This document shows positions 1 through 64,000 of a DNA stretch of 64,000 bases, one piece after another. Position numbers and translations under genes: made by a program. The stretch comes from Lachnospiraceae bacterium (GTDB lineage Bacteria; Bacillota; Clostridia; Lachnospirales; Lachnospiraceae). The stretch is from positions 1-64,000 of the forward strand of contig SVDZ01000002.1 in assembly GCA_015057625.1 (NCBI GenBank). Direction: 5' to 3'. Each line of letters begins with the position of its first letter. Positions within the stretch are counted from its first letter, which is position 1. The notes beneath the pieces are model-generated. The model saw only the letters and a list, made by a program, of their open reading frames with translations, was not told where the DNA came from and made no database searches.

Positions 1-140
1 GAAAATGCGGGCGCTGTTTGAGTCCGAAGGACGAGTTGCGCAGGAGCATTTTCTAATAAGCGAATGCGAGGAGTAGATAATATAGTGTGTCACAGGGATT
101 GTTACATTTATGCTTTGCTCATCTGAAAACTATTGCTCAC
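1..140. repeat. Partial structured intergenic repeat, cut by window edge
   Basis: This stretch has no plausible gene. Positions about 16-75 resemble 28472-28540 in the same orientation, sharing the words TTTGAG, CCGAAGGA, CGAGTT, and AATAAGCGAATGCGAGGA. That makes it the right part of the same element type found complete before copA, with its left part lying beyond the window. It is followed directly by the near-palindromic junction at 141-166 and then by another foldback unit. Nothing suggests translation. Confidence 0.6.
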
Positions 141-490
141 ATTTCATATACTATACTTTATGAAACGTGAATTACAGTTGCTTTCGGGAATACGTAAAGA
201 GCAATTGTATGAATGGATTTCGAAAAACGATTGAGACAAACTTAGAAGGATTTCGATAAAAGATGGATGATTCGATGTCAAATTTCGAGGATTACAAGTC
301 CTCGAAATTTAGTGCAAGTGACAGAGTTTTCATCAAGAAAACTCTGGAGATTTGCACGGGCGAGAATCATACTTCTTTTGAGAAATAATCCTTCAAGTTA
401 TGTCGAACTGTTTTGAGAAAACATTTATATAATTGTGACCTAGTATTCTGAAAGCAACGTATGCCCGTTTCAAAATGTATACATTAAAAC
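141..490. repeat. Foldback element C1 with flanking palindromic junctions
   Basis: Near-palindromic junctions (141-166 and 467-490, centre TATA, ends close to TTTCA...TGAAAC) enclose about 300 bp that fold into one long imperfect hairpin. The outer arms pair around 174-189 with 446-460. The tip is forked: a perfect 12-bp stem at 280-291/299-310 and a second stem at about 322-347. Read as reverse complement, the unit matches 28054-28353 almost base for base (I estimate above 90 percent identity by eye). The right junction ends only a few bases before the ribosome binding site of the dehydrogenase gene, so that gene's promoter must lie in or beyond the element. Confidence 0.75.
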
Positions 491-508
491 CGAGAAAGGA
501 GTGGCTAT

Positions 509-1456
509 ATGAAGGTTGTTATTATGGATTCGGCAACTGTTACTAGAGGAGATCTTGACATGGATAGATTTAATAAGTACGGTGATGTGACAGTTTACGA
601 ACTTACAAAATATGAAGAGGTAGCTGAGAGAATTAAAGATGCAGACATTATACTGTGCAACAAGTCTGCAATGGATAGACATAATCTTGAGCAGGCACCG
701 AATGTTAAATTTATAGGTTTGTTTGCTACAGGATACAATAACGTAGATTTGAGTTATACAAATGAGAGAGGGATTACTGTATGCAATGCAGCCAGTTATT
801 CGACGGAAGCGGTTGCGCAGCACACATTCGCTCTTATTCTCAATAAATATAACAGAGTGGCAGAATATAATGAATTTGTTAAAGAAGGACAGTGGACAAA
901 GAGCAGAGTATTTTCACCATTTATTCAGATGTCTGAACTTTATGGAAAGACAATTGGAATAATCGGGTATGGTTCTATAGGAAAGAAAGTAGCAGACATT
1001 GCAAAGGTATTTGGAATGAAGGTACTTGCCTATAACAGAAGCAAAAAGGATGATGAGGGAGTTTCCTTTGTATCTATGGATGAGCTTCTTGCAAATTCTG
1101 ACATTGTCACAATCCATTGTCCGCTGAATGATGAATCGGAGAAAATGTGCAATAAAGAATTCTTCTCAAAAATGAAGAAAGATGCATACTTTATCAATAC
1201 TTCAAGAGGTGGAGTGGTTGATGAAGAGGATTTAGTAGCTGCACTTGAAAATGACATTATAGGAGGGGCGGCGCTGGATGTAATCGGAGTTGAACCAATG
1301 ACAGAAGATTGTGTTCTTAAGGGTGCAAAGAATCTTGTTATTACACCTCATGCAGCATGGGCACCGGTGGAGACAAGAAGCAGGCTTCTTGATATTGTCG
1401 AAGAAAATATAGATATGTATCTTAAGGGGACACCGATAAATGTTGTAACCAAATAA
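509..1456 (+). CDS. D-isomer specific 2-hydroxyacid dehydrogenase
   Basis: A cytoplasmic NAD(P)-dependent oxidoreductase of the D-2-hydroxyacid dehydrogenase family, 315 residues, normal length. The N-terminal substrate domain is followed by a Rossmann fold with GYGSIG near residues 153-158. The family catalytic set is visible: Arg233 in TSRGG, Glu262 in GVEP and His281 in TPHAAW. The overall layout resembles glycerate (hydroxypyruvate) or D-lactate dehydrogenases of Firmicutes, but the substrate cannot be fixed from sequence. The start is set by GAAAGGAG at 494-501, eight bases before ATG. It is probably monocistronic; the upstream region consists of foldback repeats, and 228 bp without an obvious gene follow it. 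Confidence 0.88.
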   Translation: MKVVIMDSATVTRGDLDMDRFNKYGDVTVYELTKYEEVAERIKDADIILCNKSAMDRHNLEQAPNVKFIGLFATGYNNVDLSYTNERGITVCNAASYSTEAVAQHTFALILNKYNRVAEYNEFVKEGQWTKSRVFSPFIQMSELYGKTIGIIGYGSIGKKVADIAKVFGMKVLAYNRSKKDDEGVSFVSMDELLANSDIVTIHCPLNDESEKMCNKEFFSKMKKDAYFINTSRGGVVDEEDLVAALENDIIGGAALDVIGVEPMTEDCVLKGAKNLVITPHAAWAPVETRSRLLDIVEENIDMYLKGTPINVVTK

Positions 1457-1684
1457 AATCATCGACTTTTATAGACCTTATTATAGAAAATAAAATGTCA
1501 ATTAATTTCTCTTTTGTTATGAAAAGCACGAATTGGAAAACGAATGGTGTAACACTCTGGCGCATAGGGCGATGGAGGGCGTTTTTGGTCGAAGTGTTTT
1601 TGTTATAAAAAGACTTTAAATGAGTATACTTATATAGATGAAAATTATAAGAAACCAGATATGGTAGAGAAAGGAGAAATATAC

Positions 1685-2314
1685 ATGGTTGACAAAGTTA
1701 TTGAGAATAATAAGGTGAGTATTGTGGGTGAGATTGTATCGGATTTCAGATACAGTCATGAAGTTTTTGGAGAGGGCTTCTATTTGGTTGATATCAGTGT
1801 AGACAGATTGAGCGAACTTACAGATACAATACCGCTGATGGTGTCAGAAAGACTTGTGGATGTTACTGAAAGCTGCATTGGAAGTCTTGTGGAGGTGTCG
1901 GGACAGTTTAGGTCTTACAACAAACATGAAGGAGAGAAGAACAGACTTGTACTTTCTATATTTGTGAGAGAGTGGGATGAGGTGGAAGAAAATCCTGATG
2001 CCGGAAGAACAAATCAGATTTTTTTGGATGGTTATGTGTGCAAAAACCCTATATACAGAAAGACTCCTCTTGGAAGAGAAATAGCAGACTTGCTGATTGC
2101 TGTGAACAGACCTTACGGAAAATCAGATTACATTCCATGTATCGCCTGGGGGCGAAATGCGAGATACGCATCTTCCTTTGAAATAGGAAGCAGAATTCAG
2201 ATTTGGGGAAGAGTTCAGAGCAGGGAATATATTAAAAGAATAAATGAGGAAGAGAGTGAAAAACACGTGGCTTATGAAGTGTCTGTGAGCAAACTTGAAT
2301 ACGTAGAAGGCTAG
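1685..2314 (+). CDS. SSB-like OB-fold protein
   Basis: A 209-residue protein resembling the single-stranded-DNA-binding (SSB/PriB-like) proteins of Clostridia. The second half (about residues 110-205) has the SSB look: a start like FLDGYVCKNPIYRKTPLGRE, then DLLIAVNRPYGKSDYIPCIAWG, then a basic strand with RIQIWGRVQSRE. The first half looks like a divergent second OB fold, so two folds are probably fused. It lacks the acidic C-terminal tail of canonical Ssb, suggesting an accessory paralog. An upstream in-frame ATG at 1661 is less likely because AAAGGAG at 1670-1676 sits about eight bases before the ATG at 1685. A terminator follows directly. The role in replication or repair is inferred. Confidence 0.72.
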   Translation: MVDKVIENNKVSIVGEIVSDFRYSHEVFGEGFYLVDISVDRLSELTDTIPLMVSERLVDVTESCIGSLVEVSGQFRSYNKHEGEKNRLVLSIFVREWDEVEENPDAGRTNQIFLDGYVCKNPIYRKTPLGREIADLLIAVNRPYGKSDYIPCIAWGRNARYASSFEIGSRIQIWGRVQSREYIKRINEEESEKHVAYEVSVSKLEYVEG

Positions 2315-2339
2315 AAAAAATAGTAAATGTATAAATAAC

Positions 2340-2379
2340 AGAGCGTAAATGTCTAAATGGATAAAGATGTTTACGCTCT
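2340..2379 (+). terminator. Intrinsic terminator after the SSB-like gene
   Basis: AGAGCGTAAA at 2340-2349 pairs with TTTACGCTCT at 2370-2379, with partial extension of the stem inward. It is followed by a T-rich tract with interspersed G. Confidence 0.8.
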
Positions 2380-2431
2380 TTGTGTTTGTGTATTCGGGCG
2401 ATTATGAGTGAAAATGAAATCTAAAGTTTTA

Positions 2432-2460
2432 TTGAATTGAGAAAAAAATTGTGGTAAAAT
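2432..2460 (+). promoter_or_regulatory. Sigma-A type promoter for the GH128-like gene
   Basis: TTGAAT at 2432-2437 and TAAAAT at 2455-2460 are separated by 17 bp. The ribosome binding site AGAAGGAGG begins about 35 bp downstream. Confidence 0.6.
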
Positions 2461-2509
2461 GTCTTTATCTTTGTTGAATTTTACCAAACAAATAGAAGGA
2501 GGAAAGAAA

Positions 2510-4324
2510 ATGAAAAAGAAGATTAATCCTATTATTGGAGGAATCGTAACACTCGCTATGGTAGCAGAGTTGTTTGCAGGATCATATGTTAGTCCTGTAA
2601 GTGCGGAAGATGTTGAATCAGGACAAAACGAGAGTACTACAATTGAAGAAACTCAGCAAGAAGGAGATGTTGAGTTTGATTGGCAGACAGATGCTATTAT
2701 CGCCCCTCAGGAGGGAAAATTAGTAGGAGCCGGTTATATCAGAATTATTTTTGATACAACATTAGAAAATGCAAAAACATACGATGTATATTTTGACGGA
2801 GTTAATCAGAATACTTTAGTGGACGGAACAGAGGCAGTGATGTCTTTTGACGCTGAGGACTGCGAAGATATAACAACATGTGAAATTTATACAGTAGATG
2901 TTAAAAAAGGACATACAGTATATATTGAAGCAACATTGGAAGATGAATCAAAAGTTGTTACAGAAACCAGAACATTTTTCCCATCAAAGAAGGGTGTTGC
3001 CTTAGGTGGAGATATGGGAGCAAAGGTTGAAATGAGCAAACTTAATCTTTCATGGTACTACAACTGGGATGTTTCTGCATTCAATGACAAATCTGACTTT
3101 GGTGTAGAACATGTACCTATGGTATGGGGCGGTGCTGCATCAAATATCAACAGTATTGCAGATATCACAGATGACTCAAATTATATTTTGGGATTCAACG
3201 AGCCGGATATTAAATCGCAGGCAAATATGTCTGCAGCAAGATCACTTGCAGTATGGCCATATATCGAAGCTACAGGAAAGCGAACAGTATCTCCTGCACT
3301 TGCAGTGTACGGAAGTGAATATATGGACAAATTCCTTATAAGCGGAGAAGAATATGATGCAAATAAGGAAAAGAAAAAATATGGAAATTATGATGAAGAA
3401 GGCGAAGAGTTAGAAATTGAGGAAGGCTTCTATGAAGCTGTTGATGTTGACGCTGTTGCACTCCATAGTTATGGCGGATCTCAGACAGGAGTATTACCTT
3501 CAACAAAAGCAATTGAAAATGCAATTGATTACCTTTGGGAAAAATTCCATAAACCAATTTGGGTAACAGAAGTATCAGTTACAGGATCAAAAGGCGCATT
3601 CTCAGATTGGAGCTATGAAGTTCCTGGTGCTTTAGAATACATGAAACAGTATGTTGCAAACTTAATTGAACTTATGGATAATGATCCACGTGTTGAGAGA
3701 TATGCATGGTTCCCATACAATGTAATCAGTGATAACGAAATAGACGGATTAAACGGATGCGGAACAACAGCTCTTTTCGATTACGACACAGGATTATATA
3801 CAGAGTTAGGTATTATGTACTCTCAGATGGGTAATCCGGAAGGATATGAACCAAACACTATTTCAGAAGAAGAAAAATTTGTTTGGGTAGAGCCTGAAAC
3901 AACAACTCCTGAAGAGACAACTACAGTAGAAGAGACAACTACAGAAAATGTAACCCCAACAGAAATCGTTACAGATAAAGTACAGCCTACAACAAAAACA
4001 CAGCCTGTTACTACAGTTAAAGAAACTCAGGCTCCAACAACATTAGCAGCAACACCTGCAAAAGTTAAACTTTCATCTGTTAAGAATAATGCAAAAAAAG
4101 CAGTTACAGTAAAATGGCAAAAAGCAGCAAAGGCTAAAAAGTATGAAGTTCAGTATTCAACAACCAAAAAGTTTAAAAAGCCAAAGAGTATTTTTACAAA
4201 AAAATTAAAATGTGTTGTTAAAAAGCTTAAAGCTAAGAAGAAATATTATTTCAGAGTAAGAGCAATCAACGGAACTAAAAAGGGAAGTTGGTCAAATGTA
4301 AAGAGTACAAAGATTAAAAAGTAA
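2510..4324 (+). CDS. Secreted GH128-like glycoside hydrolase with Fn3 tail
   Basis: A 604-residue exported protein. An N-terminal signal peptide (MKKKINPIIGG... cleaved near VSAED) leads into a short beta domain and then a glycosyl-hydrolase catalytic core of the Asl1/GH128 type (about residues 160-455). This family includes endo-beta-1,3-glucanases. Expected acid/base Glu231 lies in GFNEPD and nucleophile Glu354 in WVTEVS. A Thr/Glu/Pro-rich linker (about 464-515) joins it to a very Lys-rich fibronectin type III-like module at the C-terminus. AGAAGGAGG at 2495-2503 selects ATG 2510 over an in-frame ATG at 2459, which would extend the protein ahead of the signal peptide. No sortase motif is seen. 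Beta-glucan cleavage is inferred from family. Confidence 0.8.
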   Translation: MKKKINPIIGGIVTLAMVAELFAGSYVSPVSAEDVESGQNESTTIEETQQEGDVEFDWQTDAIIAPQEGKLVGAGYIRIIFDTTLENAKTYDVYFDGVNQNTLVDGTEAVMSFDAEDCEDITTCEIYTVDVKKGHTVYIEATLEDESKVVTETRTFFPSKKGVALGGDMGAKVEMSKLNLSWYYNWDVSAFNDKSDFGVEHVPMVWGGAASNINSIADITDDSNYILGFNEPDIKSQANMSAARSLAVWPYIEATGKRTVSPALAVYGSEYMDKFLISGEEYDANKEKKKYGNYDEEGEELEIEEGFYEAVDVDAVALHSYGGSQTGVLPSTKAIENAIDYLWEKFHKPIWVTEVSVTGSKGAFSDWSYEVPGALEYMKQYVANLIELMDNDPRVERYAWFPYNVISDNEIDGLNGCGTTALFDYDTGLYTELGIMYSQMGNPEGYEPNTISEEEKFVWVEPETTTPEETTTVEETTTENVTPTEIVTDKVQPTTKTQPVTTVKETQAPTTLAATPAKVKLSSVKNNAKKAVTVKWQKAAKAKKYEVQYSTTKKFKKPKSIFTKKLKCVVKKLKAKKKYYFRVRAINGTKKGSWSNVKSTKIKK

Positions 4325-4361
4325 TAAAGGATAGAGAAGTGTTATTTCTTTAAGTATATTC

Positions 4362-4392
4362 AGCGCCGTAACGGGGAATCCGATACGGCGCT
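4362..4392 (+). terminator. Intrinsic terminator after the GH128-like gene
   Basis: AGCGCCGTA at 4362-4370 pairs perfectly with TACGGCGCT at 4384-4392, followed by TTGTTGT. Confidence 0.85.
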
Positions 4393-4463
4393 TTGTTGTC
4401 GTGCATAATTGACAAGAAAATGCAAAAAAATAGCAAAATATTGGTGGAAATAACCGTTTGATA

Positions 4464-4492
4464 TTGTTTAATAAAAACGTTTGTGATAAAAT
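4464..4492 (+). promoter_or_regulatory. Probable promoter for the CBM/InlB-repeat protein
   Basis: TTGTTT at 4464-4469 and TAAAAT at 4487-4492 are separated by 17 bp, 58 bp before the start codon. Confidence 0.5.
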
Positions 4493-4550
4493 GTTACTAA
4501 CTTGGGAACATTTTTAATATGTTTTTTTAATTTATAGGAGGAATTAGAAA

Positions 4551-6740
4551 ATGAGAAGAATTTTCAACAAAATGATCTCCGGAGTAATGACATTAACTAT
4601 GGTTGCAGGACTTCTTGCAGGCACTCCGGGATTCGCAACTACTGTATCAGCAGGAACTGAGATACAGTTAAAGCCTTGGTTATTCTATGAAGGTGGAGAA
4701 AGTAACAGATCTGTAGACCCTAATGGATACCCAATGAGATTTTATAATTCAGTTACACTTTTTGATTCAGAAGGTGAAGAATTAGCTAGCAAGGGTTATG
4801 AGGACTATTGGTATGTGGGACCACACACTGCATATATGGATGGACCTGAAGTAACTTGGAATTCGGACGGAATTGTTGCAAACGCATTTGAAGCAGACAT
4901 CAATACTACAGGATGGGATGCTGAGTGGGCAGTAGTAGAAGAAGGAAAGGAAGCAGAACCTGTAGCAGATAATCCATTCTTCTTAAGAGCAGAGATGAAT
5001 GAAATTAATATTCTTCCAGGACATATCTATACTGTATCATTCTCAGCAAAATGGGAAAATGATGCAGCAGCACCTGTTAAGAATGTTTTAGTTACACTTA
5101 CAAATGAAGCTGGCGACAGCGTATTCCCAGAAGATGCAGATACTCATATGGTTATTAAAAACTCTACAAGTAAGGAAGAAAAGATAGAAAACTTTTCACA
5201 GACATTTAAATCTAATGACAATTCTGTTGTAGATTTGAAACTTGGATATGGTGCATTTTTATATACATACAACAAGATTCAGGCAGAAAATGAAGCGAAT
5301 GGAACACATACACCTGCTGAGAACGTATCAGCTGCAGGTTGGTTAAATATCAAAGACTTCAAGATCGTAGATGAAGGTATTGATCCTGATTATAATCCAA
5401 TCGTTCCTATCGTTACTAATTTCACAGGTGAAGCATACAAAGCACCTACAGGAAATAAAGAAGGAAAGAGATATGCTGATAATGCGGTAGTTTCAAGCGG
5501 ATGTTCTTGGGCTGGATTCTCAGTTTGTACAATGGAAGATCACGTTGATGGTGATGATCTTACACATGTTGTAAAATTAGCTCCAACAGATCCAGATTAC
5601 AATAAATATGCAAATCATGAAAAGATTGAGTTCGTTAAGAATAAACCACAGGATAAGCACTGCTGGAGACATTCTTTAGAGGCAAACTACATTGAAGATA
5701 CAGAGAATCCTGGAATGATGAAATTAATGCAGTATGGTGTTGATTTCGCTACTGAAGGTGAAATGGTTAAACAGAACAGCCAGAACTTCGTATTTGACGT
5801 TAAGAATTCAGGTTGGGATGGAGAATACGACAGAATTTCAGGCGACTTAGTTGGAAATAACCCATGGGGTCTTAAGGCATACATGGAAGGAATTAAGGGT
5901 GAAGCCGGAAGAACTTACACAGTTGAATTTGATATTCAGAGTACTATTGCAAAATCTGACCTTTCAGTTAAGCATGTACTTGTAAAACCACATCAGATTG
6001 GTTTTGGTGATGCAGCATTTGATTTCACATCTGTTTCAGGTATCGGTAAAGACGGAATGATCGCACTTGACGCTAGAACAGGTAAGAAACACGTAAAAGC
6101 TACATTTACTGTACCTGAAAACTACAGAGATACAGGAAAAGGAATGGGATTCATGTTCGCATTTGGTGCATTCCTTAAAGATTATCCGGATGAAATTGCA
6201 ATGTCAGGACAGCTTGCTGTAACTAACTTTACAGTAAAAGCAAACCACCAGTGTGCAGTTAAATTTGTAAACGGAAGCTCAGTTAAGACAGTATACGTAA
6301 ATCCAGGAAAGACAGTTAAAGATGGTGGAAGTGATGCTAAGAAGGGATACAATTTCCTTGGATGGTACAACGGAAACACAAAATACAACTTTAACTCAGC
6401 AGTAACAAAAGATCTTACACTTACAGCTAAATGGGCAAAAGTTAAGAAACCTGGTAAAGCTAAACTTAAAAAGGTTAAGAGTAACAAGAGTAAGAAACTT
6501 ACTGTTACAATTAAGAAAGTAAAAGGCGCTGCAGGATATAAGATTTATTACTCTACAGATAAGAAGTTTAAAAAGAAAAAGACTAAATCTAAAACTACAA
6601 CTAAGACTACTTACACAATTTCTAAACTTAAATCAGGTGTTAAATATTATGTAAGAGTTAAAGCGTATAGCGAAGATTCTATCGGAAATGAATATCTTTC
6701 AAAGAAATACAGTAACGTTAAGAGCGCATACGTAAACTAA
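4551..6740 (+). CDS. Secreted multidomain carbohydrate-binding protein
   Basis: A 729-residue exported protein with a signal peptide (MRRIFNKMISGVMTLTMVAGLLAG..., cut near VSAGT). Two related segments (about 45-275 and 310-560) each contain a jelly-roll pattern like CBM4/9 (CenC-type) modules, with repeated phrases such as SGWDGEYD / TGWDAEWA and HIYTVSFSAKW / RTYTVEFDIQS. They are followed by an InlB B-repeat-like module (about 564-625, with GYNFLGWYNG and LTAKWAK) and a Lys-rich Fn3-like module to the end. No catalytic motif is recognised, so a binding or surface role is more likely than hydrolysis. GGAGGA at 4537-4542 gives the start. It sits downstream of the GH128-like gene behind its own promoter, and the signal peptides of the two proteins are similar. 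Confidence 0.7.
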   Translation: MRRIFNKMISGVMTLTMVAGLLAGTPGFATTVSAGTEIQLKPWLFYEGGESNRSVDPNGYPMRFYNSVTLFDSEGEELASKGYEDYWYVGPHTAYMDGPEVTWNSDGIVANAFEADINTTGWDAEWAVVEEGKEAEPVADNPFFLRAEMNEINILPGHIYTVSFSAKWENDAAAPVKNVLVTLTNEAGDSVFPEDADTHMVIKNSTSKEEKIENFSQTFKSNDNSVVDLKLGYGAFLYTYNKIQAENEANGTHTPAENVSAAGWLNIKDFKIVDEGIDPDYNPIVPIVTNFTGEAYKAPTGNKEGKRYADNAVVSSGCSWAGFSVCTMEDHVDGDDLTHVVKLAPTDPDYNKYANHEKIEFVKNKPQDKHCWRHSLEANYIEDTENPGMMKLMQYGVDFATEGEMVKQNSQNFVFDVKNSGWDGEYDRISGDLVGNNPWGLKAYMEGIKGEAGRTYTVEFDIQSTIAKSDLSVKHVLVKPHQIGFGDAAFDFTSVSGIGKDGMIALDARTGKKHVKATFTVPENYRDTGKGMGFMFAFGAFLKDYPDEIAMSGQLAVTNFTVKANHQCAVKFVNGSSVKTVYVNPGKTVKDGGSDAKKGYNFLGWYNGNTKYNFNSAVTKDLTLTAKWAKVKKPGKAKLKKVKSNKSKKLTVTIKKVKGAAGYKIYYSTDKKFKKKKTKSKTTTKTTYTISKLKSGVKYYVRVKAYSEDSIGNEYLSKKYSNVKSAYVN

Positions 6741-6779
6741 TATATCAAATGTGTGATAACACTCGTTTGTTATGAAAGA

Positions 6780-6810
6780 ATCGGACCTCGTAAAGAGGTT
6801 CGATTTTTTT
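6780..6810 (+). terminator. Intrinsic terminator
   Basis: ATCGGACCTC at 6780-6789 pairs with GAGGTTCGAT at 6795-6804 (one G-U), followed by a run of T. It separates the secreted-protein gene from the dap region. Confidence 0.9.
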
Positions 6811-6811
6811 C

Positions 6812-6840
6812 TTGACATATGTATGTGACGGTGTTATTAT
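6812..6840 (+). promoter_or_regulatory. Sigma-A promoter of the dapA transcript
   Basis: TTGACA at 6812-6817 and TATTAT at 6835-6840 with 17-bp spacing, just upstream of the lysine aptamer. Confidence 0.8.
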
Positions 6841-6852
6841 GAATGCATATTT

Positions 6853-7022
6853 TAATAGTAGAGGTTGCACTGATTATCAGTAATATATCGGATACACCGG
6901 ATGTAGATGAAGATATATGAAAGGAAGAGGTGCCGAAAGTTTGAATGAACCGGTATTTTAAACTTGGGCATATGAAGAAGATTCATATGACTGTCATCTT
7001 TTCCGGATGGAGTGCTACTTTA
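6853..7022 (+). promoter_or_regulatory. Lysine riboswitch (L box) aptamer
   Basis: The leader carries the conserved L-box words in order: TAGAGGTTGC at the 5' side, AGTAAT, GAAAGGAAGAGGTGCCGAAAG in the core, CTTGGGCAT, ACTGTCATCTTTTCCGGATGG, and GGAGTGCTACTT closing the P1 helix. It lies directly before a terminator and dapA, the first enzyme of the lysine branch. Lysine binding is expected to favour the terminator and lower dapA-dapB expression. Ends are approximate. Confidence 0.92.
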
Positions 7023-7042
7023 AGAATCATAAGGATTTTTTT

Positions 7043-7070
7043 GAGCATGCCGACGGCATGCTCTTATTTT
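7043..7070 (+). terminator. dapA: Riboswitch expression-platform terminator
   Basis: GAGCATGCC at 7043-7051 pairs perfectly with GGCATGCTC at 7055-7063 around a 3-base loop, followed by TTATTTTTTT. It ends a few bases before the dapA ribosome binding site, the arrangement expected for transcriptional control by the lysine aptamer. Confidence 0.92.
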
Positions 7071-7090
7071 TTTAAAGGAGGGAATTGATT

Positions 7091-7978
7091 ATGTCAATTT
7101 TTACAGGAGCAGGAGTAGCTGTTATTACTCCAATGAACCAGGATGGTTCTGTTAATTTTGATGCATTGGGTGAAATTCTTGAAGCACAGATTGCAGGAGA
7201 AACAGATGCAATTATCATCTGTGGTACAACAGGAGAGTCTTCAACTCTCAATGATGAAGAGCATATTGCAACAATCAAATATGCAGTAGACAAAGTTGCA
7301 GGAAGAATCCCTGTAGTAGCAGGTACAGGATCTAACAGTACAGCAGAGGCTATTAATCTTTCAAAGAAAGCTGAAGAAGTAGGAGCGGACGGATTATTAT
7401 GTGTAACTCCATACTACAACAAGGCTACACAGGCAGGTTTATATAAATACTACAAGGCGATTTCTGATGCAGTTAATATTCCAATCATTATGTACAATGT
7501 TCCTTCGAGAACAGGTACAAACATCTTACCTGCAACAGCAGTTAAGATTGCAAAGGAAGTTAAAAATGTTGTAGCTATCAAGGAAGCAACAGGAAATATC
7601 AAACAGGTTGCGGAACTTGCTGCATTAGCAGACGGATGCCTTGATATTTATTCAGGAAATGACGATCAGATTGTTCCTTTATTATCACTTGGCGGAAAGG
7701 GAGTTATTTCAGTACTCTCAAATGTTGCGCCAAAGCAGACACATGATATTGTTGCAAAATTCATGGCTGGAGATATCGAGGGAAGTAGAAAGCTTCAGCT
7801 TGAAGCAATGGATTTAATCAATGCACTTTTCTGCGAAGTAAATCCAATTCCTGTAAAGGCTGCAATGAACATGTTAGGATTTAATGCCGGAATTCTTCGT
7901 GAGCCACTTACAGAGATGGAAGATGCAAACAAAGAAAAACTCAGAAAAGCAATGGTTGAATACGGAATTCTAGGCTAA
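7091..7978 (+). CDS. dapA: 4-hydroxy-tetrahydrodipicolinate synthase
   Basis: Condenses pyruvate with aspartate semialdehyde in the diaminopimelate/lysine pathway; cytoplasmic TIM barrel, 295 residues, normal length. Schiff-base Lys164 lies in VVAIKEATGN and Tyr135 in IMYNVPSRTG; the GTTGES motif near the N-terminus is present. The start at ATG 7091 is preferred because AAAGGAGGG at 7074-7082 is eight bases upstream; an in-frame TTG lies six bases earlier at 7085. Expression is controlled by the upstream lysine riboswitch. dapB follows after 74 bp on the same strand without a visible terminator, so the two probably share a transcript that feeds both lysine synthesis and peptidoglycan. Confidence 0.97.
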   Translation: MSIFTGAGVAVITPMNQDGSVNFDALGEILEAQIAGETDAIIICGTTGESSTLNDEEHIATIKYAVDKVAGRIPVVAGTGSNSTAEAINLSKKAEEVGADGLLCVTPYYNKATQAGLYKYYKAISDAVNIPIIMYNVPSRTGTNILPATAVKIAKEVKNVVAIKEATGNIKQVAELAALADGCLDIYSGNDDQIVPLLSLGGKGVISVLSNVAPKQTHDIVAKFMAGDIEGSRKLQLEAMDLINALFCEVNPIPVKAAMNMLGFNAGILREPLTEMEDANKEKLRKAMVEYGILG

Positions 7979-8052
7979 TGATTAAATAAGTTTGCTTCGG
8001 ATAAAATAATATATATGTCAGAATACGGGCAGTATAAATATGGAGGTATAAC

Positions 8053-8808
8053 ATGATAAATGTAATTATGCATGGATGTAATGGCAAAATGGGAAGAGTC
8101 ATTACTGATATTATAAAAGATGAAGAAAACGTCAACATAGTTGCCGGAATCGATGCATATACAGGAATTGCAAATGAATATCCGGTATTTGAGTCGATTG
8201 AAAAATGCGATGTCAAAGCGGATGTTATCATTGATTTTTCAGTTACAGCAGCTATTGATAAATTACTTGATTACTGCGTAAATACAAATACACCGGTTGT
8301 GCTTTGTACCACAGGTTTGTCAGCAGAGCAGCTTGCAAAAGTTGAAGAAACAAGTAAAAAAGTTGCGGTTCTTCGTTCGGCAAATATGTCTCTTGGAGTT
8401 AATTCTCTGATGAAGGTTTTAAAACTTGTAACAGAGCTTATAGGCGACAGAGGGTATGATATTGAAATTGTTGAGAAACATCACAATCAGAAAGTTGATG
8501 CTCCAAGCGGAACAGCGCTTGCACTTGCAGACAGCATTAATGAAGTTCTTGGCAATGAATATGATTACACATTTGACAGAAGCACAAAGAGAGAAAAAAG
8601 ACCTAAAAAAGAAATTGGAATCTCAGCAGTCAGAGGTGGAACAATCGTTGGTGAGCACGAAGTTATTTTTGCCGGAACCGATGAAGTTATTGAAATAAAG
8701 CATACTGCTTATTCAAAAGCCATTTTTGCAAAAGGTTCAGTTGAAGCTGCAAAATATCTTGCAGGAAAAGCACCTGGAATGTACAATATGGCGGATGTAT
8801 TGGCATAG
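8053..8808 (+). CDS. dapB: 4-hydroxy-tetrahydrodipicolinate reductase
   Basis: Reduces the DapA product using NAD(P)H in the diaminopimelate pathway; 251 residues, typical for the short Firmicutes form. The N-terminal nucleotide-binding signature is GCNGKMGR (about residues 7-14). The family motif EKHHNQKVDAPSGTAL contains the catalytic His/Lys region. GGAGG at 8042-8046 precedes the ATG. It directly follows dapA, giving a two-gene lysine-responsive unit; the aspartokinase and semialdehyde dehydrogenase are not in the window. A hairpin terminator follows. Confidence 0.97.
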   Translation: MINVIMHGCNGKMGRVITDIIKDEENVNIVAGIDAYTGIANEYPVFESIEKCDVKADVIIDFSVTAAIDKLLDYCVNTNTPVVLCTTGLSAEQLAKVEETSKKVAVLRSANMSLGVNSLMKVLKLVTELIGDRGYDIEIVEKHHNQKVDAPSGTALALADSINEVLGNEYDYTFDRSTKREKRPKKEIGISAVRGGTIVGEHEVIFAGTDEVIEIKHTAYSKAIFAKGSVEAAKYLAGKAPGMYNMADVLA

Positions 8809-8833
8809 CATAAACGATATTGAATAATAATTG

Positions 8834-8886
8834 TCTCCTTTGGATATATTATGAAAGTAAATAATATATCTAAAGGAGATTTTTTA
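8834..8886 (+). terminator. Terminator hairpin overlapping the next gene's ribosome binding site
   Basis: TCTCCTTTGGATATATTAT at 8834-8852 pairs with ATAATATATCTAAAGGAGA at 8861-8879 (19 bp, one G-U), followed by TTTTTTATT. The right arm contains AAAGGAG (8872-8878), which is also the ribosome binding site of the lipoprotein at 8889. Read-through from dapB would therefore mask that site. Confidence 0.8.
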
Positions 8887-8888
8887 TT

Positions 8889-9101
8889 ATGAAAAAAATG
8901 ATAATTTTACTTATGACTGTTATGACGATGGCTGCATTTACAGGATGTGGCATGGGAGATACAAATAATCGTGATAATAATGATGGGGTTGTAAATGACG
9001 CAGTAGATGATGCAGTGGACGGAGTGGAAGATGGGGTAAATGACGTTGAGAGCGGTGTTAATGATATGTTAGATAACGATGCCACTGATAATAACCGATA
9101 A
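8889..9101 (+). CDS. Small acidic lipoprotein
   Basis: A 70-residue protein with a lipoprotein signal: MKK, a hydrophobic stretch IILLMTVMTMAAF, and a lipobox ending in TGC (Cys19). The mature part is only about 50 residues, highly acidic and Asn/Asp-rich, with repeating DGV and DAVDD-like units and no recognisable fold. It should be lipidated on the outer face of the membrane. The start is ATG 8889, ten bases after AAAGGAG. Its ribosome binding site lies in the hairpin that ends the dapB transcript. Function unknown; similar small acidic lipoproteins are common in Lachnospiraceae. Confidence 0.7.
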   Translation: MKKMIILLMTVMTMAAFTGCGMGDTNNRDNNDGVVNDAVDDAVDGVEDGVNDVESGVNDMLDNDATDNNR

Positions 9102-9172
9102 AAAAAGAAATATAAGTAATAAAATTATTCTCCCACAAATACAATGTAAAGAGATGTTTAAGGGAGAGGACA

Positions 9173-10054
9173 ATGGCTTATACAATTGTATTAGATGCCG
9201 GTCATGGCGGCAGCGATCCGGGAGCCACTTATAATGGCAGACAGGAAAAAGATGATAGCCTGAAACTTACCATGGAAGTAGGAAGGATTCTTTCTAATAA
9301 CGGATACAATGTGATTTACACAAGAACTACAGATGAATACAACACACCTTTTGAAAAAGCCACAATTGGAAATGCTGAGAACGCAGATTTATTTGTTTCC
9401 ATTCATAGAAATTCTGCTCCGATAGCAGATATGTTTAAAGGAATTCAGACGCTTGTTTACAGGGACGAAGGTATTAAATCAAATATTGCACGTAATATAA
9501 ACAGAAATCTTGTGGAACTTGGTTTCGATGATCAAGGAGTGATAGAGAGACCAAATCTGGTAGTTCTTAAGAGAACTAAGATGCCGGCGGTACTGGTGGA
9601 AGCAGGTTTTATTAACTCAAGTGTTGATAATATGATATTTGATAATCAGTTTAATGCAGTTGCTGAGGCGATAGCGAGGGGAATTATCGAGACAGTAGGC
9701 ATGGATGAAAATTTCTCATCAATGGGAGTTAATCAGAGCCAGTTAATGGAAAATTCCAACAATGAAAATCAGGTGGATGAGGAACGCCCTGAGGAAGAGG
9801 GATTACAGAACGAAGATGCGAATATTCCCCGAGGAGTATATGTAATTCAGGCAGGGGCATTTAGAAACAGACTTTTAGCTGAAAATCAGGCCAGAAGACT
9901 TATTAGTTCAGGTTATCCGGCTATGGTAATTAATGAAAAGGGTTTGTTTAAAGTGTGGATAGGAGAATACAATAGTTTGGAAAAGGCTGTTTTAATGGAA
10001 AGAAAAATAAAAGAATTAGGGTATGATTCATATATTAGAATCATCAATTCATAA
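9173..10054 (+). CDS. N-acetylmuramoyl-L-alanine amidase with SPOR domain
   Basis: A zinc amidase (Amidase_3) cleaving the lactyl-peptide bond of peptidoglycan, 293 residues. Zinc ligands His11 (DAGHGG), Glu25 and His78 (SIHRN) and catalytic Glu143 (VEAGF) are all visible. An acidic linker (about 180-218) leads to a C-terminal SPOR domain (about 223-293, YVIQAGAFRNRLLAENQA...), which in other bacteria binds denuded glycan strands at septa. There is no signal peptide: the enzyme domain starts at residue 2. Export would need an unconventional route, or lysis or engulfment-type access. A spore or septal wall role is inferred. AGGGAG precedes the ATG. A terminator follows. Confidence 0.9.
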   Translation: MAYTIVLDAGHGGSDPGATYNGRQEKDDSLKLTMEVGRILSNNGYNVIYTRTTDEYNTPFEKATIGNAENADLFVSIHRNSAPIADMFKGIQTLVYRDEGIKSNIARNINRNLVELGFDDQGVIERPNLVVLKRTKMPAVLVEAGFINSSVDNMIFDNQFNAVAEAIARGIIETVGMDENFSSMGVNQSQLMENSNNENQVDEERPEEEGLQNEDANIPRGVYVIQAGAFRNRLLAENQARRLISSGYPAMVINEKGLFKVWIGEYNSLEKAVLMERKIKELGYDSYIRIINS

Positions 10055-10060
10055 TTGTCA

Positions 10061-10090
10061 GAACCGCTTGGTTAATCAGGCGGTTCTTTT
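10061..10090 (+). terminator. Intrinsic terminator after the amidase gene
   Basis: GAACCGC at 10061-10067 pairs with GCGGTTC at 10080-10086, followed by TTTTGTT. Confidence 0.8.
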
Positions 10091-10138
10091 GTTATCCACG
10101 ACGAGCCAGCCTACTCGATTGTAATAAATAAAAATTCT

Positions 10139-10167
10139 TTGACTCTTTTGTTGTGTAATGATAGACT
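10139..10167 (+). promoter_or_regulatory. Probable promoter of the CBM2-VWA-lipase gene
   Basis: TTGACT at 10139-10144 and TAGACT at 10162-10167, 17-bp spacing, 35 bp before the start codon. Confidence 0.6.
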
Positions 10168-10202
10168 AATTTATGTTTGTTAATTGAATAAAGGAGGCAA
10201 AG

Positions 10203-13200
10203 ATGAAAAAACATTCTAAAATCGTTGCTGTTGCTTTATCAACAGCTATGATTGCAGGAATTCTCCCTGTTCAGAATTATTCTGCACAGGCTAAAGAAAA
10301 TGAGAATTCAGTAATTTATTGTGGGGACAATTATGAAGTAACTTATCAAGTAACAAACATGTGGCAGAATGGCTATAACGTAAATGTAACAATTAAGAAC
10401 ACAGGAAACGAAGCAATTGAAGATTGGTATCTCGCCATTCCACAGACAAATGAAATTTCAAACATATGGAATGTGGAAATCAATGAACGTACCGATGATC
10501 AATATGTAGTCAAAAGCAAGGATTACAATTATGTTATTAAACCAAACGAAATAGTTAGTTTTGGTTACCAGGCAGAGGGAAAATTTGAAAAGATTCCTGA
10601 AACATTTGATTTTTCAGAGTCTTTACTGCTTGAGTACACAGATGATTACACAGTTGAATTTAAAGAAGATGCAAACTGGGGCACAGGTTTTACAGGTAAT
10701 ATTACAATTACAAACAATTCTGAAAAAGTGATACAGGGGTGGGAGTTATGTTTTGATTTCCCTGCACAGATAAACAATATCTGGTGTGCAACAATTAAAA
10801 ATAATTCTCAAAACAGTTACACAATTAAATCCCAAACATTTAATAAAGATATCGAACCGGGAAAATCAGTAACTTTTGGAGTTACAGGTTTGCCTTCTAT
10901 TGTAAAAAATGAAATCAGTAATGTGATTCTTTACAGTAGAGTAATGGAGAGATTTGATACGGTAATATCTGATGAAGAAATCGACGAATATTTAGAAAAG
11001 ATTGATGAGGAGTCTAAAAAGGATTCGGATTCTGATGGACTCACAGATTATTTAGAACAATTTCTTGGACTAGATACAGAAAAAACAGATACAGATGAAG
11101 ATGGTCTCTCAGATGAAATGGAGTTCACTAAGACAGGAACTGATGGAACAAAGGCAGACACAGATGGCGATGGAATTATGGACGGTGATGAAGATTCAGA
11201 TGAAGACGGACTCACAAATCTTGAGGAAATTGCATTAGGAACAGATAACAACAATAAAGATAGTGACGCAGACGGAATCAATGACGGCGATGAAGTAAAT
11301 AAATGGGGTACAAATCCTCTTGATGCTGATACAGACAAAGACGGAGTTGTCGACGGAAAGGAAATTGAACTTGGAGGTAATCCGGCGGCTGAAGATAAAA
11401 CCTTTATTGTTACAGCTACATCTGAGGAAGAAGATACTGTTGAGGCATCTGTTGAAGTTGAATTGGATGGTTTTGCCGCTTCAACACTTGAGGTGTCAAA
11501 GGTTGATAATGAATTTTTATTCCCTGAGACAATGCCGGGATTCATTGGAGGAGCCTATGAATTTAAATGTGATGGTGAATTTGATGAGGCAACTATCAGC
11601 TTTAAGTTCGATGAAGAATTATTAAAGGATAAGGATTTTGATCCTGTCATTTATTATTTCAATGAGAAGACTCAGATGCTTGAAGCTTTAGATACCAAAA
11701 TTAAGGGGAATGTAGCTTCAACAAAAACACCACACTTCTCAAAATATATTCTTGTTAACAGAAAAGTGTATGAAGATTCGTTTACATGGCAGGACGTTTG
11801 GGATGCAAATGATTATTCTAATGCAGAAATTGTACTTGTAATTGATGACTCAGGAAGCCTTGGTGGCGATTATGGATATGATGAAGCAAGAAATGTGTTT
11901 ACAGGAGGAAAAGATCCTGAGCACAAACGTCTTGAAGCTGCCAGAAGTTTTATTGATAGCGCAAACAATAATACTAAAATTGGTATTGTCAAATTTGATG
12001 GAGTTATCGATGATATTTCAGGCGGTTTAGTTGAATGTGATGAAACAGGAAAAGATGTATTGAAAAATTATCTTCAGTTTACACATATGACATCAGGTGC
12101 CTATAACTTGAATGGTATTTTTGATTCAAGAGGATCCACATATATGTATGGAGGTATCAGTAAGGCTGTAGATATGTTCTCAAAAAATACTGAGAATACA
12201 TTAAAGATTGCAATTGTATTTACTGATGGTGTGGCACATGATACATCACTCCATAACAGTGTTGTGTCAAAAGCAAACGATAACAGTGTAAAAGTATATA
12301 CAGTAGGACTGGGAGTTACAAGCAATTATTTTGATAAATACCTGATTCCACTTTCAAACAATACAGGTGGTAAATTCTACAGTGCTGATAATTCTAAAGA
12401 ACTGGCAGCTATTTATGATGATATCAGTGAAAAGATTGATATTGAAACAGACAGCGACAAAGATGGAATCTGTGATTACTATGAAGATAATATGATTATG
12501 TTCAATGGAATTAAGTTGGTCCTTGATAAGAATAATCCTGACAGTGACAGTGACGGAATACCTGATGGTAAGGAAGTTGCTGAACTTAACTATAAATATA
12601 ACGATGACAGAACTAAAGTTATTGTAACCGGAAGACTTTTATCTGATCCATTATCAGAAGATTCTGATTTCGACGGAATTCCTGATGGAAAGGATAGCAA
12701 GCCTTTGGACAACAACTTTAAGGGATATATGGACAATACAGGTTCAGATGATGGAATGAACGTTAAGTATCAGATGGATTACAGATGGTTCTTTGAAGAT
12801 AACAAAAACTATAATCCAAGTCTTAGCAGAACATCGGTAATTCTCGCAAACAGCATTTATAGTGCAGGAGTTTATAAGACTGACGATAAATCATATAAGA
12901 CAGAAGGTGTTCTTGCATATCATGGAATGAAAAATACAAAAACATATAAGTTGTCAGATATTTACACTGATTTTCATAAATCTGAAGTTACGGTGGGATA
13001 TAAAACGGTAACCTACAACAATAAGAAAAAGAATGTAATTTCAGTTGTTGTAAGAGGAACAAACAGCACAATTGATGAATGGTCAAGCAATTTTGAAATC
13101 GGAAATTATGCGAGAATGAACAGAGTTGATTGGGTTAATAACTATAACCACGAAGGCTTTGATTGTGCTGCAAACAGAATTAAAAAAATTGTTGATAATT

Positions 13201-14015
13201 ACGTTAAAGACTGTGGATTAAAGACAAATAATGTATATTGGATTACCGGTCATTCAAGAGGAGCCGGTATAGCTAATATTCTTGGTGCATATTATGAAGA
13301 TGAAGGAAAAGAGACATTTACATATACATTCGCCGCACCTAACACAACACTTAATCCAAAAGCAGCGTCTTACAAATCTATTTTTAATATAGTTAACTCT
13401 GATGACTTAATACCTGCACTTCCGCTTGAAACATGGGGATATACTCATTATGGAAAGACTGCAAAGATTAGCGTCCAGGACAACTATGCCTTAGAGTGGT
13501 GGTTAGGCCATGAGAATATACTTCCATATAACTGCCCGGCACAGGGATTTGAGAGAGCCCTTAAACAGCTTGATAATGTAATCCCGGATGGAGATGTGAG
13601 AAAAACAGCTTACGGTTATTATTGTTCTTGTCATGGAAGTACAACTATCGGTGATCCAAAAGTTACTTGTGGATTTATTTTGTATATTGACAGAGAAGCA
13701 AGAAAGAGATATATCAATTCATTCCCATATATGACACAATACTGTAAGATGTCTACAACAGACCGCTTCTGCTGGCATACAATCTCTTTATGTGAGTCAC
13801 CGGCATTTTTCATGCAGTATCTTGCTACTATGATGGGAACAGTAGACAATTTAGGAAGCTTAGGAAAATTCCTTCTTTTCATGCCGCTTGATAATGATTA
13901 TTCAACTGCATTATGGTCAGTAATAAATGTTGCTGCAAGAGGAGTTAAGCATCCGCATTACTTGAATTCGTATTATATCTTAGCAGAGCATGCAAAAGAG
14001 TCACAGTTTAAATAA
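10203..14015 (+). CDS. Giant secreted CBM2-like / VWA / lipase protein
   Basis: A 1270-residue exported protein with signal peptide (about 1-31, ending AQA). Two tandem CBM2-like beta modules (about 38-138 and 145-245, each with an NxGxEAIEDWYL-like strand) come first. A row of calcium-binding thrombospondin type 3 repeats follows (about 275-395, DSDGLTD-type). Next are a beta segment, a von Willebrand factor A domain (about 543-740) with MIDAS residues Asp548, Ser550 and Ser552, more TSP3 repeats (about 749-842), and a C-terminal class 3 lipase-like alpha/beta hydrolase domain with GHSRG (Ser1018 nucleophile). AAAGGAGG precedes the ATG. The combination suggests a polymer-bound esterase or lipase or an adhesin; the substrate is unknown. 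It stands alone between two terminators. Confidence 0.82.
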   Translation: MKKHSKIVAVALSTAMIAGILPVQNYSAQAKENENSVIYCGDNYEVTYQVTNMWQNGYNVNVTIKNTGNEAIEDWYLAIPQTNEISNIWNVEINERTDDQYVVKSKDYNYVIKPNEIVSFGYQAEGKFEKIPETFDFSESLLLEYTDDYTVEFKEDANWGTGFTGNITITNNSEKVIQGWELCFDFPAQINNIWCATIKNNSQNSYTIKSQTFNKDIEPGKSVTFGVTGLPSIVKNEISNVILYSRVMERFDTVISDEEIDEYLEKIDEESKKDSDSDGLTDYLEQFLGLDTEKTDTDEDGLSDEMEFTKTGTDGTKADTDGDGIMDGDEDSDEDGLTNLEEIALGTDNNNKDSDADGINDGDEVNKWGTNPLDADTDKDGVVDGKEIELGGNPAAEDKTFIVTATSEEEDTVEASVEVELDGFAASTLEVSKVDNEFLFPETMPGFIGGAYEFKCDGEFDEATISFKFDEELLKDKDFDPVIYYFNEKTQMLEALDTKIKGNVASTKTPHFSKYILVNRKVYEDSFTWQDVWDANDYSNAEIVLVIDDSGSLGGDYGYDEARNVFTGGKDPEHKRLEAARSFIDSANNNTKIGIVKFDGVIDDISGGLVECDETGKDVLKNYLQFTHMTSGAYNLNGIFDSRGSTYMYGGISKAVDMFSKNTENTLKIAIVFTDGVAHDTSLHNSVVSKANDNSVKVYTVGLGVTSNYFDKYLIPLSNNTGGKFYSADNSKELAAIYDDISEKIDIETDSDKDGICDYYEDNMIMFNGIKLVLDKNNPDSDSDGIPDGKEVAELNYKYNDDRTKVIVTGRLLSDPLSEDSDFDGIPDGKDSKPLDNNFKGYMDNTGSDDGMNVKYQMDYRWFFEDNKNYNPSLSRTSVILANSIYSAGVYKTDDKSYKTEGVLAYHGMKNTKTYKLSDIYTDFHKSEVTVGYKTVTYNNKKKNVISVVVRGTNSTIDEWSSNFEIGNYARMNRVDWVNNYNHEGFDCAANRIKKIVDNYVKDCGLKTNNVYWITGHSRGAGIANILGAYYEDEGKETFTYTFAAPNTTLNPKAASYKSIFNIVNSDDLIPALPLETWGYTHYGKTAKISVQDNYALEWWLGHENILPYNCPAQGFERALKQLDNVIPDGDVRKTAYGYYCSCHGSTTIGDPKVTCGFILYIDREARKRYINSFPYMTQYCKMSTTDRFCWHTISLCESPAFFMQYLATMMGTVDNLGSLGKFLLFMPLDNDYSTALWSVINVAARGVKHPHYLNSYYILAEHAKESQFK

Positions 14016-14043
14016 AATAAAAAAACGATTACAAACATAACAC

Positions 14044-14089
14044 AAGGAGCATTGCTATGGTGTTTATTATGCACCGGGCAATGCTCCTT
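14044..14089 (+). terminator. Intrinsic terminator
   Basis: AAGGAGCATTGC at 14044-14055 pairs perfectly with GCAATGCTCCTT at 14078-14089, followed by TTCTATTTC. Confidence 0.85.
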
Positions 14090-14107
14090 TTCTATTTCAT
14101 TATTTGA

Positions 14108-14136
14108 TTTATAATAACGAAGAATTATGATATACT
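14108..14136 (+). promoter_or_regulatory. nadE: Probable nadE promoter
   Basis: TTTATA at 14108-14113 and TATACT at 14131-14136, 17-bp spacing, 74 bp before the nadE start. Confidence 0.5.
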
Positions 14137-14210
14137 ATCACTTATAGGTGCACAGTTCCAAATAACTGGCTGTGTGACAGAATAAATGATTATCTGTACA
14201 GGAGGTTTTT

Positions 14211-16259
14211 ATGAAGCACGGATTTGTAAAAGTGGCAGCGGCAACACCATCTGTAAAAGTGGGAGATTGCGGGCACAATGCCGGACAGATTATAGATATG
14301 ATTAAGGATGCAGAGAAAAACGGAGCATCCATTATTGTTTTCCCGGAATTAAGTATCACTGGATATACTTGTGAGGATTTATTTTGGCAGGAAAACCTCT
14401 TAAAGAAAGCTAAAGAGTATCTTGTTAGAATTGCAAGACAGACTGCTGACAGAGAGATTGTGGCAATTGTAGGCCTACCTTTTGAGTTTGAGGGTAAACT
14501 CTACAATGTTGCAGCTGTAATATACGACGGTGAGATTCTTGGCTTAATACCAAAATCACACATTCCTAATTATTCTGAATTTTATGAGGCAAGACATTTT
14601 GCATCGGGAGTTGGAGTGAGTGGAGAGGTAAATATTGAGGTTGATGAGGATGAATTTGATTATTCAGACGGATTCAATTATCAGCTCTTTCTCAATGAGG
14701 AAGAAGATGATGACGAAGATGATGATTTTGATGACGATGACGACGATGACGATGATGATGACGACGATTTCGATGATGATTTCGACTTCATTCCGTTTGG
14801 AACAGATTTGATTTTTAAATGTACTGAGATTCCAAATTTATCATTTGCCGTTGAAATATGCGAAGACTTGTGGGTTCCAAATCCTCCAAGTTCAAGACAC
14901 GCCATGAACGGTGCTACATTGCTTATTAATCTTTCAGCCTCAGATGAAATTACAGGAAAGGCCTCATACAGAGAATCTCTTGTAAAGAATCAGTCTGCAA
15001 GATGCGTTGCAGCGTATGTTTATGCTGACTGCGGTGAGGGTGAGTCCACAACTGACCTTGTATTCTCAGGTCATAACATTGTTGCTGAGAATGGAAGAAT
15101 AATATCAAAATCACAGAGATTTACTACAGGGATTACCTATGCAGAAATAGATATGGATAAGATTGCGGCAGACAGAAGAAGACTTACTACTTTTGTGCCG
15201 GAAAAAAGTGATGATTACGAAATCATTGATGTCTATGTTGAAAATACAGACGATGATATCACAAGAGTAATAAACAATGCACCTTTCGTTCCAAGTACGA
15301 AGGGTGACAGAGATGAGAGATGTAATGAAATCTTAACCATACAGGCTATGGGGCTTAAGAAGAGACTTGAACATACTAATTGCAAGTGTGCAGTTGTAGG
15401 TATTTCAGGAGGTCTTGATTCTACTCTGGCACTTCTTGTCACAGTTAAGGCATTTGATTTGTTGAGTATAGACAGAAAGAATATCGTTGCTTTAACGATG
15501 CCTGGTTTTGGAACGACAGACAGAACTTACTCAAATGCATTGAAACTTATTGAGGAACTTGGATGCACATTAAAAGAAGTAAATATCAGTGAGGCTGTTG
15601 AATTACATTTTAAGCAGATTGGACATGATATTAATGTAAAAGATGTAACGTATGAAAATGCTCAGGCAAGACAGAGAACTTATCTTCTTATGGATTTTGC
15701 AAATGAGTACAACGGTATGGTTATAGGAACAGGTGATTTATCAGAACTTGCTCTTGGATGGGCCACATACAATGGAGATCATATGTCTATGTACGGTGTT
15801 AACGGAGGAATTCCAAAGACTCTGGTAAGACATCTGGTAAGATATTTTGGGGATACCTGCAATGTAGAGTCTTTGAAAAATGTATTGTATGATGTTCTTG
15901 ATACTCCTGTAAGTCCTGAACTTCTGCCACCGTCTGAAGATGGAAAGATTTCGCAGAAAACAGAGGATTTGGTGGGACCATATGAATTACATGACTTTTT
16001 CCTGTATTATGTTCTCAGATTTGGATACAGACCTAAGAAGATTTTGTATCTGGCAGAACATGCATTTAAAGGTGAATATGACAGAGAGACAATACTCAAA
16101 TGGTTGAAGACATTCTATCGCAGATTCTTCTCGCAGCAGTTCAAGCGTTCATGTCTTCCTGATGGACCTAAGGTGGGTTCAGTGGCAGTTTCGCCAAGAG
16201 GTGATCTTCGTATGCCAAGTGACGCCTGCGTAAGAGAGTGGATTTCTGAACTTGAATAA
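14211..16259 (+). CDS. nadE: Glutamine-dependent NAD+ synthetase with poly-Asp insertion
   Basis: Makes NAD+ from deamido-NAD+ with ATP and glutamine-derived ammonia; 682 residues. The N-terminal nitrilase-type glutaminase domain has the triad Glu46 (FPELS), Lys115 (IPKS) and Cys217 (EICEDLW). The C-terminal synthetase domain has the PP-loop GISGGLDS at 397-404. Between Lys115 and Cys217 lies an unusual insertion at about residues 163-192 that is almost purely Asp/Glu with a few Phe. The codons alternate GAT and GAC, so it is not a simple slippage tract of one trinucleotide. The rest is of normal length and all catalytic residues remain, so the enzyme should be active. ACAGGAGG at 14196-14203 sets the start. 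Flanked by terminators. Confidence 0.95.
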   Translation: MKHGFVKVAAATPSVKVGDCGHNAGQIIDMIKDAEKNGASIIVFPELSITGYTCEDLFWQENLLKKAKEYLVRIARQTADREIVAIVGLPFEFEGKLYNVAAVIYDGEILGLIPKSHIPNYSEFYEARHFASGVGVSGEVNIEVDEDEFDYSDGFNYQLFLNEEEDDDEDDDFDDDDDDDDDDDDDFDDDFDFIPFGTDLIFKCTEIPNLSFAVEICEDLWVPNPPSSRHAMNGATLLINLSASDEITGKASYRESLVKNQSARCVAAYVYADCGEGESTTDLVFSGHNIVAENGRIISKSQRFTTGITYAEIDMDKIAADRRRLTTFVPEKSDDYEIIDVYVENTDDDITRVINNAPFVPSTKGDRDERCNEILTIQAMGLKKRLEHTNCKCAVVGISGGLDSTLALLVTVKAFDLLSIDRKNIVALTMPGFGTTDRTYSNALKLIEELGCTLKEVNISEAVELHFKQIGHDINVKDVTYENAQARQRTYLLMDFANEYNGMVIGTGDLSELALGWATYNGDHMSMYGVNGGIPKTLVRHLVRYFGDTCNVESLKNVLYDVLDTPVSPELLPPSEDGKISQKTEDLVGPYELHDFFLYYVLRFGYRPKKILYLAEHAFKGEYDRETILKWLKTFYRRFFSQQFKRSCLPDGPKVGSVAVSPRGDLRMPSDACVREWISELE

Positions 16260-16263
16260 TAAT

Positions 16264-16307
16264 AAATGTACCTCCTATAATTGAATTTAAATATAGGAGG
16301 TACATTT
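16264..16307. terminator. Terminator between convergent genes
   Basis: AATGTACCTCCTATA at 16264-16278 pairs perfectly with TATAGGAGGTACATT at 16293-16307. The convergent layout with the minus-strand gene at 16351 suggests it may serve both strands, although the T-tract is short. Confidence 0.75.
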
Positions 16308-16350
16308 AGTTTGAAGGTAAATTCTATGAAAAATAGCCATTCATAGTCTG

Positions 16351-16779
16351 TCAATGATTTTTGGCTGATTCTTCCAGGGCAGAAATGTGATTTAGCAATA
16401 GCTGTCCGGTATACCTGGAACTGTCGGGACAGCTTACAGTTTCAGTGGAATTATTTTTTAGTATCTGTTTAGTGATTTCATCAAAGGTAGGTAAGAGAAG
16501 AGGGTACATTGCCGATACGGAATCGCTTACATTGTTTATTGTCAGATCGTTTATGTGGTTCTCATCAAATACCATTTTGATTTCAAAAGATGAATTGCCT
16601 AGTGAAATCTGAGAAGTGTAGACTCCGGGTATGTACATTGATTCTTTTGATTTTTTAGTATCTGATTTTTTAAAGTAGTTAAACAAAAATACTATCAATA
16701 TTATTACAAAGGCTATTAGTATTACAGAATATATCAGTTCCATTAGGTGCAATACCATGAATTTGGGACTTTTGCTCAT
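16351..16779 (-). CDS. Small membrane-anchored protein, degenerate FMN-binding-like
   Basis: A 142-residue protein with one N-terminal membrane helix (about residues 13-34, LIYSVILIAFVIILIVFLF) and a soluble domain on the outside. The domain pattern is GVYTSQISLGN, a short beta segment with DENHINDLTINN, TFDEITKQILKN, then DSSRYTGQLLLNHISALEESAK. It resembles the FMN_bind fold, in which a GAT.TS motif precedes a final helix, but the flavinylation Thr motif is not clearly present. I therefore give no function. The ribosome binding site TTGGAGGT is seen on the minus strand just before the ATG. It is divergent from addB, with 91 bp between start codons. Confidence 0.65.
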   Translation of the reverse strand: MSKSPKFMVLHLMELIYSVILIAFVIILIVFLFNYFKKSDTKKSKESMYIPGVYTSQISLGNSSFEIKMVFDENHINDLTINNVSDSVSAMYPLLLPTFDEITKQILKNNSTETVSCPDSSRYTGQLLLNHISALEESAKNH

Positions 16780-16870
16780 GTTACCTCCAAGGTGTTCTTA
16801 TACTAAATTTTACACGACAGGTACAGTTTTTATTCGAAAAAGTTTGTTTTTATTTATTGAGGGAGATTAT

Positions 16871-19800
16871 ATGGCAGTACAGTTTATTTTAGGGAGCGCA
16901 GGCTCAGGAAAATCTCACAAATTATATACAATTATGACAGACAGGTCGGCAGCAAATCCCCAAGTGGAGTATGTTGCACTGGTTCCGGAACAATACTCAA
17001 TGGAAAGCCAGAAAGAGATTGTGTCTATTCATAAAAATAAAGGAGCTTTCAACACTGAAGTTGTAAGCTTTAACCGTCTTGCTCTTAGAACTTTTGAGGA
17101 AGTGGGAATGGATAATCTTTCAGTTATTGATGAGATGGGAAAACTTCTTATAATCAGAAAAGTTCTTGAGGACTGCAAAAAGAATCTGAAAGTGTATTCA
17201 ACTAAAATATCCATGCCTGGTTTTGTGGATAAAATAAAATCTACCATATCAGAGTTTGAGCAGTATGGAGTTGGGGTAACGGAATTAAAAAGTATGATAG
17301 ATACCTCAGAAAAAAAGAAATCCCTCAAAATAAAATTGGCTGATGTATCCCTTATATATGAGGGATTTAAGAAATACATGAATGAAAATCTTGCCACTTC
17401 CGAAGAGGTGCTTGAGAGGTTGTGTAGTGTAATTCCAAAATCCGACAAAATAAAAAACAGTGAGTTTTTTATAGATGGATATACAGGCTTTACGCCAATT
17501 CAGAAAAAGGTAGTCTTCCTTTTGATAAAGTATGCAAAGAATGTTACATTTGCATTTAATCTTCCGGAGAGTGAGACAAATTTCGAAAGAGTCAGTGAGC
17601 AGGATTTATTCCTTCTCAGTAAAAAAACAATTATTCAGATAAAGGATGAATGTAGAAGAACCAGAGTTGAAATATTGGATGATATAGTTGTTAGAAATAT
17701 AGATGGAAGACCTTATCGTCTTAAAAACAGCGCTGAACTCAGCTTTATTGAACAAAACATTTTCAGATACAAAGCATCTGAAAAATTTGAGGAAAAGACG
17801 GTGGATGTGTCGGTTCACAGTATTTCGAATCCGAGAAGAGAATGTGAGTTTGTGGCAAAGACTATTCTTAAAATGATGGAAGATGACGATTCCTATAAGT
17901 TCAGAGATTTTGCGGTTATTAGCGGTGATTTGGAAAATTATTATCGATATATGGAAGAAGCTTTCTCAAACTATAATATAAACGGATTTATTGACTATAA
18001 GAGAAGCGTAAGTTCAAATCCTTATGTTATGGCTGTCCTTGGTGTGCTTGAAATAATAGATAAAGACTTTACATATGACAGCGTATTTCATTTTATTTCC
18101 CTTGGTGTGATGAATAATATTATCGAGGATATATTGGAAAAAGCACAGGAAGATGTGGAGGAGGAATTAACCATTTCCACACAAGGAATCATAGATAAAA
18201 TGGACAATTATGTTCTTATGTCCGGAAGAAGGGGAATTAAGAGCTACTCAAAAAAATGGGAGAGAATATACAGAGGATTTGCCGAGGAAGAACTGGAGGT
18301 AATTAATCTTATAAGAGAGAGTCTTGTAGAACTTATTACTCCACTTAAAACTTCTCTCAAACAGAAAAATGCAACGGTCCTTGACAGGACAAAAGCTTTA
18401 TATGAGTTTATTAAAAAACTTGATATGTTTGCAATGATTAGCAAAGATGCAAAAGAGTTTGAAGAGTCAGGTGAACAGGCAAGAGCTTTAGAGTATAAGG
18501 GAGTTTATGACGCTGTTATTGATACCTTTGACAAACTTGTTGCCATGCTTGGAAACGAAGTTCTTTCTTTCAAGGAATACAAGGGACTGGTAGAGACCGG
18601 ACTTGGAAATTTGAAAGTTGGTATAGTTCCGCCATCATATGACAGTGTAATGGTGGGGGACATTGAGAGAACAAGACTTAAAGATATTAAAAAGGTTATT
18701 TTTGTGATTGGAGCAAATGACGGTATAATTCCAAAACACAGCAGTGGAGTCGGTATTATTTCGGACTTAGAGAGGGAATTCTTATCTCAAAACAGTTTTG
18801 AACTTGCACCTACTGCGAGAGAAAATGTGTTTACTCAGAGACTCTATCTTTATATGGCTCTAACAAAGCCGTCTGACAAACTTATTATTTCATATTCTAA
18901 GTCGGATATTAACGGAGATGAAATCAGAAAATCATATATAATAAATACTCTTGAAGAATTGTTTGCAAATTTAAGCAAGAGGGATGAGGATAAGTTTGAG
19001 TACGATGCTTCAAATATAGTAAATTACAGAGACTGCATAAAGTTTATTGCGCACTTTATTAATAAATCAAAGTTCAGTGAAAGTACGGATGAATTCTATC
19101 AGATTTATTCGTTGATGATTGAAAATGAAGAATTCAGGACAAGAATATTTAATATGATTGACGCGGCATTTTACACCAGAAATGCCGAGGAATTGGAAAA
19201 GGATATCGCGAAAAAGTTATATGGATTAAGAGATAATATTTCGGTTACAAGAATCGAGAAGTTTGCGGCATGCGCTTACGCACATTTCATTGAGAATGGT
19301 TTGAAACTGAACCAGAGGAGACAATACGAACTTGCAGCGTATGATCTTGGAAATCTTTATCATGGGGCAATTGACGGAGTATTCAGAATATGTCGCGATG
19401 AAGAGGTTAATATTTGTGATCTGACTGATGATGAAAAGGCCGGAGTAATTGCCAGAAGCGTTGATAAAGTTATGGAGAATTTTGACACCGATATTCTTAC
19501 CAGTACCGCCAGATACAAATATCTTGCAGGCAGGGTGAGGACGGTTACAGAGAGCACGGTAGATGTTCTTACAAGTCACCTCAAAAAGGGAGAATACGAA
19601 CCTAGATACAACGAATACAGTATTGAACACGGACGAGTGGACAGGGTGGATGTGTTTGAAAATGAATCGGATATGTACATTAAAGTTATTGATTATAAGA
19701 CCGGAAGTAAGAAGTTTGATTTCACGGATGTGTTCTACGGACTGCAGCTTCAGCTTTTAGTTTATACCAATGATGTTGTGAAAAAGGAACAGAAAAAACA

Positions 19801-20374
19801 TCCTGAAAAGTCAGTGCATCCGGGTGGAGCATTTTATTACTGTATTCAGGATCCTCTTATTGATAAGCCGGATTTCGACAGATGGATTAACATCCTGAAA
19901 AAGGAAGATGAATACAAGTCCATGTCAGATGAAAAACTCAAGGAGATAATAGCGTTTCTGTCAAAAGAAGAAATGTTCAAATTAAGTGGGCTTGTCAACA
20001 GCAGTGAGGAAAGTTTAAAAGCAATAGATACTGAAATGTTCGAGCAAAGAGGAACATCCATAGTGGTTCCGGTATCTTTCAAAAAGGATGGAACATTGTC
20101 TTCAACAAGCCTTGCTTTTGATGAAGAAAAGTTTAATGCAGTTCTTGGTTATGCCGAAGATTTGACAGAAAAAATGAAAGATAAAATTTTGGATGGATGC
20201 ATCAGTGTAAATCCGTATGAAGATTCATGCAAGTACTGTCAGTACAGAGGCATATGCAGATTTGATACAGCCCTTGGTGACTGTTACAGAGAAAAACAAA
20301 AGATAAAAAAAGATGATATTATCAGTCTGATTTACGAGAGTAAAGAGGATGAAAAAATAGAGGAAGGAGAGTAA
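16871..20374 (+). CDS. addB: ATP-dependent helicase/nuclease subunit B
   Basis: Partner of AddA in the AddAB helicase-nuclease that processes double-strand breaks for RecA; 1167 residues, normal length. The N-terminal Walker A motif is GSAGSGKS (about residues 8-15). The C-terminal nuclease domain has a RecB-like motif with DRVDVFE and VIDYKTGSKKFDF. Its four iron-sulfur Cys residues are visible: Cys801 and Cys1120, Cys1123, Cys1129 (CKYCQYRGIC). An in-frame ATG at 16757 would add 38 residues and overlap the divergent gene; GGGAG at 16861-16865 and the family-typical MAVQFILGSAGSGKS start support ATG 16871. addA follows after two bases. Confidence 0.95.
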   Translation: MAVQFILGSAGSGKSHKLYTIMTDRSAANPQVEYVALVPEQYSMESQKEIVSIHKNKGAFNTEVVSFNRLALRTFEEVGMDNLSVIDEMGKLLIIRKVLEDCKKNLKVYSTKISMPGFVDKIKSTISEFEQYGVGVTELKSMIDTSEKKKSLKIKLADVSLIYEGFKKYMNENLATSEEVLERLCSVIPKSDKIKNSEFFIDGYTGFTPIQKKVVFLLIKYAKNVTFAFNLPESETNFERVSEQDLFLLSKKTIIQIKDECRRTRVEILDDIVVRNIDGRPYRLKNSAELSFIEQNIFRYKASEKFEEKTVDVSVHSISNPRRECEFVAKTILKMMEDDDSYKFRDFAVISGDLENYYRYMEEAFSNYNINGFIDYKRSVSSNPYVMAVLGVLEIIDKDFTYDSVFHFISLGVMNNIIEDILEKAQEDVEEELTISTQGIIDKMDNYVLMSGRRGIKSYSKKWERIYRGFAEEELEVINLIRESLVELITPLKTSLKQKNATVLDRTKALYEFIKKLDMFAMISKDAKEFEESGEQARALEYKGVYDAVIDTFDKLVAMLGNEVLSFKEYKGLVETGLGNLKVGIVPPSYDSVMVGDIERTRLKDIKKVIFVIGANDGIIPKHSSGVGIISDLEREFLSQNSFELAPTARENVFTQRLYLYMALTKPSDKLIISYSKSDINGDEIRKSYIINTLEELFANLSKRDEDKFEYDASNIVNYRDCIKFIAHFINKSKFSESTDEFYQIYSLMIENEEFRTRIFNMIDAAFYTRNAEELEKDIAKKLYGLRDNISVTRIEKFAACAYAHFIENGLKLNQRRQYELAAYDLGNLYHGAIDGVFRICRDEEVNICDLTDDEKAGVIARSVDKVMENFDTDILTSTARYKYLAGRVRTVTESTVDVLTSHLKKGEYEPRYNEYSIEHGRVDRVDVFENESDMYIKVIDYKTGSKKFDFTDVFYGLQLQLLVYTNDVVKKEQKKHPEKSVHPGGAFYYCIQDPLIDKPDFDRWINILKKEDEYKSMSDEKLKEIIAFLSKEEMFKLSGLVNSSEESLKAIDTEMFEQRGTSIVVPVSFKKDGTLSSTSLAFDEEKFNAVLGYAEDLTEKMKDKILDGCISVNPYEDSCKYCQYRGICRFDTALGDCYREKQKIKKDDIISLIYESKEDEKIEEGE

Positions 20375-20376
20375 GG

Positions 20377-23300
20377 ATGGCAGTTAAATGGACAAAAAAA
20401 CAGCTTGATGTAATAAACACCACTGACAGAAACATTCTGGTTTCGGCAGCAGCAGGTTCGGGTAAAACAGCCGTCCTTGTAGAGAGAATAATTCAAAAAA
20501 TACTGGATAAAACAAATCCGGTAAATGTAGATGAATTACTGGTGGTTACATTTACAAAGGCAGCAGCTTCAGAAATGAGAGAGAGAGTTTTAAAGTCTCT
20601 TGATGCAGCCCTTAAAGAAGATCCTGATAATGAGCATCTTCAGAGACAGCAGTCTTATATTCACAACGCAAAAATAACTACTATTGACAGTTTCTGTTCG
20701 GGAATAGTGAAGGAATATTTTGACAGAATTGAGCTTGATCCAAACACAAGAATTGTAGATGCTGCTGAGATTACTATGCTTCAAAATGACATTTTAAATG
20801 ATATGCTGGAGAAGAAATTTGAAGAGGAAAGTGACAGCTTCATCAGTCTTGTAGATAAATATTCTAATCACAGAAGTACGGATAAAATAAACAGTATTAT
20901 ATCTATTTTGTATAATAATGCAGTCAGCCACGTTAATCCGAAAAAATGGCTTAACGAGTGCAGAGAGAGTTATAGCATCACATCAGTTGAAGAGATGGAA
21001 AAAACGGTGTGGATGAAAAAACTAAAGTTCTTTATCGCAAAGGAAATTGAAAGTATTAATTTAAGTATTGAGGAAGGAATTGATATTTCAAGATATTGCG
21101 ATGCTTTTGTCCCATATTATAAAGATATGACGGCTATAAAAGCTATGTTTGCAAAAGTGGATTGCAATGCAGGTTTTGATGAAATAGGAAATGCTCTCGG
21201 CGAGATTTCTTTTTCAAGACTTCCAAATGTAAAGGGAGAGTATGATGATCTTGAAAAAGAGAGATATAAAGAGATTAGGAACAAAATAAAAAAACGTACA
21301 GAGGATTTGGTTAAAAATTATTTCTCTCAAAGTATTAATGAGGTCCTTTCGGACATAATGAATTGCAGTGAGGCGGTTAATGAACTTATAGACCTGACAA
21401 TAAGCTTTTATGATGAGTTTGTAGCTGCAAAAAAAGAAAAGTGCATAATGGATTTTGCAGACCAGGAGCACTATGCATTAGAAATTTTAAGAGATTATGA
21501 TGAAAATGGATGTGGGGCGCCGTCCCAGGTGGCACTTGAGATTGGTTCAAAATTCAGAGAGATAATGATTGATGAGTATCAGGACAGCAATGAGATACAA
21601 GAAGAGATACTTACTAGTGTATCTAAAGGATTTGGCGTGAACAATGTGTTTATGGTAGGTGATGTTAAGCAGAGTATTTACAAATTCCGACTTGCAAACC
21701 CACAGCTGTTTATTGATAAATTTGACACTTACAAAGAAGAACTCACTTCAGATGAATGTAAAATTATTTTGGATTGCAATTTCAGATCCAGAAGCAATAT
21801 TATTGACAGCGTGAATTTTATTTTCAGCAGAATTATGAGAAGAGAGCTTGGAGGCATTGAGTACGACGAAGGTAATGCCATGAGCTTTGGTGCTGATTAT
21901 TATCCGGACCTTCCAAAGTCTCAGAACAACGATACAGAACTTCTTTTAGTGGAAGGAGAAGGCAACGAAAATGAGATTTCCGTAATTGCCGATGAAATTA
22001 AAAAGATTACATCGGAAACAGGAGATTTTAAAGTGAGTGATGGAGCAGGCGGACTTAGAACTCCAAAATACAATGATATAGTTATTCTATTAAGAAGCGT
22101 TAAGAGTAGGGGAGATGAGTATGTTGAGGAACTTGGAAAGCGAGGAATTCCGGCATACTGTGAATCAAGAACAGGTTTTTACGATGCTATGGAAGTTAAA
22201 CTGATTCTCGATTATTTGAGAATTATAGATAATCCCCTTCAGGATATTCCTCTTGTAGCAGTTATGAGGTCGGATATTTTTGGATTTACCTCAAATGAGC
22301 TTGCAAAGATTAAAGAAAAAAATGATTTATATTATTACTATGAGAGTCTTTTGGCGTATTGTGAAAATGCAGATGATGAATTACTTGTAGGCAAGGTTAA
22401 GGACTTTATTGATGAAATTAATTACCTGAGAAAACAGGTTTCCTATACAGGTGTATATGATATGATTTCTCTGATTCTTAGTAGAAGCGGTTATGAGGAA
22501 TTTGTCTTTGCAATGCCAAACGGTGTGAGAAGAGTTAAAAATATCGACATTCTTAAGGAGAAAGCAAAGCAGTTTGATGATGGCGTGTTCAAGGGGATTT
22601 TCAACTTTGTCAGATATATCGAGAAGATAAAGGAACTGAAGGTTGACGAGGGAGAGGCTTCCCCGTATAACGAGCAGGATAATATTGTCAGAATTATGAC
22701 ATTCCATAAGAGTAAAGGTCTTCAATTCCCTGTTGTTTTTGTAAGTTCTCTTGCAACCAAGTTTAATAATGCCGATGTAAAGGCTGAGATTATTTCTCAT
22801 GATTCGATTGGTATCGGTGTGGAATACATCGATGAGAAACTTAGATTTAAAAAGACGACTATAATCAAAAATGTAATAAAGAATATGATAAAGGAAGAAA
22901 ATTACGCCGAGTATATAAGATTTCTTTATGTGGCAATGACCAGAGCTCAGGAGAAAATGTATCTTACGGCATCCTGTTCTGAGATGAAAGAAAAAATGGA
23001 TGAGTTCAGACGAATGGCAAGAAGTGAAAATGGAAAGCTTGACTATTCCCGCCTCATGCAGAGCAACTGTTTTATGGATTGGATTTGTATGGCGCTAAAT
23101 TCTAAGGGCTTTAAAGAGAATGCAAAAACAATTATCAGATACATTGGAGAGAGTGAGATAGAAGAGTCTGATATCAAAGGTCTAATTTCCACAATGATAA
23201 AGAGAGAGGAACTTGTAGAACTTGATCCAACTGTAGTCTATGATGAAAATATTAAGGAACTTATAGAGGGAAGAATGAGATGGAATTACAGATTCAAAGA

Positions 23301-23967
23301 GGAGGCAAATCTTCCTTCAAAACTCAGTGTCACAGACATTAAAAAGATGAGTGTGGAGACTGATGAGGATGCAGTTGTCCATTACAAAAGTGAAGCAGTG
23401 GAAAAGATTCCTTTGTTTATGCAGGAAGAAAAAGAAACATTTAAACTCACAGGTGCAGAGAGAGGAACTGCGTATCACAGGATTTTTGAACTATTTGATT
23501 TTGAGATGGAGCCTACAAAAGAAAACATTGCCAATATGATTGCAAATCTGATAGAATGTGGAAAGATAAGCAAACTTGCAGGAGAGAGTGTGGATGTGGA
23601 GGATTTATTCACATTTACAAGGAGCAGTCTCTACAGCAGAATGAAGAAGGCTTTCGATAACAATCTTTTGTTCAGAGAGAGGGGCTTCCTTATGGGAATT
23701 CCTGCAAACGAGATTAAGGCATTAGGACTTCCTGATGTTGAGGAAGTGATTTTAGTACAGGGTATTATCGATGTTTGTTTTGTGGAGGATGGCAATTATA
23801 TTATAGCTGATTACAAAACCGATAAAGTAAGTCGTATGGAGCAGCTGGTTGAAAAATATCAGCCACAGCTTGACAGTTATCAGTACGCTATCAATAAACT
23901 AGACAATATAAATGTCTCCGAAAAGATTATTTATTCGGTAACACTTGGAGATGAAATAAACTGTTAG
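20377..23967 (+). CDS. addA: ATP-dependent helicase/nuclease subunit A
   Basis: UvrD-type 3'-5' helicase plus RecB-family nuclease, 1196 residues. Visible are the Q-motif-like start KWTKKQLDVI, Walker A SAAAGSGKTAVLVERI, the DEYQD helicase motif II (MIDEYQDSN), and helicase motifs near TFHKSKGLQFPVVF and RFLYVAMTRAQEK. The C-terminal nuclease has GTAYHRIFE, Asp1132 (GIIDVCF) and the D-Y-K core Asp1145-Lys1147. It starts two bases after the addB stop with AAGGAGAG upstream, so the subunits should be translationally linked. The S66 peptidase gene begins 12 bp after its stop, extending the operon. Confidence 0.96.
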   Translation: MAVKWTKKQLDVINTTDRNILVSAAAGSGKTAVLVERIIQKILDKTNPVNVDELLVVTFTKAAASEMRERVLKSLDAALKEDPDNEHLQRQQSYIHNAKITTIDSFCSGIVKEYFDRIELDPNTRIVDAAEITMLQNDILNDMLEKKFEEESDSFISLVDKYSNHRSTDKINSIISILYNNAVSHVNPKKWLNECRESYSITSVEEMEKTVWMKKLKFFIAKEIESINLSIEEGIDISRYCDAFVPYYKDMTAIKAMFAKVDCNAGFDEIGNALGEISFSRLPNVKGEYDDLEKERYKEIRNKIKKRTEDLVKNYFSQSINEVLSDIMNCSEAVNELIDLTISFYDEFVAAKKEKCIMDFADQEHYALEILRDYDENGCGAPSQVALEIGSKFREIMIDEYQDSNEIQEEILTSVSKGFGVNNVFMVGDVKQSIYKFRLANPQLFIDKFDTYKEELTSDECKIILDCNFRSRSNIIDSVNFIFSRIMRRELGGIEYDEGNAMSFGADYYPDLPKSQNNDTELLLVEGEGNENEISVIADEIKKITSETGDFKVSDGAGGLRTPKYNDIVILLRSVKSRGDEYVEELGKRGIPAYCESRTGFYDAMEVKLILDYLRIIDNPLQDIPLVAVMRSDIFGFTSNELAKIKEKNDLYYYYESLLAYCENADDELLVGKVKDFIDEINYLRKQVSYTGVYDMISLILSRSGYEEFVFAMPNGVRRVKNIDILKEKAKQFDDGVFKGIFNFVRYIEKIKELKVDEGEASPYNEQDNIVRIMTFHKSKGLQFPVVFVSSLATKFNNADVKAEIISHDSIGIGVEYIDEKLRFKKTTIIKNVIKNMIKEENYAEYIRFLYVAMTRAQEKMYLTASCSEMKEKMDEFRRMARSENGKLDYSRLMQSNCFMDWICMALNSKGFKENAKTIIRYIGESEIEESDIKGLISTMIKREELVELDPTVVYDENIKELIEGRMRWNYRFKEEANLPSKLSVTDIKKMSVETDEDAVVHYKSEAVEKIPLFMQEEKETFKLTGAERGTAYHRIFELFDFEMEPTKENIANMIANLIECGKISKLAGESVDVEDLFTFTRSSLYSRMKKAFDNNLLFRERGFLMGIPANEIKALGLPDVEEVILVQGIIDVCFVEDGNYIIADYKTDKVSRMEQLVEKYQPQLDSYQYAINKLDNINVSEKIIYSVTLGDEINC

Positions 23968-23979
23968 GGAGGATAAAAT

Positions 23980-25086
23980 ATGGTATTCCCGGAATATATA
24001 AAAAAAGGTGATACTATCGGTGTCACCGCGCCGTCAAACGGAATTGTTGACGAACTAAAAGTTAAGAGATTTCACAATGCTGTTTCAAACCTTAAAAAGG
24101 TGGGCTATGATGTGTTGTTTACGGACAATGTCTTTACAGCCGATAAGAGAGGTTGCAGCAGCGCGGGTGATGTGAGGGCAAAAGAATTTGGTAATCTTAT
24201 CAAAGATGAAAATGTAGGTGCCATTGTTTGTGCGGCAGGTGGTGATTACCTTATGGAAATGCTTGATTATATTGATTTTGAGGCGATTAAGCAAAATCCA
24301 AAATGGATTCAGGGATACTCAGATATCACAACCCTTATTTTTCCTATAACCACGAAGTGTGACGTGGCCACCGTATACGGTTTTAATTTCAGTGATTTTG
24401 GAATGAAGCAGTGGCAGGACAGCGTGGTCAGAGGGCTTGAAGTGTTAGAAGGAAAAAGAGTGACACAGGAGTCCTTTGATTTTCACGAAGATTTCCATGG
24501 ATTTGATGAGGATGAGGCAGATAATGTAAATGATGCATATGATGGTAATGATGAGCATGAAGCAGATGCCGGTAATGGAGCAGATACCGGTAACTTTGAA
24601 GAAGCAGGTCTCGAGGGCTACTCAGCTGACGCGCCTGTCGTATGGAAAACTTACAACGACAAGCCTGTCACAATGAGCGGGAGATTGCTTGGCGGATGTC
24701 TTGATTGTATAAGTTTTCTTGCAGGAACAAAATACGATGGGACTCTAGAGTTTGCAGAAAAATATAAAGAAGACGGAATTATCTGGTTTTTGGAGAGTTT
24801 TGATATGAGCGATACAGTTCTTGTTACAACTCTTTGGAAATTGAAGCAGATGGGATATTTTAAATATGCATCAGGATTTGTATTTGGACGACCTTTAATG
24901 TATAATACGTGGATAGAGCAGTCTTACGAGGATGCGGTTATGTCTGTTTTAGGTGATTTAGATGTGCCGGTTATCTTCGATGCAGATATAGGGCATAAAG
25001 GACCTCAGTTTTCAATGATTAACGGAGCTAAAGCCGTAGTTAAATCTGAGGATGGAAAAGGAGTTATCACTTATGTTAGAGCTTAA
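23980..25086 (+). CDS. S66 family LD-carboxypeptidase-like peptidase with acidic insertion
   Basis: A cytoplasmic serine peptidase of family S66 (LD-carboxypeptidase A / MccF clan), 368 residues. Family members trim the terminal D-Ala of tetrapeptides during murein recycling or cleave microcin-type nucleotide peptides. The triad is visible: Ser114 (GYSDI), Glu272 (FLESFD) and His339 (IGHKGPQ). Between the two domains, residues about 170-210 form a low-complexity Asp/Glu/Asn/Gly/Ala segment (with DEDEADN and NDEHEADAGN) not needed by the family. AGGGAGGA at 23967-23974 precedes ATG. Its end overlaps the sufC-like start by 14 bp. Murein recycling is the likelier role, as no microcin genes are present. 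Confidence 0.85.
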   Translation: MVFPEYIKKGDTIGVTAPSNGIVDELKVKRFHNAVSNLKKVGYDVLFTDNVFTADKRGCSSAGDVRAKEFGNLIKDENVGAIVCAAGGDYLMEMLDYIDFEAIKQNPKWIQGYSDITTLIFPITTKCDVATVYGFNFSDFGMKQWQDSVVRGLEVLEGKRVTQESFDFHEDFHGFDEDEADNVNDAYDGNDEHEADAGNGADTGNFEEAGLEGYSADAPVVWKTYNDKPVTMSGRLLGGCLDCISFLAGTKYDGTLEFAEKYKEDGIIWFLESFDMSDTVLVTTLWKLKQMGYFKYASGFVFGRPLMYNTWIEQSYEDAVMSVLGDLDVPVIFDADIGHKGPQFSMINGAKAVVKSEDGKGVITYVRA

Positions 25087-25795
25087 GGATATTTATTATG
25101 AAATTGAAGAGGATGGAGTAAAGAAAACTATTATCGATGGTATTAACCTTACTATCGATGACAATAAATTTGTTGTTATCACCGGACCTAACGGGGGAGG
25201 AAAGTCAACTCTTGCAAGATTAATTTCAGGTGTTGCAAAGCCAACGTCAGGAAAGATTATTTACAATGGAACAGATATCACAGATATGGATATCACTGAG
25301 AGGGCGAGACTTGGAGTGAGTTTTGCTTTTCAGCAGCCTGTAAGATTTAAAGGAATCAAAGTTCTTGATTTAATCAGACTTGCAGCAGGTGAAAAACTGT
25401 CTCCGTCAACAGCATGTGAATATCTTGCAGCTGTGGGACTATGTGCAAGGGATTATATCAACAGAGATGTGGATGCCAGTCTTTCCGGCGGAGAGTTAAA
25501 GAGAATTGAGATTGCCACAATCCTTGCAAGAGCTACTGATTTGTCTATTTTCGATGAGCCGGAAGCAGGGATTGATCTTTGGAGTTTCAAAAATCTAATC
25601 AAGGTATTTGAAAAACTTCACAGTGAAAATGAAAGTACCATTATCATTATTTCACATCAGGAGCGTATTCTTAATATAGCCGATGAAGTGGTTGTTCTTG
25701 CAGATGGAAAAATATCCAAAAAAGGATCTAAGGATGAAATACTTCCGGATCTTTTAAAGGGAACAGGCGAGTGCAGATTCATGGTTTCAGAGTAG
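25073..25795 (+). CDS. SufC-like Fe-S assembly ATPase (SmsC type)
   Basis: A cytosolic ABC ATPase, 240 residues, that works with SufB/SufD-type scaffolds to build Fe-S clusters. Walker A is GPNGGGKST, the signature is LSGGELKR and Walker B is LSIFDEPEAGID, giving the SufC-specific spacing. The start at ATG 25073 lies inside the S66 gene and is backed by AAAAGGAG at 25056-25063; an in-frame ATG at 25052 is less well placed. The scaffold gene follows 74 bp later. No SufS or SufU is nearby, so this looks like the two-component minimal SUF-like (SMS) arrangement described for anaerobes. Confidence 0.88.
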   Translation: MLELKDIYYEIEEDGVKKTIIDGINLTIDDNKFVVITGPNGGGKSTLARLISGVAKPTSGKIIYNGTDITDMDITERARLGVSFAFQQPVRFKGIKVLDLIRLAAGEKLSPSTACEYLAAVGLCARDYINRDVDASLSGGELKRIEIATILARATDLSIFDEPEAGIDLWSFKNLIKVFEKLHSENESTIIIISHQERILNIADEVVVLADGKISKKGSKDEILPDLLKGTGECRFMVSE

Positions 25796-25869
25796 AAAAA
25801 CAATTGCATATATTGTTTTAGGAAAACTGATTTTCATAAGCCGGGTGAGAGAATGATTTGGAGGTAGTT

Positions 25870-26820
25870 ATGGAGAATAAATCAAATAAGGATTTGTTGA
25901 AAGTAGATCAGATACAGATGACATTGTTAGAGCAGATTGCAGGATTGCATGAGGTTCCTGCAGGTGCCTACAATATCAGAGCTAACGGTGAAAAGGCAGG
26001 AAGAAACACTACTGCCAATATTGACATTGTCACAAGAGATGACAATATGGGAATAAATATTTACATCAAGCCGGGAACAAAAAATGAGAGCGTACACATA
26101 CCTGTTGTAATTAGTAAGAGTGGATTAGAGGAAGTTGTGTACAATGATTTCTTTATCGGTGATAATGCGGATGTAACTATTGTTGCAGGATGTGGAATTC
26201 ACAACGGTGGTGATGCAAAATCAAAACATGACGGCATTCATACATTCCATATTGGAAAGAATGCAAAGGTTAAATATGTTGAGAAACATTACGGTTCCGG
26301 AGATGGCACGGGCGAGAGAGTTATGAATCCCGAAACTATTGTTGAAATAGAAGAGGGCGGATTCATGGAGATGGAAAGTGTTCAGATAAAAGGAATTGAC
26401 TCAACAAAGCGTGTGACTAAAGCTAAGCTTGCTGACAATGCAAAGATAGTTATTACAGAGAGACTTATGACTCACGGCAAGCAGTATGCAGAGAGTGAAT
26501 TTGATGTCGATCTCAACGGAGAAAACTCAAGCGCAAATGTTATTTCAAGATCAGTTGCAAAGGACGACTCAAAGCAGTTGTTCCTCTCAAAGATAAACGG
26601 AAACAACAAGTGTCAGGGACATTCAGAGTGCGATGCTATTATTATGGGAAATGCTAAGATTAGTGCAATACCTGAGATAACAGCAAATGATTTAGATGCA
26701 GCATTAATTCATGAAGCAGCAATCGGAAAGATTGCGGGTGACCAGATAATCAAGCTTATGACATTGGGACTTACAGCCGAGGAAGCCGAAGAGCAGATAG
26801 TAAATGGCTTCTTGAAATAG
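25870..26820 (+). CDS. SufB/SufD-like Fe-S scaffold (SmsB type)
   Basis: A 316-residue protein of the SufBD core family. It has the right-handed beta-helix core (for example VVISKSGLEEVVYNDFFIGDNADVTIVAGCG and VSRSVAKDD-like strands), ending with ITANDLDAALIHEAAIGKIAGDQIIKLMTLGLTAEEAEEQIVNGF, which matches the conserved C-terminus where Fe-S ligands and the SufC contact lie. It is clearly shorter than canonical SufB (about 470 residues) because the long N-terminal domain is missing. GGAGG at 25860-25864 selects ATG 25870; an in-frame TTG at 25858 overlaps that site. It partners the upstream ATPase. The first hairpin of the downstream repeat array may terminate this operon. Confidence 0.85.
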   Translation: MENKSNKDLLKVDQIQMTLLEQIAGLHEVPAGAYNIRANGEKAGRNTTANIDIVTRDDNMGINIYIKPGTKNESVHIPVVISKSGLEEVVYNDFFIGDNADVTIVAGCGIHNGGDAKSKHDGIHTFHIGKNAKVKYVEKHYGSGDGTGERVMNPETIVEIEEGGFMEMESVQIKGIDSTKRVTKAKLADNAKIVITERLMTHGKQYAESEFDVDLNGENSSANVISRSVAKDDSKQLFLSKINGNNKCQGHSECDAIIMGNAKISAIPEITANDLDAALIHEAAIGKIAGDQIIKLMTLGLTAEEAEEQIVNGFLK

Positions 26821-26885
26821 AGAAAGAGTAATACGTGTTAAGGCTGCAGAGGATGTGGCAAACAAATATTATGTGTTAAAATTGT

Positions 26886-27210
26886 GTTATGTAAACTGAA
26901 ACTTGCTTTATATACATACCAGATTCAAATTTCTGTTCTGGTATGTATGTTTTTTATTTAAATATAAGTGTTATGTAAACTGTATTGTAGAATTATACCT
27001 ACTAGATTCAATTTTTTGTTCTGGTAGGTATGTTTTTTTGATTGAAAATCTAGTTATGTAAACTCCTGCTTGAATAACTATACCTACCAGATTTGATTTT
27101 TAATTCTGGTAGGTATAGATGCTAGTTTGTTGAAAAATATTGCTGTCGTTATGTTAACTTATTTATGATTTTCATACCTACCAAATTCGATTTCCTGTTC
27201 TGGTATGTAT
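26886..27210. repeat. Four-unit repeat array with conserved box and hairpin
   Basis: This gene-free gap (26821-27392) holds four units starting at 26886, 26970, 27053 and 27148. Each has a box GTTATGTAAACT (the last unit GTTATGTTAACT), 14-18 variable bases, and a 12-bp hairpin with an 11-13 base loop. The hairpins are 26912-26948, 26995-27031, 27080-27116 and 27174-27210. In unit 1 the fifth pair is A-T; in units 2 and 3 it is C-G; unit 4 has one mismatch there. Units 1 and 2 are followed by T runs and could act as terminators for the sufC/sufB-like operon. Function unknown. Confidence 0.8.
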
Positions 27211-27301
27211 ACAACATCTGATGTATGCTCCTAGAATATTGTATTTTTGTTTGAGGCTTTTCATCATAGTTGTAAAAATTTTGTGAAAACAAATCTAACA
27301 A

Positions 27302-27328
27302 TTGACATATACCCCCTAGGGGTATAAT
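27302..27328 (+). promoter_or_regulatory. csoR: csoR promoter with embedded CsoR operator
   Basis: TTGACA at 27302-27307 and TATAAT at 27323-27328 flank a 15-bp spacer. The perfect palindrome TATACCCC-CTA-GGGGTATA (27308-27326) fills the spacer and overlaps the -10 box. This C/G-tract palindrome matches the known form of CsoR-type operators. Apo-CsoR bound here should block RNA polymerase, and copper should release it. Confidence 0.85.
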
Positions 27329-27392
27329 ATGTGAGGTATAAGCTAGATGTAACAATATTTAAAATACTTTAATTTTGTGAGGTAATACTAAT

Positions 27393-27701
27393 ATGAGTGA
27401 TAAAAAATGTTGCCATGAAGAAGAAAAAACAAAAGAAAGAAGCGAGAAAGAATATAAGGATTTAATTAACCGGCTTAGCAGGATAGAAGGACAGGTCAGA
27501 GGTGTTAAAAATATGATTGAGAGTGATGCATACTGTACTGATATTTTAGTTCAGGTTTCAGCAGTTACGGCAGCACTGAATAGCTTTAATAAAGTCTTGT
27601 TATCTAATCATATAAAAACCTGTGTTGCAGATAATATTAAAAATGGGAATGATGAAGTGGTTGATGAACTGGTGAATGTATTGGCAAAATTAATGAGATG
27701 A
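27393..27701 (+). CDS. csoR: Copper-sensing transcriptional repressor CsoR
   Basis: A 102-residue all-helical DUF156-family repressor. The copper ligand set Cys48 (AYCTDIL), His73 (SNHIKTC) and Cys77 is complete, which fits Cu(I) sensing rather than the nickel (RcnR) or persulfide (CstR) branches. The family signature RLSRIEGQVRGVKNMI is present. The N-terminus has an extra Cys6-Cys7-His8 that might also bind metal. GTGAGGT at 27378-27384 precedes ATG. It is preceded by a perfect CsoR-type operator and followed, five bases after the stop, by a 0.9-kb block of foldback repeats and then copA. Confidence 0.94.
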   Translation: MSDKKCCHEEEKTKERSEKEYKDLINRLSRIEGQVRGVKNMIESDAYCTDILVQVSAVTAALNSFNKVLLSNHIKTCVADNIKNGNDEVVDELVNVLAKLMR

Positions 27702-27706
27702 TAGAA

Positions 27707-28053
27707 TTTTCAAAAAGTATAGTTTTTGAAACAATCCTCTGCTTAAGATTCAGTCTTTCACCGTATACCTGCAAATGTTTTTTCTGAAACGCAAACAAGC
27801 ACTAAGGTTATATCTTCAAAAGAATATTAATTCCTCGCCCGCATACATACGCGGGTTCTCTTGATGACAACCCGCGTCGAATGCTAAATTTCGAGGACTT
27901 GTAATCCTCGAAATTTGACTCGGATTAATCTTCTTTTATCAGATAACCTTAAAGTACTTGTTTCAATGTTATCAGAAAAAACATTTGCAGGTACACGGTA
28001 TCAATCCTGAATCTTGCGCAGATATACGTTTCATAAAGTATAGTTTTTGAAAC
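27707..28053. repeat. Foldback element C2 between junction palindromes
   Basis: Junctions at 27707-27732 and 28028-28053 (each ending TGAAAC with a TATA centre) enclose 295 bp. Its left arm (about 27735-27832) is complementary to its right arm (about 27920-28024), for example around CCTGCAAATGTTTTTTCTGA. The tip has two hairpins: 27849-27857/27869-27877, and the 12-bp stem 27886-27897/27905-27916. The arm sequences differ from those of C1 and C3, but the architecture, the second tip hairpin and the junctions are the same. No plausible coding sequence. Confidence 0.75.
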
Positions 28054-28379
28054 ATAGATACGTTGCTTTCAGAATACTAAATCGCAATTATATAAATGTT
28101 TTCTCGAAACAGTTCGACATAACTTGAAGGATTATTTCTCAAAAGAAGTATGATTCTTGCCCGTGCAAATCGCCAGAGTTTTCTTGATGAAAACTCTGGC
28201 ACTTGCACTAAATTTCGAGGACCTGTAATCCTCGAAATTTGACAGCAAATCATCCTTCTTTTATCGAAATCCTTCGAAGTTTGTCTCAATCGTTTTTCGA
28301 AATCCATTCACATAATTGTTCTTTACGTATTCCCGAAAGCAACTGTAATTCACGTTTCAAAAAGTATAGTTTATGAAAC
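28028..28379. repeat. Foldback element C3, inverted copy of C1
   Basis: Junctions at 28028-28053 and 28354-28379 enclose 300 bp. The outer stem pairs GTTGCTTTC near 28062 with GAAAGCAAC near 28334 and continues imperfectly inward for roughly 100 bp per arm. The forked tip has stems 28173-28183/28189-28199 and 28210-28221/28229-28240. The element is close to the reverse complement of 167-466 along its full length. An apparent minus-strand reading frame at 28077-28307 is a by-product. Confidence 0.8.
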
Positions 28380-28619
28380 ACAGCATCGTCACGGGAAAGG
28401 CTATGCAATAATGAGATGAGACGATAGCGAGGCTTTCGTTATGACGAGCATTCTAGCTTCGAACGCGAAAGCATGTGTTTGAGCTCCGAAGGAGCGAGTT
28501 ATGCGAAGCGTTCGATAATAAGCGAATGCGAGGAATAGAAAACGATGCGTGTCTCAGATTATTATTGTATAGCCTTTCAGGGACGATGCGTCTGTTTTAA
28601 AAAGTATTCATTTTGAAAA
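28354..28619. repeat. Foldback element C4 before copA
   Basis: Junctions at 28354-28379 and 28594-28619 (the latter degraded) enclose 214 bp. The arms at about 28380-28422 and 28549-28593 pair (ATCGTC, GAAAGGCTAT and CAATAAT words with their complements). The tip differs from C1-C3 and is the GC-richer TTTGAG...CCGAAGGAG...AATAAGCGAATGCGAGGA segment also seen at 16-75. The right junction ends 18 bp before the copA start codon, so it overlaps the expected copA leader. Confidence 0.7.
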
Positions 28620-28637
28620 TAAGAATAGGAGTTAATT

Positions 28638-31364
28638 ATGGATAGATATGAAGTTACAGGTATGAGCTGTGCAGCGTGCCAGGCGAGAGTGGAAAAGGCA
28701 GTTTCCAAACTTGAAGGTGTCGACAGTGTGTCGGTTAATCTTCTCACAAACTCTATGCAGGTTGAGGGCTGCGCAAACGAAAAAGAGGTAATAGATGCAG
28801 TTACAAAAGCCGGATATGGTGCAAGAAAAACAGGTGGCACATCAAAAACAGGTGGCACATCAAAAACCGGAGCTACATCAAGCGCAGGAGCTACATCAAA
28901 TCAAGAAATTGAAAGCGTAGATGAGACTGCTTTTGCAGATAAAGAGACGCCCAAAATGATAAAGAGGCTTGTATTTTCTGTCATTTTTCTGATACCGCTA
29001 ATGTATATTTCTATGGGACATATGATGTTTGGGTGGAAACTCCCATCTTTTTTTGATGGAAACACGGTGGGAGTTGTTATTGTTGAAATGCTTCTTGCCA
29101 TTATTGTTATGGTGATAAATCAGAAGTTTTTTATAAGTGGGACTTTGAGCCTTTTGCATGGTGGACCTAATATGGACACTTTAGTTGCTATGGGATCCGG
29201 AGTTTCTTTTCTATATAGTTTTGTAGCTTTACTTTTTATGAGTAAAGCGCAGAGTGTCAATAATGAGGCACTGGTTTTGGAATATATGCATGATTTGTAT
29301 TTTGAGTCTGCGGCTATGATTGTGACTCTGATTACGGTGGGAAAAACCCTTGAAGCTTACTCAAAGGGAAAAACTACAAATGCGCTTAAGTCATTGATGA
29401 AACTTAAACCCAAGACAGCAATAAAGATTATAAAAAACGGTGATGGAAGCGTTGAGGAGAGAGAAGTCTTAATCGAAGAAATAAATGTCGGAGATATTTT
29501 TGCAGTGAAGCCTGGGGCTTCTGTTCCTGTGGATGGAATTGTGATAGATGGGTATAGTAGTGTGGATGAATCAGCTATTACAGGTGAGAGTATTCCCGTT
29601 GATAAGGTTCCGGGAAATACAGTTACATCTGCAACCACGAATACTCAGGGTTATTTGAAGTGCGAGGCTACAAGGGTCGGAGATGACACAACCCTTGCCC
29701 AGATTATTCAACTGGTCAGTGATGCGGCTGCGGGGAAAGCTCCGATTGCCGCTATTGCAGACAAAGTTTCAGGAGTGTTTGTTCCTACTGTTGTTGGTAT
29801 TGCAGCGTTTACATTTATTGCCTGGATTATAGCAGGCCAAAGTATATCTTTTGCCATTGCCAGGGGTATTTCAGTTCTTGTAATCAGCTGTCCTTGCGCA
29901 TTGGGACTTGCAACCCCTGTTGCTATTATGGTTGGAAGCGGTGTTGGTGCAAAGAATGGAATATTGTTTAAAAATGCAATTGCCCTTGAGAATGCGGGAA
30001 AGATTTCAAGTCTGGCACTTGACAAGACAGGAACTATTACTGAGGGAAAACCTTTTGTTACAGATGTGATTCTTAAGAATGATATAGATGAAAATGAATT
30101 GTTAACAATTGTGTACAGCTTAGAGAGTAAAAGTGAGCATCCTATTGCGAAGGCCATAGTTGATTATTGTAATGAAAATAATATAAAGAAAAAAGAGTGT
30201 AAGGATTTTACTTCTTACACAGGAAATGGTATTTCAGGAGTAGTGGACAGACAATATTACTGTGGAAATATCAATTTTATAGCATCAAAAATTAATGCAA
30301 TTTCAAGTCGGGGTGAGGATACTGATTTGGCGGAAACTATAGGTATGTTGTCTGAGGAAGAAATAGGTCTTGCAAGAGAGGGCAAAACGACGGTTTTTGT
30401 GTCAGATTCCAATAAAATTCTTGGAGTGATTGCTGTTGCGGATATTTTAAAAAAAGATGCAAAAGATGCAATAAATGATTTAAAAAATATGGGCATTAAT
30501 GTTATAATGTTAACAGGAGATAATGAGCAGACAGCACGGGCTATCGGAGCTAAAGCGGGAGTTTCCAGTGTGGCGGCTGAACTGTTACCGGACGGAAAAG
30601 AAAAGATAATAGGAAGAGAGATGGAAAGAGGCGTAATCACAGCTATGGTTGGAGATGGAATTAATGATGCGCCGGCACTTACAAGAGCAGATATTGGCAT
30701 TGCAATCGGTGCGGGAACGGATGTTGCAATTGATGCGGCAGATATAGTTCTTATGAAGAGCAAAATAGAAGATGTGCCTGCGGCCATAAGGCTTAGCAAA
30801 AAAGTAATTAACAATATTCATCAAAACTTGTTTTGGGCATTTTTCTATAACATAATCGGAATTCCAATTGCAGCGGGAGTGCTGTATCCGACTTTAGGAA
30901 TAAAACTGAATCCAATGATTGGAGCACTTGCCATGAGCTTGTCCAGTGTATGTGTAGTTACAAATGCTCTGAGGCTAAACGGGGTGGATATTTACGGAAA
31001 GAAAAAATTATCCCGGGATAGCGAATCAAAATTAACAAACGATAGTAAATCAGATATAGCAAATGATAATAAAAACAATGATTATAAAAACAATGATTTT
31101 AAAAACAATGATTTTAAAAATAACGAAATAGAAATAAATATGGAGGAATTATCAATGAAGAAGACAATGAAAATTACAGGAATGATGTGTGGACACTGCG
31201 AGGCAGCTGTTAAGAAAGCGCTTGAGGAATTGCCACAGGTTAAGGAAGCAGTTGTGAGTCATAAAGAGGGTACAGCTGTTGTAGAACTTGAAGCAGCGAT
31301 TTCTGATGATGAACTGAAAAAGGCTGTAGAGGAAAAAGACTATACAGTGGATTCAATCGAATAA
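28638..31364 (+). CDS. copA: Copper-exporting P1B ATPase fused to a C-terminal CopZ-like domain
   Basis: A Cu(I)-exporting P1B-type ATPase in the membrane, 908 residues. It starts with a heavy-metal-associated domain with Cys11-Ala-Ala-Cys14. A linker made of 18-bp repeats (GTSKTGG, residues about 64-88) leads to eight expected membrane helices with the CPC ion motif at 418-420. The phosphorylation Asp462 is in DKTGT, and the hinge GDGIND follows. After the last helices come an Asn/Lys/Asp-rich linker of 15-bp repeats and a second metal-binding domain, Cys851-Gly-His-Cys854, close to a free CopZ chaperone. AATAGGAG precedes ATG. It lies downstream of csoR, but no second CsoR operator is visible near it. 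Confidence 0.95.
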   Translation: MDRYEVTGMSCAACQARVEKAVSKLEGVDSVSVNLLTNSMQVEGCANEKEVIDAVTKAGYGARKTGGTSKTGGTSKTGATSSAGATSNQEIESVDETAFADKETPKMIKRLVFSVIFLIPLMYISMGHMMFGWKLPSFFDGNTVGVVIVEMLLAIIVMVINQKFFISGTLSLLHGGPNMDTLVAMGSGVSFLYSFVALLFMSKAQSVNNEALVLEYMHDLYFESAAMIVTLITVGKTLEAYSKGKTTNALKSLMKLKPKTAIKIIKNGDGSVEEREVLIEEINVGDIFAVKPGASVPVDGIVIDGYSSVDESAITGESIPVDKVPGNTVTSATTNTQGYLKCEATRVGDDTTLAQIIQLVSDAAAGKAPIAAIADKVSGVFVPTVVGIAAFTFIAWIIAGQSISFAIARGISVLVISCPCALGLATPVAIMVGSGVGAKNGILFKNAIALENAGKISSLALDKTGTITEGKPFVTDVILKNDIDENELLTIVYSLESKSEHPIAKAIVDYCNENNIKKKECKDFTSYTGNGISGVVDRQYYCGNINFIASKINAISSRGEDTDLAETIGMLSEEEIGLAREGKTTVFVSDSNKILGVIAVADILKKDAKDAINDLKNMGINVIMLTGDNEQTARAIGAKAGVSSVAAELLPDGKEKIIGREMERGVITAMVGDGINDAPALTRADIGIAIGAGTDVAIDAADIVLMKSKIEDVPAAIRLSKKVINNIHQNLFWAFFYNIIGIPIAAGVLYPTLGIKLNPMIGALAMSLSSVCVVTNALRLNGVDIYGKKKLSRDSESKLTNDSKSDIANDNKNNDYKNNDFKNNDFKNNEIEINMEELSMKKTMKITGMMCGHCEAAVKKALEELPQVKEAVVSHKEGTAVVELEAAISDDELKKAVEEKDYTVDSIE
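31155..31364 (+). CDS. copZ: Possible independently translated CopZ-like copper chaperone
   Basis: Inside the 3' end of copA, in the same frame, GGAGG at 31142-31146 stands eight bases before ATG 31155. From there a 69-residue protein MKKTMKITGMMCGHC... would be made, with the length and CxxC motif of a complete CopZ chaperone that carries Cu(I) in the cytoplasm. The DNA just before it consists of four 15-bp tandem units (31071-31130) that look like a former spacer now read through. I infer that copA and copZ were separate neighbours that fused, with the chaperone start retained. Both products may be made. Translation from this site is not proven by sequence. Confidence 0.5.
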   Translation: MKKTMKITGMMCGHCEAAVKKALEELPQVKEAVVSHKEGTAVVELEAAISDDELKKAVEEKDYTVDSIE

Positions 31365-31372
31365 ACGGATTT

Positions 31373-31426
31373 AATTAAATTAACAGAAATAATTAAATTA
31401 ACAGAAATAATTAAATGAACAGATAA
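31373..31426. repeat. Three 18-bp tandem repeats
   Basis: AATTAAATTAACAGAAAT occurs at 31373-31390 and 31391-31408, with a variant at 31409-31426, in the gap between copA and the GH3 gene. Confidence 0.85.
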
Positions 31427-31457
31427 AATATATGAAAAACGAGCGGAGGGAAGGTCT

Positions 31458-34025
31458 ATGGAGTACAAAGCGAGTGTAGATCCAAAGGAAACTGAGAGAG
31501 AAAAAAGACACAATGCATTGGTGCGAAAGATAGCGCCGGAGGGAATTGTTCTATTAAAGAATGAGGGCTTACTGCCCTTGGGCAAAATAGAGAAAATAGC
31601 TCTTTATGGAGCAGGAATCAGGCATACAATAAAAGGCGGAACCGGATCCGGAGATGTTAATACAAGAACGACTGTTAATATCGAGGAGGGATTTGAAAAT
31701 GCAGGAGTTGAGATTGTAACAAAGGCGTGGTTAGATGCTTACGACAAAAAGAACGACATGGCGATTGGGGAGTATATAGAAGATAAAAGAGCTCTTCTTG
31801 CATCAGGTAAAAATTTCATTGATGTAATGCTTAGTAAGGGATTTAAAAGTCCTATTCATGATGTGATTTCGGCAAAGGAAGCTTCAAAGTACAAAGCAGA
31901 TGTTGCCCTGTATGTTATTTCCAGAAATTCAGGGGAAGGAAGTGACAGAGATAATGAGGAAAATGATTATTTGTTAGCTCAAAATGAAATTGAATCCATT
32001 GAGAATCTTGCAAAAGTATACGACAAAGTAATCGTAGCTTTAAATATCGGAGGCGCGGTGGAAACTGAAAAACTTCTTTCGGTAAAAGATGTGGATTCAA
32101 TTATTCTCGTGAGTCAGCCCGGAAATTTCGTGGGGAATATAGTTGCAGATGTAATTCTTGGAAAAACATATCCATCGGGAAAACTTACCACCACCTGGGC
32201 TTACAATTATTCGCAGTACCCGTTTTCGGAAGAGTTCAGTCATTTAAACGGTAATTTAGATGATTCATATTACAAAGAAGGAATATATGTAGGTTACAGA
32301 TATTTTGAGAGTTTTGGAGTAAAACCTGCGTACTGTTTTGGCTACGGACTTTCATATACCGATTTCAAATTAGAGTACAAAAGAATTACCAATGACAAAA
32401 CAAAAATCAAATGTCAGGTTTTAGTGAAAAATATAGGAGAAAAATATCCGGGAAAGGAAGTAGTTCAGTTATATCTGGAAAAACCTAGTAAAAAACTATC
32501 TCAGCCTTCGAAGGTGCTGGTTGGATTTAGAAAGACTCAGGAGTTGACCCCGGGAGATAAAGAAATAGTTGATATTAACTTTGATTTATGTGATTTTACC
32601 TCCTTTGATGAAGCCAGTGCGTCGTATATTTTGGAACAGGGAGATTACAAAGTATTTGTGGGAAACAGCGTTGAGAATACCGAATGTGTTGCTGTTATCA
32701 AACTTGACGAAGATGTCATTTTACAAAAATCCAAAAACTTCTTAAAACAGAAGGAAAGGTTTGAGGAATTGAAAGCTTCGGATGCAATGTTACAGTCAAA
32801 GGTGACTATTGATGAGTCAGCCCTTGATGTGATAGAGATTTCACATTCATGGTTTAATACTGCAGAAGCTGATTATGAAGCAGTGCAGTTTATTCCTCAG
32901 GCGATTGAAGAAGGAAAAGAGTACTCACTTAATGACGTGAAAAATGGCTTAATCACATTGGAACAGTTTGTGATGAGTCTGTCTGTAGATGAACTTGTCT
33001 ATCTTACCAACGGAACATCTTGGGATGTTGAGAATAAAGAAGATGAGAGTATTATCGGAAATTCTGCAAAGAAAGTTCCGGGGGCGGCAGGGGAAATAAC
33101 TGCAAGACTTAAAAATAAGGGAGTAGAAGACCTAGTAATGGCCGACGGACCGGCAGGCCTTAGACTTATTGAAAAGTTTGGTGTAGATAAGGAAGGAAAA
33201 CTTGTAGATGCGGGCTTTGCTATTCCGTTTATGAATGAAATACTTGGAATAGAACCTGCGCCATCAGATAAAGTGGATAAATATTATTATCAATATTGTA
33301 CAGCTATTCCGATTGCCACAATGTTAGCGCAGACCTGGAATATGGAAGCTATAAAGGAACTTGGATATATGATTGGTGATGAGATGGAAGAATTTGGTGT
33401 TCATTACTGGTTAGCACCTGGGATGAATATTCACAGAAATGTTCTTTGTGGTCGAAACTTTGAATATTATTCAGAAGATCCTCTGGTTGCAGGGAAATGT
33501 GCAGCTGCAATGACGAAAGGTGTTCAGAGTCATAAAGGTGTAGCAACTACAATAAAACATTTTGCAATGAATAACCAGGAGGACAACAGACTTCTTTCAA
33601 ATTCAAACGCCACGGAGAGAACTATCAGGGAGATTTATCTTAAAGCTTTTGAAATATGTGTGAAGGAGTCAAAACCTAAAGCTATAATGACTTCTTACAA
33701 TCTGATAAATGGAGTTCATACCGCTTCTAATAAAGAATTAATCAAATATATTCTCAGAGCAGAGTGGGGATTTGACGGAATGGTTATGTCAGACTGGGGA
33801 ACTACAGGATTTGCAATTATGCAAAGAGATACCACTAAAAAAGAAACCCGTTATGATTATTCAGATCCGGTTCAGTGTATCGAAGCAGGAAATGACATAA
33901 TAATGCCGGGCTTTGAAAAAGATATGTTTGATATAAAGGAGGCTGTGTCAAATAATAAACTTGATATCAACGATTTGAGATTTTGTGCAATGAATGTTCT
34001 TGCTTCCAATATGATTTTGTCATAG
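31458..34025 (+). CDS. GH3 beta-glucosidase family enzyme with swapped domain order
   Basis: A cytoplasmic glycoside hydrolase family 3 enzyme, 855 residues, without signal peptide. The order is reversed relative to most GH3 proteins. The C-terminal-type alpha/beta sandwich (APEGIVLLKNEGLLPL near residue 26) and the Fn3-like domain (FGYGLSYTDF near 295) come first; the TIM-barrel domain comes last, with the nucleophile Asp779 in GMVMSDWG and KHFAMNNQE before it. The same order is known for beta-glucosidases of Butyrivibrio fibrisolvens and Ruminococcus albus. It probably cleaves terminal beta-glucosides from imported oligosaccharides; the exact sugar is not determined. GGAGGGA precedes ATG. 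No terminator is seen before the small downstream gene. Confidence 0.92.
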   Translation: MEYKASVDPKETEREKRHNALVRKIAPEGIVLLKNEGLLPLGKIEKIALYGAGIRHTIKGGTGSGDVNTRTTVNIEEGFENAGVEIVTKAWLDAYDKKNDMAIGEYIEDKRALLASGKNFIDVMLSKGFKSPIHDVISAKEASKYKADVALYVISRNSGEGSDRDNEENDYLLAQNEIESIENLAKVYDKVIVALNIGGAVETEKLLSVKDVDSIILVSQPGNFVGNIVADVILGKTYPSGKLTTTWAYNYSQYPFSEEFSHLNGNLDDSYYKEGIYVGYRYFESFGVKPAYCFGYGLSYTDFKLEYKRITNDKTKIKCQVLVKNIGEKYPGKEVVQLYLEKPSKKLSQPSKVLVGFRKTQELTPGDKEIVDINFDLCDFTSFDEASASYILEQGDYKVFVGNSVENTECVAVIKLDEDVILQKSKNFLKQKERFEELKASDAMLQSKVTIDESALDVIEISHSWFNTAEADYEAVQFIPQAIEEGKEYSLNDVKNGLITLEQFVMSLSVDELVYLTNGTSWDVENKEDESIIGNSAKKVPGAAGEITARLKNKGVEDLVMADGPAGLRLIEKFGVDKEGKLVDAGFAIPFMNEILGIEPAPSDKVDKYYYQYCTAIPIATMLAQTWNMEAIKELGYMIGDEMEEFGVHYWLAPGMNIHRNVLCGRNFEYYSEDPLVAGKCAAAMTKGVQSHKGVATTIKHFAMNNQEDNRLLSNSNATERTIREIYLKAFEICVKESKPKAIMTSYNLINGVHTASNKELIKYILRAEWGFDGMVMSDWGTTGFAIMQRDTTKKETRYDYSDPVQCIEAGNDIIMPGFEKDMFDIKEAVSNNKLDINDLRFCAMNVLASNMILS

Positions 34026-34110
34026 AGGAAAAAGAAAAAACATCACATCTTGAATATTAATGTATAAAGAGTTTTAGATAAAAATATAATTTAAAGAGGG
34101 GGAATGCAAA

Positions 34111-34410
34111 GTGGAATACAAATTTAAAATTGTAAAGAGTAATAAGGATTCAAGAAGAATTGTAATTTCAAGCAGTAATCGTTCATATATGGAGGAACCC
34201 AATTCTTTTGTTTATTTAGTTAAAAGGATTCAGAGTGATATTGGAGGTTCTATTGAAAATGTAGGTGATATGCAGTTTAAAATCACTGATGATAAGTATG
34301 GACTTGTATATCAATGGGACGGACTGAACGGAATTAGTGTAGTTTATCCTGAAAGTGTTTCAGAAGAGGATACTCTAAAATTTTTAAATAACTATACTTG
34401 CGATTTTTGA
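34111..34410 (+). CDS. Small hypothetical protein with GTG start
   Basis: A 99-residue soluble protein with no family I recognise. It starts at GTG 34111, eight bases after AAAGAGGGGG (34093-34102). The sequence alternates short beta-type segments (YKFKIVKS, RRIVISSS, MQFKITDDKYGLVYQWD, ISVVYPE) with a helix around FVYLVKRIQSDIGG, suggesting a small alpha/beta fold. There is no signal peptide or membrane helix. It lies 85 bp after the GH3 gene and before the tyrS leader, so it may be the tail of the GH3 transcript. The good ribosome binding site and typical codon use support expression. Confidence 0.6.
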   Translation: MEYKFKIVKSNKDSRRIVISSSNRSYMEEPNSFVYLVKRIQSDIGGSIENVGDMQFKITDDKYGLVYQWDGLNGISVVYPESVSEEDTLKFLNNYTCDF

Positions 34411-34443
34411 AAATGAACCTTATGAAAAATAATTATTTTTAAC

Positions 34444-34472
34444 TTTACAATTAAAAGCGCTTATTATATACT
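34444..34472 (+). promoter_or_regulatory. tyrS: tyrS promoter
   Basis: TTTACA at 34444-34449 and TATACT at 34467-34472 with 17-bp spacing, immediately upstream of the T-box leader. Confidence 0.7.
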
Positions 34473-34477
34473 TTAGA

Positions 34478-34734
34478 AAGATTGAAAAAGACTTTGAAGG
34501 GAAGAGTAGTCTTTGTGGGAGTTTCAGAGAGGAACCGGTTGGTGCGAGGTTTCAGACGACTTAGATGAAGTACATCCCGGAGTTGCAACCTGAATTGTCA
34601 AGAAAGCAGTTTTACATAGGATTTGATATTGGCTTAGTAGGGAAGACGGAGCGCCCGTTATAGCGTACGAGTATATTGAGTATACTTACTGAGGAAAACT
34701 TTGTGAGAAGTTTTTGATTAAGAGGTGGTACCGC
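34478..34734 (+). promoter_or_regulatory. tyrS: Tyrosine T-box leader
   Basis: A canonical T-box: a Stem I region with GAGAGGAACCGGTTGGTGCGAGG, a specifier loop at ATGAAGTACATCCCGG whose TAC (34571-34573) is a tyrosine codon, and the T-box sequence AAGAGGTGGTACCGC at 34720-34734. TGGT in it would pair with the uncharged tRNA end having discriminator A. It precedes tyrosyl-tRNA synthetase, so uncharged tRNA-Tyr should favour read-through. Confidence 0.95.
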
Positions 34735-34741
34735 ATTTATT

Positions 34742-34773
34742 GCCCTCTGTGCATTGCACAGAGGGCTTTTTTT
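34742..34773 (+). terminator. tyrS: T-box regulated terminator
   Basis: GCCCTCTGTGC at 34742-34752 pairs perfectly with GCACAGAGGGC at 34756-34766, followed by TTTTTTTA. The T-box sequence just upstream would form the competing antiterminator. Confidence 0.93.
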
Positions 34774-34959
34774 ATTTCATAGGAAAGTTCTTTGAACTTC
34801 CCCATGAAATAAAAATGCTCCGCAAGGATGTGCAGCTCGCGGAGATGTAAGTTTGGCTTTCGCGATTATAAATAATCGCTTTCGCTTCGATAACTTACAG
34901 AGTAAGTTATCTCATGGCTGACGCATCCGCTCGCGCGCGAAGTGTCGCAAGAGACACTT
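34774..34959 (+). repeat. Row of hairpins between T-box terminator and tyrS
   Basis: The 245 bp from the T-box terminator to tyrS hold five hairpins: 34774-34810, 34818-34844, 34862-34879, 34889-34911 (10 bp, perfect) and 34940-34959. GCAAGGATGTGCAGC near 34822 also partly complements GCTGACGCATCCGCTCGC near 34917, so the block may close into one foldback. The ribosome binding site CAGGAGGAA comes only after it. Most T-box genes start soon after the terminator; this looks like an inserted structured repeat. No reading frame is plausible here. Confidence 0.6.
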
Positions 34960-35018
34960 TGTTCTTACAAAGGAACCTGACTCGATGAGAAAATATAAAA
35001 CAGGAGGAAGTTATAATC

Positions 35019-36242
35019 ATGAAAATTTATGATGAATTGGTTGCCAGAGGCCTTATTGCCCAGGTGACAAATGAAGAGGAAATTAAGAAACTTGTTAATG
35101 AAGGCAAGGCAAAATTCTATATTGGATTTGACCCAACTGCTGATTCATTGCATGTTGGACATTTTATGGCACTTTGTCTTATGAAGAGATTACAGATGGC
35201 AGGAAATAAGCCGGTAGTTCTTTTAGGAGGAGGTACAGGATATATTGGCGATCCTTCAGGAAGAAATGATTTGAGACAGATGCTTACACCTGAGACAATC
35301 GAGCACAACTGTGAATGCTTCAAGGCTCAGATGGAAAAGTTTATTGATTTTGGTGAGGACAAAGCTATTGTTGTAAACAATGCTGATTGGTTATTAAAAT
35401 TAAACTATGTTGACGTATTAAGAGAAGTTGGACCTCATTTCTCAGTTAACAATATGCTTAGAGCTGAGTGTTACAAGCAGCGTATGGAAAAAGGACTTAC
35501 ATTCCTTGAATTCAACTACATGATTATGCAGTCATACGATTTCTATCACTTATTCAAAGAATACGGATGTAACATGCAGTTTGGTGGAGATGATCAGTGG
35601 TCAAATATGCTCGGTGGTACAGAACTTATCAGAAGAAAACTTGGTAAGGATGCGCATGCTATGACAATCACACTTCTTCTCAATTCAGAAGGAAAGAAGA
35701 TGGGTAAGACAGCGAACGGTGCAGTATGGCTTGATCCAAACAAGACATCACCATTCGAGTTCTACCAGTACTGGAGAAACGTTGGAGATGATGATGTATT
35801 AAAATGTATCAGAATGCTTACATTCCTTCCATTAGAAGAAATTGAAAAAATGGATTCTTGGGAAGGTGCAGAACTCAACAAAGCAAAAGAGATTCTTGCA
35901 TTTGAACTCACAAAGCTTGTTCATGGTGAAGAGGAAGCAAAGAAAGCAGAGGAAGCATCTAAGGCATTATTTGCAGGTGGTGGAGATGACTCTAACATGC
36001 CTACAACAGAACTTTCAGATGCAGATCTTACAGACGGTCAGATTGCGATTATGGATCTTATGATGACTTGCGGACTTGTTCCTTCAAAGGGTGAGGCAAG
36101 AAGACTTATCCAGCAGGGTGGTGTATCTGTAAATGATGAAAAAGTTTCAGATATCGGATTTGTTGTTACAAAGGATATGCTTGTGGATGGAGTTAAGATT
36201 AAAAAAGGTAAAAAGAAATTCCACAAAGCAATTATTAAATAA
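35019..36242 (+). CDS. tyrS: Tyrosyl-tRNA synthetase
   Basis: Class I aminoacyl-tRNA synthetase charging tRNA-Tyr, 407 residues, normal length for the bacterial TyrRS. The HIGH motif appears as HVGH (about residues 45-48) and the KMSKS loop as KMGKT. The tyrosine pocket YDFYHL and GGDDQWSN segments are conserved. The C-terminal S4 RNA-binding domain (about 340-407) is present with [26 protein letters not shown] precedes ATG. Expression is governed by the tyrosine T-box upstream. A strong terminator follows, and the next gene is convergent. Confidence 0.97.
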
Positions 36243-36282
36243 TAAAAATGTAATAATAAGATAATACAATTTAAAAAATGAA

Positions 36283-36329
36283 AGTGGCTGCCAATCAGAG
36301 AAGATTAAATCTTCTGTGTGGCAGCCACT
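36283..36329. terminator. Terminator between tyrS and the convergent diguanylate cyclase gene
   Basis: AGTGGCTGCCA at 36283-36293 pairs with TGGCAGCCACT at 36319-36329, with an inner stem AGAAGATT/AATCTTCT. It is flanked by A-rich sequence on the left and TTCTTTTT on the right, so it may work on both strands. Confidence 0.85.
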
Positions 36330-36367
36330 TCGTTCTTTTTATAGAATAGTTATTTGAACTTAAATAA

Positions 36368-37450
36368 CTATCTTTTTCTTCTGTCTTTTCCGGACTGTTG
36401 ATAATATTTTTTCTTTTCTTCATACATCATTTTATCTGCAGTGTGATAAAGAGAATCGAGGGTACTGTCTTCCTGCTTCATGGCGTAGCCTATGGCACAG
36501 GAGTAAGTGGTGTTTTTAAGGTCATCTTTTATACGATTAATTAAATCTTTAACCTCATCCTCAGTAGTTGAGTTGCACAAAATGACATATTCATCACCAC
36601 CTATTCGGTATACACGCTGATTAGCATTTGATGCTCTCAAAAAACAATCAGCAATGGTTTTCAATGCAATATCTCCGGCTGTGTGACCGTTTCTATCATT
36701 GATGTCTTTTAAACCATTCATGTCCATTGCCACAATTGCTGTCAATGTAGTATTATACTTATCTGCGTCAGAATAGTAGGATTGTCTGTTTAAAAGATTT
36801 GTGAGTGAATCCCTCTTTGTATACTGCTGTAGCAGATATATATAGTAAAAGACAATATCAATTGATATGGTTACGTTGAACCAATGGCGAGTCATACTGT
36901 CGAAACACAGAGGCATCATAATGCAAATCAAGGAATTAATACTCATAAATAATGGTAATGAATAATCCTCAATGTGACGTATATTTCTTGAGTGAAAAGT
37001 TTTGCCTATAAAATAAACCAGATAAACAACGGTTATAAAATAAGTCAAATAGCCTAACGTTCCACGTTGAAAATGATTATCTTTTGAAATAGTAAATACT
37101 ATTCCTGTTTCTATTGAAATGAAACAGAGAAATGTATTAATAAATGCCGGAATCCAAAATATAAATGGATGCTTAGGGTATATTATCATAATTATATGTA
37201 CAAGTGTAAAGACGATAAGACTGTAATTTACAGCAGACAAAAATGGGCGTAAAGGTGAGTAATAGTTTTGATCGCCAAGATATTCCTCCAAGTAGCAAGT
37301 GATGGAGTATACAAAAAGCAAAAAATTGGAAGCAATAATACGCCTGATAACGCTGCGATCCAAATGGGTGTCTGAAATACTGATAATAAATAAACCAAAT
37401 AATAATATTACTAATCCATAATGTTCTTCTAAATAGCCCACTATTGTCAT
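36368..37450 (-). CDS. Membrane diguanylate cyclase (GGDEF)
   Basis: Makes cyclic-di-GMP from GTP. 360 residues: an N-terminal membrane region with about six to seven hydrophobic helices (residues 1-190) replaces a conventional sensor domain, followed by a GGDEF domain (about 205-355). The active site is GGDEY at 284-288, preceded by MNGLKDINDRNGHTAGD. No EAL or HD-GYP domain is attached, and I do not see an RxxD inhibitory site in the expected place. GGGAGGG on the minus strand supports ATG at 37450; an in-frame upstream ATG at 37483 would include the ribosome binding site in the gene. It is divergent from the S8 protease gene. Confidence 0.88.
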   Translation of the reverse strand: MTIVGYLEEHYGLVILLFGLFIISISDTHLDRSVIRRIIASNFLLFVYSITCYLEEYLGDQNYYSPLRPFLSAVNYSLIVFTLVHIIMIIYPKHPFIFWIPAFINTFLCFISIETGIVFTISKDNHFQRGTLGYLTYFITVVYLVYFIGKTFHSRNIRHIEDYSLPLFMSINSLICIMMPLCFDSMTRHWFNVTISIDIVFYYIYLLQQYTKRDSLTNLLNRQSYYSDADKYNTTLTAIVAMDMNGLKDINDRNGHTAGDIALKTIADCFLRASNANQRVYRIGGDEYVILCNSTTEDEVKDLINRIKDDLKNTTYSCAIGYAMKQEDSTLDSLYHTADKMMYEEKKKYYQQSGKDRRKR

Positions 37451-37621
37451 ATATAACCCTCCCAAGATGAGTTGCTGCTTCAAGTTCTTAGGGAAGTTGA
37501 GATTCCCGGATAATTATAATTGTATTATAACATTTTATGTATTGAAGTATCAACGAAAAAAAAGCTAATAACAAAATAATTTATGCATATAATTTTTGAG
37601 AAAAAACAAAACGGAGCGTGC

Positions 37622-39343
37622 ATGAACGAAAAAATAGAAAATATCCTTAATCTGTCAATAATGGCAGACAATGAAATAAAGAACAAATCCCGAGAATTAC
37701 AGATTGGCTATGACTTTAAGGATAAAACCTGGGATTTGATTTTGCGTTACAGAGGCGAAGGTGAGTTTTTATTCGAGTACGATACTAATGCAAAAATATT
37801 GTCCGGCGGCTATGCAATTGTAAATGTTAATGAGAACAGAATTGATGAATTAGCAAGCAGGGAGCAGGTTTTATTTATTGAAAAACCCAAAGCCCTTTTC
37901 TACGAAGTTACTAACGGAATCAGAGTGTCATGTATCACCCCGATTCAAAATAATTATGGCCTTTTTGGTGAGGGGACGATTGCGGGGATAATAGACAGCG
38001 GCATCGATTATTATAACGATGCTTTCTTAGATGAAAACGGCGAGACAAGGATAGTTGAAATATGGGATCAGACCAAAACCGTCAGGAAACCGGAGAATAG
38101 TTTTATGGGAGTTGGCGAGATTTTTGGACGGGAACAGATTAATGAATCTATCTTTGAAAATAACAGAGACAATGCGATAGTAAATGACTCTTCCGGACAT
38201 GGAACTCATGTGGCGGGAATTGTGGCAGGAAATTTTGCGAGTGATAAAAGAAATAATGTAGGGATCGCAACACAGAGTGAAATAATAGTTGTAAAACTGG
38301 ATGATTTTAAAAATGGATTTCCACGGACAACAGAACTAATGCTTGCCATCGAATATCTTGCAAACAGGGCAGAGTATTACAACAAACCAATGGCTGTTAA
38401 TATTAGCTTTGGAAATAACTATGGCTCTCACGATGGCACGTCATTATTGGAAACATATATTGATTATATGTGTGACAGAGAGGGAATAAGTATTGTTGTG
38501 GGAAGTGGCAATGAGGGGGATGCGTCCGGACATACATTTATAAGTGTCACAAGAGGGGAGAGTATCACCTCTGAATTTTCCGTGGGAGACTTTGAAAAGT
38601 CACTGGGACTTCAAATGTGGAAAAATTATGTTGATGATATTTCATTAAAAATAATAACACCGGAGTTTAATACTGTTAGTATACCGAATGTGAAAAATGA
38701 AGCTCTTAATCTGAAGGCGGGAAAGCATGTATTTTTCATTTATTTTGGAACCCCAAAACCCTATAGCAGATTTCAGGAAATATATGTTGATATCACTTCG
38801 GAAGATGATTATCTGACTCATGGAATATGGCAGCTCGAGATAACAGGAATCAATATAGTACAGGGAAATATAGATATATGGATGAATTCTTCAGCACTGT
38901 TGAATGCTGTGACGGGATTTTTGAATCCATCACCTGACACAACATTGACCATTCCTTCTACGTCAAACAAAGTTATTACCGTAGGAGCTTATAATACATT
39001 AACAGACACAGTTGCTGCATTTTCGGGAAGAGGATATACAAGGGAAATAAATATGGTGAAACCGGATCTGGTTGCTCCGGGAGTGGGAGTAGTCTCTGCA
39101 GCTGCAAATGGTACGATAGAAGAACGGACAGGTACGTCTATGGCGACGCCTTTTGTAACCGGAAGCGCGTTGCTACTTATGGAGTGGGGAATAGTAAAAG
39201 GAAATGATATGTTCATGTACGGAGAAAAAGTTAAGGCAACATTATTAAAAGGTGCACGAAAACTGAATGCATATGAACAATATCCGAATAAAAGTGCAGG
39301 TTATGGGGCATTGTGTCTTAATCGGTCTTTAAGCGAAATTTAG
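37622..39343 (+). CDS. S8 (subtilisin-like) serine protease, Csp-like
   Basis: A 573-residue subtilase without signal peptide. Catalytic Asp125 (GIIDSGIDY), His193 (SGHGTHVAG) and Ser506 (GTSMATPF) are all present, so it should be active. A long insertion (about residues 295-455) with a beta-rich segment sits between His and Ser. This plan, with a short prodomain-like N-terminus and a jelly-roll insert, is that of the clostridial Csp proteases that activate the spore cortex hydrolase. A germination role is therefore plausible but inferred; SleC and sporulation genes are not in the window. GGAG at 37613-37616 gives a short 5-base spacing to ATG 37622. Confidence 0.8.
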   Translation: MNEKIENILNLSIMADNEIKNKSRELQIGYDFKDKTWDLILRYRGEGEFLFEYDTNAKILSGGYAIVNVNENRIDELASREQVLFIEKPKALFYEVTNGIRVSCITPIQNNYGLFGEGTIAGIIDSGIDYYNDAFLDENGETRIVEIWDQTKTVRKPENSFMGVGEIFGREQINESIFENNRDNAIVNDSSGHGTHVAGIVAGNFASDKRNNVGIATQSEIIVVKLDDFKNGFPRTTELMLAIEYLANRAEYYNKPMAVNISFGNNYGSHDGTSLLETYIDYMCDREGISIVVGSGNEGDASGHTFISVTRGESITSEFSVGDFEKSLGLQMWKNYVDDISLKIITPEFNTVSIPNVKNEALNLKAGKHVFFIYFGTPKPYSRFQEIYVDITSEDDYLTHGIWQLEITGINIVQGNIDIWMNSSALLNAVTGFLNPSPDTTLTIPSTSNKVITVGAYNTLTDTVAAFSGRGYTREINMVKPDLVAPGVGVVSAAANGTIEERTGTSMATPFVTGSALLLMEWGIVKGNDMFMYGEKVKATLLKGARKLNAYEQYPNKSAGYGALCLNRSLSEI

Positions 39344-39367
39344 CGGGTGAGAGATGTTGCAGTTAAG

Positions 39368-39396
39368 TTGATTACAGAGTGCGCTTATGGTAAAAT
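39368..39396 (+). promoter_or_regulatory. Promoter of the GH2 gene
   Basis: TTGATT at 39368-39373 and TAAAAT at 39391-39396, 17-bp spacing, 71 bp before the start codon. Confidence 0.6.
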
Positions 39397-39467
39397 AGAG
39401 ATGTTGTTAAGTACGGATAAAAGTGTCTTTTTTGAGGACATTTTAGGGGTATTTGGGAGGAATAAAA

Positions 39468-41219
39468 ATGTATATAAAAGATTATCCGAGACCGCAGCTT
39501 GTGAGAAAGGAATGGCAGCTTCTTAACGGAGAATGGAAGTTTGCATTTGACGATTTGAATGCGGGAGAAAAAGAAGGATGGAATGAGGGAATCGCAGACG
39601 ATAGCAAGGTGATTACTGTTCCGTTTACCTATGAGACAAAAATGAGTGGAATAGGTGATGAGACCAGACATGATTATGTATGGTATGAGAATAAATTTGA
39701 AGTGGATGAAGCAGGTTTAAATAAGAGACTTATGCTTCATTTTGAGGGCGTTGATTATATAGCAAAAGTGTATGTCAACGGAAGTCTTGTGGGCACTCAC
39801 AAAGGTATGTATTCCAGATTTTCGTTCGATATTTCACCGTATATCAAGGCGGGAGAAAATTTACTTGTAGTGAAGGCAGAAGATTCTTTTAATCCGGGAA
39901 TTCCAAGAGGAAAACAGCGTTGGAAAAATGAAAACTTCGGCTGCTGGTATGTTCAGACTACCGGTATTTGGAAAAGTGTATGGCTTGAGTATGTGGGAGA
40001 CACATACATAAAAGAAATAAAGGCAACACCATGTATGTCAGATAAAAAAATTATTTTTGATATTTTGACAGCAGGGGAAATTGAAGAAAATGGCTATACA
40101 CTTGAAGCTATAGTTAAATATAAAGATATGACTATCAACAGCTCAATCTGTCAGGTGGTTAAGGGAAATGCTCATATGGAAATATTCCTTGAACGTATGG
40201 ACTTGTTTGAGTGGGGACTTTTTACTTGGAGTTATCAGCATCCTGATCTCTATGATGTAGAGTTCAAACTTAAGAAAAATGAAAAGATAGAAGATGAAGT
40301 ATACTCATACTTTGGAATGAGAGAAATTAAAATAGAAGGTGACAAGGTTTTATTAAACGGAGAACCGCTGTATCAGAGACTCATTCTCGATCAGGGTTAT
40401 TGGAAGGATTCACATCTCACACCTCCGAATGAAGAGGCGCTTATTAAGGACATTGATGCTGTGATGGCCATGGGATACAACGGTGTGAGAAAGCACCAAA
40501 AAACAGAGGATGAAAGATTCCTTTATTGGTGTGATAAAAAAGGACTTCTGGTTTGGAGTGAAGTAGGGGCGGCTTACAGATTTGACGACGAGGCGGTAAA
40601 TGATTTCACGAATCAATGGATGGAAATTGTACGCCAAAATTATTCGCACCCATCTATTATTACCTGGACACCTTTTAATGAATCATGGGGAATCGGTGGA
40701 GTAAAAAACAACAGAACCCACCAGCATTTTACAGAGGCGATCTATCATCTCACAAAGTGCTTTGATCCATACAGACCTGTTATTGTAAATGACGGTTGGG
40801 AGCATACCTGTTCAGATATAATCACACTTCACGATTATGAGGAAAAAGGAGATGTGTTCTTTGAAAGATACACACAGTGTAAGGATGAAATTTTGTCGGG
40901 AGATATGTTCCACTGTGGATTCAGATCGGCATTTGCTAAAGGATTCAAATACGAAGGACAACCAATAATTATCAGTGAATTTGGAGGCATTGCATTCAAT
41001 GAAGACGGTGGTTGGGGATATGGCAACAAAGTAAAAGATGAAAAAGACTTCATTGCCAGATTTGACAGTATTACAAGTGCTATAAAGAAACTGCCTTATG
41101 TGTGCGGTTTTTGTTATACTCAGGTTTCGGATGTTCAGCAGGAAATAAACGGACTTTTGGATGAGGAAAGAAATTACAAAGTTGATCCAAAGATTATAAA
41201 AGAGATTAATGAGAGATAA
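39468..41219 (+). CDS. Glycoside hydrolase family 2 enzyme
   Basis: A cytoplasmic GH2 enzyme, 583 residues. It has an N-terminal sugar-binding jelly roll (about 1-175), an immunoglobulin-like domain (about 180-280) and a TIM barrel with acid/base Glu405 (PFNESWG) and nucleophile Glu504 (IISEFGG). It is much shorter than LacZ and ends after the barrel. The family covers beta-galactosidase, beta-glucuronidase and beta-mannosidase; the glucuronidase NxK signature is not obvious, so I leave the substrate open. GGGAGG at 39455-39460 selects ATG 39468. The next gene, an alarmone synthetase, starts 58 bp later. Confidence 0.88.
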   Translation: MYIKDYPRPQLVRKEWQLLNGEWKFAFDDLNAGEKEGWNEGIADDSKVITVPFTYETKMSGIGDETRHDYVWYENKFEVDEAGLNKRLMLHFEGVDYIAKVYVNGSLVGTHKGMYSRFSFDISPYIKAGENLLVVKAEDSFNPGIPRGKQRWKNENFGCWYVQTTGIWKSVWLEYVGDTYIKEIKATPCMSDKKIIFDILTAGEIEENGYTLEAIVKYKDMTINSSICQVVKGNAHMEIFLERMDLFEWGLFTWSYQHPDLYDVEFKLKKNEKIEDEVYSYFGMREIKIEGDKVLLNGEPLYQRLILDQGYWKDSHLTPPNEEALIKDIDAVMAMGYNGVRKHQKTEDERFLYWCDKKGLLVWSEVGAAYRFDDEAVNDFTNQWMEIVRQNYSHPSIITWTPFNESWGIGGVKNNRTHQHFTEAIYHLTKCFDPYRPVIVNDGWEHTCSDIITLHDYEEKGDVFFERYTQCKDEILSGDMFHCGFRSAFAKGFKYEGQPIIISEFGGIAFNEDGGWGYGNKVKDEKDFIARFDSITSAIKKLPYVCGFCYTQVSDVQQEINGLLDEERNYKVDPKIIKEINER

Positions 41220-41277
41220 AATGGAGACAGATTACGGTAGACGAGAATAATAAACATTCTAGAAAGGATCAAATACA

Positions 41278-41871
41278 ATGGAAGAATTAATGGCTTATTA
41301 CCAGTGCGCAATAATGGAAATGGAAACAAAATTTAAGGTTTTAAATCAACAGTTTTCCATCAGGTTTGAGCGTAATCCCATTGAGGCAATTAAATCCAGA
41401 CTTAAATCAAGTGATGCCATTAAGCAGAAACTTGTCAAAAAGGAATTGCCATTTACACCTGATGCAGTTGAGGAAAATATCAAGGATGTCGCAGGAGTGC
41501 GTGTAATATGTTCCTTTACAGAAGATATCTATATGTTGGCAGAATGCCTGTTGAAGCAGGATGATGTTGAACTGATTACTATGAAAGACTACATAAAAAA
41601 ACCAAAGGACAGCGGTTACAGAAGTCTTCATCTTATTGTGAAGATTCCCATCTTCCTGAGAGATGAGAAAAAGATGATGAAAGTGGAAGTGCAGCTTCGT
41701 ACCATTGCCATGGACTTTTGGGCTAGTCTTGAACACAAACTTCGCTACAAGAAAAATATAAATCCTGAAGTGACAGAAGAACTGGCAAAAGAATTAGGGG
41801 AATGTGCAAATCTTTGCGCATCGCTGGATTATAGAATGGAAACACTCAAAAATAAGATTGTTAAAATCTAA
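41278..41871 (+). CDS. Small alarmone synthetase (RelA/SpoT domain, RelQ-like)
   Basis: A 197-residue single-domain (p)ppGpp synthetase. It transfers pyrophosphate from ATP to GDP or GTP in stringent signalling. Visible motifs are KSRLKSSDAIKQKL, GVRVICSF, DSGYRSLHL and EVQLRTIAMDFWASLEHKLRY, which match the synthetase core. There is no hydrolase (HD), TGS or ACT domain, so it is a SasB/RelQ-type enzyme rather than a long Rel. GAAAGGATC provides a moderate ribosome binding site. It follows the GH2 gene and ends at a long terminator shared with convergent trpS. Confidence 0.92.
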   Translation: MEELMAYYQCAIMEMETKFKVLNQQFSIRFERNPIEAIKSRLKSSDAIKQKLVKKELPFTPDAVEENIKDVAGVRVICSFTEDIYMLAECLLKQDDVELITMKDYIKKPKDSGYRSLHLIVKIPIFLRDEKKMMKVEVQLRTIAMDFWASLEHKLRYKKNINPEVTEELAKELGECANLCASLDYRMETLKNKIVKI

Positions 41872-41888
41872 AAAGAGCATGGTTCGAA

Positions 41889-41937
41889 AAAAGGCTGCTG
41901 CGTTAGTGATTTTCAATCACTAACGCAGCAGCCTTTT
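41889..41937. terminator. Long terminator between convergent genes
   Basis: A perfect 23-bp stem (41889-41911 with 41915-41937) and 3-base loop, with A-run on the left and T-run on the right, placed between the alarmone synthetase gene and trpS. It should work in both directions. Confidence 0.93.
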
Positions 41938-41951
41938 ATGATTAATATAGT

Positions 41952-43037
41952 TTATTTTTTGTATTTTTCTGCGTGGCTTGCGATGAGTGCAGCATCGTTA
42001 AAGTAATCAATCTGCATTGCTTTCTTAACTTCAGAAAGAGTCTGCGCAGCAACCTCTCTTGCAACTTCGCTTCCCTGTCTTAAGATTTCGTATACGGCAG
42101 GAATGTCTTTCTCGAATTCAGCACGTCTTGCTCTGATAGGAGAGAGCTCTTCCTGGATTACATTGTTAAGGAATTTCTTAATCTTAACATCTCCAAGGCC
42201 CCCTCTCTGATAGTGAGCTTTAAGTTCGTCAAGGTTTGCATATTCAGGAAGGTATTCTTCAAAGTGCTTTTGGTTAGAGAATGCATCAAGGTATGTGAAT
42301 ACTGTGTTTCCTTCGATGTGACCCGGATCAGAAATCTGAATGTGAGTTGGATCTGTGTACATGCTCATAATCTTTGTCTTAACATCTTTTTCTGTATCTG
42401 CAAGGTAAATGCAGTTTCCGAGAGACTTGCTCATTTTTGCTTTTCCGTCTGTTCCGGGAAGTCTCATACAAGCGTCGTTTGATGGAAGAAGAGCTTCAGG
42501 CTCAACTAATACTTCATCGTAAATTGAATTGAATTTTCTAACAATTTCACGAGTCTGTTCAATCATTGGAAGCTGATCGTCTCCAACAGGAACTGTGTCA
42601 GCTTTGAATGCAGTGATATCGGCAGCCTGACTGATTGGATAATTGAAAAATCCAACTGGGATGCTTGCCTCGAAGTTTCTCATCTGAATTTCAGATTTAA
42701 CTGTAGGATTTCTCTGGAGTCTTGATACTGTAACAAGATTCATGTAGAAAAATGTAAGCTCTGTGAGCTCGGAAATCTGAGACTGAACAAATAATGTTGA
42801 TTTTGCAGGATCAAGACCACATGATAAATAATCAAGTGCAACTTCGATAATGTTCTGTCTGATTTTTTCAGGATTGTCAAAGTTGTCTGTGAGCGCCTGA
42901 GCGTCCGCAATCATAATAAATATTTTTTCGAATTCGCCGGAATTTTGTAATTCAACTCTTCTCTTAAGAGAGCCAACATAGTGACCAACGTGAAGTCTTC
43001 CCGTAGGTCTGTCTCCGGTCAAAATAATTTTACCCAT
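41952..43037 (-). CDS. trpS: Tryptophanyl-tRNA synthetase
   Basis: Class I synthetase charging tRNA-Trp, 361 residues. The HIGH motif appears as GRLHVGHY, and KMSKS is exact in [10 protein letters not shown]. The tryptophan-pocket region with [14 protein letters not shown] is conserved. It is about 30 residues longer than many bacterial TrpRS, within the second bacterial subfamily. On the minus strand, CGGAGGA stands before ATG at 43037; an in-frame upstream ATG at 43064 is not needed. A promoter is visible upstream, but no T-box, unlike tyrS. It ends at the shared terminator with the alarmone synthetase gene. Confidence 0.97.
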
Positions 43038-43108
43038 AACTAATAATCCTCCGTCTATAATCAACTGCCTAAAAATAAAGCATTTTTAGGAGTTTTATTC
43101 CATCATCA

Positions 43109-43137
43109 AAGTTATCATAATTGGGTGGGTATGTCAA
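43109..43137 (-). promoter_or_regulatory. trpS: trpS promoter
   Basis: On the minus strand TTGACA (complement of 43132-43137) and TAACTT (complement of 43109-43114) are 17 bp apart. A second TTGACA lies 11 bp further upstream. A small hairpin, 43068-43076/43082-43090, lies in the leader. Confidence 0.65.
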
Positions 43138-43283
43138 CAAAATGTCAATTTGCACATTACGAAATAATAAATAATTAAAATAGGGCTTTTATGTGAGAAA
43201 TTGCTAGAAAAAATATGGAAAAAGCGGTATTATAGAATTGTAATGTATTAGCGTATTTAAACGAACGGAGAGGAGGCAAAAGT

Positions 43284-44060
43284 TTGTTTGGGTTTGGTGG
43301 CAGCAAAAAAACAAAGGCTACCGTATTTGTTGATTACGAACATTGGTATTACGGATACAGAAACAGGTATCAGATGAGGCCAAATGTTGAAGAGTGGATT
43401 GAGGAGTTGAGAGCTGAATATGATATTGAAAATATAAGTATATTTGGTGATTTTTCTCAAACTAATATTGGAAATGAATTAAAAAGACTTAGGGGGATTA
43501 CAAAAAACATTATTCATACTGCCAGTGAAAAAGATGGCATAGAAAAAGATTTTACGGATGTAATAATGCTAGATGCCATTTACAGAAGTGCTGCGAAAAA
43601 AGGAAAAGAGAGCGTGTATATTATCTTTACCGGGGATGCACATTTCACCATGGTGGTTAAGTATTTAAAGGAACTTGGGAAAAAGGTTGTTTTATATGGT
43701 GTGAAGTATGGTTTCAGTAATAGGTTGAAGTCGGAAGCTACCAGTTACGTAGAGATGCCAAGACAGTCACAGGAAAAGAATCACTATTATGATTTGATTC
43801 TTGAAAGTTTATCCAAGGTCAGAAGTACAAAAAAGAAAAAGAAATTTGTTACATATTGGAAAACCATTAAAAATGTGGCGGAGCGAAATCGTGTACAGGA
43901 AGAAAAAGTAAAAATGGCTTTGGACAATTTAATAAAACAAAAATATATAAATGAAAAACAGATTACAGGTTATAAAGGCAAAAAGCTGAAAGTTCTGTAT
44001 GCGGATTGGAACAGAATGGAAGCTGAGGGGATTTGGAGTAAAAAAGAAAAAAGTGAGTAA
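43284..44060 (+). CDS. NYN-domain (PIN-like) protein with C-terminal helix-turn-helix region
   Basis: A 258-residue protein with an N-terminal NYN/LabA-type PIN-like fold: VFVDYEHWYYG (acidic Asp17), TDVIMLDAIYR and YIIFTGDAHFT supply the acidic residues expected of a metal-dependent RNase. The C-terminal part (about 185-255) looks like a winged helix (YWKTIKNVAERNRVQEEKVKMALDNLIKQKYI). The start is TTG 43284, seven bases after GGAGAGGAGG, an unusual but well-supported codon. Family members act on RNA; the target here is unknown. A transporter gene follows 35 bp later on the same strand. Confidence 0.8.
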   Translation: MFGFGGSKKTKATVFVDYEHWYYGYRNRYQMRPNVEEWIEELRAEYDIENISIFGDFSQTNIGNELKRLRGITKNIIHTASEKDGIEKDFTDVIMLDAIYRSAAKKGKESVYIIFTGDAHFTMVVKYLKELGKKVVLYGVKYGFSNRLKSEATSYVEMPRQSQEKNHYYDLILESLSKVRSTKKKKKFVTYWKTIKNVAERNRVQEEKVKMALDNLIKQKYINEKQITGYKGKKLKVLYADWNRMEAEGIWSKKEKSE

Positions 44061-44095
44061 TAGAAAAAAATAAAACTTTGTTAAGGAGTGTTTAG

Positions 44096-45244
44096 ATGAA
44101 AAATAAGAGCGATTTAATTCTAGGTATTGCATCAGTAGGTTTTATTACTCAGTTTGGAGGCGGCTTTGCAAGCGGGGTTCAAATTAGAGAGTTTTTTATG
44201 AAATATGGTATTTGGGCTTATATTATGCCTATAGTTGCCCAGTTGATTGTTGCTGTTGTGTTTGGTATGGTACTAAAACTTGCCCACAAGTACAGAACAT
44301 TCAATTACAGAGAGTTTTCGGATAGTGTATATGGAAAATACAAATTTGTATTATCAAACTTATATGAGATTGAGTATGTTGTTATCGTATGTCTTATTGT
44401 GGCGGTTACATTTGCCACAGGTACAGCGATTCTCGGACATTTATTCGGACTGGGAAAGGGTTCATGTCTGATTATAGTAGGAGCTCTTTTGTTTATAATG
44501 ACCATCTTTGGAAGTGACTTCATTATGAATTATTCTTCAGTCATTACAGTTATTATTTTGTTTGCATTGGCAATTGTTTTAGGACCGGCTATTTTTTCTG
44601 CGAGGGATGTATTGTTTGAAGAGTCTGCAGGATTGTTCAAAGATTTTCAGGGCATTGAACAGGCAGACAAGGTTTTATCCTTTATGGATGCCTTTAAGGC
44701 AGCATTTATTTTTGCTATGTTCCAGATAGGAACTATAGGATTTATGTTCCCGCATATCAAAGAAGTCAAAGAAGAAAAAGAAATAAAGAGTGCTATGGTT
44801 GAGATGTTTGTAATCAATACATTGGTTACAGAACTGCTCGTAGTGGGAATGATTATTGCAAGTGCTATTGGAAGTGGCAATTATCAGACTGTACCTATCC
44901 TTGATTTGGCTATAGGACAGAATCAGACTATTATCGGCAAATTGATTCTCTTTATAGTATTTATTGCAGCTTTTACTACGGGTGTTAATCTTCTTGCGGG
45001 CGTGGTTGAGAGGTTTGTGTGGCTGATAGATACCAGACTTAATGTTCCGGCTGCAAAAAGCACTATTTTTTATATTTTGATTTCATTAATATTTGTTTTT
45101 GTGGCAGTACTTATTTCAGAAATAGGAATATCGAATATTGTAAGTACAGGTTATAAATATATTGGATACGCTACTGTAGTTATTGTGTTCATACCAATTT
45201 TTGTCTTAAGAATTCTGAATAAATTTAGTAAAAAAAGCAGATAA
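44096..45244 (+). CDS. YkvI-type membrane transporter
   Basis: A 382-residue integral membrane protein with about ten to eleven hydrophobic helices. The N-terminus SVGFITQFGGGFASGVQIREFF resembles the first broken helix of APC-superfamily (LeuT-fold) transporters, and the whole matches the poorly characterised YkvI family of Firmicutes. Substrate unknown; related families carry amino acids. TAAGGAG precedes ATG 44096. It sits between the NYN gene (35 bp) and thioredoxin (34 bp), so the three may be cotranscribed, though they share no obvious pathway. Confidence 0.78.
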   Translation: MKNKSDLILGIASVGFITQFGGGFASGVQIREFFMKYGIWAYIMPIVAQLIVAVVFGMVLKLAHKYRTFNYREFSDSVYGKYKFVLSNLYEIEYVVIVCLIVAVTFATGTAILGHLFGLGKGSCLIIVGALLFIMTIFGSDFIMNYSSVITVIILFALAIVLGPAIFSARDVLFEESAGLFKDFQGIEQADKVLSFMDAFKAAFIFAMFQIGTIGFMFPHIKEVKEEKEIKSAMVEMFVINTLVTELLVVGMIIASAIGSGNYQTVPILDLAIGQNQTIIGKLILFIVFIAAFTTGVNLLAGVVERFVWLIDTRLNVPAAKSTIFYILISLIFVFVAVLISEIGISNIVSTGYKYIGYATVVIVFIPIFVLRILNKFSKKSR

Positions 45245-45278
45245 TGGAAATGAATATTGAGCTTGAAAGGAGAATAAT

Positions 45279-45590
45279 ATGGCAGTTATTGAAGTAACAG
45301 AAGCTAATTTTGAGCAGGAAGTATTAAAAAGTGAAAAGCCGGTTTTGGTTGATTTTTGGGCAGACTGGTGTGGACCATGCAAGATGCTGTCGCCTATTGT
45401 TGATCAGGTTTCAGATGAGCAGAGTGATGTGAAGGTATGCAAAATCAATGTGGACGAGAACTTAAACATTGCAAGAAAGTATAATGTTATGAGTATTCCT
45501 ACCCTCGCATTGATTAGAAACGGAGAGACAGTTGCAACTTCAGTTGGAGTTATAGCGAAACCGGATATTATCAAATTTATATCACAGTAA
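45279..45590 (+). CDS. trxA: Thioredoxin
   Basis: A cytoplasmic dithiol reductant, 103 residues. The active site WCGPCK has Cys31 and Cys34, the preceding FWAD segment is typical, and the cis-Pro loop is seen in MSIPTL. It keeps reductases and repair enzymes reduced. AAAGGAG precedes ATG. No thioredoxin reductase is nearby. A weak terminator-like hairpin follows before the aldo/keto reductase gene. Confidence 0.96.
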   Translation: MAVIEVTEANFEQEVLKSEKPVLVDFWADWCGPCKMLSPIVDQVSDEQSDVKVCKINVDENLNIARKYNVMSIPTLALIRNGETVATSVGVIAKPDIIKFISQ

Positions 45591-45600
45591 TTAATAAAAC

Positions 45601-45630
45601 TACCCTGGAATAAAAAAGTATTTCAGGGTA
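45601..45630 (+). terminator. Probable terminator after trxA
   Basis: TACCCTGGAATA at 45601-45612 pairs with TATTTCAGGGTA at 45619-45630 (12 bp, one G-U), followed by only a short T run. Confidence 0.55.
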
Positions 45631-45693
45631 TGATTTTGCAACAAGGATGCTGAGGCGTTTTTTGAATTAGAAAAAACATAAGGAGAAAATCAG

Positions 45694-46497
45694 ATGATAT
45701 TAAATGAAAAATACACACTTTCAAATGGAGTGATGGTTCCAAAGATGGGACTTGGAACTTGGCAGATTCCTGATGGGGAAGAGACATACAATTCAGTTAT
45801 GTGGGCTCTTAAAAATGGATACAGACATATTGATACAGCAATGGCTTACGGAAATGAAGCCAGTGTAGGAAGAGCTATCAGAGATTTTGGAATAAGCAGA
45901 GAAGATGTTTTTGTTACTACTAAGCTTCCTGCAGAATGCAAGGGAGACGATATAGCAAAAGAGTGCTTTGAGAAATCAATGGCGGCACTTGATTTGGGAT
46001 ATATTGATTTGTATCTTATCCATGCTCCATGGCCTTGGGATCAGTGGGGCAAGGACTGCACAAAAGAAAATATCGAATGCTGGAAAGCTTTTGAGGAAAT
46101 TTATGCTTCAGGAAAAGCAAAGGCAATCGGTGTATCAAATTTTGAACCGCAGCATTTGAATCCTATTTTGGAAGTGTGCAATATTGTACCTATGGTAGAT
46201 CAAATCTGCTTCCATATTGGAAATAATCAGAAAGAGACTGTGGAACTTCTAAAAGAAAAGAATATTCAGCTTATGGCATATTCTCCACTTGCTACAGGAA
46301 GAATTATCGGAGACGAGGCAATAGTCAAAATGGCTGAAAAGTATGGTGTCACTCCCGCACAGCTTTGCATACGCTATTGTATACAGAACAATGCAATCGT
46401 AATTCCAAAGTCGACAAAAGAGCAGAGAATTATTGATAATGCAAAAGTGGATTTTGAGATAAGCGCAGAAGATATGGCATTGTTAGATCAAAAATAA
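45694..46497 (+). CDS. Aldo/keto reductase
   Basis: A cytoplasmic NADPH-dependent aldehyde/ketone reductase, 267 residues, of the prokaryotic AKR5 type (2,5-diketo-gluconate reductase-like). The catalytic tetrad is complete: Asp47 and Tyr52 in HIDTAMAYGNE, Lys77 in TTKL and His110 in LIHAPWPW. The cofactor-binding IPKST segment is present near residue 231. AAGGAG at 45680-45685 precedes ATG. The lysozyme gene follows after 12-15 bp, suggesting a shared transcript without a clear functional link. The physiological substrate is not evident. Confidence 0.92.
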   Translation: MILNEKYTLSNGVMVPKMGLGTWQIPDGEETYNSVMWALKNGYRHIDTAMAYGNEASVGRAIRDFGISREDVFVTTKLPAECKGDDIAKECFEKSMAALDLGYIDLYLIHAPWPWDQWGKDCTKENIECWKAFEEIYASGKAKAIGVSNFEPQHLNPILEVCNIVPMVDQICFHIGNNQKETVELLKEKNIQLMAYSPLATGRIIGDEAIVKMAEKYGVTPAQLCIRYCIQNNAIVIPKSTKEQRIIDNAKVDFEISAEDMALLDQK

Positions 46498-46512
46498 TTA
46501 CGGGAGAATATG

Positions 46513-47856
46513 ATGAATAAAAAAATAATATCATTTTTGTGCGTTACTGCAATCGTATGTTCAAACATAAGCATTAGTCCTTCAAATGTAGCGGCAGCCA
46601 CAAAAATGGATAACAGTAAACTACTTTTTGGACAGGAAGAAACAATAGGATTTAAAACAGAAGAAAATACCACAGAAGTGGAATCTACCACAGAAGTGGA
46701 ATCTGCTACAGAAGTGGAATCTACCACAGAAGAAGAGAGTGTTTTTGAAGAAACTACTGTGGAGGAAACTACGACGCAGGAGCCAACCACAGTGGAGCCT
46801 GTTACTACACAGGTTGAGACTACAACAGCAGGAAAGATTAGAGCCTGGGAAAAATATAATGGCAAATACTATAACGACAAAAAACTAGTTATAGAAGGAG
46901 CAGTGTCAAAAGGTATTGATATAAGCAGATATCAGGGGACTATAGACTGGGAGAAGCTTCTTAAGTCAGATATTTCTTTTGTAATTATCAGATGCGGTTA
47001 CGGTGATAATTATAAATCTCAGGATGACCCGAACTTTAAAAAGTATGTTCAGGCATGTGAAAAATATAATATTCCTTATGGGGTTTATTTGTATTCATAT
47101 GCGGTAAATGACAAAATGATAAAGAGTGAAGTTGAGCATACACTCAGACTGTTAAAGAGCGTTAATGCAAAACCTACATTGCCGGTATATTTGGATATGG
47201 AGGATGATTCCACTAGCAATGTATCCAATAAAAAACTGTGCTCAATGGCTGATTATTTTTGTAAGACCATTAAGAGACATGGTTATGATGCAGGAGTTTA
47301 CGCCAATTTGAGTTGGTGGACATACAAACTGACAGAGCCTGTTCTTAATCAGTGGTATAGATGGATAGCGCAGTACAATTCTTACTGCGCATACAAAGGT
47401 ACTTATCAGATGTGGCAGTATACTTCCACAGCAAAGTTTAGCGGTATAGACGGATATGTAGACGCAAACTTTTATTACAACGCGTACTGTGATAAACACT
47501 CAAAAGAAAAATGGATAACAGTTAAAAAGCCTACATTGTTTTCTTATGGAGAGAAGAGATGCATATGTGAAAAATGCGGATTATGTACTAAGGTTGTTAG
47601 AATAGCCAAACTGAAGCCTACAGGAAAACTCAATAAGAAATCAATTACATTGAAGGTTAGAAGGCAATATAAAAAATTAAAGGTCAAAAAGATGACAAAG
47701 GGCGACAGTGTCGCAAAATATAAATCGTCAAACAAAAAAATTGTCACAGTAAACAAAAAAGGTGTAATAACTGCAAAGAGAAAAGGTAAAGCAATTGTTA
47801 CCGTGACACTTAAGAGTGGACTTAAACTTAAACTTAAGGTAAAAGTGAAGAAATAA
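46513..47856 (+). CDS. Secreted GH25 lysozyme with repeat linker and Big_2-like tail
   Basis: An exported muramidase of 447 residues. It has a signal peptide (about 1-28), a Thr/Glu/Val/Ser-rich linker (about 48-112) built partly from 18-bp repeats, and a GH25 catalytic domain (about 132-325) with Asp136 (GIDISRYQG) and Asp228-Glu230 (LDMED). The C-terminus has a small Cys-pair segment (ICEKCGLC) and a very Lys-rich bacterial Ig-like (Big_2) domain. Two adjacent ATGs exist; the second at 46513 has better spacing from GGGAG. The basic tail could hold the enzyme on anionic wall polymers. A role in wall turnover or competition is inferred. Confidence 0.9.
   Translation: MNKKIISFLCVTAIVCSNISISPSNVAAATKMDNSKLLFGQEETIGFKTEENTTEVESTTEVESATEVESTTEEESVFEETTVEETTTQEPTTVEPVTTQVETTTAGKIRAWEKYNGKYYNDKKLVIEGAVSKGIDISRYQGTIDWEKLLKSDISFVIIRCGYGDNYKSQDDPNFKKYVQACEKYNIPYGVYLYSYAVNDKMIKSEVEHTLRLLKSVNAKPTLPVYLDMEDDSTSNVSNKKLCSMADYFCKTIKRHGYDAGVYANLSWWTYKLTEPVLNQWYRWIAQYNSYCAYKGTYQMWQYTSTAKFSGIDGYVDANFYYNAYCDKHSKEKWITVKKPTLFSYGEKRCICEKCGLCTKVVRIAKLKPTGKLNKKSITLKVRRQYKKLKVKKMTKGDSVAKYKSSNKKIVTVNKKGVITAKRKGKAIVTVTLKSGLKLKLKVKVKK
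46669..46740 (+). repeat. In-frame 18-bp tandem repeats in the lysozyme linker
   Basis: Three near-identical units of ACCACAGAAGTGGAATCT (46669-46686, 46687-46704, 46705-46722) and a fourth diverged one encode the hexapeptide TTEVES. Confidence 0.88.
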
Positions 47857-47899
47857 AATCAATTGACATAATTATTATCAGAAATCAGAGGTCATTATT

Positions 47900-49192
47900 A
47901 TGAGTTATTTAGATACTGCAAATAACCTGTTAGAAACTGTGGAAAGGTGCGTGTCACCTTTTCACGTTGTTAAGTATGCGGAAGAAAAACTTGCAGAAAA
48001 AGGTTTTGGCAGACTTGAGATGGATAAAAAATGGAAGGTCACACCGGGCGGAAAGTATTTTATAAATGTATATGATACTTCCTTTGTGGCTTTTACAGTG
48101 GGAGAAGAGTTTGAAGATAAAAAGAAAATCAGAATTGCTACTGCTCACAATGATTTTCCATGTCTTAGAATTAAGCCTAAATGTGATATTAAAGATGGAA
48201 ACTACATAAAGCTTAATGTGGAAGTTTATGGAGGAGCTATTCTATCAACATGGTTTGACAGACCTCTATCAGTTGCGGGTAAGATTGTTACAAAAGGTGA
48301 GAATGAGTTTTCGCCGAAGGTTATGCTTGTTGATTTGAAGAAGCCTATACTCGTACTTCCAAATCTTGCTCCTCATATTAACAGAGATATAAATAAAGGT
48401 TACGAGTATAATAAACAAAAAGATATGCTTCCTATTATGGATGTAGTTGAAGATGATATAAACGAAGAAGGCTATTTGTTAAAATGTATCGCTGATAGAA
48501 TATCCGTTGAGCCTGAAGATATACTCGATATGGAATTGATTGCGTATCAATATGATGAAGGTTGCATAGTTGGAGCAAATGATACTATGATTTCGTCTCC
48601 AAGATTAGACAACATTACTTCTGTTGAGGCATGTCTGTATGGAATAGCAAATGGAACCAGAAATAAGGGGATTAATTTGATTGCCATGTTTGACAATGAA
48701 GAAATTGGAAGTGGTAGCAAGCAGGGAGCAGGTTCGTTGATTCTCAATATGATTCTTGAGAAAATCTATCTTTCCCTGGGACGTTCAAGAGAAGAGTTCC
48801 TGACAGACATTGCTGAAGGAATAATTATTTCTTCAGACGTGGCACATTGCTATCATCCAAATTATTCCGAGAAAAATGATGTCACTATGAAAGCGATGCT
48901 TAATTCAGGAGTAGTTATCAAGAAAGATTCAATGCAAAAGTATGCAAATGATAGTGAGGGAGTTGCTATTGTAAAAGTACTTTGTGAAAAAGCAGGAGTT
49001 AAGAGTCAACTCTTTTCAAACCGCTCTGACGCAACAGGTGGAAGTACACTTGGGTCAATCATATCAAAGTCAATTCCTATGAGAACTGTGGATGTGGGTG
49101 TTCCGCTTCTTGCAATGCATTCAGCCAGAGAACTCATGGGAGTCGAAGATCAGGAGGCATTAAATCTTCTTGTTAAACAATTGTTTTCGTGA
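47900..49192 (+). CDS. M18 family aminopeptidase
   Basis: A cytosolic zinc aminopeptidase of family M18 (aspartyl aminopeptidase-like), 430 residues. The metal-binding landmarks are ATAHNDFPCLRIKP (His about residue 82), SPRLDN with the bridging Asp, FDNEEIGSGSKQGA with the catalytic Glu pair, SSDVAHCYHPNY, and the C-terminal AMHSARELMG His. It forms large homo-oligomers in this family and removes N-terminal acidic or neutral residues from peptides. CAGAGGT precedes ATG. It lies 43 bp after the lysozyme gene with no strong terminator between. A 125-bp gap then leads to the DegV gene. Confidence 0.94.
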   Translation: MSYLDTANNLLETVERCVSPFHVVKYAEEKLAEKGFGRLEMDKKWKVTPGGKYFINVYDTSFVAFTVGEEFEDKKKIRIATAHNDFPCLRIKPKCDIKDGNYIKLNVEVYGGAILSTWFDRPLSVAGKIVTKGENEFSPKVMLVDLKKPILVLPNLAPHINRDINKGYEYNKQKDMLPIMDVVEDDINEEGYLLKCIADRISVEPEDILDMELIAYQYDEGCIVGANDTMISSPRLDNITSVEACLYGIANGTRNKGINLIAMFDNEEIGSGSKQGAGSLILNMILEKIYLSLGRSREEFLTDIAEGIIISSDVAHCYHPNYSEKNDVTMKAMLNSGVVIKKDSMQKYANDSEGVAIVKVLCEKAGVKSQLFSNRSDATGGSTLGSIISKSIPMRTVDVGVPLLAMHSARELMGVEDQEALNLLVKQLFS

Positions 49193-49317
49193 TATGATTT
49201 GAGTTAATATGTATTGAAATAATTTGATATTATTATATAATTGAAAAGTATATATCAAAAGATTTTAAATTATTATACGATAACTGCATTTATGCAAAAT
49301 GCAGATGAGAGGTTTTT

Positions 49318-50199
49318 ATGGAAAAGATTAAAATTGTCACTGATTCAGCAAGTGATATATTGGATAAATATGTAAAAGAATATGACATTGATGTAATCCC
49401 TTTTAAGATTGTTGTGGGAGATAAATCTTATGTCAGCAATGTTGATTTTGATAACGAAGAATTTTACAAAATATTAGATTCTTACGATGGTATTCCTGCA
49501 ACATCTCAGATTACTCCATTTGAGTTTGAAGAGTATTATAATAAGATGTTTGAAGAAGGATATACTGATCTTGTGTTAGTATTAATTAATTCACAAGGAT
49601 CTGCCACATATAATAATTCGATTATGGCGAAGGATAGTTTCTTTGAGGAACATCCTGAGGCAGAAGGTAAAATCAATATTCATACATTTGATGGAAAGTC
49701 ATATAACTGCGGATATGGATGGGCTGTTATTGAAGCGGCTAAAATGGTAAAAGAAGGAAGCAGTGTTGATGATGTTCTTAAATCAATAGAGGAACAGCTT
49801 ACAAAAACTTGTATTTATTTTGGCATGTATTCATTGACGTACGCAGCTAAGTCAGGTAGAATACCTAGTGCAGCAGCATTTGTTGGAGATGCAATTGGAC
49901 TTAAGCCTGTTATGAAAATATGGGATCATGAGATTACCACTGCGGGAAAAGTTCGTGGTGAGAAGAAATTGATGAGCAGTATAGTTTCCATGGCGATTGA
50001 TGAGATGGAAGAAGGTTCTCCATACGCAGTTATTTATGGAAATGACAAAAGTGTTGCTGATGAATTAGCTGAAAGACTCACAAAAGAGCTTGGTTATCCA
50101 CCTCTTTATGGGTTTCAGATAGGTGCTGCAGTTGCAATTAATGCAGGACCAAAGGTTGTTGGAGTTGGTTTCAACTCTAAGAACAGAACCTCTGATTAA
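49318..50199 (+). CDS. DegV family fatty-acid-binding protein
   Basis: A cytosolic DegV/EDD-fold protein, 293 residues, normal length. It starts with the signature KIKIVTDSASDI, has PATSQITPFEF around residue 60 and the second-domain motif AAKSGRIP near 178. Family members bind fatty acids and, as FakB, present them to the kinase FakA for phosphorylation; no FakA is in the window, so only binding is claimed. A hairpin at 49284-49304 lies just ahead of the GAGAGG ribosome binding site. Its stop codon lies only three bases before the mature 5' end of ssrA. Confidence 0.92.
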   Translation: MEKIKIVTDSASDILDKYVKEYDIDVIPFKIVVGDKSYVSNVDFDNEEFYKILDSYDGIPATSQITPFEFEEYYNKMFEEGYTDLVLVLINSQGSATYNNSIMAKDSFFEEHPEAEGKINIHTFDGKSYNCGYGWAVIEAAKMVKEGSSVDDVLKSIEEQLTKTCIYFGMYSLTYAAKSGRIPSAAAFVGDAIGLKPVMKIWDHEITTAGKVRGEKKLMSSIVSMAIDEMEEGSPYAVIYGNDKSVADELAERLTKELGYPPLYGFQIGAAVAINAGPKVVGVGFNSKNRTSD

Positions 50200-50202
50200 T
50201 TA

Positions 50203-50541
50203 GGGGTAGTAAAGGTTTCGACAGGGGCTATGCAGCTGGAGAAGCGAGTCGTATGCAATGCGTTAAATGGCAAACTAATAATAAACGCTGAAGAAAATTT
50301 AGCATACGCTGCCTAATTGCGGCAGCAGTCTGACCTAGTGCACCTACACATTAGGACCCAGGCTTCGACTATGTAGGAAACGACGTTAGCAAAGCTTTGA
50401 GCTATCGGGCGTATTATGAAGCTACTGAAACTGCAAGGTTGTCTGTTACCGTGCGGCAGAGGGAATGTCAATTAACAGACTACACTCGTAGAAGTACAGG
50501 GAATTGGTTTTTGGACACGGGTTCGACTCCCGTCTACTCCA
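50203..50541 (+). ncRNA. ssrA: Transfer-messenger RNA
   Basis: One-piece tmRNA. The 5' GGGGTAGTAAAGGTTTCGACAGGGG start pairs with CTACTCC at 50534-50540, closing the tRNA-like acceptor stem (one G-U). The T arm has GGTTCGACTCC. The tag reading frame ends GCT GAA GAA AAT TTA GCA TAC GCT GCC TAA (50287-50316), giving AEENLAYAA as the likely encoded tag with the usual C-terminal degradation signal. The resume codon GCT is inferred. CCA is not encoded after discriminator A. It starts three bases after the DegV stop, so it is probably processed out of a longer transcript. Confidence 0.96.
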
Positions 50542-50542
50542 T

Positions 50543-50580
50543 CTCGGAAGCACCGAAAATGAAGGGCTTCCGAGTTTTTT
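50543..50580 (+). terminator. ssrA: ssrA terminator
   Basis: CTCGGAAGC at 50543-50551 pairs perfectly with GCTTCCGAG at 50566-50574, followed by TTTTTTTATTT. Confidence 0.93.
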
Positions 50581-50776
50581 TATTTGAAAAAGCGAGTTCT
50601 TTTATAATACTGAACATTATTGCAGTGTATAAATAACGGCACTAGATAAGAGAAAACGCCCCGAAAGATTAATGCAATAAATATAGTTTTATGATAAAAT
50701 ATCAATAGTTTTTTGCAAGTTACAGAAATTGTAAAAAACACGTTTTAGAGAAAGCTAAAATATCAGGAGGGGTGTA

Positions 50777-51709
50777 ATGTCGCTAATAGTAAAAAATCTT
50801 GTAAAGAAATATGGGGATAAGACAGTAGTAGACCATCTTTCATTCACTATGGAAAAACCGGGAGTTTATGCATTACTTGGTACAAACGGAGCTGGAAAGA
50901 GTACATCTATAAGAATGATTCTTGGGATGCTTGCAAAAGATGAAGGGGAAGTTATCTGGGAAGATAAACCTATGGATGCATTGAATATGAACATTGGTTA
51001 TCTTGCAGAGGAGAGAGGTTTGTATCCTAAATATTCCATTATGGATCAGCTTGTTTATTTTGCAGAATTAAAAGGGGTACCGGTAGCTACTGCAAAAGAG
51101 AGAATAGCATATTGGGCTGAAAAACTTCAGGTAGAGGAGTATCTCTATCCTAAGAAAACAAAGAATAAAAAAGAGAAGGAGAAAACAGCAGACCAGTTGT
51201 CAAAGGGAAATCAGCAGAAAATACAGTTGATGGCGGCATTGTTGTCTGATCCTAATCTTATTATATTGGATGAGCCACTCAGTGGACTTGATCCTGTAAA
51301 TACTGACTTGTTCAAAGGAATTATCCGTGAGGAAATAGAAAAGGGCAAGTATCTTATTATGTCATCGCATCAGATGGCAACAATTGAGGAATTTTGTGAG
51401 GACATAACTATTCTTAATCGAGGAAAAGTGGTTCTTCAGGGAAATCTCAATACTATCAAGAAAAATTATGGACGAGTTAATATGATTGTAAAATGTGATG
51501 AAGATTTTACAGACATTATTGAAAAACACAACCTGACAGTTGTTAATGATTCGCCGGACGGAACTCAGATAAAAGTTAATGAGGAAGCGCAGGCACATAA
51601 GTTTTTGGAAGATTTATTAAAGTCTGGCAAGAATGTTGTTCGTTTTGAATTAAGAGAGCCGTCGCTCCACGAAATCTTTATAGAGAAGGTGGGTGATAGC
51701 AATGAATAG
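50777..51709 (+). CDS. ABC transporter ATP-binding protein (NatA-like)
   Basis: Cytoplasmic ATPase subunit of an ABC-2 type exporter, 310 residues. Walker A GTNGAGKST, a signature region in DQLSKGNQQKIQ and Walker B LIILDEPLSGLDP are seen. The C-terminal 80 residues form the extra domain found in NatA/YhaQ-type ATPases. AGGAGGGG precedes ATG. The two permease genes follow, each overlapping or nearly touching. Sodium or toxic-compound efflux is known for NatAB, but the substrate here is not determined. Confidence 0.9.
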   Translation: MSLIVKNLVKKYGDKTVVDHLSFTMEKPGVYALLGTNGAGKSTSIRMILGMLAKDEGEVIWEDKPMDALNMNIGYLAEERGLYPKYSIMDQLVYFAELKGVPVATAKERIAYWAEKLQVEEYLYPKKTKNKKEKEKTADQLSKGNQQKIQLMAALLSDPNLIILDEPLSGLDPVNTDLFKGIIREEIEKGKYLIMSSHQMATIEEFCEDITILNRGKVVLQGNLNTIKKNYGRVNMIVKCDEDFTDIIEKHNLTVVNDSPDGTQIKVNEEAQAHKFLEDLLKSGKNVVRFELREPSLHEIFIEKVGDSNE

Positions 51710-53057
51710 CAGTATTCATGGCTGGAAAAAAGTGTTTATGTTCTCTTTTTTACAGGAGTCAAAACAGAAGAGTTACCACATTCTTGTGGCATTAATGTTT
51801 ATTATAGCATTGGTTTCGGTTCCGATTATGTCTTATGTCAATTCTGATGAAAAAAAAGAAAAATCAGAAGAGACAAAGATTACCAAAATCTGGGTTTATG
51901 ACGAGACTGGTCTGGGAATAGATTACAGTAAACTTACAGCAGATGAAAAGTATAAATCAGTTAATGTAGTGTCAGATTCTGACATCAGTTATGAGAAAAT
52001 GATTAAGAAACTTGAAAAATCAAAAAACAGTACTGAAGTTACAGCTAAAGTAGCTTTTGATGAAGATGGTTTCTTTGTGATGGATATCGCAAAATCTCCA
52101 AAAAGTAATCTTTCGATTATGAATATAAGTGATTTTGCAGATGATTTTAGGGAGTTCTTCAAAAAGGAAAAAATTAGTGCATTAAATGTAACTGAAGAAC
52201 AGGTAGATTATTTAACACAGAAAATTGATTACAATATTCTTGATATTTCGGAAAAGGGTGAAATCATTGAGGGAGAAGGCCTTAACATGAATGAATACAA
52301 TTATGTTTATGGGTTGTTGATTATTGCCACAATTATGATATCATTCAGCGGTCAAAAACTGGCAACTTCAATTATAAATGAAAAATCTACTAGAGTAATT
52401 GAATATCTTACTATTAACGTAAAACCTTTGGCTCTTTTAGTTGGTAAGCTATTGGCCTCGATTTTATTGGTGTTCATTCAATTTCTTGCCATAGGTATAG
52501 GTGCGTTATTATCAGTAGCTTTAAACAGAGTTATATTTGGAGATGAAGCTCAGTCCCTTTCAGAACTGCTTTCAGGTTTGAAAGATATTCTTGCGGGATT
52601 ATCTCCGGCTTCGGTTTTAATAGTATTGATTATGCTACTTTGCGGAATAATTTTTTATGACCTTATTGCGGGACTCGCAGGATCAACTGTTAGCAAACTT
52701 GAAGAGATGAACGATGGAATGACATTGTTTACCGGATTATTAATTGTGGGAGCGTATATTGGGATTGCTCTCGTTATGGCAGAGATAACAGGAAATGTGT
52801 CACCTTTATTGAAATATATTTGTACATTCTTACCGATTTCTGCGCCTTTTGTGGTTCCGGGATATTTATTGATGGGAAAAATCAGTATTGTTGTAGCAAT
52901 ATTAAGTCTGGCTATTCTTGCAATAGCTACAGTATTCATGTTTATTTTTACAGCAAAGGCCTTTGTTATAACAATTATGTATCAGGGAAATACGTTAAAA
53001 TTTAAAGATATTATCAGACTTTTAAATAATAAACAGTTAGAAAGTGAGGGTAAGTAG
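51702..53057 (+). CDS. ABC-2 type permease, first subunit
   Basis: A 451-residue membrane subunit in the NatB/YhaP style. It has one N-terminal membrane helix (about 25-45), a large external domain (about 50-205, Lys/Glu-rich), then five or six helices from about residue 208 onward. The YGLLIIATIMISFSGQKLATSIINEKSTRVIEYL segment is the conserved ABC-2 coupling region. The start at ATG 51702 overlaps the ATPase gene by 8 bp and follows AAGGTGGGTG. It pairs with the related but distinct permease downstream, suggesting a heterodimeric channel. Confidence 0.85.
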   Translation: MNSSIHGWKKVFMFSFLQESKQKSYHILVALMFIIALVSVPIMSYVNSDEKKEKSEETKITKIWVYDETGLGIDYSKLTADEKYKSVNVVSDSDISYEKMIKKLEKSKNSTEVTAKVAFDEDGFFVMDIAKSPKSNLSIMNISDFADDFREFFKKEKISALNVTEEQVDYLTQKIDYNILDISEKGEIIEGEGLNMNEYNYVYGLLIIATIMISFSGQKLATSIINEKSTRVIEYLTINVKPLALLVGKLLASILLVFIQFLAIGIGALLSVALNRVIFGDEAQSLSELLSGLKDILAGLSPASVLIVLIMLLCGIIFYDLIAGLAGSTVSKLEEMNDGMTLFTGLLIVGAYIGIALVMAEITGNVSPLLKYICTFLPISAPFVVPGYLLMGKISIVVAILSLAILAIATVFMFIFTAKAFVITIMYQGNTLKFKDIIRLLNNKQLESEGK

Positions 53058-53058
53058 C

Positions 53059-54444
53059 ATGAAAAGATCATTTGTTTCTGACTGGTGGAAAGTTTTTAAA
53101 TTTACATTTAAGCAGGGGATTGGTGTAAAAGGCTTTAAAGTTATTACAATCTCTGTAGCTGTTTTTTGTTTGGTGTCAGCTATAGCTTTGAACTTTGTTA
53201 TGGCAATATCGGAAAAGAATGAGTCAGATATTTACAATATAGAAAAATGTTATGTGGTTAACAGTAGCGAACTTAAGGATCTTCAGCCGGAAGTTTTGAC
53301 GGAAGTATTTAAAGATAATTATCCGGATATCTCATTTGAAAAATATTCTGGCAGTGTTGAGTCATTGGCAAAGCAGATTGCGGGTGAGGCCAAAAAGGAT
53401 GATGAGGGGAATGTCATTGCAACAAAAGATGTGCTGGTTGAAGTGACAAAAGATAAGGATGAAGAAGATAAAGAAAAAGAAATCTTCATGGTAAAGGTTT
53501 ACATACCTGACAATTCTGAAGTAACCTCAAATGAGGCTGAAGCATTAGGAGAAGATTTTGCAGTTGTTGTAAGACAGGGAATGATGAATTCGGTGGATAT
53601 TCCTGTTGAAAATCAAATCATGTCTTTAAGCGGTGTTGAACTGAATCTAATCGATGCAGGTCAGGAAGGCGAAGATTCAGATATTAACTTTATTCTAAAG
53701 TTTGCTGTTACTGTTATAATAATTATGGCTATGTATTTTGTTCTGATAGTATATGGTCAGAGCATGCAAACAGTTGTAAGTATTGAAAAATCATCAAAAC
53801 TTATGGAGTACATATTGACTTTAGTAGGACCGCAAGGATTGTTGTTTGGTAAAATTACAGCTATGGCCACAATAGCATTCGGCCAGGTGGTACTTTGGAT
53901 TTCTATGGCTTTGGCTGGGTTCTTTGTGGGAGATTCTCTGGCAAGAGAATTGATATATAAGGATTACGGAAACAAAATTTTGCAGACAGCTGAAACAATG
54001 AGAAAGATGGACGGAGCGGCAAATGCATTTACGCCGGGAGCAATAATAGTGGCAGTTATATCAATTTGTCTGGCGTTTCTGTTCTATTTCATGCTGGCGG
54101 GGCTGACTGCATCCTTTATTTCAAAAGCAGATGAACTTCAGTCAGCTACTACGGTGTTTCAGTTATTTATTGTAGCAGGTTTTATGGGAGGATACCTTCC
54201 ATCGTTGACTGGAAATTATGAATATGAGCAATTGTTCAGATGGATCCCGTTTAGCGCAAGCTTTATGCTTCCGGGAGACATTATACTCGGTAATATTACT
54301 ATATTGCAGTCTGTAAAATATTTGATAGTAATTGTTGTCGGAATTGGATTGTTAGTTTATCTGTCAGGAAAGGTTTATAAGGCTCAGTTGTTTGAGAGAG
54401 GAAGAAGTTTTAAAGACGTTATCGCAGGACTGATGAGCAGATAA
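53059..54444 (+). CDS. ABC-2 type permease, second subunit
   Basis: A 461-residue membrane protein with the same plan as its upstream neighbour: one helix (about 30-50), an external domain (about 55-215) containing KDKDEEDKEKE, then six helices with QSMQTVVSIEKSSKLMEYIL as the ABC-2 coupling region. The start at ATG 53059 is one base after the previous stop, with GTGAGGG upstream. Sequence identity to the first permease is low outside the coupling region, so they diverged long ago. With the ATPase they make a complete three-gene exporter. Confidence 0.85.
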   Translation: MKRSFVSDWWKVFKFTFKQGIGVKGFKVITISVAVFCLVSAIALNFVMAISEKNESDIYNIEKCYVVNSSELKDLQPEVLTEVFKDNYPDISFEKYSGSVESLAKQIAGEAKKDDEGNVIATKDVLVEVTKDKDEEDKEKEIFMVKVYIPDNSEVTSNEAEALGEDFAVVVRQGMMNSVDIPVENQIMSLSGVELNLIDAGQEGEDSDINFILKFAVTVIIIMAMYFVLIVYGQSMQTVVSIEKSSKLMEYILTLVGPQGLLFGKITAMATIAFGQVVLWISMALAGFFVGDSLARELIYKDYGNKILQTAETMRKMDGAANAFTPGAIIVAVISICLAFLFYFMLAGLTASFISKADELQSATTVFQLFIVAGFMGGYLPSLTGNYEYEQLFRWIPFSASFMLPGDIILGNITILQSVKYLIVIVVGIGLLVYLSGKVYKAQLFERGRSFKDVIAGLMSR

Positions 54445-54472
54445 TCATAATAATGAGTACAAGAGGTTCTTT

Positions 54473-55435
54473 ATGTGTAAAAAAACTGAAAGTAAAAAAT
54501 GGGGAAAAAGGATATTTGATATAATCCAGATAGGTCAGAGAGAGGATATGATCAGCCGCTTCTTTGATTACTTTATTGTGGCGGTCATTTTCATAAATAT
54601 TGTGGCGATGTTTCTGGAAACCTTTGATGAAATGAATCCATATTTTAATATCATCAGAGGAATAGAAATGGCTACCATGATTATCTTTATGTTGGAATAT
54701 ATACTTAGAGTAGCTACGGCGCAGTATCTGTTTCCTGAAAAGGACAAAAGAAGTGCAGTCTTAAGCTATATTTTATCGGCCGATGGTATTATTATGTTGT
54801 TGACTATTCTGCCATTTTTCTATCTTTCAGGATTTGTTGTATTCAGAATGCTCAGAGTAGTGAGAATATTTCACTTGTTCAGAATTAACAATACGTACGA
54901 TTCTTTTCACGTAATAACTCAGGTTATATATGAGAAGAGAAATCAGATTATCTCATCGGTATTCATTGTAGTGATATTAATGATGGCGTCATCACTATGC
55001 ATGTACAGCGCAGAGCATAATGCTCAGCCCACGGTATTTAAAAATGCATTGTCCGGGTTCTGGTGGAGTATGTCTACCATATTTACGGTGGGATACGGCG
55101 ATATTTATCCGGTGACAGTTCTTGGAAAAATGATGACCTTTGTAATTACATTGCTGGGCGTGGGAGTTATAGCTATTCCTACGGGTATTATTTCCGCAGG
55201 TTTTGTGGAGCAGTACACTCAGATGCAAAAGCAGGATTCCCTGTCTGCAGGTGGCAGGAGGACGGTCAGTGCAAATGTAGATGACAAGAGTCCTTTTAAG
55301 GGAATGAGAGTAAAGGAAGTAGAAGAGAAATATAGCATTACCGTATCTGTAATTGTGCGAAAAGAGTCTGTTTTACTTCCATCCGACAGTATTGTGTTTG
55401 AAAATGAAGATATTGTCGTTTATCAGGAAAATTAG
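54473..55435 (+). CDS. Voltage-gated-type potassium channel
   Basis: A six-helix cation channel subunit, 320 residues. Helices S1-S3 lie at about 30-115; S4 (about 122-142) has regularly spaced Arg in FRMLRVVRIFHLFRI. The pore loop has the K+ selectivity filter TVGYGD at 205-210. The cytosolic tail ends with a short beta-rich domain (about 270-320, MRVKEVEEKYSITVSVIVRKE and ENEDIVVYQEN) resembling the TrkA_C regulatory module. AGAGGT precedes ATG. It is 28 bp after the ABC exporter genes, so it may share their transcript. It probably sets membrane potential. Confidence 0.9.
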   Translation: MCKKTESKKWGKRIFDIIQIGQREDMISRFFDYFIVAVIFINIVAMFLETFDEMNPYFNIIRGIEMATMIIFMLEYILRVATAQYLFPEKDKRSAVLSYILSADGIIMLLTILPFFYLSGFVVFRMLRVVRIFHLFRINNTYDSFHVITQVIYEKRNQIISSVFIVVILMMASSLCMYSAEHNAQPTVFKNALSGFWWSMSTIFTVGYGDIYPVTVLGKMMTFVITLLGVGVIAIPTGIISAGFVEQYTQMQKQDSLSAGGRRTVSANVDDKSPFKGMRVKEVEEKYSITVSVIVRKESVLLPSDSIVFENEDIVVYQEN

Positions 55436-55446
55436 TCGGCTATTTA

Positions 55447-55474
55447 TTGACATATTTAAATATAGTGGTAGAAT
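55447..55474 (+). promoter_or_regulatory. Promoter of the licT-PTS operon
   Basis: TTGACA at 55447-55452 and TAGAAT at 55469-55474, 16-bp spacing, just upstream of the RAT element. Confidence 0.75.
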
Positions 55475-55495
55475 AACATATAGAAATAAGTTATC

Positions 55496-55560
55496 GGATT
55501 GTTACTATTTGATTAGGCAAGACCATACAGCTCCAGTTGGGGCTTGTTTGGTCTTTCTTT
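55496..55560 (+). terminator. RAT antiterminator site overlapping a terminator
   Basis: GGATTGTTACTATTTGATTA... at 55496-55524 matches the 29-base ribonucleic antiterminator consensus of the BglG/LicT/SacY family, including the two inner bulge-flanking halves GGATTGTTAC and GGCAAGACC. Its end overlaps the terminator stem AAGACC... (55519-55555), followed by TTCTTTTTTT. The licT-type protein encoded just downstream should bind here and allow read-through into the PTS operon. Confidence 0.92.
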
Positions 55561-55628
55561 TTTTGCTCGGAATATAGGATCCTACCGAGCCGGTCTGTAA
55601 TTTATGAATAGAAAAGGTAATAGGAATA

Positions 55629-56474
55629 ATGATAATTGAAAAGGTAATAAATAATAACACAGTAAGCGTTTTAGATGGCAATAATGAACTGATTCTTATG
55701 GGAAAGGGACTGGGATTTGGAAAAAAACCGGGACAGGAAGTTTATGAGAACAGTATTGAGAAAAAGTTTAAATTGGACAATGCCAATGAAGTTGAAAAAT
55801 TTAAGGAACTTATTGGAACTGTATCTCAGGAATGCCTTGAAGCGTCAATAGATATTATTGAATACGGAAAAAGTGTTATGAAGGGGAAAATCAGCAATGG
55901 AATATATATTTCTTTGACAGATCATCTCAGTTTTGCAATTACCAGAGTAAAACAGGGAATAGTATTTGAAAATCCTCTTTATGATGAAATTCAAAGTTAT
56001 TATCCCAGTGAGTTCTTATTAGGAAAATACGGACTGAATATTATCAAAGAACAGTTAGGTGTGGAACTGCCAAAGGCGGAAGCTGCATCTATCGCTCTCC
56101 ATTTTGTTTTGTCAGAATACGATTTGGGTATGAGTGATACAATGAACGTAACACAACTTATTTCTAAAATAGTTGATATAGTAAATGAATCTTTGGGAAT
56201 AAATATTGAGGATATGGGACTTAATTATTCCCGCTTTATTACTCACTTGAAGTTTTTGTCGCAGAGAATATTTCAGAATAAGCTATTAGACAGTCAGGAT
56301 GATGTATTTTTAGAGATGATTGCAGCAAGGTACCCGGAGGAGTACAATATCAGCAAAAAAATATGTGATTATATTGAGAAAAAATATGAAAAGAAAATTA
56401 CAAAAGAAGAAGAAACTTATTTGGCGATATATATTAGAAGATTAGTAATGGATAAGGAGGAAAATAATGCGTGA
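55629..56474 (+). CDS. licT: PRD-containing transcription antiterminator (LicT/BglG family)
   Basis: An RNA-binding antiterminator, 281 residues. The N-terminal CAT domain (about 1-58) has MIIEKVINNNTVSVLD and KGLGFGKKPG, typical of RAT-binding proteins. PRD1 (about 65-170) contains His residues in TDHLSFAI and ALHFVLSEY; PRD2 (about 175-281) contains THLKFLSQRIF. Phosphorylation of the PRDs by the PTS normally sets its activity. The RAT-terminator lies in its own leader, so it is autoregulated. The stop overlaps the EIIA start by 8 bp. It could equally be named glcT-like, since the EIIC is of the glucose class. Confidence 0.92.
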   Translation: MIIEKVINNNTVSVLDGNNELILMGKGLGFGKKPGQEVYENSIEKKFKLDNANEVEKFKELIGTVSQECLEASIDIIEYGKSVMKGKISNGIYISLTDHLSFAITRVKQGIVFENPLYDEIQSYYPSEFLLGKYGLNIIKEQLGVELPKAEAASIALHFVLSEYDLGMSDTMNVTQLISKIVDIVNESLGINIEDMGLNYSRFITHLKFLSQRIFQNKLLDSQDDVFLEMIAARYPEEYNISKKICDYIEKKYEKKITKEEETYLAIYIRRLVMDKEENNA

Positions 56475-57045
56475 TTATTTAGTAGATGATAATGAAAATT
56501 TGATTGGAGCACCTGTTAAGGGAATTGTGTTTGATTGCAGTGATTTGGATGATCCAACTTTTGCACAGGGGATACTTGGTGAAGGAGTTGCTATTTATCC
56601 GGTGGAGGGAAAAGTATATTCTCCTGTGGATGGTGAGATTCAGATGGTTATGGAATCAAAACATGCGGTGAGCATGGAAGCTGATTGTGGAACGGAATTA
56701 TTGGTTCATGTGGGGCTTGATACAGTTAACCTTAAGGGCGAGCATTTTAAATCATATGTATCAACTGGAGATAAAGTTAAAAAAGGAGATTTGCTTATTG
56801 AGTTTGATATGGATGCACTTAAAGCTGAAGGTTACGATGTTAGCACTATTGTAGTGGTATGTAACAGTTATGATTATAATAATATTGAAAAAAATATTGG
56901 TAAAAAAGTTGGAGTGGGGAATGCAATTATTTCTGTAAAAAAAGATAATAAAGGTTTGACGGGAGAAACAAATCTATTTATAATTGAGAACGCCTATGCG
57001 CTCTTAAAAAAATTATTTAACGTGAAAGGAGAAGAAAGATTATGA
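56467..57045 (+). CDS. PTS EIIA component, glucose family
   Basis: A stand-alone soluble EIIA of the glucose type, 192 residues. It passes phosphate from HPr to the EIIB domain encoded next door. The conserved core GVAIYPVEGKVYSPVDGEI and ELLVHVGLDTV are present; the phosphorylated His is His81, and the second conserved His is seen in SKHAVSME. About 30 extra residues at the C-terminus (after IISVKKDNK) are not needed by the fold. GATAAGGAGGA stands before ATG 56467, within the end of licT. The stop overlaps the EIICB start by four bases. Confidence 0.93.
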   Translation: MRDYLVDDNENLIGAPVKGIVFDCSDLDDPTFAQGILGEGVAIYPVEGKVYSPVDGEIQMVMESKHAVSMEADCGTELLVHVGLDTVNLKGEHFKSYVSTGDKVKKGDLLIEFDMDALKAEGYDVSTIVVVCNSYDYNNIEKNIGKKVGVGNAIISVKKDNKGLTGETNLFIIENAYALLKKLFNVKGEERL

Positions 57046-58538
57046 TGAAATTTCTTCAAAAGTTAGGAAAAGCATTAATGCTTCCAGTTGCATGTTTACC
57101 TATCTGTGGTATGTTGATGGGTATTGGTTATGCACTGTGTCCGGCAGCTATGCAAGGGGGGGATATTACAGGAACACTTCCGCTTATAGGATTGTTCCTT
57201 ATCAAGGCTGGAGGAGCTCTTATTGACCACATGGCTTTGTTGTTTGTTATTGGTGTTGGTGTTGGTATGTCAGATGATAATGATGGAACAGGCGCTGTTG
57301 CAGCGTTGGCATCATGGTTGATGATTACAACATTACTTAATACAGGATTTGTTACAACCCTTATGCCATCAATTGCGGACGATATAAACAAAACTTTAGC
57401 GTTCGATAAAATTGAAAATCCATTCATTGGTATTATTGCAGGTTTAATTGGTGCAGCATGTTATAATAGATTTAAAGGCACAAAATTACCTGATTGGTTG
57501 TCTTTCTTTAGCGGAAAGAGATGTGTTGCTATTGTAGCCGGCGTGGTATCAATTATTGTGTCAGTTATTTTATTATTTGTTTGGCCTGTTACCTTTGGCG
57601 CATTAATTACATTTGGTCAGAATATTGCAAAGATGGGTGGTATAGGTGCAGGTATCTATGCATTCATTAACAGATTATTGATTCCTACAGGCTTACATCA
57701 CGCATTAAATAACGTATTCTGGTTCGATACAATCGGACTTGGTGATTTAGGTAATTTCTGGGCAGGAAAGACTTCAGCAGATGTTTCATGGGATCTTGGT
57801 ATGTATATGTCCGGTTTCTTCCCATGCATGATGTTTGGTATACCGGGTGCGGCATTAGCTATGATTCACTGTGCAGATGATAAAAAGAAGAAAGTTGCAG
57901 TTGGTCTTCTTGCATCAGCAGCTATTTGTTCTTTTGTATGTGGTGTAACAGAGCCATTTGAATTTGCATTTATGTTCTTGGCTCCACTTCTTTATGTTAT
58001 TTATGCATTATTATATGGTATCATTACAGTTATTGTTTATTATGTAGGATTTAGAGCAGGATTCTGTTTCTCAGCAGGATGTACTGATTTAGTATTTTCA
58101 TCAACACTTCCTGCAGCTAAGAATACATGGATGATTATACCTTTAGGTCTTGTTACATTTGTACTTTTCTATGTTGTGTTCAGATTTGCTATTTCTACAT
58201 TTAATCTTAAGACTCCGGGACGTGGTGACGAAGAAGCTACATTTGATGAAGATATTATTACATATGACGAGATTAAGACACAGCTTTCAAATGATGACTT
58301 TACAGCAGTTGCTGCAGGAATTTTAAAAGCCTTAGGTGGAAAAGAAAATGTTACATCTATTGATAACTGTATTACCAGACTTAGACTTGAAGTGGCAGAT
58401 GCATCAATTGTAAACGATGCAGCGATAAAAGCGGCAGGGGCTGCAGGTATTATTAAACCAAGTAAGAATGCAGTTCAGATTGTTATAGGGACTAAAGTCC
58501 AGTTCGTAGCCGACGAATTCAAAAAAATGTGTAGATAA
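57042..58538 (+). CDS. PTS EIICB component, glucose/glucosamine class
   Basis: Membrane sugar permease fused to its EIIB domain, 498 residues. EIIC (about 1-395) has the family start MKFLQKLGKALMLPVACLPICGMLMGIG, the LIPTGLHHALNNVFWF segment and the conserved CGVTEPFEFAF substrate motif. EIIB (about 415-498) has the phosphorylated Cys443 in IDNCITRLRLEV. The class includes glucose, maltose/trehalose-like and N-acetylglucosamine carriers; I cannot decide which. AAAGGAG at 57025-57031 fits the ATG at 57042 or the next codon. With EIIA and LicT it makes a self-regulated uptake operon. Confidence 0.93.
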   Translation: MMKFLQKLGKALMLPVACLPICGMLMGIGYALCPAAMQGGDITGTLPLIGLFLIKAGGALIDHMALLFVIGVGVGMSDDNDGTGAVAALASWLMITTLLNTGFVTTLMPSIADDINKTLAFDKIENPFIGIIAGLIGAACYNRFKGTKLPDWLSFFSGKRCVAIVAGVVSIIVSVILLFVWPVTFGALITFGQNIAKMGGIGAGIYAFINRLLIPTGLHHALNNVFWFDTIGLGDLGNFWAGKTSADVSWDLGMYMSGFFPCMMFGIPGAALAMIHCADDKKKKVAVGLLASAAICSFVCGVTEPFEFAFMFLAPLLYVIYALLYGIITVIVYYVGFRAGFCFSAGCTDLVFSSTLPAAKNTWMIIPLGLVTFVLFYVVFRFAISTFNLKTPGRGDEEATFDEDIITYDEIKTQLSNDDFTAVAAGILKALGGKENVTSIDNCITRLRLEVADASIVNDAAIKAAGAAGIIKPSKNAVQIVIGTKVQFVADEFKKMCR

Positions 58539-58554
58539 CCTTGTATAAAATTCC

Positions 58555-58583
58555 TTGATGAATTTGTGCCTTAGCGGTATAAT
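58555..58583 (+). promoter_or_regulatory. Promoter of the small gene at 58625
   Basis: TTGATG at 58555-58560 and TATAAT at 58578-58583, 17-bp spacing, 41 bp before the start codon. Confidence 0.75.
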
Positions 58584-58624
58584 TGAAGTATATAAAATGT
58601 ACGGAATTATAAGGAGGTATGAAG

Positions 58625-58882
58625 ATGAAGAGGTTGATTATAGGCAATCCGGAGAGCGTTGACAAATATATCAATGTTACAGGGATAGACGGGAAAGAAA
58701 TCGGTTTGTCTGATTATGAAAATCAGATCTATGAGTCAAAAGAATGCCTTTGTTTATATAGGGGATATGGCTTTGATTCTGACAGAATATTTCTGGCAGA
58801 TAGAGATGATTGTGTTATTGCAGAGGGAGTTGCGCAGATAAAAGAGTATCTCGCAGATCTTGATTTGAGCAAGAAATGTTAA
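58625..58882 (+). CDS. Small hypothetical protein
   Basis: An 85-residue soluble protein of unknown family, MKRLIIGNPESVDKYINVTG... . It contains a Cys-Leu-Cys-Leu-Tyr segment near residue 42 and a C-terminal Cys. Two ATGs are possible; AAGGAGG at 58611-58617 is seven bases before ATG 58625 but only one before ATG 58619, which decides the start. It has its own good promoter and a strong terminator, so it is a true single-gene unit despite its size. Predicted secondary structure is mixed, with no signal peptide or membrane segment. I do not assign a function. Confidence 0.65.
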   Translation: MKRLIIGNPESVDKYINVTGIDGKEIGLSDYENQIYESKECLCLYRGYGFDSDRIFLADRDDCVIAEGVAQIKEYLADLDLSKKC

Positions 58883-58900
58883 AAAAAAGAAAATAAAAAA

Positions 58901-58951
58901 GGGCTTTTAGTTTTTTGTGTGTATGCACATGCAGAACTAAAAGTCCTTTTT
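58901..58951 (+). terminator. Intrinsic terminator
   Basis: GGGCTTTTAGTT at 58901-58912 pairs with AACTAAAAGTCC at 58935-58946 (one G-U), followed by TTTTT. Confidence 0.85.
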
Positions 58952-59102
58952 AAAATATGTATTTTTTATGAAACATACTTGGGGTTCATAGAAAATACAT
59001 AATATTTTTGGTAAAATAAACCTATAAATTAAACTTGTATACAACTGTTCAAAGGAAATAATAGTATTTTTACAGATTGACAGATGTAATAAGGAGGCAG
59101 TT

Positions 59103-59786
59103 ATGGAAAAATTAAAAATACTTGTAGTTGATGATGAGGCTAGAATGAGAAAGCTTGTTAAAGACTTTCTTGTTAAGCAGGAGTACGAAGTTATAGAAGC
59201 TGAAGATGGCGAAAAGGCGTTGGAGATTTTTGTTTCAACAAAGAACATATCTCTAGTTATTCTTGACGTTATGATGCCACGAATGGATGGATGGGAGACA
59301 TGCAAAGAAATCAGAAAGTTATCTAAGGTTCCGGTTATTATGCTTACTGCTAAAAGTACTGAAAGCGATGAGTTGCTTGGATTTAATCTTGGAGTTGATG
59401 AGTATATCACAAAACCATTCAGCCCAAAGATTCTTGTTGCAAGAGTAGATGCCATACTTAGAAGAACCAGCAACATTTCAAAGGATGCTATTATCACTGC
59501 GGGAGATTTGACCATTAACAAGGACGCTCATATTGTATCTGTTGGTGATGAAAATATTGATTTAAGTTACAAAGAATTTGAACTTCTTACTTATTTTGTC
59601 GAGAATGCAGGAATTGCTTTATCGAGAGAAAAAATTCTAAATAATGTCTGGAATTATGATTATTTTGGAGATGCGAGAACAATTGATACTCATGTCAAAA
59701 AGTTGAGAAGTAAGATGGGAAGCTGTGGCTCTTACATTAAGACTATTTGGGGAATGGGATATAAATTCGAGGTGGAAGAAGATTGA
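59103..59786 (+). CDS. OmpR/PhoB family response regulator
   Basis: A DNA-binding response regulator, 227 residues. The receiver domain (about 1-120) has Asp55 as phospho-acceptor (VILDVMMPRMDG), acidic VVDDEAR at the N-terminus, MLTAKS and ITKPFSP with the conserved Lys. The winged-helix effector (about 130-225) ends with RTIDTHVKKLRSKMG and TIWGMGYKFE. AAGGAGGC precedes ATG. Its stop overlaps the start of the histidine kinase gene, so the pair is translationally coupled. Targets are unknown; nothing in the window carries an obvious repeated PhoB-like site. Confidence 0.95.
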   Translation: MEKLKILVVDDEARMRKLVKDFLVKQEYEVIEAEDGEKALEIFVSTKNISLVILDVMMPRMDGWETCKEIRKLSKVPVIMLTAKSTESDELLGFNLGVDEYITKPFSPKILVARVDAILRRTSNISKDAIITAGDLTINKDAHIVSVGDENIDLSYKEFELLTYFVENAGIALSREKILNNVWNYDYFGDARTIDTHVKKLRSKMGSCGSYIKTIWGMGYKFEVEED

Positions 59787-61351
59787 AATATTCAATTAGA
59801 TATAAGATGATTGCAGCCACAATTGCAGTCATGTTAATAGTTACAGTAATAGGAGGATTGATTGGAAAGGCTATAATTGATGATTATTATATCAAGTATA
59901 AAGAAAATTCTCTTGTTGCCGTTTATACCCAGCTTTCTTCAATATTAAAAGAGGATCCACAACTTGAAGAGTATGGAGAACTCCTTGACAATTACTGTGA
60001 GAGATACGGTGTATCTTTGCAGGTACAGGATTCTTATAATTCTATCTATAACTACGGATCCGAAAAAGAAATGCGCGAATTTATCACTGATGATCTTATC
60101 GGAAGAATCAGTGGCGAAAATAAAATCTTAAAACAGACAGAAAATTATTCTATTATGATGGTACTTGATTCTGAACAGGCCATCGAGAATCTCAAAGATA
60201 AAATTGAAAAGGAATTGCAGGAAGAAGGGTATTCGGAGACATATACTTCTGCCTACAAGTCGAATAATGGTTCTTTTGGTAAAAAAGGAAATCATATTGT
60301 TATGACGGGTAGTATTCTCGACGAATATAAATTTGTCATAAGAGTGGATGTAGAAAATATCAGAGAGTCTATTTTTATTGCGTCAAGATTTTACACATGG
60401 GTCGGTGTAATTATGATTTTTGCCGTAATTTTTGCTATGCTCATTATTACGAAAAAGTTTACTGATCCGATTTTGCAGTTGGCAGATATTTCTAAAAAAA
60501 TGTCGGCGCAGAACTTTGATGTAAAGTATGAAGATAAAAGAGAGGATGAAATTGGTGTCCTCGGAAAAAGCATGAATGAAATGTCGGCAGAGTTGGAGAA
60601 GACTATTCGAGAACTTAAATATGCCAATATGGAACTTCAAAATGATATCAAGAAGAAAATGGAAATCGACAATATGAGAACTGATTTCCTGGATAATGTA
60701 TCTCATGAACTTAAGACGCCTATAGCTCTTGTTCAGGGATATGCGGAAGGACTCAGAGATGGTGTTACAGATGACCCGGAGAGTATGAAGTTTTATTGCG
60801 ACGTTATTATTGATGAAGCATCTAAAATGAATAAAATGGTAAAGAATCTTCTTACGCTTAATCAGATTGAGTTTGGTGATAACAGTGTAAATATGGAAAG
60901 ATTTAATCTTACTCAACTTGTAAAAGCAGTTGTTAATGCCCAGACACTTCGCGCTGAGAAAAACCATGTCACTATTGAAATAGTCGGAGATGAAGAGATA
61001 TTTGTATGGGCAGATGAGTTCCAAATTGAAGAAGTTATTACCAATTATATTAGTAATGCATTTAATCATGTCAAAGATCCTAATATAATTAGAGTGCAAA
61101 TTGCTCAAAAAGATGATATAGTAAGAGTGTCTGTGTATAATACAGGCTCGCAGATTCCAAAAGAAGATGTTGAGCGTATTTGGGAAAAATTCTACAAAGT
61201 AGACAAATCGCATACCAGAGAGTATGGAGGAAACGGAATCGGCTTGTCTATCGTTAAAGCTATTGTGGAGAGATACGATGGCAAATGCGGTCTCGATAAC
61301 AAGGAAGATGGCGTAGAGTTTTGGTTTGAGTTAAACACAGAATCAAAATAA
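59783..61351 (+). CDS. Membrane sensor histidine kinase
   Basis: Partner of the preceding regulator, 522 residues. It has TM1 (about 9-30), an external sensor domain (about 31-195) of no family I recognise, TM2 (about 202-222), a HAMP domain (about 223-275), and a HisKA helix with phospho-His308 in DNVSHELKTPIALVQGYAEGL. The ATPase domain follows, with N box EEVITNYISNAFNHV and the G2-like GGNGIGLSIVKAI. The start is TTG 59783, seven bases after GAGGTGG and overlapping the regulator stop. The signal is unknown. hisH follows 21 bp later but is unrelated in function. Confidence 0.93.
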   Translation: MKYSIRYKMIAATIAVMLIVTVIGGLIGKAIIDDYYIKYKENSLVAVYTQLSSILKEDPQLEEYGELLDNYCERYGVSLQVQDSYNSIYNYGSEKEMREFITDDLIGRISGENKILKQTENYSIMMVLDSEQAIENLKDKIEKELQEEGYSETYTSAYKSNNGSFGKKGNHIVMTGSILDEYKFVIRVDVENIRESIFIASRFYTWVGVIMIFAVIFAMLIITKKFTDPILQLADISKKMSAQNFDVKYEDKREDEIGVLGKSMNEMSAELEKTIRELKYANMELQNDIKKKMEIDNMRTDFLDNVSHELKTPIALVQGYAEGLRDGVTDDPESMKFYCDVIIDEASKMNKMVKNLLTLNQIEFGDNSVNMERFNLTQLVKAVVNAQTLRAEKNHVTIEIVGDEEIFVWADEFQIEEVITNYISNAFNHVKDPNIIRVQIAQKDDIVRVSVYNTGSQIPKEDVERIWEKFYKVDKSHTREYGGNGIGLSIVKAIVERYDGKCGLDNKEDGVEFWFELNTESK

Positions 61352-61372
61352 TCTTGCGAGGAAAATAATAAT

Positions 61373-61978
61373 ATGATAGCTATTATTGATTATGATGCCG
61401 GAAATATTAAAAGTGTTGAGAAGGCGTTCGAATATTTAGGAGAAAAGACAGTATTGACCAGTGACAGGGATATCATTCTTGCTGCGGACAAAGTTATTTT
61501 GCCGGGAGTGGGTGCTTTTGGTGATGCAATGGCAAAGCTTAAGAGTCATAATCTTGTTAATACAATTTATGATGTAGTGGACAAAAAGACACCTTTTATG
61601 GGGATATGCCTTGGCCTTCAGCTTCTTTTTGAAAACAGTGAGGAGAGTGAGGGGGTTCCCGGACTTGGAATCTTAAAAGGTGATGTTGTTCGCTTTCCTG
61701 ACGAAATAGGACTTAAAATTCCACAGATAGGTTGGAATTCACTCAACTATCCTTCGAGAGGAAGATTGTTTGAGGGCATACCTGAGGAGTCTTATGTTTA
61801 TTTTGTTCATTCATATTATTTAAAAGCTAAAGATCCTTCAATTGTTAAGGCGACAACTGAATATGGAGTTGAAGTTCATGCTTCAGTTGAAAAGGACAAT
61901 GTTTTTGCATGTCAGTTCCATCCGGAAAAGAGCGGAGATGTGGGACTTGCAATTCTTAAAAACTTTGCCGGTCTTTAA
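61373..61978 (+). CDS. hisH: Imidazole glycerol phosphate synthase, glutaminase subunit
   Basis: Releases ammonia from glutamine for HisF in histidine and AICAR synthesis; 201 residues. The triad is Cys79 (MGICLGLQLLF), His183 and Glu185 (CQFHPEKSG). The oxyanion region GVGAFGDAM is typical. TGCGAGG is a weak to moderate ribosome binding site. hisF follows after 37 bp. The other his genes are absent here, so this pair is separated from the rest of the pathway, at least within the window. Confidence 0.96.
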   Translation: MIAIIDYDAGNIKSVEKAFEYLGEKTVLTSDRDIILAADKVILPGVGAFGDAMAKLKSHNLVNTIYDVVDKKTPFMGICLGLQLLFENSEESEGVPGLGILKGDVVRFPDEIGLKIPQIGWNSLNYPSRGRLFEGIPEESYVYFVHSYYLKAKDPSIVKATTEYGVEVHASVEKDNVFACQFHPEKSGDVGLAILKNFAGL

Positions 61979-62015
61979 CTTGATTTGACTATTATAATAT
62001 GATGAGGTGAGAAAA

Positions 62016-62777
62016 ATGCACACAAAGCGAATTATTCCGTGTTTGGATGTCAATAACAATAGAGTGGTAAAAGGAATCAACTTTGTTGATTTGAGAGACG
62101 CAGGAGATCCTGTTGAAGTGGCAAAGGCTTACAATAAAGCCGGAGCTGACGAGCTGGTATTTCTTGATATTACAGCATCTTCTGACAATAGAAGCACAGT
62201 AGTTGATATGGTTAGAAAAGTTGCTGAACAGGTTTTTATACCTTTCACAGTAGGTGGAGGAATTAGAACTGTAGATAATTTTAAAGAATTGCTCAGAGAG
62301 GGTGCTGATAAGATTTCAGTTAACTCTGCAGCTATTATGAACCCTACACTTATCAGTGACGCTGCTGACAAGTTTGGAAGCCAGTGTGTGGTTGTTGCTA
62401 TTGATGCAAAGAGAAGAGCCGATGGAAGTGGATGGAATATCTACAAAAATGGCGGAAGAATTGATATGGGAATTGATGCTGTTGAATGGGCTATGCAGTG
62501 TGATAAACTTGGAGCAGGAGAAATCCTTCTTACAAGTATGGACTGTGATGGCACAAAGGCAGGTTATGATATTGAGCTTACAAGAATAATTTCAGAGAAT
62601 GTTTCCATTCCTGTAATTGCATCCGGTGGTGCCGGAACTTGTGAGCACTTTTATGATGCTTTGACAGAGGGAAAAGCAGATGCGGCTTTGGCAGCTTCAC
62701 TTTTCCACTACAAAGAGCTTGAAATTATGGAACTTAAAAAATATTTGAAAGAAAAAGATGTGGCGGTAAGAATATAA
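62016..62777 (+). CDS. hisF: Imidazole glycerol phosphate synthase, cyclase subunit
   Basis: TIM-barrel cyclase using ammonia from HisH, 253 residues. Catalytic Asp11 lies in RIIPCLDV and Asp130 in VVAIDAKRR; phosphate-binding GGGIRT and ASGGAGT loops are present. ATG 62016 is chosen because family members begin [11 protein letters not shown] and GATGAGGTGAG lies just before; an in-frame GTG at 62007 is within that ribosome binding site. The stop shares one base with the start of the lipid kinase gene. Confidence 0.96.
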
Positions 62778-63661
62778 TGAAACATGTATTTATTATCAAC
62801 CCTAATTCTGGAGATAATAAAAAGAACCATATTGAAGAAAAAATTACAGATTTATGCGAAGAGATGAAATTGGATTACAAGCTTTTTATTACAGGAGGGC
62901 CCGGGGAGGCTGAGAGAGTAGCAAAAAGTCTTGAAGACGATGATACATCCATCGTTTACGCAGTGGGAGGAGATGGAACTGTCAATGAAGTTCTTAACGG
63001 AATTGCCGGTTCCAATCATATTTTATCCGTTATTCCTACCGGAAGCGGAAATGATTTTTATAGGACACTGAAGACATACAAAAAGGATTACGTGGGAGCA
63101 GATGTCGGAAAAATAAACAATAGATATTTTATCAATGTTGCCTGCATTGGACTGGATGCCGAGATAGCAGACAATATTTACACTATAAGAAAATGGCCTT
63201 TTGTTCCTACAAAACAGCGATATACAGTAAGTACAATCTATACTTTTTTTAAATATAAGTTCAAAGAACTCCAGATTAAATTTGGTGATTATTCAAAGAA
63301 GGGAAAATTTACGATTGTAACAGTCTGCAACGGCAGATATTATGGCGCAGGTAAGAAAATTGCGCCGCACGCTTTCATAGATGACAGTCAGTTTGAAATT
63401 TATATTGTTGATAAGACACCTAAAATCAGAATTCCCCGTTTATTATTAAAACTCCTTAAAGGAGAACATGAGAACGACAGTAGAGTAGTCAGATATACAG
63501 ATGGCTCTTTGGAGATTATTTCGGAAGATCCGGTAGTCTGCAATGTTGACGGCGAGAGAATGTATGATGATCACTTTAAGATAGAACTAATTAGAAATGC
63601 AATTATGGTACACAGAAATGTAGATTTTTTAGAGGCGTTGGGCATAGAAGATGATGATTGA
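62777..63661 (+). CDS. Diacylglycerol kinase family lipid kinase
   Basis: A cytoplasmic or membrane-associated lipid kinase of the DAGK catalytic family (YegS/DgkB/BmrU-like), 294 residues. The nucleotide loop is VYAVGGDGTVNEVLNGIAG (about residues 55-73), followed by IPTGSGNDFYRT. The C-terminal domain has NVACIGLDAEIA and the CNGRYYGAGKKIAPHA motif. It may phosphorylate diacylglycerol in lipid recycling; the exact lipid is not fixed by sequence. Its ATG overlaps the hisF stop, implying translational coupling, and it overlaps ung by 8 bp. Confidence 0.9.
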   Translation: MKHVFIINPNSGDNKKNHIEEKITDLCEEMKLDYKLFITGGPGEAERVAKSLEDDDTSIVYAVGGDGTVNEVLNGIAGSNHILSVIPTGSGNDFYRTLKTYKKDYVGADVGKINNRYFINVACIGLDAEIADNIYTIRKWPFVPTKQRYTVSTIYTFFKYKFKELQIKFGDYSKKGKFTIVTVCNGRYYGAGKKIAPHAFIDDSQFEIYIVDKTPKIRIPRLLLKLLKGEHENDSRVVRYTDGSLEIISEDPVVCNVDGERMYDDHFKIELIRNAIMVHRNVDFLEALGIEDDD

Positions 63662-64000
63662 TAATGATTGGCTTCCTGCTGTGGAGCAGGAGTTTAAAAA
63701 GCCGTATTACAAAAGTTTATATGATTTTGTTGTGAAGGAATACAATTCGACTGTGGTTTATCCGCCGGCAGATGATATTTTTAATGCGTTTCATTTCACA
63801 CCTCTTAGCAAGGTGAAAGTGGTTATTCTTGGGCAGGATCCTTACCACAATGAGCATCAGGCACATGGCTTGAGTTTTTCCGTTTTACCGGGAAATGACA
63901 CACCACCTTCCCTTCAGAATATCTATAAAGAACTTAATTCAGATTTGGGTTGTTACATACCGAATAACGGATATCTGAAAAAGTGGGCAGAGCAGGGAGT
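63654..64000 (+). CDS. ung: Uracil-DNA glycosylase, 3' end outside window
   Basis: The first about 115 codons of a family 1 uracil-DNA glycosylase, which removes uracil from DNA. The active-site motif GQDPYH lies at residues 60-65, with Asp62 as the water-activating residue. AHGLSFSV and PPSLQNIYKEL follow as in the family, and the sequence runs off the window at WAEQGV. It begins inside the end of the lipid kinase gene (ATG 63654; an adjacent ATG at 63651 is also possible). The ribosome binding site is weak, so coupled translation is likely. Confidence 0.93.
   Translation, partial: MIDNDWLPAVEQEFKKPYYKSLYDFVVKEYNSTVVYPPADDIFNAFHFTPLSKVKVVILGQDPYHNEHQAHGLSFSVLPGNDTPPSLQNIYKELNSDLGCYIPNNGYLKKWAEQG

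Follow-up and report, generated by a model that had tools for sequence, protein, structure and literature searches.

Why are a copper repressor gene and the gene of its pump separated by long hairpins, and what are these hairpins? In the genome of a Lachnospiraceae bacterium (here G000), csoR (27393-27701, PF02583) and copA (28638-31364, PF00122 and PF00403) lie 936 bp apart, and the interval is occupied by foldback units that raise the question of how they reached this position and at what level their shape is maintained. The window, i.e. the whole stretch of DNA that was analysed (64,000 nucleotides), was examined together with the rest of this genome, two other genomes of the same genus and further genomes of the family and order.

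Foldback units and their boundary palindromes

A preliminary description of this DNA had recognised three foldback units standing head to tail from csoR to copA (C2, C3 and C4) and a further one and a half units at 1-490, both of which were borne out, the latter with an extent of 1-492 (Table 1). The units themselves were thus correctly seen, but the shared 26-bp palindromes that define them had been overlooked: every unit is bounded by the palindrome GTTTCAWAANSTATASNTTWTGAAAC, and adjoining units have one copy in common. Measured from centre to centre of these palindromes, the lengths of 295-300 bp (C1-C3) and 214 bp (C4) given previously are corrected to 321 bp for C2, 326 bp for C1 and C3, and 240 bp for C4. 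C2 belongs to subfamily A, C1 and C3 to B, C4 to C, and the half unit at 1-153 to D, whose whole module measures 247 bp. Modules of the different types have unlike cores and the same ends, and the likeness between A and B amounts to only about 74%, in the tip region.

Table 1. Positions of modules, tip hairpins and boundary palindromes in the window.
Feature	Position	Strand	Remark
26-bp boundary palindrome, site 1, TTTTCAAAAAGTATAGTTTTTGAAAC	27707-27732		directly after csoR stop
Module A (C2)	27720-28040	+	321 bp foldback, forked tip
Tip hairpin 1 of module A	27849-27877	+	loop with invariant TGAT
Tip hairpin 2 of module A, AAATTTCGAGGACTTGTAATCCTCGAAATTT	27886-27916		20 copies of palindrome type in genome
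26-bp boundary palindrome, site 2	28028-28053		common to modules A and B
Module B (C3)	28041-28366	+	326 bp foldback, forked tip
Tip hairpin 1 of module B, GCCAGAGTTTTC-TTGAT-GAAAACTCTGGC	28172-28200	+	
Tip hairpin 2 of module B	28210-28240		
26-bp boundary palindrome, site 3	28354-28379		common to modules B and C
Module C (C4)	28367-28606	-	240 bp foldback, different tip
26-bp boundary palindrome, site 4	28594-28619		partly decayed, 18 bp upstream of copA start
D-type module, partial	1-153	-	whole = 247 bp, cut by contig start
26-bp boundary palindrome between D and B	141-166		
Module B (C1)	154-479	-	inverted relative to C3
26-bp boundary palindrome	467-492		outer half eroded

A comparison of folding energy with shuffled sequence, which the preliminary description had proposed as a check, placed all four whole units about 10 to 13.5 standard deviations beyond the shuffles (z = -13.5 for C2, -12.2 for C3, -9.9 for C4 and -11.0 for C1), none of which was as stable. 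The forked tip previously drawn for C1-C3, a three-way junction bearing two hairpins, was recovered in all three, as was the different tip of C4, which is mostly linear. In agreement with the earlier statement that no reading frame fits, the longest internal ORF spans 76 aa and is antisense. In the predicted folds of modules A and B, the two inner half-sites pair at the base of the forked hairpin.

Other structured stretches were encountered in the same window. Upstream of csoR (26886-27210) stand four tandem palindromes of the form ATACCTACCAGATT..AATTCTGGTAGGTAT, each after (G)TTATGT(A/T)AACT, and similar tandem palindromes are present in composite modules of G000 and in the centre of an element from another genus (G611, see below). 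A lysine riboswitch (Rfam) lies at 6851-7025, and at 50130-50544 the standard and the permuted Rfam tmRNA models match overlapping stretches, the standard model far more strongly.

Copies across the genome and at orthologous loci

In G000, for which all counts rest on searches and extracted stretches, the 26-mer was found at 68 sites with up to two mismatches and at 87 with up to three, while a reversed-pattern control gave 0 sites against the 68, and a chance origin was consequently rejected. The consensus of 73 sites is GTTTCA(A/T)AANGTATA(G/C)NTT(A/T)TGAAAC, both arms being the same inverted sequence, with no dif-like asymmetry. The stretches between sites include 8 copies of type A, 11 of B, 8 of C and 6 of D, as well as composite types with tandem small palindromes. 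Module B gave 74 BLAST matches in the genome, and the tip palindrome AAATTTCGAGGAC(C/T)TGTAATCCTCGAAATTT recurs in the 20 copies listed in Table 1. Interiors are nearly identical within a type (medians of 96-99.5%; 99.0% for A and 99.1% for C), and copies about 99% identical sit at unrelated loci, in both orientations and with changes in module order. Nearly every copy lies between two 26-mers, and a palindrome with a module on one side only still has its outer half.

Three inter-site intervals, two of about 2.96 kb and one of 2.3 kb, were read for a transposase as candidates for an autonomous element and held only ordinary or housekeeping genes; phage, plasmid and viral collections gave no match to the elements. 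A different high-copy repeat, TGCGAAATGCGCGTCAGTCATGAGATAACTTACTTTGTAAGATATCTCGTT, was noticed in the left flank of position 97226 of contig C6 of G000 (L082), with more than 25 matches at many places in the two same-genus genomes.

These two genomes, the rumen MAGs Tb.RUG.215 (G202) and RUI379 (G203), constitute with G000 the same-genus comparison and contain 43 and 35 sites of the 26-mer, respectively, many of which are solo palindromes without a module, often located directly after a stop codon or terminator. At one orthologous locus, a solo palindrome in G202 corresponds to H and B-like modules or ends in G203 and to D in G000. At further loci, modules A and B of G000 are each matched by a solo palindrome in G203, at another B in G000 is matched by H in G203, and the locus L158/L173 carries a module in G202 but a solo palindrome in G203. 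In G203 only 63 bp, and in G202 about 147 bp, separate csoR from copA, and these intervals show no more than palindrome-like remnants. At the G000 orthologue of L153 (contig C14) no palindrome is present, and divergence of the spacer obscures any point of insertion.

Because the same loci are empty or differently filled in sister genomes, the modules are mobile, or have at the least been acquired and lost at individual loci. Together with the dispersed near-identical copies, these loci lend good support to non-autonomous mobile elements, one of the options that had been listed for the units, and we hold with high confidence that the modules are mobile and gene-less. Palindromes do occur at the same positions in sister genomes, and the orthologue in G287 of a G611 element site carries another foldback directly after the stop codon, as might be seen if the units were fixed sites of chromosome structure (cruciforms or protein-binding palindromes), immobile and subject to concerted evolution in place. 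Such fixity is highly improbable in view of a locus occupied in one species while empty in another, of copies 99% identical at unrelated loci, and of modules found in both orientations and in changing order. Cruciform formation, also among the options listed earlier, is possible as a property of the units, but it does not explain their mobility. At csoR-copA, where such elements have come to lie between the gene of a copper repressor and that of its pump, the 936 bp of hairpins could lower read-through from the former to the latter.

The forked tip in other genera and the level of its conservation

In the alignment of the 11 tips from this genus, double changes affect 18 of 45 pairs. A covariance model built from these 11 tips only (R1) gave 18 matches in six other genera among the 299 Lachnospiraceae genomes searched, and a second model (R2, 29 sequences), run on 392 genomes of the order, added seven more copies from two further genera, every one of them in Lachnospiraceae, so that the forked fold occurs in at least eight other genera and at least nine in all. 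The matches are complete foldback elements with the same fork and a nearly fixed stem length, and they follow one plan: hairpin 1, with a loop (T)TGAT closed by C-G, then CTCAG, then hairpin 2. Their outer arms differ between copies yet pair almost perfectly. In the 29-sequence alignment, which was fitted to the model and whose covariation therefore leans towards it, 44 of 45 pairs show double changes, compensated cells number 371 vs 94 in shuffles, and covariation reaches 0.761 vs 0.184 in shuffles and 0.09-0.16 in slid controls. The loop bases TGAT are invariant (29/29).

Searching this genome and related Lachnospiraceae with the units and a covariance model, as had been suggested in the preliminary description, thus uncovered further copies in both, and the combination of many copies, a conserved fold and varying arms by which a real family was expected to be recognised recurs across genera. 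Since the ends in other genera are different sequences, the 26-mer does not define the family in its entirety. Short bacterial mobile repeats are usually defined by sequence, whereas the forked-hairpin family keeps its shape and a fixed loop with nearly every stem base replaced. R2 offers a search model for a common, unannotated repeat of gut and rumen bacteria; several assemblies of these bacteria are broken at forked-hairpin elements.

Larger and variant arrangements were also observed. A complete element of about 1.15 kb in G611 consists of a foldback at each end with tandem palindromes between, has no ORF over 95 aa, and has the same plan as the B-E-A array of G000 (contig C15, 26101-27271). 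The second foldback of an element in G157 (L285/L313) has the motif GCGAATGCG..GAGG in common with the C/D-type tips of G000, which hints at joint movement of two foldback types. Three forked-tip variants from G202 and G203 (L119, L154 and L182) carry two other hairpins in place of hairpin 2 (e.g. GATAACTCTC..GAGAGTTATC and GTGATTG..CAATCAC), as if tips had been exchanged.

Conservation of a fold by compensatory change, together with the conserved loops and three-way junction, the very stable folds and the many copies directly after stop codons or terminators, is also what units acting as RNA could present (structured 3' UTRs, small RNAs or attenuators), the fold being kept for the sake of the transcript. 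Use of one strand as RNA should lead to more G-U than A-C mismatches; the arms of 25 elements hold 62 of the former and 58 of the latter, an absence of excess that favours neither strand and by which pairing appears to be kept at the DNA level. In the tip alone, 21 G-U and 12 A-C mismatches were counted in an alignment that had been fitted to structure. Rfam searches of the elements, lax thresholds included, returned chance-like matches only, the module type at one locus changes between sister genomes, and relatives are without the insertion between csoR and copA. Function as RNA is on these grounds quite improbable, and the processing or stabilising RNA structures considered previously find no support in Rfam or in the arm mismatches. 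As in the preliminary description, which knew of no named family, neither Rfam nor the literature searched yielded a match.

We consider, from the pattern of substitutions, that the structure is probably conserved at the DNA level. Two DNA-level causes are possible, perhaps together: recognition of the folded strand or cruciform, and template switching between arms, which can homogenise inverted repeats and yield double changes without selection on stems (PMC8794818, PMC7202029). A loop that never varies and an almost constant geometry suggest that template switching is only part of the explanation. If the DNA-level signal is true, some enzyme reads folded DNA, and its discovery would add a mechanism of mobility beside those of integron cassettes and CTXphi.

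Proposed docking palindromes, candidate enzymes and known systems

Inverted arms of 12 bp each round a 2-bp core, the arrangement of the 26-mer in 73 sites, are also the arrangement of serine recombinase crossover sites, and judged by its sequence the 26-mer is a site of the serine recombinase type. In a sample of 200 genomes of the family, nine genomes of other genera contain a 26-mer-like site. In six of the nine, a small serine recombinase gene is located no more than about 350 bp from the site, and three of those six have an inverted pair of sites, 84-95 bp apart, directly after the gene, arranged as in an invertible switch. Sites resembling the 26-mer also accompany two recombinases of G203, and three of the site-linked proteins were confirmed as PF00239. 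The arms GTTTCAAAANGT..ACNTTTTGAAAC are nearly the same beside the PF00239 genes of other Lachnospiraceae genera and of G203, and the core dinucleotide is mostly CT/AG at recombinase-linked sites vs AT in module sites. PF00239 is present in both sister MAGs, and G000 (97.9% complete) gave no match to it; as the acting enzyme, a serine recombinase is a possible though doubtful candidate. Among the stretches inspected, a small serine recombinase gene with two inverted 26-mer-like sites 84-95 bp apart immediately behind it was observed at L189 (2123-2242, contig C22 of G203) and at L066, L068 and L074 (near 1405-1526), a layout that looks like a compact invertible switch in several Lachnospiraceae genera.

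The bases at the module ends bear on how insertion occurs. Even modules that are otherwise nearly identical differ in the S and N bases beside the TATA core, mainly at one end per type, the choice of the 'variable' end having been made after seeing the data; by analogy with CTXphi, this one-sided variability would fit one-strand exchange. An exchange with an 8-bp overlap by a tyrosine recombinase, with a swapped centre, fits the one-sided variation and was rejected at the locus L150/L174/L166, where each outer half is kept, N base included. A short TA or TATA target duplication would look the same as a shared core; a simple constant duplication does not emerge from the inner and outer terminal bases of A copies, which, compared by eye, agree in some copies only. 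At L158/L173, the solo allele is the whole left palindrome of the filled allele and not the product of a centre crossover. The site kept at the L150 locus would fit a central crossover and the L158/L173 pair a slippage deletion, each of these mechanisms, one-strand exchange included, being possible.

Slippage deletion between direct 26-mers would account for solo palindromes if the modules were classical MITEs, mobilised by a DDE transposase (IS30- or IS630-like) that duplicates TA, TATA or 2 bp at targets resembling its own ends, with tandems formed by insertion beside an existing end. An element that targets its own inverted repeats, as IS30 does, leaves abutted ends round a short AT-rich core as well as tandem arrays (PMC9333248); MITE families typically combine unlike cores with common ends; and the L158/L173 locus agrees with slippage deletion. 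Against it, the outer palindrome half is present without a second module, solo palindromes are intact at orthologous sites, no transposase-bearing element lies between such ends in the stretches read, the terminal S and N bases vary between copies, unlike fixed transposon ends, and the site also matches those of serine recombinases. Mobilisation as classical MITEs by a DDE transposase is, in our view, somewhat doubtful.

Our preferred reading, to which we assign a probability of about 45%, is that the units represent a new family of DNA elements with a forked hairpin, and that a recombinase supplied in trans inserts and exchanges them at docking palindromes. Each module is a long inverted repeat, forking in the main types into two small hairpins at its tip, and in this genus each module end is half of the 26-bp palindrome. 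A site-specific recombinase would join the reconstituted 26-bp site of the module to a chromosomal copy, converting palindrome into palindrome-module-palindrome, and modules could be lost by the reverse reaction or by slippage between two direct 26-mers. Recognition may act on the forked hairpin in the form of a folded DNA strand or a cruciform, in the manner of the filamentous phage CTXphi. The step of insertion by site-specific recombination at docking palindromes, taken separately, is evenly poised. Several considerations weigh against the preferred reading. Neither a PF00239 recombinase nor an autonomous partner element was found in G000, the core dinucleotide at recombinase-linked sites is mostly another one, the ends differ in other genera, and template switching can also produce double changes. 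Solo palindromes could moreover be slippage scars and not pristine targets, and the S/N variation beside the TATA core, mainly at one end, is unpredicted by a 2-bp serine exchange. A more specific version, which would amount to a categorically new kind of mobile DNA and in which gene-less and phage-less forked-hairpin cassettes move as folded single strands by one-strand exchange at dispersed palindromic docking sites, with a host or borrowed recombinase and with the tip and TGAT loop as recognition or nicking element, is unlikely.

Several known systems share part of this organisation. Crossover sites of DNA invertases and resolvases have the same 26 bp, two 12-bp inverted arms and 2-bp core, whereas the core of the module sites is AT and not mostly CT/AG, and there are dozens of them per genome. 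As a putative recognition or nicking element, the T-shaped tip with its TGAT loop may resemble parvovirus ends or rolling-circle origins. The dif/pdif modules of Acinetobacter (PMC12907356, PMC13141974) likewise form linear arrays, on chromosomes and plasmids, in which neighbours have a short two-armed site in common. They carry genes, however, and their XerC/XerD sites have unlike arms round a 6-bp centre, whereas the present modules contain no gene, use a near-perfect palindrome as site and consist of one long hairpin; of the features that mark dif/pdif, arrays with common boundary sites were found and unlike XerC/XerD arms were not. In IS30 (PMC9333248), ends are also joined as IR-IR junctions, and insertion occurs beside existing ends and into hot spots, but the modules have no transposase and their terminal bases vary between copies. 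REP sequences (PMC1525189) similarly show intergenic palindromes serving as targets of insertion sequences, while here the palindrome and the module ends are the same sequence. The BOX, RUP and SPRITE repeats of pneumococcus, compared by description only, are in the portion of the source consulted (PMC3049150) also short, dispersed, non-coding and structured, and judged parasitic. That portion describes no conserved forked tip or shared docking palindrome, and reports these repeats as nearly confined to S. pneumoniae and close relatives, in contrast to the at least nine genera with the forked fold. Finally, attP(+) of CTXphi (PMC3089051) is likewise a forked hairpin, made of folded single-stranded DNA, and pairing of its two inverted sites creates the site that recombines with a chromosomal one; the modules described here carry no phage genes, would integrate as single strands by inference only, and have as host sites dozens of palindromes in place of a single dif.
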